The position numbers and the translations under genes were made by a program. Under the pieces are notes generated by a model, which saw only the letters and a list, made by a program, of their open reading frames with translations, did no database searches and was not told the DNA's origin. A DNA stretch of 37,019 nucleotides from Massiliimicrobium timonense (GTDB taxonomy: Bacteria; Bacillota_I; Bacilli_A; Erysipelotrichales; Coprobacillaceae): assembly GCF_002160865.1 (NCBI RefSeq), contig NZ_NFLJ01000034.1:1-37019 (forward strand), read 5' to 3'. Position 1 is the stretch's first letter. Each line of letters starts with the position of its first letter. Of this stretch, positions 1 to 37,019 are shown piece by piece.

Positions 1-63
1 TTGAGTTATTAAATAAAGGAATGTAAAAACATTAAATTATAATAATCTCTTAAAAAATATATA

Positions 64-94
64 AATAGTATATAATATTGTACCTTGTACTATT
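64..94 (+). promoter_or_regulatory. AT-rich leader with -10-like box inside an inverted repeat
   Basis: Upstream of the regulator gene, TATAAT at 71-76 lies in the loop between the arms AATAGTA (64-70) and TACTATT (88-94). No good -35 box is visible at 16-18 bp. It may be an operator/promoter for the downstream regulator, but evidence is weak. Bases 1-63 are AT-rich and show no gene. Confidence 0.3.
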
Positions 95-118
95 GAAAGA
101 AAGGAATGAAAAAAAGAT

Positions 119-661
119 ATGAAAAAAGAAGCTAAAGAATTAGCTGCCGAAACTGCAAAGCAGACCGTTCTTGAACTGATGAAGAACAACATGATCAAAA
201 GTGACAAGAGAACACCTTTTCAGAAAACTGAATTACTGCTTTATAATTACAACAGTTTTCTTGAAGTCATAAAGAACAGAGAAGAACAGATTGCTGAACT
301 TCAAGAGAACGGTTTAAGAAAACATTCCATCAGTATATTACCAGCTATGAACATGTCACATGACAGTTATATAAAAAGTGAACAGGAAAAGATAGATGAA
401 AAGATTGCTGAAATCCAGTTTAATATAACAACAACAAAGAATTTTATTAATGTCATTGACAAAGAACTAGAGGGTTTAAGAAATGAAAAATATTTTGACA
501 TCATAAGAATGAAATACTTTGAAGGAAAGACACATGATGAAATTGCTGAATATTATCACTGTGATGTCAAAACTGTATCAAGACAGAAAAATAACTTGAT
601 CAGCAAATTGCAGATCAGATTATTCAGTGATGAAAGCATCAGATATATCCTTTTGTCTTGA
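119..661 (+). CDS. ArpU/RinA-like phage late transcription regulator
   Basis: This 180-residue protein is basic and helical at its start and ends in a sigma-70 region 4-like helix-turn-helix (about residues 125-165). That part includes an IRMKYFEGKTHDEIA segment and a VKTVSRQKN recognition-helix segment. Such proteins sit just left of the terminase genes in many Firmicutes phages and activate late gene expression (ArpU/RinA/LmaC group, established for relatives). Here it lies immediately before a putative late promoter with tandem repeats, matching that role. The ribosome site AAGGA at 101-105 is about 13 bases from the ATG, somewhat long. The stop codon falls inside the near-palindrome TTTTGTCTTGACAAAA (651-666). 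Confidence 0.75.
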   Translation: MKKEAKELAAETAKQTVLELMKNNMIKSDKRTPFQKTELLLYNYNSFLEVIKNREEQIAELQENGLRKHSISILPAMNMSHDSYIKSEQEKIDEKIAEIQFNITTTKNFINVIDKELEGLRNEKYFDIIRMKYFEGKTHDEIAEYYHCDVKTVSRQKNNLISKLQIRLFSDESIRYILLS

Positions 662-668
662 CAAAAAT

Positions 669-700
669 GTCCTTTTGCTAGTCCTTTTAGGTGTCCTTTA
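669..700 (+). repeat. Three GTCCTTT direct repeats, 12-bp period
   Basis: GTCCTTT begins at 669, 681 and 693, an exact 12-bp period, with the third copy overlapping the -35 box of the promoter at 697-725. A related TCCTTTT sits at 648-654. Tandem iterons abutting a -35 box are typical activator-binding sites. The adjacent ArpU-like protein is the obvious candidate ligand (inference). Confidence 0.6.
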
Positions 701-725
701 CGAACACTTTTATATATGTTATAAT
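697..725 (+). promoter_or_regulatory. Putative phage late promoter
   Basis: The -35 box TTTACG (697-702) is separated by exactly 17 bp from a perfect -10 box TATAAT (720-725), which has the extended TGn motif (TGT, 717-719). It lies between the late-regulator gene and terS, with activator-like repeats just upstream. It is the only strong promoter-like sequence I see ahead of the structural operon. Confidence 0.65.
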
Positions 726-748
726 TATTACAGTGAAAAATTAGGTTG

Positions 749-779
749 AAGAACTAGATGTGTGCTAGTTCTTTTTTAT
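749..779 (+). terminator. Rho-independent terminator in the late leader
   Basis: A 9-bp stem, AAGAACTAG (749-757) with CTAGTTCTT (765-773), has a 7-nt loop and is followed by a T-rich run. It ends transcripts from the regulator gene. Because it also lies downstream of the late promoter it could act as an attenuator or antitermination target for terS expression (inference). Confidence 0.75.
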
Positions 780-804
780 TTTTTAAGGAAAGGAGTATTC
801 TGTA

Positions 805-1236
805 ATGAAGCTAACTGCAAAACAAAAAAGATTCTGTGATGAATATTTGATTGATTGCAACGGTACACAGGCAGCAATAAGGGCTGGGTACAGCAAAAGG
901 AGTGCTAGGGCTATTGCTACTGAAAACTTGGCTAAACCTTACATTCGTGAATATATAGATGAACAGTTGAAGAAGATTGAAAACAGTAACGTAGCTGATG
1001 CTAAAGAAGTTATGGAATACTTGACTACTGTTATGCGTGGTCAATCAAGATCAAGTGTTTTATCTATGTGCGGTGACGGTATGCAAGAGATCATAGAAAA
1101 ACCACCAGATGAAAAAGAAAAAATGAAAGCGGCTGAACTGATTGGTAAGCGTTATGGTATGTTCAAGGATAACGTTAATTTAGATGCTGATGTAGGAGTT
1201 ACTATCATAGATGATATACCAATTGATGATGATTAG
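805..1236 (+). CDS. terS: Terminase small subunit (Terminase_2 family)
   Basis: The 143-residue protein opens with the family signature KLTAKQKRFCDEYL followed by a CNGTQAAIRAGYS helix-turn-helix segment, typical of pac/cos-recognising small subunits. It binds phage DNA and hands it to the large subunit for packaging. The C-terminus is acidic (DDIPIDDD). The start is supported by the ribosome site AAGGAAAGGAG (786-796) eight bases before the ATG. The large-subunit gene follows after a repeat and a hairpin. Length is normal for the family. Confidence 0.9.
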   Translation: MKLTAKQKRFCDEYLIDCNGTQAAIRAGYSKRSARAIATENLAKPYIREYIDEQLKKIENSNVADAKEVMEYLTTVMRGQSRSSVLSMCGDGMQEIIEKPPDEKEKMKAAELIGKRYGMFKDNVNLDADVGVTIIDDIPIDDD

Positions 1237-1252
1237 TAACATACTAGTAACA
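1235..1252 (+). repeat. Bipartite AGTAACA repeat, copy 1
   Basis: The 18-bp sequence AGTAACATACTAGTAACA overlaps the terS stop codon. It consists of two AGTAACA units 11 bp apart and recurs exactly at 2548-2565, after terL. A related inverted version lies at 25879-25896. Confidence 0.8.
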
Positions 1253-1262
1253 AAATAACTCA

Positions 1263-1292
1263 AAACACCTTGTTTTATGAGGTGTTTTTATT
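1263..1292 (+). terminator. Terminator-like hairpin between terS and terL
   Basis: The 8-bp stem AAACACCT (1263-1270) / AGGTGTTT (1280-1287) is followed by a T-rich run. It sits 18 bases ahead of the terL start, inside what should be one operon, so it probably attenuates or is antiterminated. Confidence 0.6.
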
Positions 1293-1304
1293 ATTGGGCA
1301 ATAT

Positions 1305-2546
1305 ATGAGTAAGAATATTTCATTATCCAAAGTTGTAGGTAAAGGTTATAACAAATACTGGCATTTTAAAGGACGTTACAGGGTATGTAAGGGATCACGT
1401 GCTTCCAAAAAGTCTAAAACAACCGCTTTGTGGTATATCAATAACATGATGAAATATAAAGGTGCAAATACTCTTGTCATTAGAAAAACATATAGGACAC
1501 TGCATGACAGTTGTTTTACTGAATTACAGTGGGCTATAAATCGTTTGGGTGTATCTAAATATTGGGATATAAAAGAAAGTCCATTGGAAATGACTTATAT
1601 ACCAACTGGACAGAAAATTTATTTCAGAGGTCTTGATGATCCATTGAAAGTTACTTCAATAACCGTTAAAAATGGTTCTCTTTGCTGGTGCTGGATAGAA
1701 GAAGCATATGAAATCATGAATGAAAGTGATTTTGATATGATAGATGAATCTATTCGTGGTATCGTTGAAGGTAATTTATTTAAACAGATTACATTGACAT
1801 TCAACCCATGGAATGAACATCACTGGATTAAGAAAAGATTTTTTGATGATCCAGATGATAATGTTCTAGCCATGACAACCAATTACATGTGTAATGAATG
1901 GCTAGATGAAGCTGATAAAAGGGTTTTTGAAAAGATGAAGAAAAGCAACCCTAGAAGATATAGGGTAGCTGGTTTAGGTGAATGGGGTATTGTTGATGGT
2001 TTGGTTTTTGAAAACTGGGAAGAAAAACTATTTGATATTGAAGAAATCAGGAAGATTTCAACAATTAATAGCGCTTTTGGCTTGGACTTTGGTTATGTCA
2101 ATGATCCATCAGCTTTATTTTGTGGTCTTATTGATATACCATCTAAAATTATTTATGTTTTTGATGAAATGTATAAAAAGGGATTATCAAATGAAAGAAT
2201 TGCTGAAACCATAAGTGATATGGGATATGCAAAAGAAAAAATTACTGCTGACAGTGCAGAAAAGAAAAGTATAGACCGATTGTATGATTTGGGATTGTAT
2301 CGTATCAGAGCAGCACAAAAAGGCAGAGATAGTATTAATGCTGGAATTGATTATATACAGGACTTTAAAATAATCATTCACCCAACATGTGTTAATTTTA
2401 TAACTGAAATATCCAATTACACATGGCAAGAAGATAAGAGTGGTAAGAAGATCAATAAACCAATTGATGATTTCAATCACTTGATGGACGCTATGCGTTA
2501 TGCACTGGAAGATTACAGTTTAGGCGATACATTCAGTTTTGATTAA
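1305..2546 (+). CDS. terL: Terminase large subunit (Terminase_3 family)
   Basis: This is the packaging motor ATPase and nuclease, 413 residues, normal for PBSX-type terminases. The N-terminal ATPase has a Walker-A-like GSRASKKSKTT near residue 31 and a Walker B around CWIEEAYEI. The C-terminal RNase H-like nuclease starts near FGLDFGYVNDPSA, with ADSAEKKSID and DDFNHLMDAMRYALE supplying further acidic residues. No good ribosome site precedes the ATG, and a terminator-like hairpin ends about 13 bases upstream. The gene is bracketed by two identical 18-bp repeats (1235-1252 and 2548-2565). Confidence 0.93.
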   Translation: MSKNISLSKVVGKGYNKYWHFKGRYRVCKGSRASKKSKTTALWYINNMMKYKGANTLVIRKTYRTLHDSCFTELQWAINRLGVSKYWDIKESPLEMTYIPTGQKIYFRGLDDPLKVTSITVKNGSLCWCWIEEAYEIMNESDFDMIDESIRGIVEGNLFKQITLTFNPWNEHHWIKKRFFDDPDDNVLAMTTNYMCNEWLDEADKRVFEKMKKSNPRRYRVAGLGEWGIVDGLVFENWEEKLFDIEEIRKISTINSAFGLDFGYVNDPSALFCGLIDIPSKIIYVFDEMYKKGLSNERIAETISDMGYAKEKITADSAEKKSIDRLYDLGLYRIRAAQKGRDSINAGIDYIQDFKIIIHPTCVNFITEISNYTWQEDKSGKKINKPIDDFNHLMDAMRYALEDYSLGDTFSFD

Positions 2547-2547
2547 A

Positions 2548-2565
2548 AGTAACATACTAGTAACA
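2548..2565 (+). repeat. Bipartite AGTAACA repeat, copy 2
   Basis: Exact copy of the 18-bp sequence AGTAACATACTAGTAACA, beginning 2 bases after the terL stop. As at the first copy, a terminator-like hairpin follows closely. Confidence 0.8.
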
Positions 2566-2566
2566 G

Positions 2567-2605
2567 ATCATCTTATTTTTCCAGTAAATATAAGGTGATT
2601 TTATT
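2567..2605 (+). terminator. Terminator-like hairpin between terL and portal gene
   Basis: The 9-bp stem ATCATCTTA (2567-2575) / TAAGGTGAT (2591-2599), with one G-T pair, is followed by TTTTATT. The 15-nt loop is long, so it is a weak terminator or an RNA processing/antitermination element. Confidence 0.5.
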
Positions 2606-2643
2606 ATGAGTTCATATTTTGTAAGGATAAGTGAGGTGAAAAT

Positions 2644-4119
2644 GTGAATAGATTTCAAGATTTCTTATATCGTTTCATTTTTGAAGAAAGAACAGATATT
2701 CTAAATGACGGTGATATGATCATTAAAGAAATTAATGATTTCAAAACATCATTCAGAAGAAGATGTATGATAGATGGTGAACGATATTATGAAGGTAAAC
2801 ATGATATTTTACATGTCAAAAGAACGGTTATAGGTGAAGGTGGTGTATTGACAGAAGTTGACAACTTACCCAATCATCATGTAATTGATAACCAGTATGC
2901 TAAAATGGTAAACCAGAAGAAAAATTATTTGTTAGGACAGCCTTTTGTGATACAGAGTGACAATGAAGCATACTCTAAAGCATTGAATGAAGTATTTAAC
3001 AAAAGGTTTATGAGAATGATGAAAAACATTCTTGAGGACAGTTTAAATGAAGGCATCAGTTATTTATATGTTGGTTATGATGAAGAAGGGCATTTGAAAT
3101 TTACAAAACTAAAAGGTCATGAAGTTGTTCCTTTGTGGAAAGATAGTGATCATACTGAATTAGATGGTGCTATTCGTTTTTATCCAACAGTTATTGAAAA
3201 CAGACATGAAAAAAGAATTGTTGAAAAAATAGAAGTATATAATACTGATGGTGTTTATCGAATGACATTAGATGATGGTAGGCTGATTGCTGATGAAACT
3301 AATCCATACGAACCATATATTACTGTTTCAAATGATGATGGAAGTGAAGAATGTTTAAACTGGGTAAATATTCCTATCATTCCATTCAAATACAATTCTA
3401 AAGAAATACCTTTACTGAAAAAAGTAAAATCATTACAGGACGGTATTAATCAAATTCTTTCTACTTTCCAGAACAATATGGAAGAAGATAGCAGAAATAC
3501 AATATTGGTACTTGTTAATTATGATGGTCAAAATTTAGGTGAATTTAGAAGAAATTTAGCACAGTATGGGGCGGTTAAGGTTAGAAGCAGAGATGGTAAT
3601 AGTGGTGATGTAAAATCATTACAGGTTGAAGTTAATGCAGAAAATTATAAAATCATTCTTGAATTATTCAAGAAAGCATTAATTGAAAATGCCATGGGAT
3701 TTGATGCAAAAGATGATAGACTTGCTGGAAATCCTAACCAGATGAATATACAAAGCATGTATAGTGATATTGATTTAGATGCCAATGATATTGAAACAGG
3801 GTTCCAGGCAAGTTTTGAACAACTGTTATGGTTTATCAACTGTCATTTTTCAAATACAGGTATTGGCAATTTTGAAAATGAAGATGTTGAAGTCATTTTT
3901 AACAGAGATATGCTTATGAATGAAAGTGAAATTATTGATAATGTCAATAAGTCTACTGATCTATCATTGGAAACAAGATTAGCTAATCACCCTTGGATTG
4001 ATGATGTTGATGATGAACTGGAAAAGATTGAAAAGCAGAAAGATGAAGAAATGAACAGTTATATAAATGCTTTTCAACCAAAAACCAATAGTGATGGTGA
4101 TGATGTAGATGAAGAATAG
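2644..4119 (+). CDS. Portal protein (SPP1 gp6-like)
   Basis: This 491-residue protein is the right length and in the right place for the dodecameric portal through which DNA enters the head. It has the family features: an early NHHVIDNQYAKMVNQKKNYLLGQP segment, alternating beta strands in the middle (clip/stem), and an acidic Asp/Glu-rich tail. Translation begins at GTG 2644. The ATG one frame away is directly followed by TGA, so GTG is the only sensible start, with GAGGTG (2632-2637) as ribosome site. It overlaps the next gene by 11 bases. Confidence 0.88.
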   Translation: MNRFQDFLYRFIFEERTDILNDGDMIIKEINDFKTSFRRRCMIDGERYYEGKHDILHVKRTVIGEGGVLTEVDNLPNHHVIDNQYAKMVNQKKNYLLGQPFVIQSDNEAYSKALNEVFNKRFMRMMKNILEDSLNEGISYLYVGYDEEGHLKFTKLKGHEVVPLWKDSDHTELDGAIRFYPTVIENRHEKRIVEKIEVYNTDGVYRMTLDDGRLIADETNPYEPYITVSNDDGSEECLNWVNIPIIPFKYNSKEIPLLKKVKSLQDGINQILSTFQNNMEEDSRNTILVLVNYDGQNLGEFRRNLAQYGAVKVRSRDGNSGDVKSLQVEVNAENYKIILELFKKALIENAMGFDAKDDRLAGNPNQMNIQSMYSDIDLDANDIETGFQASFEQLLWFINCHFSNTGIGNFENEDVEVIFNRDMLMNESEIIDNVNKSTDLSLETRLANHPWIDDVDDELEKIEKQKDEEMNSYINAFQPKTNSDGDDVDEE

Positions 4120-6181
4120 TGAATACTGGAAGAAAAGATTTGAACAGTTGGAAAATGCATCACATCAAAAAGGAACTGAATTTTATCAAAATCTTAATGA
4201 TCAGTTTGTTAATGCCCAAAGCCAGATTGATAAAGAAATTAGATCATGGTATCAGAGATTTGCAGTTAATAACAACATTTCCATTACAGAAGCTAAAAAA
4301 CTGTTAAATAAACAGGAATTAAGCGAACTGAAATGGACAGTTAATGAATACATCAAATACGGTGAACAGAACGCACTTGATGGTATGTTTATGAAGCAAT
4401 TAGAAAATGCAAGTGCAAGATACCATATATCAAGGCTGGAAGCATTAAAATTAAATACACAATGTATCATTGAAAAACTGTATGGGAATAAAACAGATGA
4501 AATCACTGATTTTATAAAAAACATATACAGTGACAACATGTATCATTCCATGTATGAACTTCAAAAAGGGTTCAATATTGGCTGGAACTTTTCTAATATA
4601 GATGAAAAGAAACTTGAAAAGTTAATATCAAAGCCTTGGGCGGTTGATGGTATTAATTTTAGTGAAAGAATATGGAATGATAAAAAGAAATTGATAAATG
4701 AAGTAAACAATGAATTAACTTCTATGTGTTTAACTGGCAAAAGTCCAGATAAGGCAGTAGAAAACATTGCTAAAAAAATGAAAACTTCAAAATCACGTGC
4801 TAAATCAATTGTTTATACTGAAAGTTCTTATTTCCAATCACAGAGTGATAGAGATACATTTGAAAAATTTGGCTGTGAGAAATATGAAATTCTTGCTACT
4901 CTTGATTCAAGGACAAGTGAAACGTGTCAACAGATGGACGGAAGTGTTTTTGATTTAGATGAATATGAAGTTGGTGTATCAGCACCACCATTTCACCCAT
5001 ATTGCAGAACTGTTATGATACCTTATTTTGATGATGAGTTTTCTATTGATGAAAGAGCAGCAAGAGATGAAGAAACTGGTAAAACTTACTATGTACCTTC
5101 AAATGTTAAGTATGACGAATGGAAAGCTGCTTTTGTTGATGGTGATCGTAGCGGTTTTGATGAGATTACCACAAAAGGTAAGAAACATTTTAAAAAAAAT
5201 GATATTAATTTTGATTTAAACAAAAACAATGGTACAATTAAAGTGAAAGAAGTATTAGACATTAAGAACTTTCCAAATGCTTTTACTGATAAACGTGAAA
5301 TTAAAAATACTCAAACTATGCTGGATTATATTAATAATTTGAAAGATGCTGATGTTAAAGTATTGAAGCTATATAACAACATGGATAAAATGGAAAACAT
5401 TGAAAGTCAAGGTATTCCATTCAAGATAACTCATACTAAAAACCATGCATTATCAATGACTTATAATAATCTTACAAAAGAAATTATAGATGTAAAATTA
5501 AACATTCCAAAATTAAGTGGTGATAATTTGAGTGGTCAAATAGGAGTTATATTACATGAAGAAATGCATTATATTGATTTCTTAAATAGAGCAGATGTTA
5601 AGAAATATTCTTCATATTTTAGTACACAGCAAAAAGGACTAGTTAATATAGTTTCACAAAAGACAGATTATATTGGTGAAGATGCAAAAAAATTATTTGA
5701 TCAGTTTAAAGATGAATATAGAAATATTACAAATAAAATATTTCAAGATTATCAGATTAAAATTAGTGATCTAACTGATGATTATATCAATAAATATGGT
5801 AATGCTAATGTTGGTGTTATATCATTGCCAGTTAAAAAATATAAAGAATTAAACAAACTTATTAAAAAATTAAAAACGGAAAGAACAAACTTAATTGATT
5901 ATGAAGCTAGAAATATTATGGGTGGAAGTATAGGAAATCTACAAGATATTTATGATGCATTAAGTGGCGGTTCGTTACGTGATAAAGGTACAATTTTATT
6001 TGGTCATGGTACTAGATATTATGTAAATATTGATAGCAGAGTTAAAGAAATTGTTGCTAATTACGGTTCATTATCAGTATTAAGACCAGATTTAATTGAG
6101 ATATTGAGAAAAGATTATCCAAAACTGGTTGATGAACTGGATAAATATATTGATGAATTATTAAAGAAAGTTGGTGTTTAA
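4109..6181 (+). CDS. Minor head protein (SPP1 gp7/Mu F-like) with C-terminal candidate metallopeptidase
   Basis: At 690 residues this is about twice the usual gp7 length. The N-terminal half is helical and carries the Mu-F head-morphogenesis domain near residues 250-310 (LDSRTSETCQQMDG, then FHPYCRT). The extra C-terminal half contains HEEMH at residues 483-487, a zinc-metallopeptidase HExxH motif within ILHEEMHYIDFL. Far downstream comes KEIVANY, whose Glu647 could be a third zinc ligand (gluzincin style). Minor head proteins with C-terminal toxin or enzyme domains are known in Firmicutes phages. Whether this one is a maturation protease, an injected effector or a structural remnant is not visible. 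It overlaps the portal gene, so expression is coupled. Confidence 0.82.
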   Translation: MKNSEYWKKRFEQLENASHQKGTEFYQNLNDQFVNAQSQIDKEIRSWYQRFAVNNNISITEAKKLLNKQELSELKWTVNEYIKYGEQNALDGMFMKQLENASARYHISRLEALKLNTQCIIEKLYGNKTDEITDFIKNIYSDNMYHSMYELQKGFNIGWNFSNIDEKKLEKLISKPWAVDGINFSERIWNDKKKLINEVNNELTSMCLTGKSPDKAVENIAKKMKTSKSRAKSIVYTESSYFQSQSDRDTFEKFGCEKYEILATLDSRTSETCQQMDGSVFDLDEYEVGVSAPPFHPYCRTVMIPYFDDEFSIDERAARDEETGKTYYVPSNVKYDEWKAAFVDGDRSGFDEITTKGKKHFKKNDINFDLNKNNGTIKVKEVLDIKNFPNAFTDKREIKNTQTMLDYINNLKDADVKVLKLYNNMDKMENIESQGIPFKITHTKNHALSMTYNNLTKEIIDVKLNIPKLSGDNLSGQIGVILHEEMHYIDFLNRADVKKYSSYFSTQQKGLVNIVSQKTDYIGEDAKKLFDQFKDEYRNITNKIFQDYQIKISDLTDDYINKYGNANVGVISLPVKKYKELNKLIKKLKTERTNLIDYEARNIMGGSIGNLQDIYDALSGGSLRDKGTILFGHGTRYYVNIDSRVKEIVANYGSLSVLRPDLIEILRKDYPKLVDELDKYIDELLKKVGV

Positions 6182-6182
6182 A

Positions 6183-6434
6183 ATGTTGATTGTTCCAGAA
6201 AATGCAACTAAAGAAGAAATTAAAATACTTGAAAAAAAGGACATTATACAAAATTTACTGATGAAAGTTTATGATCCTTTATTTACACAATTTTTTGATG
6301 AAGATAGTAATGAACTGTTAGATGAAAAAATTGACGTTTTAAATCAGCTTTTCAATGGTAAAACACCAGATGAAATTGAACATTATTATGATGTATTAGA
6401 ATTATATCCTAAAGATGGTAACATGTGGGATTAG
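6183..6434 (+). CDS. Small acidic phage protein of unknown function
   Basis: An 83-residue acidic, helical protein (MLIVPENATKEEIKI...). I chose the ATG at 6183, just after the upstream stop. In-frame TTG and GTG codons at 6171 and 6174 would overlap the previous gene and leave no room for the AAAGAAAG ribosome site (6163-6170). I recognise no family. Its place directly after the minor head/peptidase fusion allows an accessory or inhibitor role, but nothing in the sequence proves that. Confidence 0.65.
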   Translation: MLIVPENATKEEIKILEKKDIIQNLLMKVYDPLFTQFFDEDSNELLDEKIDVLNQLFNGKTPDEIEHYYDVLELYPKDGNMWD

Positions 6435-6455
6435 TTCTTTACATAAATATTTACG

Positions 6456-6486
6456 AAAGACACATGATTTTATGTGTCTTTTTTAT
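6456..6486 (+). terminator. Strong Rho-independent terminator inside the head operon
   Basis: A perfect 10-bp stem, AAAGACACAT (6456-6465) / ATGTGTCTTT (6472-6481), with a 6-nt loop and T-rich tail. It lies between two head-region genes on the same strand. Confidence 0.8.
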
Positions 6487-6506
6487 TTTGAAAAGGGGGA
6501 AATATC

Positions 6507-6722
6507 ATGGCAGAAGGATTAAAGCCACACCATCATCAATATTACCATTTAAAGACGATTAGATATTATGACAAAGTGAAACACTGTATGGTCAAAAGAT
6601 TTGTCTATAAATGTATGATATGTGGCAAGGAATACTATGAACCATATGAATATGAACCACGTACCAAAAGGAAAAGATATAAAGAAAGGAAAGGTAAAAA
6701 TGAAAAAAGAAAAGTTAATTGA
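6507..6722 (+). CDS. Small basic protein with one CxxC knuckle
   Basis: A 71-residue, Lys/Arg/Tyr-rich protein with a good ribosome site (AAGGGGG, 6493-6499). It has a His-rich start (HHHQYYH) and one CMIC zinc-knuckle-like motif (KCMICGKEYY) before a very basic tail. It overlaps the scaffold gene start by 23 bases. Similar small proteins occur near the scaffold gene in other phages. Its function is unknown; DNA or zinc binding is only suggested by composition. Confidence 0.6.
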   Translation: MAEGLKPHHHQYYHLKTIRYYDKVKHCMVKRFVYKCMICGKEYYEPYEYEPRTKRKRYKERKGKNEKRKVN

Positions 6723-7308
6723 GTTAGGTTTAGATGAAGAAACCGCAAAAAAAGTTGAAAAGGAAAGTGAAAATGAGTTAACTGATTATGTACCAAGAGC
6801 ACAATTTGATATTGTGGTTAAAGAACGTGATGCGGCTAATGAAACCATCAAAGAAAGAGATGGTCAATTAGAGAAATTAAAAGGTGTAAATGTTGAAGAA
6901 TTGCAAAATCAAATTACTAATCTTCAAAATGAAAACAAACAGAAAGATGAAGATTATGCTAAAGAGATTAAACAGTTAAGAGTTAATAACGCAATTGAAA
7001 GCGAATTAACAAAAAATGGTGCTTTAAACATGAAGGCGGTAAAAGCCTTATTAGATGTGGATATTGACAAAATCAATGTCAAAGAAGATGGAACACTGGA
7101 AGGATTAAACATTGATGAACAGATTAAAACATTAAAAGAGGCGGAAGATTCTAAATTTATGTTTAAAGAAGAAAAAAAGAAATTCAAGGGTGCTAATCCA
7201 TCAAAAAGTACTGGTAAAAAAGGTAATGATGATGGGGTAGATTTGTCAAAAATGACTTATGAAGAAATAGCAAAATACCTTGAAGAAAATCCAGATGTTG
7301 AATTGTAA
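6700..7308 (+). CDS. Scaffold protein (phage GP20-like)
   Basis: A 202-residue, highly charged protein with an extended coiled coil (about residues 30-100, Lys/Glu/Gln-rich with YVPRAQFDIVVKERDAANE), the pattern of the GP20 minor structural/scaffold family. It directs capsid shell assembly and is normally lost from mature heads. The start is ATG 6700 preceded by AAGGAAAGG; an upstream in-frame ATG at 6622 would overlap the previous gene by 100 bases and lacks a ribosome site. The acidic C-terminus (YLEENPDVEL) is typical of scaffold segments that bind the capsid protein. The major capsid gene follows 27 bases later. Confidence 0.85.
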   Translation: MKKEKLIELGLDEETAKKVEKESENELTDYVPRAQFDIVVKERDAANETIKERDGQLEKLKGVNVEELQNQITNLQNENKQKDEDYAKEIKQLRVNNAIESELTKNGALNMKAVKALLDVDIDKINVKEDGTLEGLNIDEQIKTLKEAEDSKFMFKEEKKKFKGANPSKSTGKKGNDDGVDLSKMTYEEIAKYLEENPDVEL

Positions 7309-7335
7309 TAAAAAGAGATAAAGGAGTGATATATT

Positions 7336-8517
7336 ATGGCACAATTCGATTCTAAAAGTTTTAATGAAAAAGCATTTAAATATTCTGTTGAACGTGTTCC
7401 AAATATGAAAATGAATGAGTTGAAAAAATCAAGGGTATTAGCTGGTAATACAGATATTGATAATGCCTTTACAACTCAAAATGGTACTGCTTATGCCAGA
7501 ATTGCTTTCAAAGGTTTAGCAGATGGTGAAGCGGTAAATTATGATGGTCAAACTGATATTACAGCAAGTAGAACAAAAACTTATGAACAAGGTGTAGTTG
7601 TTGTTGGTCGTGCGAAAGCATGGGTTGAAAGTGACTTCTCATATGATATTACTGGTGGTGTTGATTTCATGGAAAATGTGGCACAACAGGTAGCTGAATA
7701 TAAAGACGGTTTAGATCAGGAAACAATTTTAGCAATTTTAGATGGTATTTTTGCAATGAATACTGGTGCTAAAAACAAAGAATTTGTTCAAAAACATACT
7801 TTTGTTACTGATGGTAATATGACCGCTACAACTTTAAACACTGCTACAAATAAAGCATGTGGGGCAAATAAAAAGAAATTTGCATTAGTGTTTATGCACA
7901 GTGATGTTTCAACTAACTTAGAAAACTTAAATTTAATTGAACATTTGAAATTTACTGATAAAAACGGTGTACAACGCGAATTGGATTTAGGTACATGGAA
8001 CGGTAAATTAGTTGTCATTGATGATTATATGCCTATTAAAGTTGTAACTGCACATTATGAAAGAGCAGAAGCATCAGATGAAGGGGCTTTAAAAGTCGTT
8101 GAAAGTAGTGCAACTGCTGGTGAAATTAACAAAGCTGATGTAACTGCTGATATTTCTGATATTGCAGCAAATGAATATGTTGTATTGGTTGGTGAATATA
8201 CTGAATATACTTCATACTGCTTAGGTGAAGGTTCATTCTCTTATAAAGATGTTGGTGCTAAAGTTCCTTATGAAATGTCACGTGACCCAAAAACTAACGG
8301 TGGTGAAGATACTTTATACACTCGTCAAAGAAAAATCTTCTCACCTCGTGGTATTTCTTATGAAAAGGCAGTACAGGCATCATTGTCACCAACTGATGAA
8401 GAATTAGCTAATGGTAAAAACTGGTCATTGGTATGTTCTGGTGAAACTAGAGAAACAGACAGAACATATATTGATCATAGAGCGATTGCGATTTGTAAGA
8501 TTGTTTCTCGTGGTTAG
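7336..8517 (+). CDS. Major capsid protein
   Basis: A 393-residue protein directly after the scaffold gene with a strong ribosome site (AAAGGAG, 7320-7326). The composition (Ala/Gly/Thr/Val-rich, few Cys) and features such as an early FTTQNGTAYARIAFKG strand region, a central helical EYKDGLDQETILAILDG spine-like segment, and a late SRDPKTNGGEDTLYTRQRKIFSPRG loop match HK97-fold coat proteins of myophage prophages. It forms the icosahedral shell. No protease gene or obvious prohead-cleavage delta domain is seen, so it may assemble without proteolysis unless the upstream HExxH domain acts on it. Confidence 0.85.
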   Translation: MAQFDSKSFNEKAFKYSVERVPNMKMNELKKSRVLAGNTDIDNAFTTQNGTAYARIAFKGLADGEAVNYDGQTDITASRTKTYEQGVVVVGRAKAWVESDFSYDITGGVDFMENVAQQVAEYKDGLDQETILAILDGIFAMNTGAKNKEFVQKHTFVTDGNMTATTLNTATNKACGANKKKFALVFMHSDVSTNLENLNLIEHLKFTDKNGVQRELDLGTWNGKLVVIDDYMPIKVVTAHYERAEASDEGALKVVESSATAGEINKADVTADISDIAANEYVVLVGEYTEYTSYCLGEGSFSYKDVGAKVPYEMSRDPKTNGGEDTLYTRQRKIFSPRGISYEKAVQASLSPTDEELANGKNWSLVCSGETRETDRTYIDHRAIAICKIVSRG

Positions 8518-8529
8518 TGAGTGATCTAA

Positions 8530-8955
8530 ATGAATGAAAAAATCAAACTGTTGATCAGTAATGAAAATATCAGTATTGAATTTATTGATTTGGTTTTGAA
8601 AAGACTTGAAACATTAGGTTATGAATGTGCAGAAGGTGATGAGTTTCTCACTGCCTTCTCTATTCAAAAAATCGAAAATACAATCAAAAATGAATGTAAT
8701 GTTACTGAAATTCCAGACGGTTTAAAATACATTGCAGTTGATATGATATGTGGTGAAATACTGCTGAATAAAAAACAGACAAATTCATTAGGTGATAATT
8801 TTTCAATTGACAGTGCTTTAAAAAGTATAAAACTTGGTGATACTACTGTTCAATTAGATGATGAAAGTGATGAAAGTAAATTGAATGTATTGATCAATCA
8901 TCTAATTAACTATGGTACAGATGAATTTATATGTTATCGAAAGCTCAAGTGGTAA
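8530..8955 (+). CDS. Head-tail connector (gp6/YqbG-like)
   Basis: A 141-residue, acidic, helical protein in the position of the adaptor that docks under the portal. Repeated helices (EFIDLVLKRLETLGY, IENTIKNECN, YIAVDMICGEILLNKK) fit the gp6-like connector fold. The ribosome site is weak. It overlaps the following gene by 25 bases, implying coupled translation. The assignment rests mainly on gene order and length. Confidence 0.72.
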   Translation: MNEKIKLLISNENISIEFIDLVLKRLETLGYECAEGDEFLTAFSIQKIENTIKNECNVTEIPDGLKYIAVDMICGEILLNKKQTNSLGDNFSIDSALKSIKLGDTTVQLDDESDESKLNVLINHLINYGTDEFICYRKLKW

Positions 8956-9305
8956 AAACAAGAAAAGCAATTGAAAGATTATATACACATACATGTACTG
9001 TTGTAATTAAACAGAAAGTTAAAAAAGCTGATCATTCAACAAGTTTTACTGAAACCAAATTGTTTGAAAATCAGCCATGCAGATTATCATTTTCTAATGT
9101 TTCTGTTGTTAATGAAATCTCACATGCAAGTTTGAAAGAACAGGAAGTTAAATTATTTATTTCACCAGAGATAAATATTGAAGAAGGTTCTAAAATCATT
9201 GTCAATCATGATGGAATTGAAAGTTTATTTTCAAAAAGTGGTATTCCAGCAGTATATCCAACACACCAGGAAATCAAATTAGATGTGTTTAAGGATTGGG
9301 CATAA
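8931..9305 (+). CDS. Head closure protein (YqbH/XkdH-like)
   Basis: A 124-residue, mostly beta protein with KAIERLYTHTCTVVIKQ followed by NQPCRLSFSN, the pattern of XkdH/YqbH head-closure (stopper) proteins that seal the connector after packaging. The start overlaps the previous gene by 25 bases with a poor ribosome site, so coupling is likely. It ends at a TAATG overlap with the next gene. Confidence 0.75.
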   Translation: MLSKAQVVKTRKAIERLYTHTCTVVIKQKVKKADHSTSFTETKLFENQPCRLSFSNVSVVNEISHASLKEQEVKLFISPEINIEEGSKIIVNHDGIESLFSKSGIPAVYPTHQEIKLDVFKDWA

Positions 9306-9727
9306 TGGGAACAAAATCAAACACTAAAGAACTTCAAGAACTGATAAAAAGAATTGAGGATTTTGTAGAAAATAAAGATGAAATTCTAACCATGCTTACA
9401 AATGAAATAGCATTGAGGTTGTGGCGAAAAGTTAGACAAAAAACACCAGTTGGAAAATATCCAAAAGGTTCAAGTAAACATGGCGGTACTTTAAGACGTG
9501 GCTGGACTATTGGTGAAATCACTGAAAGTAACGGTGTCTATAAAGTTGAAATTATTAACAATGTTGAATATGCACCTTATGTTGAATTTGGTCACAGGAC
9601 TAGAAATCATAAGGGTTGGGTAAACGGTGTTTATATGCTAACTGTTTCAGAACAGGAAATAGATGAAAATTTGGATAAAATTATAAAGCAGAAGTTGAAA
9701 AAGGTTTTAAAGAAGGTGTTTGAATGA
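9305..9727 (+). CDS. HK97 gp10-like/XkdI tail-completion protein
   Basis: A 140-residue protein with the gp10 family core: LWRKVRQKTPVGKYPKGSSK, GGTLRRGWTIG, then VEYAPYVEFGHRTRNHKGW. It acts at the neck/head-tail joining step. I start it at ATG 9305, which shares its first base with the upstream TAA; the TTG nine bases earlier has no better ribosome site. It ends in an ATGA overlap with the next gene. Confidence 0.85.
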   Translation: MGTKSNTKELQELIKRIEDFVENKDEILTMLTNEIALRLWRKVRQKTPVGKYPKGSSKHGGTLRRGWTIGEITESNGVYKVEIINNVEYAPYVEFGHRTRNHKGWVNGVYMLTVSEQEIDENLDKIIKQKLKKVLKKVFE

Positions 9728-10146
9728 TAAATAAAATTATTAGTGCAATTTCTAAAGCTATTTATTTAGAATTTGGTGATAAATATGAGATATATACAGA
9801 AGATGTCAAGCAAGGTTTACAAGAACCTTGTTTTTCTATTTTCTGTATAAATCCATCTATAAGACAGTTTTTTGACAAGAGATATAAAACTACCAACACA
9901 TTCAGTATTCTTTATTTTCCAGAAAAAGAGAACATACAGGAAGAAATAAATGATGTTAGAGAAAGATTATTTAACTGCCTTGAATATATCAGTGATGAAA
10001 ATGATTTATTAAGAGGTACAAATATGAATACTCAAGTTGTTGACGGGGTTTTAAATTTTCTTGTTAATTATGACTTTTTTGTTACAAAAACTGTTACAAG
10101 TGACAATATGGAAAGTTTTGAAGGTATTACAAAAGGAGTGAAATAA
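9724..10146 (+). CDS. Tail terminator protein (YqbJ/XkdJ-position, DUF6838-like)
   Basis: A 140-residue protein with the PCFSIFCINPSIRQFFDKRY core and the FPEKENIQEEINDVRERLF helix common in this position in PBSX-like phages. It probably caps the tail tube and joins it to the head. The start overlaps the previous stop in ATGA. The family name is from memory; the role is inferred from gene order. Confidence 0.72.
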   Translation: MINKIISAISKAIYLEFGDKYEIYTEDVKQGLQEPCFSIFCINPSIRQFFDKRYKTTNTFSILYFPEKENIQEEINDVRERLFNCLEYISDENDLLRGTNMNTQVVDGVLNFLVNYDFFVTKTVTSDNMESFEGITKGVK

Positions 10147-10148
10147 TT

Positions 10149-10337
10149 ATGGCTAGAAAAGCAGCAGAGAAAAGTGAAAAAGAAATTCCAAAATTCTCTA
10201 AAGAAGCTATTATTAATTCTAAAACATTCAAACCGTTACAAGATGCTTTGAATGTTATTTTAAAAGATGAAGAAAAGTATTCAATCAATGAAGTTACAAA
10301 ATTATTAGATGATTTTATGAAAGGTAAGGTGAAATAA
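10149..10337 (+). CDS. Small conserved tail-region protein
   Basis: A 62-residue, Lys-rich protein (MARKAAEKSEKEIP... ending LLDDFMKGKVK) with an excellent ribosome site (AAAGGAG, 10132-10138). Short proteins of this kind lie directly before the sheath gene in many Firmicutes myophages. No function is known to me. It is separated from the sheath gene by 2 bases. Confidence 0.7.
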   Translation: MARKAAEKSEKEIPKFSKEAIINSKTFKPLQDALNVILKDEEKYSINEVTKLLDDFMKGKVK

Positions 10338-10339
10338 TT

Positions 10340-11656
10340 ATGGCTTTAGGTGGTGGAACTTTTACAAGTATGAACAAAAAATTACCAGGTTCATATATTA
10401 ACTTTATTTCAGCAAGTGCAGCTAATTCTACTTTAAGTGATCGTGGTATTGCTGCCATGGCATTTACATTAGACTGGGGTAAAGATGATGAAGTATTTAC
10501 TGTAAATGCTGATGATTTCCAGAAAAATGCACAAGCCATTTTTGGATATGACTATTCACACCCAAAAATGAAAGGTTTACGTGATCTATTTTTGAACATC
10601 AGAACATTATACGCTTATAAGTTAAATTCGGCTGGTGTTAAAGCATCAAACACATTTGCTACTGCTAAATATGGCGGTGTTCGTGGAAATGATCTAAAAA
10701 TCGTTATTCAGAGAAATGTTGATGAAACAACAAAATATGATGTCATGACATATTTAGGAACTGTTAAAGTTGATACACAAACAGTTACTAAAGCGAGTGA
10801 TTTAATTGATAATGATTACGTAACATTCAAAACTGATGCAACATTAGCGGTAACTGCTTCTACACCATTGACTAATGGAACTAACGGTGAAGATGTTACA
10901 AGTGCTAATCATCAATCATTCTTGAATAAAATTGAAAGTTATTCATTTAATGTAATTGGTGTAGTAAGTGAAGATAAACCAATCAATCAGTTGTATTCTC
11001 AATTTGCTAAAAGAATGAGAAATGAATATGGTATTAAATTTCAATCAGTAACTTGGAATAATGCAAGTGATGATGAATCTAACATCAATGTTAAAAATGA
11101 AATCGTTATTGAAGAAGGTTTTAATAAAGCCAGTGCAGTTTACTGGACAACTGGTGTTCAAGCTGGTTGTGAAATTAATGAATCTTGTCAGAATACTGTA
11201 TATAATGGTGAATTTACAATCAAAACTGATTATACACAAACTGAATTAGAACAGGCAATTGATAATGGTGAATTTGTATTCCATAAGGTCGCTAATGATA
11301 TAAGAGTATTAGATGATATTAACTCACTTGTTACAACTACTGATGAAAAAGGTGAAATCTTCAAAAGCAATCAGACAATCAGAGTTATTGATAACATTGG
11401 TAATGACATGGCTACATTATTCAATACAAAATATCTTGGCAAAATTCCTAATGATGCTTCTGGTCGTGTTTCATTGTGGAGTGATATTGTAAACATCTTC
11501 AATGAATTAAATACTATCAGAGCAATTGAAAACTTCAACAGTGAAAATGTAACTGTTGAACTTGGAAATACAAAGAAAGATGTTGTTGTTACAGTAAATG
11601 AAATTGAAATTGTCGGTGTCATGGGTAAATTATACATGACTAATACAATTAAATAG
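10340..11656 (+). CDS. xkdK: Contractile tail sheath protein (XkdK-like)
   Basis: A 438-residue protein matching sheath proteins in length and pattern: an N-terminal GGGTFTSMNKKLPGSYINFIS segment, the central beta domain, and the C-terminal conserved KSNQTIRVIDNIGNDMATLFNTKYLGKIPND stretch followed by a short beta ending. The sheath surrounds the tube and contracts at infection. This gene fixes the phage as a myovirus-type element. The start has a clear ribosome site (AAGGTG, 10325-10330). Confidence 0.92.
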   Translation: MALGGGTFTSMNKKLPGSYINFISASAANSTLSDRGIAAMAFTLDWGKDDEVFTVNADDFQKNAQAIFGYDYSHPKMKGLRDLFLNIRTLYAYKLNSAGVKASNTFATAKYGGVRGNDLKIVIQRNVDETTKYDVMTYLGTVKVDTQTVTKASDLIDNDYVTFKTDATLAVTASTPLTNGTNGEDVTSANHQSFLNKIESYSFNVIGVVSEDKPINQLYSQFAKRMRNEYGIKFQSVTWNNASDDESNINVKNEIVIEEGFNKASAVYWTTGVQAGCEINESCQNTVYNGEFTIKTDYTQTELEQAIDNGEFVFHKVANDIRVLDDINSLVTTTDEKGEIFKSNQTIRVIDNIGNDMATLFNTKYLGKIPNDASGRVSLWSDIVNIFNELNTIRAIENFNSENVTVELGNTKKDVVVTVNEIEIVGVMGKLYMTNTIK

Positions 11657-11674
11657 AAAGGAAGGTAAACAGAT

Positions 11675-12148
11675 ATGGCAAACAATATTACTATGAAATC
11701 AAGTGATACATTAGCTGCTGGTTTAGCTGAATGTTATCTTACTATTGGTTCAAGAAGATACAACTTCATGCAAGCCAAAAATCTTGAAGCTAACTTTGAT
11801 AAAAGCAAAACAGAAGTACCCATCTTGGGTAAAACTGGTAAAGGAAACAGAGCAACAGGTTGGAGCGGTACAGGTTCATGTAATGCCCATTATAACCAGT
11901 CTATTATCAGACAGATGTTATTGGATTATAAGAACACTGGTAAAGATACTTATTTTGAAATACAGATCACAAATGAAGACCCTACTTCAAGTGTTGGTAG
12001 ACAAACAGTTGTTTTAAAAGACTGTAATGTTGACGGCGGTATCTTAGCTAAGTTTGATGCTGACGGTGATTTACTTGATGAAGATTTTGATTTTACATTT
12101 GATGATTTTGAAATGCCAGAAAGCTTTAAATTACTTGCTGGTATGTAA
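11675..12148 (+). CDS. xkdM: Tail tube protein (XkdM-like)
   Basis: A 157-residue, beta-rich protein following the sheath gene, the normal place for the tube subunit. The AECYLTIGSRRYNFMQAKNLEA start, the GKTGKGNRATGWSGTGSCN loop and an acidic late segment (DADGDLLDEDFDFTFDDFEMPE) are characteristic of XkdM-type tubes. A good ribosome site (GAAAGGAAGG) precedes it. Confidence 0.92.
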   Translation: MANNITMKSSDTLAAGLAECYLTIGSRRYNFMQAKNLEANFDKSKTEVPILGKTGKGNRATGWSGTGSCNAHYNQSIIRQMLLDYKNTGKDTYFEIQITNEDPTSSVGRQTVVLKDCNVDGGILAKFDADGDLLDEDFDFTFDDFEMPESFKLLAGM

Positions 12149-12172
12149 TTATAGAAAGGTAGGAAATAAACT

Positions 12173-12604
12173 ATGGGAAAATTTACAAAATTCATGAAAG
12201 CAAACAAAAAGAAAAGAGAAAATGTTTTTATTGAAGCCACTGAAACATTAATTGATCCAGATACTAATAAACCTTTAAAATGGGAATTACGTGCTTTAGA
12301 TACAAGAGAAGCACAGGCTATTCAAGATGAATGTACTGCTGAAATTCCTATTGGAAGAACTGGACAGTATCGAACAAAATTAAATACACAAAAATATATT
12401 GCTAAATTATTATGTGCATCAGTTGTTTATCCAGATCTATATGATAAGGAATTACAGGATTCATACGGTGTAGCAACACCAGAAGAATTGATCAAAGAAA
12501 TGATTGATGATGTTGGTGAATACAATGCATTAGTTGATTTTGTTCAAAAATACAATCATTTAGATAAAACTTTAAGTGAAAAGGTTGAAGAAGCAAAAAA
12601 CTAA
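12173..12604 (+). CDS. xkdN: Tail assembly chaperone, short form (XkdN/gpG-like)
   Basis: A 143-residue protein between the tube and tape-measure genes, with the XkdN signature (RENVFIEATETLIDP, then PLKWELRALDTREAQAIQDEC and YIAKLLCASVVYPDL). It helps assemble tube subunits around the tape measure. The stop codon directly follows a slippery heptamer, so a second, longer product is expected from a -1 shift. Ribosome site GAAAGGTAGG. Confidence 0.9.
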   Translation: MGKFTKFMKANKKKRENVFIEATETLIDPDTNKPLKWELRALDTREAQAIQDECTAEIPIGRTGQYRTKLNTQKYIAKLLCASVVYPDLYDKELQDSYGVATPEELIKEMIDDVGEYNALVDFVQKYNHLDKTLSEKVEEAKN

Positions 12605-12795
12605 TTAATGATGGTGATAGTGAAGCAAACATTGCTTACTATTGCCTTCATAAATTGCATATTTTACCTTCTCAATTTTTAAATCTTGATGATGAAGAAA
12701 AAGCATTTGTAATAGCTTCTATTAAAATTAAGATAGAAAATGACAAAAAGAAAGAGAAAGAAATGAAAAGAAAGAGCAGAAGCAAAAAGCGTTAA
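12173..12795 (+). CDS. Tail assembly chaperone, frameshifted GT-like form
   Basis: A -1 shift at A-AAA-AAC (12595-12601) avoids the TAA at 12602-12604 and continues at 12601 for 64 codons to a TAA at 12793-12795. The extension has the sequence pattern of XkdN T-domains (ANIAYYCLHKLHILPSQFL, then DDEEKAFVIASI and a very Lys-rich tail). It has no start codon or ribosome site of its own, which argues that it is expressed only by frameshifting. The G/GT ratio controls tail assembly in lambda-like and PBSX-like systems. The extension is not detectable as a separate ATG-started gene. Confidence 0.85.
12595..12645 (+). promoter_or_regulatory. Programmed -1 frameshift signal
   Basis: The heptamer A AAA AAC (12595-12601) is in the canonical X XXY YYZ register (frame 0: GCA AAA AAC TAA). 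About 12-15 bases downstream is a stem-loop: ATAGT-(G bulge)-AAGCAA (12617-12628), loop ACA, TTGCTT-ACTAT (12632-12642), extendable by G-U pairs to 12614/12645. Such structures stimulate slippage; the spacer is somewhat longer than usual. Confidence 0.8.
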
Positions 12796-12812
12796 ACTCT
12801 TTCTTTTTTATT
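12766..12812 (+). terminator. Hairpin with T-run after the chaperone gene
   Basis: The 11-bp stem AAAAGAAAGAG (12766-12776) / CTCTTTCTTTT (12797-12807) has a 20-nt loop, and its second arm runs into a T-rich tract. It overlaps the end of the frameshifted reading frame and lies 30 bases ahead of the tape-measure gene. It is low in GC, so possibly a partial terminator. Confidence 0.5.
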
Positions 12813-12836
12813 TTATATTGAAAGAAGGTGAAATAA

Positions 12837-15800
12837 ATGAGTATAAGTTCAACTATTGAATTACAGGATAAAATGACCGCACCACTGTTAAATATGGTTG
12901 GTGCATTAAATCAAATTGTAAATTCATTTGAAGTAATTGATGATGTTAGTACAATTGACACTTCAAGCATTGAAAAAGCGGTACAATCTTTAAAAGGTGC
13001 AAGTTTAGAATTATCCAGATTAGATAATTTAAGTGCTGAACCAAAAGTTGAACCAGTTATTGATAACTTCAATGCACAGCCTATTGAAGTACCAATTAAA
13101 TGGGATAGTTCAAACAACATTGATGTATTTACAAACAGTGGTGTTGAACGATTTGAACAGGAAATTTCCAATGCTAATTCACTATTAGATGATGTTGTAT
13201 CTAATCAACAGAGAATATCAAATCAAGCTAATAATACTGATTTATTTCCACAGAACATGATAAATGATGTTAAAGGATTGGATAACAGAATTACAAGTTT
13301 GTTCTATCACATGCAGGATTTATCTAATAAATCATTAGATGATCTAGGCGGTGAGAAAGTCAATAATCAAGTTGAAAACTTGAGAAATCAGTTGAATATG
13401 GCTATCAGCTTACAGGAAAAATTGTCAACATCAATGGAAAACATGGATATTGATGAAGCCAATCAGGCATACAGACAATTAAATAATTTAATTGATAGCA
13501 CTGAAAGAAACATACGTGATAACTTCAATGCACAGGAACAGTTTAACCAGTCCATTCAAGATGGTTCTTCATTCATGGACGGTCTAAAAGGAAAAATAGG
13601 AAGTGCAATAGCTGTCTATGCTTCTATGAAAACCATACAAAATGGTTTGGGTTTAGCTGATGAAATGAACCAGTTAAGTGCCAGATTAAACTTAATGAAC
13701 AAAGGACTTCAAACAACACAGGAATTACAGGATATGATTTTTGTAAGTGCCCAGAGAGCGAGAAGTGAATATTTAAGTATGCAAAATATTGTTGCTGGAT
13801 TGGGGCAACGTGCCAGTGATGCTTTTAGCAGTAATGGTGAAATATTACAGTTTGCTGAAAATCTTCAAAAGCAGTTTGTCATTGCTGGTGCAAGTCAAGA
13901 AGAAATGGCAGCCGCTTCACTTCAATTAACACAAGCCTTGGGTTCTGGTGTTCTTAGAGGTGACGAATTAAACAGTGTATTTGAACAGGCACCAAACGTT
14001 ATTCAAACCATAGCTGATTATATGGGTGTTCCTATTGGTAAAATTCGTGAAATGGCAAGTGAAGGCGAAATCACTGCTGATATAGTCAAAAATGCAATGC
14101 TTGGGGCTACTGAAGAAATCAATGCACAGTTTGAATCAATGCCAAAAACATTTGGACAGATCATGACAAGCATACAGAATTATGGTGTCAAAGCATTTGA
14201 ACCACTGTTACAGAAACTTACAGAAATTGGAAACAGTGAGGGTTTCAATGCATTAGTTCATGGAGTAACCAATGCGTTAATCATAGTTGCTAATGTAGTT
14301 ACTACTATCTTTGGTTTAATAACAAGTGTAGCTGGTTTTGCATATGATCACTGGAATGTTATTGAACCAGTTATTATAGCTGCTGCGGTCGCTTTGGGGT
14401 TATATGTATCAGCTTTAACCGCTTATAAAATTACACAAGGTGTCATAAATACAATCAAAGGTATATCAATTGCTTTAGAAAAAGCACATATGGCAGCAAT
14501 GTGGTTATCAAGTGATGCTACTTTTGCTGAAACCGCTGCACAATGGGGCTTAAATAGTGCATTGTTGGCTTGTCCTATTGGGTGGGTTGTTCTTGGGTTC
14601 ATTGCTTTAGTTGCTATCCTATATATAGTGATTGCAGTTATAAATGAAGTATGCGGTACATCATTAAGTGCAACAGGTATTATAGCTGGTGCAGTTTTTG
14701 CATTAGGGGCTATTATTTATAATATAGGTGCTATGATCTATAATTTTTTAGTGTTCGTGATTGTCGGTATCTATAATATTGGATTGGCTGTAATTACAAA
14801 TTTAGGTACATTGTGGAACTGGCTATGGGTATCAATAGCAAATATAGCGATACTTGTAATAAATACAATTATTGCTGCATTCGTCACTCTATATTCAATA
14901 TTTGCAGTTATCGTTGCTGGACTAGGTGCAATTTTCGATTATGTATGGAAATTTGTAGCAAATATAGCTATCAGTGTAGCTGAATGGATAGTAAATAACT
15001 GGAATTCAGCAACTTTAAAAGTTCAGCAGTTTTTTGCAAATATTGGAAAGACTGGGGCAACTGCATTTAAATCAGTAACTAATGCCGCTGGAAGTGCGGC
15101 ATCAGCAATAGCGAACGCTTTTGTTAGCGGTGCTAACGCTGCGATTAAAGCAATCAACTGGATTATAGATGCAATCAACTTGATTCCTGGTGTTGATATT
15201 GACAATGTAAAGAAAATTGGCAAGGTAGACTTAAAATTTGATACCAGCGGTATAGACAGTTATATCAGTGAAATGGACGGTATACTGAATAAAACTGCTG
15301 ATACAGTTAGTTTTGATCGTTTTGAATATAATGGTTTCCAGATGCCAGACCTTCCAGATGTAGGAGATTATACACTTGATTTTTTAACACCAGAAGAATG
15401 GACCACACCAGAGGGATTAGCAGACCCATCAGATTATTATGCTGATTTCAAAGATATTGGTGAAGCCTACAACAACGGTTATGAATGGGGTTCTAATCTT
15501 GTGGACAGTATCAAAAATTTTGACCCAACACAAGAATTAACCGATTCATTACCAAATACAGATAATCTAACTGATTCTATTACTAAAGGTATTGATAATT
15601 CATCTTCAAGCCCAAATACAGGCAAGATTGCTGATAATACTGAAAAGATTGCTGACAGTATGGATATTACAGATGATGAATTGAAATATTTAAGAGATTT
15701 GGCGGAACAGGAAGCGATAAACCGTTTTACTACTGCTGAAATCAAACTAGAAATAACAAATAACAATAACATCAGTAAAGATACTGATTTAGATGGTGTT

Positions 15801-15860
15801 ATTGATTATATGGCAAGTCAACTTGAAGAAAAAATGAATATTGCTGCGGAGGGGGTATAA
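12837..15860 (+). CDS. Tail tape measure protein
   Basis: At 1,007 residues this is the longest gene of the window. Residues 1-250 are coiled-coil rich (Asn/Gln/Asp). The tape-measure core lies at about 250-440 (DEMNQLSARLNLMN, QALGSGVLRGDELNSVFEQ, then the GKIREMASEGEITAD segment). Hydrophobic, membrane-like segments follow from about 470 to 720, fitting a protein ejected into the host envelope. The C-terminal region is acidic and Ser/Thr-rich. It sets tail length. Ribosome site GAAGGTG (12824-12830). It overlaps no gene upstream. Confidence 0.93.
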   Translation: MSISSTIELQDKMTAPLLNMVGALNQIVNSFEVIDDVSTIDTSSIEKAVQSLKGASLELSRLDNLSAEPKVEPVIDNFNAQPIEVPIKWDSSNNIDVFTNSGVERFEQEISNANSLLDDVVSNQQRISNQANNTDLFPQNMINDVKGLDNRITSLFYHMQDLSNKSLDDLGGEKVNNQVENLRNQLNMAISLQEKLSTSMENMDIDEANQAYRQLNNLIDSTERNIRDNFNAQEQFNQSIQDGSSFMDGLKGKIGSAIAVYASMKTIQNGLGLADEMNQLSARLNLMNKGLQTTQELQDMIFVSAQRARSEYLSMQNIVAGLGQRASDAFSSNGEILQFAENLQKQFVIAGASQEEMAAASLQLTQALGSGVLRGDELNSVFEQAPNVIQTIADYMGVPIGKIREMASEGEITADIVKNAMLGATEEINAQFESMPKTFGQIMTSIQNYGVKAFEPLLQKLTEIGNSEGFNALVHGVTNALIIVANVVTTIFGLITSVAGFAYDHWNVIEPVIIAAAVALGLYVSALTAYKITQGVINTIKGISIALEKAHMAAMWLSSDATFAETAAQWGLNSALLACPIGWVVLGFIALVAILYIVIAVINEVCGTSLSATGIIAGAVFALGAIIYNIGAMIYNFLVFVIVGIYNIGLAVITNLGTLWNWLWVSIANIAILVINTIIAAFVTLYSIFAVIVAGLGAIFDYVWKFVANIAISVAEWIVNNWNSATLKVQQFFANIGKTGATAFKSVTNAAGSAASAIANAFVSGANAAIKAINWIIDAINLIPGVDIDNVKKIGKVDLKFDTSGIDSYISEMDGILNKTADTVSFDRFEYNGFQMPDLPDVGDYTLDFLTPEEWTTPEGLADPSDYYADFKDIGEAYNNGYEWGSNLVDSIKNFDPTQELTDSLPNTDNLTDSITKGIDNSSSSPNTGKIADNTEKIADSMDITDDELKYLRDLAEQEAINRFTTAEIKLEITNNNNISKDTDLDGVIDYMASQLEEKMNIAAEGV

Positions 15861-15861
15861 C

Positions 15862-16605
15862 ATGTATAAGTTTTATTTAGATAAGATTTTATTACCTATT
15901 ACCCCTTCTAAAGTTGAAACCACAATAAAAAATCAGAACAAAACACTTGTTCTGATCAATGAAGGGGAAATAAACATTTTAAAAAATGCTGGTCTAACTG
16001 AAATTACCTTTGATGCATTATTACCGCTTATTAATGATTATCCTTTTGCAGTTTATCAGGGGGATTTCCAGACCGCTGGTTATTTCCTGGAAAAAATTGA
16101 AAAACTAAAGACATCAAAAGAACCGTTTCAGTTCATCATAACAAGAAGATTTGAAAATAAACTGCTTTTCAGTACCAATATGAAGGTATCTTTAGAAGAT
16201 TATACAATTACAGAAGATGCAACGGAAGGTGACTGTATAAAAGTAAGCATAAACTTAAAACAGTATCGTGATTATGGTACAAAAACGGTTGATATAAAAC
16301 TTGATCCATACAAACCTAAACCAATTATTAAGGTGACTACTGAAAGATCTAAAACAACTACCACTACTACTAACAAAACTTCCAGCAGTTCAGCCGCTAA
16401 AAAAGCGGTCACAAAAGGCTGTACAGTTATTCTAAACGGTTATCTGTTCAGAGATAGCTATGGTAATGGCAGAGGTCAATACAGAAGCAATTTTAAAGGC
16501 AAGATAAATTTTATCAATACCAAAGGTTCTCACCCATACCACGTTACAACTATGAGTGGCGGGTGGCAAGGCTGGGTACTGGCTTCAGCGGTTCAGGTCG
16601 TTTAA
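15862..16605 (+). CDS. XkdP-like baseplate/hub-associated protein with C-terminal SH3-like domain
   Basis: A 247-residue protein in the XkdP position. The N-terminal part (KFYLDKILLPITPSKVETTI, QTAGYFLEKIEKLKTSKEP) matches XkdP-like proteins. These usually end in a LysM domain; here a Thr/Ser-rich linker (around residues 160-182) leads to a bacterial-SH3-like segment (VILNGYLFRDSYGNGRG ... GWQGWVLASAVQVV). Both are wall-binding folds, so the role may be conserved. The ATG at 15862 has a perfect GGAGGGGG (15848-15855) ribosome site inside the tape-measure gene end. Confidence 0.82.
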   Translation: MYKFYLDKILLPITPSKVETTIKNQNKTLVLINEGEINILKNAGLTEITFDALLPLINDYPFAVYQGDFQTAGYFLEKIEKLKTSKEPFQFIITRRFENKLLFSTNMKVSLEDYTITEDATEGDCIKVSINLKQYRDYGTKTVDIKLDPYKPKPIIKVTTERSKTTTTTTNKTSSSSAAKKAVTKGCTVILNGYLFRDSYGNGRGQYRSNFKGKINFINTKGSHPYHVTTMSGGWQGWVLASAVQVV

Positions 16606-16606
16606 T

Positions 16607-17566
16607 ATGGCAGTAGAATTAATTATACAGAATGGTACAAAAGCATACTTACCAGTTGTAGAAGATACTATTGAATGGACTACTGAAAGAAAGGGAGTAC
16701 CTGGAAAATTAGCTTTTAAAATTTTAAATGATGGTCATATTGATATACAAGAAGGTAATGCAGTAAGATTCAAATATGATGATAAAAATGTATTTTTTGG
16801 TTTTATGTTTGAAAAAGGAACTGATAAATCTAAAGAAGTATCAATAACTTGTTATGATCAGTTAAGATACTTGAAAAATAAAGATACTTATGTTTATACT
16901 AATAAAACTGCTAAAGGATTTATAAAAATGGTTGCTGATGATTTTGGTTTAAGATGCGGTAATTTAATTGAAACGTCATGGACGATTTCAAACAGAGTTG
17001 AAGAAAATAAAACCTTATTTGATATGTTTCAGAACGCTTTGGATATAACACTTCAAAATACTGGTGAACTGTTTGTTTTATATGATGATTTTGGAAAATT
17101 AACACTTGATCATATTCAGAATATGAGAATACCATTACTTATTGATGAAGAAACAAGTGAAGATTATGATTATAAATCAAGTATTGATGGTGAAGTTTAT
17201 AACCAGATTAAATTAACATATGATAATGAAAAAACTGGTAAAAGAGAAGTTTATATATCTAAAGATAGCAATCATATTAATGAATGGGGTTTACTTCAAT
17301 ATTATGAAACGATAGATGAAAATACAAATGGAAAGAGTAAGGCAAATGCCTTACTTTCTTTGTATAACAAAAAAATAAAGAGTTTAAAAATCAAGAATGT
17401 TTTAGGTGATGTTCGTGTTAGAGGTGGCTCAAGTGTAATTGTAAGACTAACCTTGATGGATATAAAAATAGATAGTTTTATGATAGTAGAAAAAGCAAAA
17501 CATACTTTTACCAATAATTCACATCTTATGGATTTGGAACTGAAAGGCGGTGTTTTCAATGGCTGA
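16607..17566 (+). CDS. xkdQ: Baseplate hub protein (XkdQ-like)
   Basis: A 319-residue protein resembling the XkdQ/gp27-like hub: IEWTTERKGVPGKLAFKIL at the start, NAVRFKYDDKNVFFGFMFEK, and a late RGGSSVIVRLTLMDIKIDSFMIV strand region. It sits at the centre of the baseplate under the tail tube. I use the ATG at 16607, right after the upstream stop; reading from 16556 would force a 50-base overlap. The ribosome site is poor, so coupled translation is likely. Confidence 0.85.
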   Translation: MAVELIIQNGTKAYLPVVEDTIEWTTERKGVPGKLAFKILNDGHIDIQEGNAVRFKYDDKNVFFGFMFEKGTDKSKEVSITCYDQLRYLKNKDTYVYTNKTAKGFIKMVADDFGLRCGNLIETSWTISNRVEENKTLFDMFQNALDITLQNTGELFVLYDDFGKLTLDHIQNMRIPLLIDEETSEDYDYKSSIDGEVYNQIKLTYDNEKTGKREVYISKDSNHINEWGLLQYYETIDENTNGKSKANALLSLYNKKIKSLKIKNVLGDVRVRGGSSVIVRLTLMDIKIDSFMIVEKAKHTFTNNSHLMDLELKGGVFNG

Positions 17567-18053
17567 TATGCACGAAGTGATTAAAAAAATAGCATTAGCA
17601 GTTGTTGAAGAAAGTAAACCTACTGCGGTTCTTTTTGGTGAGGTTACAAGTGTATCACCATTGAAAATCACTATTGACCAGAAACTTACATTAGATGAAA
17701 ATTTTCTAATTCTTACAAACAATGTAAGAGATCATAATGTAGATATGACTTTTGATTTCAGTACCAAATCAAAAACATTAGATGCAGATCATAAACACAA
17801 TGCACAGTCAAGTGGCGGTATAAGTGTTACATCTAAATTAAACCCAGAACAGCCAGGTACAGTAATAGAAAATGAAGTGACAAATACATCTTCTACTTCT
17901 ATTAGTGAAACTAAAATTGATTTAACTCATAGTCATGATATTAAAGGTAGAACAACTGTAACAGTTCATTATGGATTGAAAAAAGGTGAAAAGGTTATAT
18001 TGATAAGATATAACAAAGGTCAAAAATTTTTAGTTTTAGATAGGGTGGTGTAA
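17559..18053 (+). CDS. xkdR: Baseplate protein, DUF2577 (XkdR-like)
   Basis: A 164-residue, beta-rich protein (MADMHEVIKKIALAVVEESKP, then PTAVLFGEVTSVSPLKITID) in the DUF2577 position after the hub. His-containing loops (DADHKHNAQSSGG and LTHSHDIKGR) resemble metal-binding or OB-fold spike loops. The start at ATG 17559 overlaps the hub gene by 8 bases with an AAAGGCGG ribosome site. It ends in a TAATG overlap with the next gene. Confidence 0.83.
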   Translation: MADMHEVIKKIALAVVEESKPTAVLFGEVTSVSPLKITIDQKLTLDENFLILTNNVRDHNVDMTFDFSTKSKTLDADHKHNAQSSGGISVTSKLNPEQPGTVIENEVTNTSSTSISETKIDLTHSHDIKGRTTVTVHYGLKKGEKVILIRYNKGQKFLVLDRVV

Positions 18054-18463
18054 TGATGTTACCAAATCAATATATTGATCTAAGCGAAAGTGATTTTGAA
18101 ATTGAAGAAGAACAGAACACTGAAACTTATAAAATGATTATTCCATTACAAATTATAAATGGCAAAACTGATGAACAAGATGCAATGATACAGGCAATCT
18201 ATAAAATATTGAATACAGAACGTTATGCATACCCTATTTACAGTGATAACTATGGTATAGAACTTATTGATCTCATTGGTGAAGATGCTGAATGGGTATG
18301 TGCTGAACTTCAAAGAAGAATAGAAGAAGCTTTATATCAAGATGAAAGAATAAAAGAAATAAATAATTTTGATTTTACTATCGAAGATAACAAAGTTCAT
18401 GTTAGCTTTACTGTTTATACTGTTTATGGGTATACAACAATATCAAAGGGGGTGGAGTATTAA
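18053..18463 (+). CDS. xkdS: Baseplate wedge-type protein, DUF2634 (XkdS-like)
   Basis: A 136-residue protein with the gp25/DUF2634 pattern: NGKTDEQDAMIQAIYKILNT, RYAYPIYSDNYGIELIDLIG, and a C-terminal beta region. gp25-like proteins anchor sheath polymerisation to the baseplate. The start ATG shares its A with the upstream TAA and is immediately followed by a second ATG; GGGTGG upstream serves as ribosome site. Confidence 0.87.
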   Translation: MMLPNQYIDLSESDFEIEEEQNTETYKMIIPLQIINGKTDEQDAMIQAIYKILNTERYAYPIYSDNYGIELIDLIGEDAEWVCAELQRRIEEALYQDERIKEINNFDFTIEDNKVHVSFTVYTVYGYTTISKGVEY

Positions 18464-18464
18464 C

Positions 18465-19532
18465 ATGGCGTATGAAAATTACAGTTTTGAAAACATATTA
18501 AACAGAATGCTTGAATATGTGAGAGATAAAAACAATTCCATTGATACAAGAGAGGGTTCTGTTATTTATGATGGTGTAGCACCAGCATCTATTGAGTTTC
18601 AGAATTTATTTATGGAAATGAACGCTTTATTAAATGATACTTTTGCTGATACTGCTTCAAGAGATTATTTAATATTAAGATGTGCGGAAAGAGGTTTAAC
18701 ACCAGAAGAAGCCACCCATGCCATTCTAAAAGGTGAATTTAATATAAATGTTCCAATTGGTTCACGTTTCTCATTAAATGATCTAAATTATACCGTCACT
18801 GAAAAAATCAGTGAGTGTATATTTAAATTGCAGTGTGAAACTGCTGGTACAGTAGGCAATTCTTATTTTGGTACAATGATACCTATTGAGTATATAGACG
18901 GTTTAGAAACATGTACTTTAACGGAATTATTAATTCCAGGTGAAGATGAAGAAGATACAGAAGTATTAAGACAAAGATATTTTGCCAGTTTTGATACTCG
19001 TGCTTTTGGCGGGAATATCAAAGATTATCTTGAAAAAACAAATGGTATACAGGGTGTTGGAAATACAAAAGTTGAACCAGTATGGAATGGTGGCGGTACA
19101 GTTCTTCTAGTTATTATTGATTCAACTTACAGAAAAGCTACACAAACATTAGTACAACTGGTTAAAGATACCATTGATCCAGTTCCATATGGTACTGGTC
19201 AAGGATTAGCACCAATTGGACATGTAGTAACTGTTAAGACCGTTGATGAAGTTCTAATCAATATCACATCAACATTTACATTCGACCCGTCATATACATT
19301 TGAAAGAGTTAAAGAACAGATAGAAACAACATTAAATGATTATATGCTGTCTTTAAGAAAAACATGGGCAAATTCAACAAATTTAATAGTTCGTATCTCA
19401 CAGATAGAAACAAGATTACTAAACATTGAAGGTATTATTGATATTGCAAATACAAGAATTAACGGTAAATATAGCAATTTAGAATTAGATGAATATGAAA
19501 TTCCAATTTTCAATTCTATTGTAGATGGCTAG
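18465..19532 (+). CDS. xkdT: Baseplate J-like protein (XkdT-like)
   Basis: A 355-residue baseplate wedge protein. Family landmarks include the IDTREGSVIYDGVAPASIEF start, YLILRCAERGLTPEEAT, and RTGTDEDTEV-like PGEDEEDTEVLRQRYF followed by AFGGNIKDYLEKTNGIQGV. ATG 18465 has a very strong AAAGGGGGTGGAG site; the longer frame from 18369 lies inside the previous gene. It overlaps the next gene by 8 bases. Confidence 0.92.
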   Translation: MAYENYSFENILNRMLEYVRDKNNSIDTREGSVIYDGVAPASIEFQNLFMEMNALLNDTFADTASRDYLILRCAERGLTPEEATHAILKGEFNINVPIGSRFSLNDLNYTVTEKISECIFKLQCETAGTVGNSYFGTMIPIEYIDGLETCTLTELLIPGEDEEDTEVLRQRYFASFDTRAFGGNIKDYLEKTNGIQGVGNTKVEPVWNGGGTVLLVIIDSTYRKATQTLVQLVKDTIDPVPYGTGQGLAPIGHVVTVKTVDEVLINITSTFTFDPSYTFERVKEQIETTLNDYMLSLRKTWANSTNLIVRISQIETRLLNIEGIIDIANTRINGKYSNLELDEYEIPIFNSIVDG

Positions 19533-20307
19533 AAAAATTAATATCATTGAATATTTACCAGAGTTCTTACAGAAATATCTTCAATTGAAACTGATATGTG
19601 AAGCTGAAAATGTTGTTTTTCAAGAAGCACTCAATGAAATAGGCATCATTAATGATAATCAGTTTATTCTAACTGCAAATAGTCAAGGCTTAAAGAGGTT
19701 TGAAAAGATGTTTGGTATTGTAGCATCTAATAATGACAGTCTGGACGTTAGAAGGGCAAAACTGTTATTAAAATGGAATGATAACATAGCATATACCTAT
19801 ACTAATTTTTTAAAAAATTTAGATATTATATGCGGTGAAAAAAATTATATAACAGAAGAACATTTTAGTGATTATTTATTAAAAATAGTCACTTTTTTAT
19901 ATGGTTATGGTCAAGTCAATCAAGTTGAAGAACTGATCAAAACAATGATACCATGCAATATCGTTATAAAAAGTGAAAATAAGATGAATTTTGATATTTG
20001 TGGCAGTGCTGAAATAAAATGTAGCTACTCACGTATTGATGTAGTGAATAACAGTGATGATCATAAATATTCATTCAATGTAAACTGTCAAGCTGTTGTT
20101 AAAGGTGGATATGTTGAAACAGAAGTTATCAATGCAGATGATAGCATCAAACATAATATTACAAACAATAGTAACTTATATGTATTAACTTCAAATAACA
20201 GTATAGAAACAATTAATAACAGTGATGATATAAAAGAAAATATCAATATAGAAATGGAAAATGAATTTATTGGTATTACTAATTTTATTGAAAAAACAGA
20301 AAGGTAG
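19525..20307 (+). CDS. xkdU: Tail protein DUF2313 (XkdU/YmfQ-like)
   Basis: A 260-residue protein. The first 150 residues follow the XkdU/YmfQ pattern (NIIEYLPEFLQKYLQLKLI, GLKRFEKMFGI, SLDVRRAKLLLKWN). The rest is an Asn/Ser-rich beta extension. It likely connects the baseplate to the fibre. The start overlaps the baseplate J gene. The fibre gene follows after 9 bases. Confidence 0.85.
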   Translation: MARKINIIEYLPEFLQKYLQLKLICEAENVVFQEALNEIGIINDNQFILTANSQGLKRFEKMFGIVASNNDSLDVRRAKLLLKWNDNIAYTYTNFLKNLDIICGEKNYITEEHFSDYLLKIVTFLYGYGQVNQVEELIKTMIPCNIVIKSENKMNFDICGSAEIKCSYSRIDVVNNSDDHKYSFNVNCQAVVKGGYVETEVINADDSIKHNITNNSNLYVLTSNNSIETINNSDDIKENINIEMENEFIGITNFIEKTER

Positions 20308-20316
20308 GAAATATAA

Positions 20317-22110
20317 ATGTCACAATTTAATAGCATTGTAATTACAAAAAAAGGACAGGCTTTGATGGCTAAAATGTTGGCTGGAACTGGTAATGTTAAA
20401 TTTACAAAAATTGCTACAAGCACAACTGAATATCAAGACAGCCAGTTAGAAAATTTAACATCATTATCCAATATTAAACAAAATCAAAGTATCAGTAAAA
20501 TTACAAGACAAAATGATGTAGCAGTAAAAATTGAAGCAGCAATTGACAATAAAAATTTAGAAACTGGATATTATATTAAAACCGTTGGTATTTATGCACA
20601 AGACCCAAATGACGGTGAAATATTATATGCAGTTATGACTGCTAATGTAGCTGGTTGGTTACCACCATACAATGGTTTAGGTATTTCAAGCTGTATGTTC
20701 AATCTAACTGTAACGGTTGGTAACTCATCAAATGTTTCATTAACTGTATCAACTGGAGCAGTAGCAACGGTTAATGACATTCAAAATTTACAAAATCAAA
20801 TTACCACACTACAAAGTTATATTGGTTTCAGTGATGAAGATATTTATGGTGTAGAAGTTGATTTTACAAATAAAGTTTTTACCAGATTAGCAGGTGCAGA
20901 AAATTTAGTAGCTGGTGAAGATTTTGATGATATTGCACCATGGAACAGAAGAAGATGTAACGTTACTGATGATGGTAAAGTGGTAGCTTATTATGGTGAT
21001 AGCGGATATACAGAAACTGGAAAATTAACCAGTGCTATTACAATAGAAAGTGGTAAATATGCTGGTACTTATGCAGTTGGAACAAAAGTACAAGTTATGG
21101 TGGAACAGCCAAAATTTTACTATAAAGTAGTTCCTTTGAAATTAGAACCTATTACTACTGGTTATGGTTTTCATATGAGAAAGGCAAGATATTATATCTC
21201 ATCTACACCAAAAGAAGGCTTTAAATTACACCCAGCTTTTGAAGTAAATGGCAGAGAATTAGAAAACATCTATTTAAGTGCATATGAAGGGTCATTATAT
21301 GATGATTCAGCAAATGCATATATTTTAAATGATGAACAGGTAGCTGATTTCTCAAATGATTTACTTTCAAGTATTGCAAATGCAAAACCAGCAAGTGGAC
21401 TAACACAAAATTTGAATAGAACTAATATTAGATCACTTGCACATAATCGTGGTGACGGTTGGGAAATTTCATACGCATCAACAGTTTCAGCAACACAGTT
21501 ACTATTTTTAATTGAGTATGCATCTTTCAATATGCAATCCAAACTTGGCAATGGTGTAACTACTAAAACTGATGATGGAAGTACAAGCATGACAGAAATA
21601 ACTGGTGCTACAACAAATCTTGGTAATGGAAGTGGTTCAGTAACAAACAGCAATGAATTTAATGTTGTAACTTACAGAGGTGAAGAAAACTTCTTTGGTA
21701 ATATTTGGACTTGGATTGACGGTATGAACGTTGATAGAAACAGTACAAGTGAACCACAAGTTCATGATATTTATATTGCAAATTATAATTTTGCTGATGG
21801 TAGTAAGAACTCATCTTATGAAAAAGTTAATTTTCAAGCATGTTTAACAGAAGGTTATACAAGTGCTTTTGGATATGATGAAAATTTTGATTGGTTATTT
21901 GTACCAACAGAAGCTTTAGGAAATTCTAGTGTACCGGTTGGTGACTATTATTACAGAAACGCAAGTTATAACGGTATGTTGGCTGCCCTATTGGGTGGCG
22001 GCTGGCATTACGGTGTTACGGCTGGGGGCTTCTATTTGGATTTGCGTAATACCGCTTCTGGTCGTACTCGTGCTCTCGGCGGTCGCTTGGTGTATGTACC
22101 GCAAAATTAA
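20317..22110 (+). CDS. Tail fibre/receptor-binding protein, DGR target with C-terminal variable domain
   Basis: A 597-residue protein. Residues 1-160 resemble the phage tail-fibre N-terminal domain that attaches to the baseplate (FNSIVITKKGQALMAKMLAG, GYYIKTVGIYAQDPNDGE). A short coiled coil follows (about 155-170), then a beta-rich central part. The C-terminus (about 490-597) has the C-type-lectin/formylglycine-enzyme-like pattern used by DGR targets, ending GRTRALGGRLVYVPQN. Residues 556-592 are encoded by the variable repeat, whose differences from the template repeat all lie at template adenines. Variation hits residues 561, 562, 564-566, 568, 570, 571, 575, 577, 582, 584, 586, 588, 589 and 592, while W563, F572, Y573 and L574 stay fixed. 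It probably binds a host surface receptor. Confidence 0.92.
   Translation: MSQFNSIVITKKGQALMAKMLAGTGNVKFTKIATSTTEYQDSQLENLTSLSNIKQNQSISKITRQNDVAVKIEAAIDNKNLETGYYIKTVGIYAQDPNDGEILYAVMTANVAGWLPPYNGLGISSCMFNLTVTVGNSSNVSLTVSTGAVATVNDIQNLQNQITTLQSYIGFSDEDIYGVEVDFTNKVFTRLAGAENLVAGEDFDDIAPWNRRRCNVTDDGKVVAYYGDSGYTETGKLTSAITIESGKYAGTYAVGTKVQVMVEQPKFYYKVVPLKLEPITTGYGFHMRKARYYISSTPKEGFKLHPAFEVNGRELENIYLSAYEGSLYDDSANAYILNDEQVADFSNDLLSSIANAKPASGLTQNLNRTNIRSLAHNRGDGWEISYASTVSATQLLFLIEYASFNMQSKLGNGVTTKTDDGSTSMTEITGATTNLGNGSGSVTNSNEFNVVTYRGEENFFGNIWTWIDGMNVDRNSTSEPQVHDIYIANYNFADGSKNSSYEKVNFQACLTEGYTSAFGYDENFDWLFVPTEALGNSSVPVGDYYYRNASYNGMLAALLGGGWHYGVTAGGFYLDLRNTASGRTRALGGRLVYVPQN
21984..22092 (+). repeat. 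DGR variable repeat (VR)
   Basis: The 109 bp align without gaps to the template repeat at +215. They differ at 23 positions, every one an adenine in the template (16 to G, 5 to C, 2 to T), while ten template adenines and all 76 non-adenine bases are unchanged. The 3' end, GTCGCTTGG (22082-22090), is the conserved, adenine-free part expected of an initiation-of-mutagenic-homing site. Confidence 0.95.
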
Positions 22111-22127
22111 TCTTAAATAAAATTAAA

Positions 22128-22166
22128 TATATAACATGGGTGCAATAGTGCGATTGTTGTTATATA
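22128..22166 (+). other. Hairpin just downstream of the VR
   Basis: A perfect 9-bp stem, TATATAACA (22128-22136) / TGTTATATA (22158-22166), with a 21-base loop that has its own inner CAAT/ATTG pairing. It begins 35 bases after the VR end. DGR targets often have a hairpin or cruciform just downstream of VR that aids homing, though the known ones are GC-rich and closer. Alternatively it is part of the template RNA fold. Confidence 0.6.
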
Positions 22167-22198
22167 GCTTTGCACATGGTGAAGAAAAAAAGATTTTT

Positions 22199-22307
22199 TG
22201 CCCTATTAGGTAGCAACTGGAATAACAGTGTTAAAGCTAGGAGCTTCTATTTGAATTTGAATAATACCGCTTCTAATCGTAATCGTAATCTCAGCAGTCG
22301 CTTGGAA
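22199..22307 (+). repeat. DGR template repeat (TR)
   Basis: The invariant donor copy, in the same orientation as VR and RT. It contains 33 adenines, concentrated in AAY/AGY codons when read in the target frame (nine Asn codons, four Ser AGY codons), so that adenine mutagenesis gives wide amino-acid choice without stops. Shared sequence with VR begins at TGCCCTATT and ends at GTCGCTTGG plus two diversified bases. Confidence 0.95.
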
Positions 22308-22462
22308 CATGCAGTTAAAAATAAATGAGTAAAAATTATTGCACCCTACCGCTTGGTAAAATAGAAAAATCAAGTAAGTTGTATTGGTAGGTTTTTGAAA
22401 GTTTATTTTCAATTTCTCGAAGATTTGACTTCATATGTGCATACAAAGAAAAGGGGTATATT

Positions 22463-23527
22463 GTGAAACGTGTAGGCTATCTTTATGAACAGATATATTC
22501 TATGGATAATTTAAGATTAGCACATAAAAACGCTAGGAAAAACAAGACATGGTATAAAGAAGTTAAGATGATTGATACCAACCCAGATTACTATTTAAAA
22601 ATATTACAGGACAGTTTAATCAATCATACCTATAAAACTTCTGAATATGAAACTTTCATCAAAAAAGAAAATGGTAAGGAAAGACTAATTTATAAATTAC
22701 CATATTTCCCTGATCGAGTATGTCAATGGGCTATCCTTCAAGTGATAGAACCAATGTTAATAAAATATTTTACAACCAACACTTATTCAGCAATTCCAGG
22801 AAGAGGAACACATAAATGTCTATATGATGTAATTAATGCAATCAAAACTGATACTTATGGTTGTCAATACTGTTTAAAAATAGATGCCAAAAAGTATTAC
22901 CCATCTATTAATCATGATATTCTAAAAAGTATTTATGCCAGATTGTTCAAGGACAAAGAACTTCTAGACTTGATATATGAAATCATTGATTCAACTGATG
23001 GTGATACTGGTATACCTATTGGTAATTATTTATCACAGTATAGCGGTAATTTGTATTTATCACCGTTAGATCACTGGTTAAAAGAACAGAAACACATTAA
23101 GCATTTATTTAGATATATGGACGATATAGTCATTTTTGGAAGTTCAAAAGAAGAACTTCATAATTTAAGAATTGAAATGACTTCATTTATGCAATCTAAA
23201 TTAAAACTGGAAATGAAAGATAATTATCAAGTCTTTCCAACTTATGTTAGGGGTGTTGATTTTGTTGGTTATCGTATCTTTTTGGATTATGTGTTATTAA
23301 GAAAATCAACTTGTATTAATTTCAAAAGGAAAATGAATGAAATTAATAAAAAGCGGTTACGTGGTGAAATTATAAGCTATTCTGATTACTGCTCATTCAA
23401 TTCCTATAAAGGTATTTTGAAACACTGTAATTCATACAGGCTTATTGAGAAATACATGAAACCTTTAGAAAAATACGTTGATTCATATTATAAATTTTAT
23501 ATAAAGAAAGGTGGAAATTTGACATGA
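22463..23527 (+). CDS. DGR reverse transcriptase
   Basis: A 354-residue RT starting at GTG 22463 with an AAAAGGGG site (22449-22456). The catalytic motifs are in order: motif A KIDAKKYYPSIN (139-150, Asp141), motif B-region IPIGNYLSQYSGN (184-196), YMDD (218-221) and VDFVGYRI (265-272). The GNYLSQ form, with SQ where retroviral and group II RTs have SP, is the hallmark of DGR RTs. There is no maturase, endonuclease or integrase domain; length is typical for DGRs. It copies the template RNA into adenine-mutated cDNA that replaces VR. The gene ends in an ATGA overlap with the next gene. Confidence 0.95.
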   Translation: MKRVGYLYEQIYSMDNLRLAHKNARKNKTWYKEVKMIDTNPDYYLKILQDSLINHTYKTSEYETFIKKENGKERLIYKLPYFPDRVCQWAILQVIEPMLIKYFTTNTYSAIPGRGTHKCLYDVINAIKTDTYGCQYCLKIDAKKYYPSINHDILKSIYARLFKDKELLDLIYEIIDSTDGDTGIPIGNYLSQYSGNLYLSPLDHWLKEQKHIKHLFRYMDDIVIFGSSKEELHNLRIEMTSFMQSKLKLEMKDNYQVFPTYVRGVDFVGYRIFLDYVLLRKSTCINFKRKMNEINKKRLRGEIISYSDYCSFNSYKGILKHCNSYRLIEKYMKPLEKYVDSYYKFYIKKGGNLT

Positions 23528-23778
23528 TCAATCATGGAAAAGTAAGAAGTACAGAAAAACCAGAAAATATATTAATTGATGAAAAAAGTGTTTGGGTTCA
23601 TACAAATATAGAACCTATATGTGAAACAATTGATGAACATGAATTTAATGGTTATGAATATGATATGATTCAGTATGATAAAGATGAATATATCAAATAC
23701 ATTACTGAAAATCAAAATCAGCAGATTACAGATGTTCAATTAGCATTAGTTGAGATCTATGAAAGTATGGGGGTATAA
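23524..23778 (+). CDS. Conserved small phage protein of the tail/lysis junction
   Basis: An 84-residue acidic protein (HGKVRSTEKPENILIDEKSVWVHTNIE ... ENQNQQITDVQLALVEIYESMGV). Similar proteins are widespread between fibre and holin genes of clostridial and other Firmicutes phages, but I know no function. The last 25 residues resemble the recurring ITDxQLAxxExYE tail. The ATG overlaps the RT stop. It is not Avd-like: too short and not a four-helix pattern. Confidence 0.75.
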   Translation: MINHGKVRSTEKPENILIDEKSVWVHTNIEPICETIDEHEFNGYEYDMIQYDKDEYIKYITENQNQQITDVQLALVEIYESMGV

Positions 23779-23781
23779 ACT

Positions 23782-23898
23782 ATGGCAAAGGTTTATTATG
23801 AATTGATCATCAAAGGTTTAAAGACAATTGATGATGTTCCAGAGAAATTAAAGGAACAGGTTCAAGAACTATTGGATAGTGATTCTAATGATAATTAG
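23782..23898 (+). CDS. CD1375-like small phage protein, copy 1
   Basis: A 38-residue protein, MAKVYYELIIKGLKTIDD followed by VPEKLKEQVQELLDS. It belongs to the family of roughly 40-residue proteins with YYxLIxKGxKTxxxVPE that occurs upstream of holin genes. GGGGG two codons before the stop of the preceding gene is the ribosome site. It is followed by a second, related gene. Confidence 0.7.
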   Translation: MAKVYYELIIKGLKTIDDVPEKLKEQVQELLDSDSNDN

Positions 23899-23941
23899 AA
23901 TTTTACTATATATTCTACTTCACATGAAAGGGGTGAAAGAA

Positions 23942-24067
23942 ATGGCTGTAATCTATGCAACTTTGATTGTCAAGGGAAAGAAAACATTTGATCAAGTTCC
24001 AGACAAAATCAAAGAACAGGTGAAAGAAGTGCTAATTGATTTGGAAGTACCAGAATTAGCAGAATAA
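23942..24067 (+). CDS. CD1375-like small phage protein, copy 2
   Basis: A 41-residue protein, MAVIYATLIVKGKKTFDQ then VPDKIKEQVKEVLIDLE, clearly similar to the preceding 38-residue protein (shared Y..LI.KG.KT...VP.K.KEQV.E). ATG 23942 is preceded by AAAGGGGTG (23928-23936). The longer frame from 23879 would add an unrelated hydrophobic extension, so I reject it. A terminator follows at once. Confidence 0.72.
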   Translation: MAVIYATLIVKGKKTFDQVPDKIKEQVKEVLIDLEVPELAE

Positions 24068-24099
24068 AAAGGGCTTATTTTTAAGCCTTTTTTATTTTT
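24067..24099 (+). terminator. Rho-independent terminator before the lysis genes
   Basis: The stem AAAAGGGCTTA (24067-24077) pairs with TAAGCCTTTT (24082-24091), loop of four T, followed by a long T-rich run. It separates the fibre/DGR segment from the holin/endolysin genes. Confidence 0.85.
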
Positions 24100-24117
24100 A
24101 GAAAGGAGCAAATAAAA

Positions 24118-24459
24118 ATGGATATGATTGAAATTATAAAAACAGTTTTAATGATTATTTTTGGTGGATTAGCTATTTATTTCAAGTGCAATGTAAATTT
24201 ACAAAAGAAAATCACTGAAATTTCAGCTAAAGCCATTGTTTTTATCAAAGATGCAGAAGAAATATATGCTGACGGAACAAAACAAGGCGGTCAACGTTTT
24301 GAATGGGTGGTAAATGAATTATATAAATTGATTCCATCACCATTTAATAAGATTATTACAAAATCAATGATTGCTGAAATTGTTCAGTCAACATTTGATG
24401 AAATCAAAGAATATACAAAAATTAAATTAGATAAATTAACAGATACAAAAGAAAATTAG
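24118..24459 (+). CDS. Holin, LLH family
   Basis: A 113-residue protein with one N-terminal membrane segment (IIKTVLMIIFGGLAIYFKC) and a helical, charged remainder containing FIKDAEEIYADGTKQGGQRFEWVV, the signature of the LLH phage holin family. It forms membrane lesions that release the endolysin. Strong ribosome site GAAAGGAG. Confidence 0.85.
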   Translation: MDMIEIIKTVLMIIFGGLAIYFKCNVNLQKKITEISAKAIVFIKDAEEIYADGTKQGGQRFEWVVNELYKLIPSPFNKIITKSMIAEIVQSTFDEIKEYTKIKLDKLTDTKEN

Positions 24460-24472
24460 GAAGGGTGACTAT

Positions 24473-24763
24473 ATGAAAGAATTATTAATGACAACATATA
24501 CGATTTCCCTTCCTATTATTTTAGGCTATATCGTATGGATTCTAAAAGAACAGAAAAAATCACGTGATGCAAACTGTGAAGGTACTAAATGTTTGCTAAG
24601 GGTTAAATTAATTGAATATCATGACCGTTACATGATGGAAAAATCAATTCCATCATATGCACTTGATAACTGGGTTGAAATGTACAGTGCTTATGAAGGT
24701 TTAGGCGGTAATGGTATGGTTAAGGGAATGAATGAAGAAATTCATAGATTACCAATCAAATAA
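24473..24763 (+). CDS. Lysis-module membrane protein (holin-like)
   Basis: A 96-residue protein with one N-terminal membrane segment (TTYTISLPIILGYIVWIL), followed by a soluble part with EQKKSRDANCEGTKCLLRVKLIEYHDRYM and YALDNWVEMYSAYEGLGGNGM. This family is common next to endolysins in streptococcal and clostridial phages. Between an LLH holin and the endolysin it may be a second holin or antiholin; the exact role is not known to me. Confidence 0.7.
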   Translation: MKELLMTTYTISLPIILGYIVWILKEQKKSRDANCEGTKCLLRVKLIEYHDRYMMEKSIPSYALDNWVEMYSAYEGLGGNGMVKGMNEEIHRLPIK

Positions 24764-24780
24764 GAAAGGAAGATACAAAA

Positions 24781-25887
24781 ATGAAAGAATATGGATTAGA
24801 TTTAAGTAAACACAACGGTTCATTAGATTTTAATGCAATCAAAAACAATGGAAACACATTTGTTATTTTGAGGGCTGGATATGGTGTTAGCGGAACTAAA
24901 GACCCTAAATTTGATGAATATTATGCTGCTGCTAAAAGTGCTGGTTTAAAAGTTGGTGCTTACTGGTATAGTTACGCTTTAAATGCTGATCATGCAAAAA
25001 CAGAAGCTAAAAATATGTTAGAAATCATCAAAGGGAAAACATTTGAATATCCAGTTTTTATTGATATGGAGGACGCGGACGGATATAAAAAGAAAAATGG
25101 TATGCCATCAAATTCTACCTTGGCATCTATTTGTAATGTTTTTTGTGAATATATTGAAAGCAAGGATTATTATGTTGGTATCTATGCAAGTGAAAGCTGG
25201 TTTAATAATCAGTTAAAAACTGTTTCAAGTGCTTATGACAAATGGGTAGCCAACTGGGGAACAAATAATGGAACATTACAATCAGATAAATCAAATGCCT
25301 ATAAATTGCATCAGTTCACATCAAATTATTCATTAAATGGTAAGAGATTTGATAGAAATATTTCATATCATGATTATGAAACAACAATTAAAAATGCAAA
25401 ACTTAATGGATTTGGTGAAACTTCAACACAAACACCAGTAAATACACCTTCTGGTTCTACTTTAGATTTAGTTGCTGGTGTCATGCAGAAAAAATACGGT
25501 GATGGTGAAGCCAGAAAAGCAGCATTAGGAACACGTTATGATGAAGTTCAAAGTATAATCAATCATATTGCTAATGCTAGTATTGATACACTTGTTAATG
25601 AAGTAAAAGCTGGTAAATATGGAAATAACCCAATTAGAAAAACTGTTTTAGGTTCACGTTACCAGGAAGTACAAGACAAGATTAATAACGAAGATAAATC
25701 TTCAATTAAAGAAGGTCAAAGCGTTAGAATTAAAAACGGTGCGAAGGATTTAAATACTAAAACAAAGTATGCATCATGGGTTTATAAATTATCTTTTAAA
25801 GTCATTCAAGTAAAACAAAACCGTGTTGTTTTTGGGAATTCTAAAAATGAAATCATTGGTGCAACTGATATTTCTAACTGTTACTAA
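24781..25887 (+). CDS. Endolysin: GH25 lysozyme with two CW_7 repeats and C-terminal SH3-like domain
   Basis: A 368-residue peptidoglycan muramidase. The GH25 domain covers residues 1-205, with the catalytic-site acids Asp7 (GLDLSKHNG), Asp95 and Glu97 (FIDMED) and Asp191. A Thr/Pro linker follows. Two CW_7 (Cpl-7-like) wall-binding repeats lie at about 228-261 and 267-301, each with a KYG ... R...LG.RY.EVQ core. An SH3-like segment forms residues 306-368. No signal peptide, so release depends on holin. Strong AAGGAAG ribosome site. It is the last recognisable prophage gene. Confidence 0.93.
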   Translation: MKEYGLDLSKHNGSLDFNAIKNNGNTFVILRAGYGVSGTKDPKFDEYYAAAKSAGLKVGAYWYSYALNADHAKTEAKNMLEIIKGKTFEYPVFIDMEDADGYKKKNGMPSNSTLASICNVFCEYIESKDYYVGIYASESWFNNQLKTVSSAYDKWVANWGTNNGTLQSDKSNAYKLHQFTSNYSLNGKRFDRNISYHDYETTIKNAKLNGFGETSTQTPVNTPSGSTLDLVAGVMQKKYGDGEARKAALGTRYDEVQSIINHIANASIDTLVNEVKAGKYGNNPIRKTVLGSRYQEVQDKINNEDKSSIKEGQSVRIKNGAKDLNTKTKYASWVYKLSFKVIQVKQNRVVFGNSKNEIIGATDISNCY

Positions 25888-25896
25888 CTTGTTACT
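25879..25896 (-). repeat. Inverted variant of the bipartite AGTAACA repeat
   Basis: TGTTACT-AACT-TGTTACT overlaps the endolysin stop codon. On the - strand it reads AGTAACA-N4-AGTAACA, the same architecture (11-bp period) as the two copies around terL, with a different 4-base centre. Confidence 0.6.
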
Positions 25897-26032
25897 AGTA
25901 GAATGTAATTTTATATAATCTTATATAACTGAACAGTTCAAAAATCAGCGTAATATCATCTTATATAATGTTATGAAATTGAACTAATTTATGTTATAAT
26001 ATCATTAACAATAACAAGAAGGAGTGAAGCTT
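25888..26032. other. Prophage/host junction region with TTATATAA repeats
   Basis: This AT-rich gap has TTATATAA at 25911-25918, 25921-25928 and 25961-25968. The last two are part of an 11-bp direct repeat ATCTTATATAA (25918-25928 and 25958-25968, 40 bp apart). The right attachment site should be here or close by, because the endolysin is the last phage gene and the next gene is host-like. The core cannot be defined without the left end. Confidence 0.45.
25992..26000 (+). promoter_or_regulatory. Extended -10 promoter for the CMD-family gene
   Basis: TGTTATAAT (TGn plus a perfect -10 box) lies 33 bases before the ATG. No good -35 box at 17 bp, as is common with extended -10 promoters. Confidence 0.55.
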
Positions 26033-26776
26033 ATGAATCGAATAAAACGTAGTCAAGAAAAGTATGAACAGTTATTTTTAAAGGAACTGACAGTGGATGT
26101 GCATGATCCTGAGTTTATGGCACAATTACAAAGATTGATTTTTGGTGAAGTCTTTGATATTGGAAGTTTAACAGATCAACAAAGGGAAATGATAACTTGC
26201 ACTGTTTTAACTGTTTTACAGACTTTACCACAGCTCAAAGCTCATGTTCAAGCTGCATTGAATGTTGGTGTGACACCTTTAGAGTTAAGAGAAGCTTTTT
26301 ATCAATGTGCACCATTTATCGGCTATCCAAGAACTTTGAATGCGATTGGTGTTTTTAATGAAGTACTCCAACAAAGAGGTATTGAATTACCTTTAGAGCC
26401 TCAATGTGATTTTAATGATGATGAAAGATATGAACGAGGACTTGCGATTCAAAAAGAATTATATGGTGATGAAATTAAAGAACGTTATCAATATTTACCA
26501 GAAGAATTTCGTGAGGCATTACCAAGATTTTTAACAGAATGGTGTTTTGGAGATTGTTATACAAGAAAAGCAATGGATATTCAAACAAGAGAATTATTGA
26601 TTTTTTGTATTTTGACAGCCTTAAATGCAACTGGTCAGCTTTATGCTCATGCATTAGGTAATATAAAAGTAGGAAATTCTTTAGAAGTACTTTATAGTGC
26701 ATTGATTCAATGTTTACCTTATTTAGGTTTTCCTTGTATTTTTAATGCTTTTCAAGCCATTAAAGAGTTAGCATAA
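26033..26776 (+). CDS. Carboxymuconolactone decarboxylase-family protein, two CMD domains
   Basis: A 247-residue protein with two homologous CMD (AhpD-like) domains, about residues 30-120 and 150-245. Each has a helix with a conserved AHxxxALN/ALGNIKVG segment, then QCAPFIGYPRTLNA or QCLPYLGFPCIFNA. The AhpD CxxC pair is absent, so peroxiredoxin-reductase activity is unlikely; the fusion type is common in gut Firmicutes with unknown substrate. The start is ATG 26033, not the in-frame GTG at 26024, which lies inside the AAGGAG ribosome site. First host-like gene after the prophage. Confidence 0.82.
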   Translation: MNRIKRSQEKYEQLFLKELTVDVHDPEFMAQLQRLIFGEVFDIGSLTDQQREMITCTVLTVLQTLPQLKAHVQAALNVGVTPLELREAFYQCAPFIGYPRTLNAIGVFNEVLQQRGIELPLEPQCDFNDDERYERGLAIQKELYGDEIKERYQYLPEEFREALPRFLTEWCFGDCYTRKAMDIQTRELLIFCILTALNATGQLYAHALGNIKVGNSLEVLYSALIQCLPYLGFPCIFNAFQAIKELA

Positions 26777-26810
26777 AAAGAGGAGTTCATTTCTTTGAAC
26801 TCCTCAAAAC
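26776..26810 (-). terminator. Terminator of the response-regulator gene (possibly bidirectional)
   Basis: The 10-bp stem GAGGAGTTCA (26780-26789) / TGAACTCCTC (26796-26805). On the - strand it is followed by TTTTT, so it serves the leftward gene; the + side has only a weak tail but may also stop the CMD transcript. Confidence 0.8.
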
Positions 26811-26817
26811 TTATCTG

Positions 26818-27498
26818 TTAAAAAGCCATTTTATAACTATCTTTTCCAAAACGTTTAATATATTCCTGTTCATTATTAGCCAATCGTAATTTCATAATGA
26901 CATTACTAATTAAAGCTGGAATAGATGTCCCATCTTCATATGTAGAAGAACCCCATACTTGTTCAAAAAGATATGACACACCAAAAGGTTGGTATGGATG
27001 AGCAATTAAAATAGATAAAAGCTTGTATTCATTTTTAGTCAGTGTCAGTGCTTTTCCATGACATGAACATGTTCTGGCTGTTGTATCCATGACAATATCT
27101 TTGAAACGATAGATACGTCTAGGTTTTAAGATTCCATTTTTATAAACAGATTGAATTTTAATATCTAAATCTTTGAGTGCAAAAGGTTCTGTTAAGTAAT
27201 CATCAGCTCCTGCATTTAATAAAGATTCTAAATAATCAGGAGCAAGAGCATCACTTAATACAATAACAATGGGTTGACCATGTAATTTGATTTGAACTAA
27301 AAAATCTCTAATACGAATACGTGGAAAATTATCTTCAATGATGACACAATCATAAATCTGATTTTCAAAATAATTTTCTAAATTTTTATATGTTATGACT
27401 TGTTGACAAATATAGTCTTTAGATTCTAAATAGTCTTTGATTTGATTATTGAAATCTTGATGACTGTGAATAATAAGAGCCTTAAATTGTCCAAACAT
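26818..27498 (-). CDS. Orphan OmpR/PhoB-type regulator with degenerate receiver
   Basis: 226 residues: receiver-like domain (1-120) and winged helix (130-226, with LTLTKNEYKLLSILI and a terminal RFGKDSYKM wing). Key receiver residues are replaced. The acidic pocket is HSH (residues 11-13), the phospho-acceptor position holds Glu55 (CVIIEDNFP) and the conserved Lys is Glu104 (YLTEPF). It therefore probably works without phosphorylation, like atypical OmpR regulators such as actinobacterial GlnR. No histidine kinase is adjacent. It is divergent from glnN, so control of glutamine synthesis is a reasonable inference. Perfect GAGGAGGTG ribosome site. Confidence 0.85.
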   Translation of the reverse strand: MFGQFKALIIHSHQDFNNQIKDYLESKDYICQQVITYKNLENYFENQIYDCVIIEDNFPRIRIRDFLVQIKLHGQPIVIVLSDALAPDYLESLLNAGADDYLTEPFALKDLDIKIQSVYKNGILKPRRIYRFKDIVMDTTARTCSCHGKALTLTKNEYKLLSILIAHPYQPFGVSYLFEQVWGSSTYEDGTSIPALISNVIMKLRLANNEQEYIKRFGKDSYKMAF

Positions 27499-27559
27499 AA
27501 AATTTCACCTCCTCATAAGTATAATATGAAATAAGAAAAATACAATAGAATATGAAAAT

Positions 27560-27571
27560 ATTTCATGAAAT
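27560..27571. promoter_or_regulatory. 12-bp palindrome between regulator and glnN
   Basis: ATTTCATGAAAT is a perfect palindrome 38 bp upstream of the glnN -35 box. ATGAAA occurs at 27526, 27552 and 27565 (spacings 26 and 13). Candidate operator for the divergent regulator. Confidence 0.35.
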
Positions 27572-27608
27572 TTTGATTGAATTTATAGATGAGTGTTAAG
27601 ATTTTATA

Positions 27609-27637
27609 TAGACATGATGATAAGAAATTGATACAAT
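27609..27637 (+). promoter_or_regulatory. glnN promoter
   Basis: The -35 box TAGACA (27609-27614) is 17 bp from the -10 box TACAAT (27632-27637), which has an extended TGA (27629-27631). The start codon follows 27 bases later. Confidence 0.65.
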
Positions 27638-27664
27638 GGTTGAAAAAAGGGGGATGTATTGTTC

Positions 27665-29743
27665 ATGGATATGAATAAGTTACTTGAAAATTATGGATGT
27701 TTGACTTTCAGCGATGATGTGATGAGAGAAAGAATTCCAAATTCAACATATAAGGCTTTTCATAAAGCATTAGATCAAGGTGAGCCACTAGCGAAAGAAA
27801 CAGCTACTGTGATTGCGAATGCGATGAAAATATGGGCTGTAGAAAATGGAGCAACTCATTTTACACACTGGTTTATGCCTATGACAGGTTTAACAGCTGA
27901 AAAGCATGATGCTTTTTTAGAGCCTGATGGAAATAAAGCCATTTTAGAATTTAGTGGAAAAACACTAAGAAAAGGGGAACCAGATGCTTCATCTTTTCCA
28001 AGTGGGGGATTACGTGCGACTTTTGAAGCACGTGGTTATACAGCATGGGATTGTACTTCACCAGCTTTTGTAAAAGATGGAAGTTTGTATATTCCAACAT
28101 TATTTTGTTCTTATACAGGAGAAGCTCTTGATAAGAAAACACCTTTATTGAAATCAGTAGATGCTTTAACAAAAGCTTCATGTCGTTTATTACCAATGCT
28201 TGGAATGGAAGGTGTGACACATGTTGATGCTTCAGTAGGAAGTGAACAGGAATATTTTTTGGTGGCTGATGAATTTTATCAAAAACGTATGGATTTGAAG
28301 TTGACAGGAAGAACTTTATTCGGGGCTATGGCACCAAAAGGGCAAGAACTGGAAGATCATTATTTTGGAAGTTTAAAACGTAAAGTAGCAGCTTTCATGA
28401 AAGAATTAGATCATGAATTGTGGAAATATGGGATTCCATCAAAAACAAAGCATAATGAAGTTGCACCAGCACAACATGAAGTGGCTTGTGTTTATCGTAA
28501 TGTCAATATTACAACAGATAATAATCATTTATTGATGTTGTTGATGCAGGATATTGCTAAAAAACATGGACTGAGATGTCTGCTTCATGAAAAACCATTT
28601 GCGGGAGTCAATGGTTCAGGAAAACATGATAACTGGTCTGTTGTGACAAATACGGGAGTGAACTTGTTTAATCCAGGTCCTCATCCTATTGAAAATCTGC
28701 CTTTTTTAGCTGCTCTTGCTTGTACTATTAAAGCTGTGGATGAGTTTGCGGATTTATTACGTATGTCAACTGCGACAGCTGGTAATGATCATCGTTTAGG
28801 AGCGAATGAAGCACCACCTGCCATTATCTCAATGTTTTTAGGAGAAGATTTGGATAAACTGATTCATGCGATTATTGAAGGAGAAGAATTAGAAAATAAT
28901 GATAAAGCCAGATTCCAGACAGGCGTTTCTGTTGTTCCTGATTTTTCTAAAGATAATACAGATCGTAATCGTACATCTCCTTTTGCTTTTACAGGTAATA
29001 AATTTGAATTTAGAGCAGTTGGTTCTTCACAATCCATTGCTGGTCCTAATACTGTCTTAAATTCTATTTTGGCTTATGAAATGGAAGAAATGGCTGATTT
29101 GATTGAACAGGGACAAGAACCAATGGAAGTCATTAAAACATTCTTATCTCAACATCAAAGAATTATTTTCAATGGAGATGGTTACTCTCGTGAATGGGAA
29201 GAAGAAGCAAAACGTAGAGGACTTCCAAATCGTAAAAACACAGTGGATGCGATGGAATGTTTAAAAGATGAAAAGAACATTCAAATGTTTAAACGTTTAG
29301 GTATTTATAGTGAAATTGAACTTCAGGCACGTTATGAAATCTTGCTTGAAAACTATAATAAAACAATTCAGGTAGAGGCTTTAACGGCTTTAAAAATGGC
29401 AAGAAATGAAATCTATCCAGCCGCTTTATCTTATCTAAATCAATTAACACAAACATCTTTGCATATGAAAGAATTAAATATCGGTTGTGATTATGTGATT
29501 GATGATGTTAAAAATCTTTCATCATTGTTATCTCAAATGAAAAATCAAATGATGATTTTAGAAAAACATATTGAAAGAGCACAACATGTTCAAGATGATA
29601 TTTTCGAGATTGCAAAAATATGGCGAGATGATGTTTTAACAACAATGAATACATTAAGAGAAATTGTTGATTCTATTGAAAACAGTGTTGATGAAAAATA
29701 TTGGCCTATGCCAACATATATGGATTTATTATTTGGTATTTAA
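27665..29743 (+). CDS. glnN: Glutamine synthetase type III
   Basis: 692 residues, the normal length of GSIII, much longer than GSI. It joins ammonia and glutamate with ATP, the main route of ammonium assimilation. The GSIII N-terminal region (THFTHWFMPMTG, FPSGGLRATFEARGYTAWD) is followed by the catalytic barrel with KTKHNEVAPAQHEVA, GVNGSGKHDNWS, NDHRLGANEAPPA and FRAVGSSQSIAGPN, which hold the metal and ATP ligands. I use ATG 27665 with the AAAAAAGGGGG site; TTG 27659 and ATG 27671 are alternatives. It lies divergent from an orphan regulator. Terminated just after the stop. Confidence 0.95.
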   Translation: MDMNKLLENYGCLTFSDDVMRERIPNSTYKAFHKALDQGEPLAKETATVIANAMKIWAVENGATHFTHWFMPMTGLTAEKHDAFLEPDGNKAILEFSGKTLRKGEPDASSFPSGGLRATFEARGYTAWDCTSPAFVKDGSLYIPTLFCSYTGEALDKKTPLLKSVDALTKASCRLLPMLGMEGVTHVDASVGSEQEYFLVADEFYQKRMDLKLTGRTLFGAMAPKGQELEDHYFGSLKRKVAAFMKELDHELWKYGIPSKTKHNEVAPAQHEVACVYRNVNITTDNNHLLMLLMQDIAKKHGLRCLLHEKPFAGVNGSGKHDNWSVVTNTGVNLFNPGPHPIENLPFLAALACTIKAVDEFADLLRMSTATAGNDHRLGANEAPPAIISMFLGEDLDKLIHAIIEGEELENNDKARFQTGVSVVPDFSKDNTDRNRTSPFAFTGNKFEFRAVGSSQSIAGPNTVLNSILAYEMEEMADLIEQGQEPMEVIKTFLSQHQRIIFNGDGYSREWEEEAKRRGLPNRKNTVDAMECLKDEKNIQMFKRLGIYSEIELQARYEILLENYNKTIQVEALTALKMARNEIYPAALSYLNQLTQTSLHMKELNIGCDYVIDDVKNLSSLLSQMKNQMMILEKHIERAQHVQDDIFEIAKIWRDDVLTTMNTLREIVDSIENSVDEKYWPMPTYMDLLFGI

Positions 29744-29768
29744 AAATCAGCTTTTGCTGATTTTTTAT
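29743..29768 (+). terminator. glnN terminator
   Basis: The 8-bp stem AAATCAGC (29744-29751) / GCTGATTT (29756-29763) with a TTTT loop and T-run, beginning at the stop codon. Confidence 0.85.
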
Positions 29769-29822
29769 ATTGTCAAAATGAAAGGGTAAATAAGTGAAAA
29801 TGTTTCTTATTTGCAAAGAGTA

Positions 29823-29831
29823 TGTTATAAT
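29823..29831 (+). promoter_or_regulatory. Extended -10 promoter of the GNAT gene
   Basis: TGTTATAAT (perfect extended -10) lies 28 bases before the start; no strong -35 box. Confidence 0.55.
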
Positions 29832-29858
29832 GGAAATAGCTTTGAAGGGGTGGTGTAG

Positions 29859-30320
29859 ATGAAAACGAGATTATATAAGCAAAGTGATTTAGAGGCTGTA
29901 TTAAAATTATTTTATGATAATATTCATACTGTCTGTGTGAATGATTATACATTGGAACAATTGGATGCATGGGCACCAAAGGAACCTGATGTTTATCGCT
30001 GGCAGGCATCTTTGAATCGAAATCATACATTAGTTGTAGAAAAAGAATCACAGATTATTGGTTTTGGGGATGTTGGTGAAACAGGATATTTAGATAGACT
30101 GTATGTTCATCCGGATTATCTACATCAAGGAATTGCTTCTTTAATTGTTGAACAATTAGAAAAATATGCCAAAGCAAAAGGCATTGGCTTTATGAATACT
30201 GCGGCTTCTGTGACATCACAGCGATTCTTTGAAAAACAAGGCTATGTTGTTTTACAGGAACAGATTGTGGAAAGACGTGGTGTACGTATGAGAAGATATT
30301 TAATGGAAAAGAAACTTTAA
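29859..30320 (+). CDS. GNAT-family N-acetyltransferase
   Basis: A 153-residue, single-domain GNAT enzyme. The acetyl-CoA-binding motif A is LDRLYVHPDYLHQGIASLIVEQLE (about residues 79-102, Q/R-x-x-G-x-A form HQGIAS), and motif B is NTAASVTSQRFFEKQGYVV. The N-terminal MKTRLYKQSDLEAVLKLFYD is typical. The substrate cannot be read from sequence. GAAGGGG ribosome site; its own promoter and terminator make it a single-gene unit. Confidence 0.88.
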   Translation: MKTRLYKQSDLEAVLKLFYDNIHTVCVNDYTLEQLDAWAPKEPDVYRWQASLNRNHTLVVEKESQIIGFGDVGETGYLDRLYVHPDYLHQGIASLIVEQLEKYAKAKGIGFMNTAASVTSQRFFEKQGYVVLQEQIVERRGVRMRRYLMEKKL

Positions 30321-30323
30321 TGA

Positions 30324-30363
30324 AAAAGGCTATAAAGAGCATCATTTCTTTATAGCCTTTTAC
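30324..30363. terminator. Bidirectional terminator between GNAT and alpha-galactosidase genes
   Basis: A 14-bp perfect stem, AAAAGGCTATAAAG (30324-30337) / CTTTATAGCCTTTT (30348-30361), with a 10-nt loop. T-runs are present on both strands, serving the convergent genes. Confidence 0.88.
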
Positions 30364-32577
30364 TTATTTGGCTTTTAAAATATATAAACGTGATACATAA
30401 TCACCGACATGATCCTTGCTTTCACCACTTGATGAATCACTAAGTAATAAACCAATATTCATTAATTCATCACCATAACAATCTATGTCATGAATAGACA
30501 CATGATATTTTTTGTGTGGGTCTAGTCCTAACAGCTTCACACGATTATATTGAACATTCACTTGTTGTAAAGGACGATAATATCCCACAATCGCAACATC
30601 TTTTTGTGAGGAAACAACCATCCATATTGTTTCATTTGTTTCAAATGGACTTCTCAAGCGATAGAATGTGCCAAACTGGAATAGAGAACGATATTTTTTC
30701 ATGAATTGAACTTCTTGCATGACTTCCTCACGTTCTTTTAAAGAAAGCTCATTTAAATCCAATTCATATCCAAAAGTGCCAAAATAGGCAACATTGGCTC
30801 TGGTATGGAGAGGTGTATTTCTAAAAACTTGATGATTAGGAATAGCTGAAACATGAGAACCAATGGAAGATAGAGGATAGACATAAGATGTACCGTATTG
30901 AATTTTTAATCGTTCAATCGCATCACTGTTATCACTGGCCCAGCATTGTGGGGCATAATACAACATACCAGGATCAAATCTTCCTCCACCACTGGCACAT
31001 GATTCAAATAAAATATGTGGGAATTGTGTTGTCAACATATCATAAAGATGATAAACACCTAAAATATATTCATGCATGACACGTCCTTGATGTTCATGGT
31101 CATGGCATGAAGAATACACTTCACTCATACTGCGATTCATATCCCATTTGATATAAGAAATGTGTGATGTTGATAAAATTTTATATAACATTTGATAAAT
31201 GTATTGAACCACTTCAGGATTAGAAAAATCTAAAACATATTGATGACGGCCATGACTTAATGTACGATTGGGTGTCTGTAAAACCCATTGTGGGTGTAAA
31301 TGATAGAGATTGGAATCTTTATTGACCATTTCTGGTTCAATCCATAATCCAAATTGCATACCTAAATCATTGATTTTTTGAGATAATCCTTGAATACCAT
31401 GAGGCAATTTTTCAAGATTGGGATACCAGTCACCTAAACCAGCACGATCATGATTTCTATTTCCAAACCATCCGTCATCTAAGACAAAGAGTTCAATACC
31501 TAATTCTTTTGCTGTTTTTGCGATAGACAAAATCTTATCTTCATTAAAATCCATATAAGTGGCTTCCCAGTTATTGATGAGAATAGGTCTAACTTGGTCA
31601 CGATATAGACCTCTTGTTAAACGTTGTTGATAGAGCTGATGATATGTTTGTGACATTGTATTTAATCCATTTGGAGTATAAACCATAACGACTTCTGGTG
31701 TCTGAAAGCTTTCATTGGGAGCTAAAGTCCAACAAAAACCAAGTGGATGAATACCCATCATGATACGTGTGACATCATAAGTATCAACTTCAACTTGTGC
31801 TAAAAAGTTTCCACTGTATACAAAACTAAAAGCATAGACTTCACCATGATATTCATCACAATTTTTTCTTTTCAATGCGATAAAAGGATTAAAATGATGA
31901 CTGGAATGACCTCTTAATGAGTATATAGATTGAATGCCATGTTCCAGTTGCCTTGTTTTGACATGTCTTTCTCTTGACCATGCTCCAGTTAATTCAACCA
32001 TTTCAAAATCACAATCAGGCAAATCTAAAGACATACTCATGATTTGATTTAAAGTCAAAGAATGTGTTCCTTGATTTTCAATTTTAACGTGGCGAGTGAT
32101 GACGGGTCTATTTTCATAGATTGTATAACTGAGCTGACACTGACATTGAATAACATGATCATATAAAGTGATTATGAGTGTTGTTGCTTCATTTTCATCT
32201 TCAATATAAGTGGCAGGTAAACCCTCAAAAGAAGGTTTGCCTTTGAAAATACAATGATTTTGATATTGTAACTCTAGTAAATGGCTGCCATTATCTTGAG
32301 TGATATCAATCGCAGGATGACGCATATCACCATGACCATAGGTTGGATATTCTTGTTTAATATGTTCCATTGAGAAAGTCAAATCACCTTCAAATTGACA
32401 GGGTGACATAGGACGAGGGAATAGTTCTAATAAATAGTCAAACTGTTCTTTATCATGGACACGCTTTCCATAATAAAGTTGACCAAGTTGATAATTTTTG
32501 AGAATTTTAAAAATATAACTGATTGAATCATTATAAAGATGAAATGTTTGGCTTGATTGATGATAAATAATAGGCAT
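30364..32577 (-). CDS. Alpha-galactosidase, GH36
   Basis: A 737-residue GH36 enzyme that releases terminal alpha-1,6-galactose from raffinose-type sugars. Nucleophile Asp479 is in YIKWDMNRS and acid/base Asp552 in ASDNSDAIERL; FESCASGGGRFDPGM and VLDDGWFGNR are family motifs. N-terminal beta-supersandwich, central barrel, C-terminal beta sandwich; no signal peptide, so it is cytoplasmic. It starts 3 bases after the VanZ-like gene, so they share a transcript. Ribosome site AAAGGAG lies in the end of that gene. Confidence 0.93.
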   Translation of the reverse strand: MPIIYHQSSQTFHLYNDSISYIFKILKNYQLGQLYYGKRVHDKEQFDYLLELFPRPMSPCQFEGDLTFSMEHIKQEYPTYGHGDMRHPAIDITQDNGSHLLELQYQNHCIFKGKPSFEGLPATYIEDENEATTLIITLYDHVIQCQCQLSYTIYENRPVITRHVKIENQGTHSLTLNQIMSMSLDLPDCDFEMVELTGAWSRERHVKTRQLEHGIQSIYSLRGHSSHHFNPFIALKRKNCDEYHGEVYAFSFVYSGNFLAQVEVDTYDVTRIMMGIHPLGFCWTLAPNESFQTPEVVMVYTPNGLNTMSQTYHQLYQQRLTRGLYRDQVRPILINNWEATYMDFNEDKILSIAKTAKELGIELFVLDDGWFGNRNHDRAGLGDWYPNLEKLPHGIQGLSQKINDLGMQFGLWIEPEMVNKDSNLYHLHPQWVLQTPNRTLSHGRHQYVLDFSNPEVVQYIYQMLYKILSTSHISYIKWDMNRSMSEVYSSCHDHEHQGRVMHEYILGVYHLYDMLTTQFPHILFESCASGGGRFDPGMLYYAPQCWASDNSDAIERLKIQYGTSYVYPLSSIGSHVSAIPNHQVFRNTPLHTRANVAYFGTFGYELDLNELSLKEREEVMQEVQFMKKYRSLFQFGTFYRLRSPFETNETIWMVVSSQKDVAIVGYYRPLQQVNVQYNRVKLLGLDPHKKYHVSIHDIDCYGDELMNIGLLLSDSSSGESKDHVGDYVSRLYILKAK

Positions 32578-32580
32578 ATG

Positions 32581-33003
32581 TTATCTCCTTTGTTTATATT
32601 TCAATTTTGTTAATACATCATAAAAAATAATCGTAAGACATCCACCACATGTATCAATAAGTACATCTGTAAACTGTCCGGCTCGACCTCCAATAAATAG
32701 CTGGTGCATTTCATCACTACATGCATATAAAAATGTTCCTATAAGAGAGTAAATCATGATTTTTTGGATAGGGTAGTGATTTTTATAAAAACCATAAATC
32801 AATGTCAAGGTCAAAAGAGCATATTCGCTCATGTGAGCGGCTTTTCTGACTATAAATTCACTAATGGGAATATGTAAATATGTTTGAATCCATAAAACAA
32901 TTTGTGAACTTAATCCAGATGATTCACTTCCTGTTTGATGAGAAAACATAAAAATAAGAATCATTAAAAATATTGATGGTATAAAATATTTGATTTTTTT
33001 CAT
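32581..33003 (-). CDS. VanZ-like membrane protein
   Basis: A 140-residue protein with four hydrophobic segments and VanZ-family motifs: an early FSHQTGSESSGLS, VRKAAHMSEYALL, then CSDEMHQLFIGGRAGQFTDVLIDTCGG. VanZ proteins give low-level teicoplanin or lipid-related phenotypes in some hosts; general function is unclear. I use ATG 33003 with GAGGTG (33012-33017) as ribosome site; the in-frame GTG at 33012 overlaps that site. First gene of an operon with the alpha-galactosidase. Confidence 0.85.
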   Translation of the reverse strand: MKKIKYFIPSIFLMILIFMFSHQTGSESSGLSSQIVLWIQTYLHIPISEFIVRKAAHMSEYALLTLTLIYGFYKNHYPIQKIMIYSLIGTFLYACSDEMHQLFIGGRAGQFTDVLIDTCGGCLTIIFYDVLTKLKYKQRR

Positions 33004-33023
33004 GAATGGCACACCTCAAAAAC

Positions 33024-33052
33024 ATTATAAAAGAACTTGTCTTTTTCGACAA
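33024..33052 (-). promoter_or_regulatory. Promoter of the vanZ-like/alpha-galactosidase operon
   Basis: Read leftward: -35 TTGTCG (33052-33047), 17-bp spacer, -10 TATAAT (33029-33024). The -35 box lies inside the terminator stem of the upstream GH1 gene. Confidence 0.5.
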
Positions 33053-33055
33053 GTT

Positions 33056-33057
<2 letters not shown>
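33028..33057 (-). terminator. Terminator of the intact GH1 gene
   Basis: The 10-bp stem AGAACTTGTC (33032-33041) / GACAAGTTCT (33048-33057) with a 6-nt loop; leftward T-run follows. The TAG stop codon overlaps the stem base. Confidence 0.88.
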
Positions 33058-34555
<1,498 letters not shown>

Positions 34556-35242
34556 TCACTTAAATCTTCACCATTAGAAGCAATGACTTTTTTATACCAA
34601 TAGAAAGAATCTTTTCTATATCTATCTAAAGTTTTTAAATCAAATTCATCTCTATCAACATAAATAAATCCATAACGTTTAACCATACCTTCATGAGTAG
34701 AAATTAAATCAACAGCAGACCAAGGACAATATCCTAACATTTCACATCCATCGCTAATTGCTAAACGAACTTGTGAGATATGATCTTGATAATATTTGAT
34801 ACGATATTGATCATGAACTTTTCCATCTTCTGTTAATGTATCATAAGCTCCTAAACCATTTTCAGTGACTAATAATGGCAAACGATATCTTGAATACATT
34901 TCACGAATCGTTGCTCTAAATCCTTGAGGATCAATTTCCCAACCGAATTCAGTTGTTGGTAAGTTTGGATTTCTAAATCCTTTATACATTCCAGTAATGC
35001 CTTTAGAAGTCTGTTGATCAGCAGCACCAGATAAATCTTCTGTCCCATCAGACCACTGGCAAGTAGCAGTATTGTAGTAGTTGAAACCAATGAAATCTGG
35101 ATGTCCATTTTTTAAAGCTTCTGCGTCACCTTCAGCAAATTCAGGTGTTGCATCATTTTCTTCTAACCATGCCCAAACAATGTTGTTGTAAACACCATAA
35201 ACGGCCATATCTAAATATAACCAGTTTCTAATAGCGTTGAAG

Positions 35243-36467
<1,225 letters not shown>

Positions 36468-36512
36468 TTATACACATGGTTATGTTATGATATCAGTAGG
36501 GAGGGAAAAGGC

Positions 36513-36881
36513 ATGATTTTCGTAGAAAATAATAGTTTTGATATGATTTTTATGATTGTTTTTTTTATCATTGCTGGGACATTTCTTTTTATGATTGTCA
36601 ACGGAATATCCAAGTGGCATCGTAATAATCAGTCGCCAAGACTGACTGTCAAAGCCAAAGTTGTATCTAAACGCATGGATGTTTCTAGTCACTTACATGG
36701 AGATAATATGATGGCTCATTCCACAACTTTTTATTATGTTACATTTGAAGTCAAAAGTGGTAATCGTCTGGAATTTGCTTTAAAAGGAAATGACTATGGT
36801 ATGTTGGCTGAAAATGATGTTGGTGAACTTACTTTTCAGGGAACACGTTATATTTCATTTGTGAGAGAAAAAATGGATTAA
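36513..36881 (+). CDS. DUF2500 membrane protein
   Basis: A 122-residue protein with one N-terminal membrane segment (MIFMIVFFIIAGTFLFMIVNGI) and a small soluble beta domain with PRLTVKAKVVSKR, YYVTFEVKSGNRLEFAL and GELTFQGTRYISFVR, the DUF2500 pattern. Function unknown. AGGGAGGG ribosome site; an extended -10-like TGTTATGAT lies at 36483-36491. Divergent from the broken GH1 gene. Confidence 0.82.
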   Translation: MIFVENNSFDMIFMIVFFIIAGTFLFMIVNGISKWHRNNQSPRLTVKAKVVSKRMDVSSHLHGDNMMAHSTTFYYVTFEVKSGNRLEFALKGNDYGMLAENDVGELTFQGTRYISFVREKMD

Positions 36882-36900
36882 AGAGTTATCTTTAATCCAT
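36873..36900 (+). terminator. 12-bp hairpin over the DUF2500 stop codon
   Basis: ATGGATTAAAGA (36873-36884), loop GTTA, TCTTTAATCCAT (36889-36900): a perfect stem including the stop codon, without a T-run. May stabilise the mRNA end rather than terminate. Confidence 0.5.
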
Positions 36901-36915
36901 TTCAGACTGTTGACA

Positions 36916-36960
36916 AAGTGGTAGAATTTTTTATTAAATCTACCACTTCTTTTATTTTTT
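36916..36960 (+). terminator. Rho-independent terminator
   Basis: The 10-bp stem AAGTGGTAGA (36916-36925) / TCTACCACTT (36939-36948) followed by a T-rich run; ends the DUF2500 transcript. The remaining bases to 37,019 show no gene. Confidence 0.82.
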
Positions 36961-37019
36961 TATGAAAATTGATAAATTTGTATTGTTTTCCTTATATTTC
37001 CTTCTTTTTTATTGGGTGA

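Follow-up and report, generated by a model that had tools for sequence, protein, structure and literature searches.

Diversity-generating retroelements (DGRs) have been surveyed in phages of gut Firmicutes, Bacteroidetes and Proteobacteria, where they fall into clades 1, 4 and 6 (PMC8144416). In Bordetella phage BPP-1, the folded DGR spacer brings in the RT-Avd complex and serves to prime cDNA synthesis (PMC12875486), and the DGR of crAssphage LMMB has been published as a lineage 3 element without Avd (PMC7290462). Because the RT of the latter belongs to the same group as the RT analyzed here, absence of Avd is not new, and a gut-phage DGR with a tail-fibre target and no Avd is a known kind of element. 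The stretch of DNA analyzed here (hereafter, the window; 37,019 nucleotides) comes from a gut bacterium of Erysipelotrichales type and includes a tailed prophage with a complete DGR, in which the fibre gene and its VR are followed by TR, a structured spacer RNA and RT.

The cassette and its fibre target

The window covers the late region of the prophage, with genes for terminase, tape measure, Baseplate_J, a Mu gp48-like protein, the fibre, RT and a GH25 lysin, and host genes from about 26.0 kb on. Near the far end of the window, a putative beta-glucosidase-like gene, named from its sequence (34552-36467, minus strand), adjoins a near copy (33056-34549) and is broken up into a pair of overlapping frames (35589-36467 and 34552-35619).

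All features of the cassette lie on the plus strand. The target gene (20317-22110) encodes a 597-aa tail fibre with an N-terminal Phage_tail_fib domain (Pfam PF12571) and a match to PHROG 5302, a tail protein family. No solved relative of the fibre was found by sequence, and a structure was modeled from 20 sequences (mean pLDDT 80). In this model, the C-terminal part (about residues 211-597), which carries VR, is a predicted C-type-lectin-like domain that folds as the known DGR variable proteins TaqVP and Mtd do: it matches TaqVP over 268 residues (Z 25.4, 2.9 A) and TvpA and Mtd with Z of about 13; for the N-terminal part, the matches are to domains of phage tails and fibres (Z 6-10).

The original prediction described a complete DGR aimed at the fibre tip, with VR at 21984-22092 and TR at 22199-22307, and realignment returned these coordinates and the offset of 215 exactly. 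As predicted, all 23 mismatches in the ungapped 109-bp alignment fall on TR adenines (16 A>G, 5 A>C, 2 A>T), which make up 33 of the 109 TR bases (hypergeometric p 4e-16). The 3' border of the alignment was set just before the first non-adenine mismatch (C/T at TR position 22308), a choice that favours the adenine-only claim, yet the adenine excess is far beyond any effect of the border. TR, taken to be non-coding, indeed lies outside any listed ORF, and the RT frame contains both IGNYLSQ and YMDD, matching the two motifs first noted. VR ends 18 bases before the last base of the stop codon. Searching the 2.78-Mb genome with a pattern that reads A as N and allows up to 3 mismatches yielded no third TR/VR copy and no second target (reversed control, 0). 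Nearly all relatives have TR-VR pairs with adenine-directed mismatches.

From about 22074, VR is constant in the two lysogens compared below and nearly so in relatives despite adenines in TR, and this segment is therefore the likely IMH (22074-22098, borders approximate; CGGCGGTCGCTTG-like in relatives). Its differences from TR are mostly at template adenines, and this constant 3' end unlike TR, in the sister prophages and relatives alike, points to a putative IMH/IMH* pair, with IMH* at the 3' end of TR. Between TR and VR, 17 codons differ, changing 16 residues (codon 559 is silent). The predicted 16 altered residues of the presumed receptor-binding surface thus stand as differences between TR and VR, but residues 588, 589 and 592 cannot be counted as diversified because they lie inside the constant IMH. 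Y573 had been listed among the unchanged scaffold residues and does not belong there: its codon is TAT in TR and relatives have C, S, T or L at this position, so that it is mutable.

The spacer between VR and TR contains an inverted repeat, TATATAACA...TGTTATATA (22128-22166), which was considered as a BPP-1-like stem-loop following the IMH but is not conserved in the spacers of relatives; its role is doubtful. The same spacer carries TGGGTGCAAT at 22137-22146, and a TGGGCAA-like motif is similarly placed before TR in many relatives. Promoter and terminator predictions in the cassette showed no excess over shuffled sequences, and no promoter stands out.

RT lineage and spacer RNA

The RT (22463-23527; 354 aa, GTG start) matches PHROG 1423 (E 3e-121), and its best solved relative is the BPP-1 RT (8ub7). 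The original prediction had named the RT phylogeny as one test of itself and the VRs of related strains, considered below, as another. In a maximum likelihood tree of 38 RTs with 200 bootstrap trees, a single branch (support 94/89, 96% of bootstrap trees) separates the DGR RTs, those of BPP-1 and the window among them, from the group II intron and retron RTs. The RT is absent from four genomes of the window's genus.

Within this tree, the RTs of BPP-1, BalMu-1 and VP58.5 cluster together (91/80), and they are the only references with Avd over the cut-off, all three serving as positive controls in the same search. No Avd over the cut-off was found in the window's genome (NF033474; the best match, with E 0.038, lies within a 776-aa frame), nor in any record searched from the window's RT group (several virus records are fragments); Avd-like matches in host genomes of Bacteroidota are weak and fall below the cut-off. 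A divergent accessory protein may be invisible to the Avd profile. By the definition of lineage 3 (PMC7290462), the order target-VR-TR-RT, the lack of avd over the cut-off and the grouping of the RT with that of crAssphage LMMB make the window's DGR a member of this known Avd-less target-TR-RT lineage.

The TR-RT spacer contains the Rfam RNA RT-17 (RF03020; 22342-22446), which scores 50.0 bits against a gathering threshold of 40.4 bits. In 14 of the 15 close relatives, RT-17 lies just upstream of RT, the fifteenth being cut off inside RT, and it precedes RT also in further relatives. We aligned 20 sequences, and 8 of the 13 base pairs show changes on both sides, with five GC/AU and eight CG/GC exchanges in helix 1 alone; 94% of the alignment cells are paired, compared to 15-49% when the partners are slid, a comparison that favours the structure given that it was derived from the same alignment. 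Folded as a single sequence, the spacer is not better than shuffled sequences (z 0.25). In BPP-1, the Phage_DGR RNA (RF03022) occupies the same place between TR and RT. Judging from position and covariation, RT-17 would be the equivalent of the BPP-1 spacer RNA (Sp) in the Avd-less lineage. Two other Rfam motifs are found directly before RT in other phages: RT-14 (L085, 2834-2977) in Bacillus phage BalMu-1 and RT-18 (L084, 702-777) in Lactobacillus phage LBR48. Several Rfam motifs named "RT-n" could be spacer RNAs of DGRs.

Neighbouring bases and the fate of template adenines

For 56 distinct VRs from the window's side of the RT tree, with the last 24 bases excluded, we counted the VR bases that correspond to template adenines according to the 3' neighbour in TR. 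These TRs, being of common ancestry, are not fully independent, and one VR may sum several homings; with these limits, the VR base is nearly always G before G (193 of 205; A 12, C 0, T 0) and mostly G before C (G 145, A 44, C 7, T 7), and a broad mixture is found before A (A 223, G 194, T 146, C 73) and before T (A 306, G 142, C 92, T 55). After thinning to 32 dissimilar TRs, adenines before G still yielded G 92 and A 9. The three Avd-bearing references have two AG sites, too few for comparison.

The excess of G at adenines before G or C could be attributed to selection on the protein (for Gly, Ala or Arg), or to G residues that were never overwritten, rather than to the RT. This explanation gains from the fact that many such sites encode conserved Gly in the family, from the shared descent of the TRs, and from the constancy of the 3' IMH in any case. 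At four-fold degenerate sites, however, with the last 24 bases likewise left out, adenines before G correspond to G in 41 of 43 cases (A 2), compared to 4 of 19 before T (A 10, T 3, C 2; p 5e-9), so that protein selection alone is insufficient to account for A>G before G. Furthermore, in six comparisons of close relatives, some with a common member, all 25 AG sites have G in both members, whereas most sites before A or T are not the same in the two and those flanking AG vary on either side. We therefore regard selection or lack of overwriting as rather unlikely to be the source of the pattern.

A further-reaching explanation, to which we give a little short of an even chance, is that RTs of the Avd-less lineage insert C almost deterministically at template adenines before G, and mostly so before C, and misinsert broadly before A or T. 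The context within TR would then programme which of the adenines are diversified, and RT-17 would act as the RT cofactor without Avd. For BPP-1 in E. coli, the context NAC was found to favour G insertion (A>C), and slippage was proposed (PMC12875486). In the present data, slippage could account for A>G before G but not for A>G before C, and the rule measured for BPP-1 (NAC to A>C) differs from the neighbour rule described here. The neighbour rule, as a statement on how context affects the misreading of adenines, lends itself to direct testing.

Sister prophages and comparison with known systems

A nearly identical prophage is present in Thomasclavelia sp. MAG.139 (contig L031; Coprobacillaceae, Erysipelotrichales). 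The identity extends from 16465 to 26002 of the window and then stops; over these about 9.5 kb, the two prophages differ by 18 substitutions and one 2-base insertion. Of the substitutions, 14 are in VR (22000-22073), all at template adenines (p 5e-9) and none elsewhere in VR, which bears out the second test named in advance. TR and RT are identical, the spacer RNA is intact and identical, and the four substitutions outside VR are missense. Ten residues of the fibre tip differ between the two lysogens (562, 564, 565, 575, 577, 578, 579, 582, 584 and 586). At the right prophage end, about 26002, both copies share TTATGTTATAATAT, and the host gene downstream of it is not the same in the two.

Beyond the prophage, host DNA of the L031 contig aligns to another contig of the window's genome at 73% identity, and the figure for the window's host flank against another contig of the MAG's genome is 78%; therefore, the two lysogens belong to different species, with the host of the L031 prophage assigned from one contig and not from binning. 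The pair amounts to a natural experiment, with one phage in two bacterial species and the fibre tip as almost the sole difference in the stretch compared. Two alleles in lysogens of two species have the look expected of re-targeting, as far as one pair can suggest a cause. Because near-identical prophages differ almost only at the rewritten letters, the cassette appears to have been recently at work, a conclusion drawn for this phage from a single sister pair, together with relatives.

The DGR might instead have been active in the past and be silent in this lysogen, with the VR pattern as a relic. Sequence is the sole source of data here, and some relatives have indeed lost the DGR, retaining RT remnants of 34-104 residues. 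Nevertheless, the two sisters have the same intact RT, TR and spacer RNA while VR has changed against a background of four other substitutions in about 9.5 kb, which makes a silent relic improbable compared to recent activity.

Two viral contigs, L150 and L165 (about 1993-2500), share a large RT deletion that leaves ~34 RT residues and cuts the spacer RNA. Over 3.4 kb, they differ at 15 positions only, each of them a VR substitution at a template adenine, and no other RT was found on either contig. Possibly, an RT was supplied in trans, or the diversification preceded a repeated deletion.

The RT stop codon is overlapped by an 84-aa ORF (23524-23778), which had no match among phage records. 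Its location next to the DGR RT in 61 of the 77 testable loci could be taken to indicate a new accessory protein replacing Avd. In RT-less loci, however, the ORF directly follows the fibre gene, that is, it is linked to the fibre, and we rejected it as an Avd-like accessory, a role that seems highly improbable; it is best treated as a fibre-linked partner outside the DGR proper. Because the fibre gene and this ORF adjoin in RT-less relatives, the compact TR-RNA-RT unit can be described as inserted between them.

Overall, TR and VR, the RT clade, the predicted target fold and the sister prophage bear out the DGR as originally proposed, and we are highly confident that this tailed prophage of a gut bacterium carries a complete and recently active member of the Avd-less target-TR-RT lineage. 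Ordinary drift or exchange of fibre alleles, for all that phage fibres are generally known to recombine, is barely conceivable as the source of the VR differences when 23 of 23 TR/VR and 14 of 14 VR/VR differences are at template adenines, a pattern that swaps with unrelated alleles would not respect.

In the mechanism that we propose for this DGR, TR and the RT-17 RNA would be transcribed ahead of RT, and the RNA downstream of TR, to judge by its position and covariation, would recruit and probably prime the RT, as Sp does in BPP-1. The substitution pattern suggests that the RT copies TR, misreading adenines whose fate would be set by the 3' neighbour, and that the cDNA replaces VR upstream of the constant IMH. 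About ten residues of the fibre tip, C-type-lectin-like in the model, change between the sister phages; the altered tip presumably binds the receptor, and the host bound may change.

Compared to BPP-1, the window's DGR is alike in its adenine-directed VR, the predicted C-type-lectin fold of the tail target, the RT clade and a structured RNA between TR and RT; it differs in having RT-17 and no Avd over the cut-off, where BPP-1 has Avd and the Phage_DGR RNA. The closest RT in the phage collection is that of Psychrobacillus phage Perkons (MT325768; 54% identity over 99% of the length), with a fibre-like gene upstream and a TR-VR pair found here; Perkons is a much larger phage (137 kb), and its record names only the RT and hypothetical proteins. 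The crAssphage LMMB DGR (PMC7290462) shares the target-VR-TR-RT order, the tail-fibre target, the lack of avd and the half of the RT tree, but it comes from another phage group, has no RT-17 at the gathering score, and its RT is 39% identical over 93% of the length. The window's spacer RNA exceeds the gathering threshold of Rfam RT-17, which is described by Rfam only as an sRNA named after the RT, whereas here a TR is shown to lie just upstream. No link between RT-17 and DGRs was found in the literature searched. Within this literature, the sister pair in two species, RT-17 as a DGR spacer RNA and the neighbour rule are new, and the second of these suggests a role, in the Avd-less lineage, for an Rfam RNA known here by its neighbour alone.

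Follow-up and report, generated by a model that had tools for sequence, protein, structure and literature searches.

Comparative evidence for a helix that closes off the template repeat in a DGR RNA of the RT-17 clade

A long-range helix, here called P1, spans the template repeat (TR) of a diversity-generating retroelement (DGR) in the window, that is, in the whole stretch of 37,019 nucleotides of Massiliimicrobium timonense DNA that was analysed. As comparison with the sequences of related elements shows, P1 is a selected helix that has been kept by evolution while its letters change. The left arm GGGTGCAATAGT (22138..22149, + strand) is the 5′ strand of this TR-closing helix and the right arm ATTATTGCACCC (22335..22346, + strand) is its 3′ strand; both were assigned by covariation in relatives, and the 3′ end of the right arm overlaps the start of a match to the RT-17 RNA. 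In the reading that we consider probable, one DGR RNA extends from just past the target gene to the reverse transcriptase (RT) gene, P1 closes off the TR, and the inner edges of the helix set the primer and the limit of copying. The element belongs to the DGRs, and its spacer is an Rfam RNA that has been described before. What is new, as far as checked, is that the RT-17 clade has a TR-closing helix, that RT-17 is linked to DGR RNAs and that the layout is held in common with the BPP-1 family. In the literature searched, nothing linking RT-17 or Rfam to DGRs was found, although such a link may still be published, and some of the results given here may already be part of the BPP-1 structure paper or of the RT-17 discovery paper.

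The prophage and its DGR

The window contains a contractile-tail prophage with genes for terminase, portal, sheath, tape measure, baseplate, tail fibre and endolysin. The target gene of the DGR encodes the phage tail fibre protein (20317..22110, + strand; PF12571, phrog_5302), and the 3′ end of this gene contains the variable repeat (VR; 21984..22092, + strand), located 215 nt upstream of the TR. The TR (22199..22307, + strand) was delimited as the stretch whose TR/VR mismatches all fall on TR adenines; 8 non-A mismatches were counted and all of them lie outside 22199-22307. The gene of the DGR-type RT (22463..23527, + strand; PF00078, phrog_1423) has a GTG start, encodes 354 aa and adjoins the TR, which lies upstream at a distance of 155 nt. 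Two features of a DGR are therefore present, namely an RT gene of this type next to a TR and a VR inside the target gene whose departures from the TR are at adenines of the TR.

Two variable repeats could be compared directly, because a Thomasclavelia MAG contains a near-identical prophage (locus L062). Since 14 of the 14 differences between the VR of the window (21984-22092) and that of L062 are at TR adenines, this sequence pattern indicates that the DGR of the window has been active and has diversified its tail fibre. Leader, TR and spacer of the two prophages have the same sequence except for a difference of 2 nt in poly-A length. In an RT search of 98 relatives, some RT match was obtained for 40, and an RT identity of 100% was found only in the genome of the window and in genome G041.

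Further observations concern the surroundings of the DGR. Two small adjacent ORFs with alike starts (...LI.KG.KT.D.VP..) were seen by eye downstream of the RT gene at 23783-24010. The minus-strand genes at 33056-34549 and 35589-36467 match phrog_11396, a family whose function is not known, and these genes (window 33056-36467) are located past host-like genes at 26024-29743.

P1, P2 and their counterparts in relatives

The preliminary description had proposed a 12-bp pairing with one G-U that closes off the whole TR, and both arms of this pairing are indeed present in the window, about 185-200 nt apart, across the TR. Both arms are contained in the minimum-energy fold as well as in the centroid fold. 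The helix score of the window was matched by 0 of 100 dinucleotide shuffles (300 nt, 100-400 nt upstream of the hairpin that follows P1; scored as row L003, which has the same sequence as the window in the P1 region), and 1 of 200 shuffles was as good when one defect was allowed. The global fold of 22100-22420 was not more stable than that of shuffles (z = -0.73). By eye, GTGCAA (22140-22145) and TTGCAC (22170-22175) form a possible local hairpin that would compete with P1.

For the comparative analysis, RT relatives were taken from viral contigs (29 and 80 loci, partly the same) and from genomes (10 loci). A usable RT start was available for 108 loci, an anchor hairpin score of at least 3 was reached in 91 of these, and 67 loci were left after removal of redundant loci and of those with the anchor less than 400 nt from the locus start. 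In each locus, the 20 nt that precede the hairpin were searched for helices with the region 100-400 nt upstream. The mean best helix score of the 67 non-redundant loci was 25.1, whereas dinucleotide shuffles and right arms swapped between loci each gave 15.0, and in 45 of the 67 at most 1 of 100 shuffles was as good. For 66 of the 67 loci the pairs were counted with purpose-written scripts and without selection for P1, and 757 of 924 cells (81.9%) were standard pairs, whereas the swapped and re-optimised control for these 66 loci reached a mean of 65.3% and a maximum of 68.1%.

P1 was called when the score was at least 18 and 140-300 nt lay between arm and hairpin. By these criteria, it was found just upstream of the RT-17 hairpin in 57 of the 67 non-redundant loci and was missing in 10. 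The following figures refer to these 57 loci, which were selected for P1; the unselected figures are the 67-locus scores and the 66-locus pair count. Among the cells of the 12 pairs, 90.8% were paired, compared to 57.8% with reshuffled partners (maximum 62.1%) and to 32.8-46.4% with the arms slid, and the number of double-change cells was 243 versus 76 in shuffled arms. Pairs 2 and 3 are almost always G-C, pairs 5-12 occur in all four Watson-Crick types, and the arm sequences vary widely, as in AGGTACAACAAAC/GTTTGTTGTACCT (L011), GGGTAATAAGT/GCTTATTACCC (L014) and AGGCTTATAGTACCCA/TGGGTACTATAAGCCT (L141). Arms diverging without compensation had been named beforehand as the observation that would speak against the helix. 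Since the arms of the homologues diverge with compensatory changes, the proposed long-range helix closing off the TR is borne out by covariation across relatives. A GC-rich terminator-like hairpin was seen by eye between TR and right arm in L004, L008, L030, L083 and L101.

Alternatively, the two arms could act as a DNA inverted repeat (a cruciform or recombination site) like that of BPP-1, and not as RNA. The VR stretch is followed after 46 nt by the left arm (22092 to 22138), and efficient retrohoming of BPP-1 is described as requiring a DNA hairpin or cruciform downstream of the VR (Guo et al. 2011, PMC3240598), so that an inverted repeat near the VR end is common to both elements. However, the BPP-1 element as described there has a GC-rich stem of 7-10 bp and a 4-nt GRNA loop, whereas P1 is a 12-bp helix across the TR with arms about 185 nt apart, and the right arm of P1 adjoins an RNA family, RT-17. 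Moreover, G-U cells exceed A-C cells (54 versus 29, both being tolerated equally), and this excess speaks more for a + strand RNA than for a DNA inverted repeat, which we regard as a very unlikely explanation.

A second helix, P2, would be formed by the leader strand GCGATTGTTG (22150..22159, + strand) and its possible partner CAGCAGTCGC (22292..22301, + strand) inside the TR 3′ end, as contained in the centroid fold. In the window, P2 has p = 0.003. With a wide target, which was tested first, 7 of 57 loci were at p<=0.05, and with a narrower target 15 of 51, a figure that carries some hindsight because the narrower target was chosen after the wide-target test. These p-values are not independent of one another, as the loci are related. 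The own mean was 12.05, while 100 swaps reached at most 11.86, and examples in relatives are CCTGAT/ATCAGG (L015) and CCGATGTT/AATATCGG (L119). Support for this pairing of the leader with the TR 3′ end is moderate, and P2 is seen in only part of the clade.

The left arm of P1 had also been placed in the loop of a separate 9-bp hairpin (22128-22136/22158-22166), and a pseudoknot, kissing structure or switch had been suggested for hairpin and helix together. This hairpin exists in the window, and 10% of 60 shuffles pair equally well (p = 0.10). Its counterpart was found at p<=0.05 in 0 of 57 related loci, and P2 would take two of its nucleotides (22158, 22159). The hairpin is specific to this element and close to what chance would give, and because it is without counterpart in relatives the pseudoknot or switch is unsupported and in our judgement extremely unlikely.

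The RT-17 RNA and the BPP-1 family

The feature extends beyond the end given for it in the preliminary description, as the right arm of P1 passes gap-free into a conserved hairpin and on into the RT-17 RNA. The anchor hairpin TACC-GCTT-GGTA (22347..22358, + strand) directly abuts P1, and its stem is present in the RT-17 model. The RT-17 RNA (RF03020; 22342..22446, + strand) corresponds to the spacer of the DGR RNA and was matched with 50 bits at a gathering cut-off of 40.4 (E 2.6e-8) and with all 95 model positions. The Rfam model is without left arm and has the end of the right arm unpaired, whereas the window has a TR-closing helix, which lies outside the model. Because the right arm enters RT-17 and the model is without left arm, RT-17 seems to represent the 3′ part of a DGR RNA. 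Matches to RT-17 were obtained in 19 of 20 and in 5 of 17 relatives scanned and were always upstream of the RT; in a scan of 392 genomes of the phylum, no match was found except in the window's own genome.

Duplex energies were also computed for the reference phages, yielding many small helices chained together and no discrimination, and helices were therefore scored instead as contiguous or with one defect. In the one-defect test of 19 elements (window included), at most 4 of 200 shuffles were as good in 12, among others crAssphage LMMB, Perkons, cr130, Versailles, vir525 and the Avd-bearing BalMu-1, and 7 of the 19 were at chance level; the anchors of this test were chosen by eye, several of them because an arm had first been spotted by eye. 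For BPP-1, which is one of these 7 when anchored at the first spacer hairpin, 113 of 200 shuffles were as good, and the global folding energy gave z = -0.78.

The helix of BPP-1 is visible only in the alignment of its family, and its right arm is located deeper in the spacer than the first hairpin. For BPP-1, a conserved structure has been predicted for the trailing RNA (PMC8867640). From the 67 loci of the family 55 were taken, of which 34 were non-redundant, and in the alignment of these 34 relatives AGGGCAG at the end of avd pairs with CTGTCCT as a TR-closing helix. Each of the seven pairs is kept in 32 or 33 of the 34 relatives, with C-G/T-A, A-T/C-G and G-C/A-T exchanges among them, and in some relatives the helix is extended to 12 bp (GGGGTAACTTGG/CCGAGTTATCCT in L207). 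A UUCG anchor was present in 42 of the 55 loci, 27 of them non-redundant, and swapped arms of these 27 often pair too (own mean 19.4, swaps 15.6). As the arms are alike, so that swapped arms often pair, the support in the BPP-1 family comes from the pair exchanges.

The TR-closing helix is followed directly by a small hairpin and then by an A-rich run both in the window with its relatives and in the BPP-1 family, and TR, VR and RT are in one order in BPP-1 and the window. The BPP-1 family differs in its spacer sequence, in the larger distance of the right arm from the TR and in the elements that flank this arm, namely a conserved GTGGTCAG directly 5′ and a UUCG hairpin before the A-rich run 3′. 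Directly 5′ of the right arm, the window does not have GTGGTCAG and instead has AATGAGTAAAA. BPP-1 has an annotated avd gene, whereas no Avd was called among the neighbour genes tested in the window, which were a subset of the window ORFs; Avd is an accessory protein of many but not all DGRs. A TGTG motif near the right arm occurs in 16 of 57 clade members, compared to a mean of 3.8 and a maximum of 9 in shuffled sequences, and is absent in the window.

Priming, copy limit and proposed mechanism

A56, which we take to be the cDNA primer adenine of BPP-1, falls on the A of GTGGTCAG, 1-2 nt 5′ of the BPP-1 right arm when counted from the annotated TR end. The suggestion made earlier that the helix marks the priming region is supported indirectly, through the succession of GTGGTCAG and right arm in BPP-1 and the presumed identity of A56 with the A of this motif. 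From the assumed position of A56, candidate priming adenines in the window are predicted just 5′ of the right arm of P1 (22331..22334, + strand). Priming of the cDNA by an internal spacer adenine and a stop of synthesis at a motif at the avd 3′ end are described in PMC12875486, and the left arm of BPP-1 sits at the avd 3′ end, the place of this stop motif.

In the proposed mechanism, the transcript from just past the target gene to the RT gene would fold as a single DGR RNA, in which P1 (22138-22149/22335-22346) would loop off the TR and could stack on the TACC-GCTT-GGTA hairpin of the RT-17 spacer. P1 would join both TR ends and, together with the adjacent hairpin and the spacer, would be part of a docking platform for the RT. 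The priming adenine (A22331-A22334) would be presented at the inner edge of the right arm and the copied stretch would be bounded by that of the left arm, and until extension starts P2 may keep the TR 3′ end next to the primer. For P1 in the window clade, comparison shows the helix itself, and it is the primer and stop roles that we infer.

A real RNA structure could also serve transcript stability or control of RT expression, and not priming. P1 and the hairpin mark off a compact domain, and terminator-like hairpins are located between TR and right arm in some relatives (e.g. L004, L008, L083). However, the RT start lies 117 nt past P1 and is not covered by it, and in the BPP-1 family the motif with the presumed primer A56 abuts the right arm. 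A role of P1 in stability or regulation in place of priming seems unlikely to us.

A role of P1 in setting primer and copy limit would resemble the working of the retron msr-msd RNA, in which the a1/a2 helix closes the template RNA and the primer nucleotide is located beside the helix. Retron priming is described as using the 2′-OH of a guanosine (PMC8867640). The likeness consists of a long-range helix that closes the template RNA with a 2′-OH primer nucleotide adjacent to it. In contrast to retrons, the element of the window carries a TR and a VR that differ by adenine-specific changes, its RT is of a different family, and it is not a member of this group. It seems to us an evenly balanced question whether the RT-17 clade and the BPP-1 family share a general DGR RNA core of TR-closing helix, fused hairpin and priming adenine at the inner edge, which would set cDNA start and stop as a clamp like retron a1/a2 and of which RT-17 would be the 3′ half.

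P1 would explain in structural terms where DGR cDNA may begin and end, and it ties the Rfam RNA RT-17 to DGRs. It also offers a motif with which DGR RNAs could be found in systems far from BPP-1, and the model predicts testable compensatory mutants and priming positions. Another element of the spacer, GTATTGGTA / GTNTTNGTA (22380-22389 in the window, and in relatives), is part of RT-17, lies 3′ of P1 and is strongly conserved; it is possibly another RT contact or priming site.
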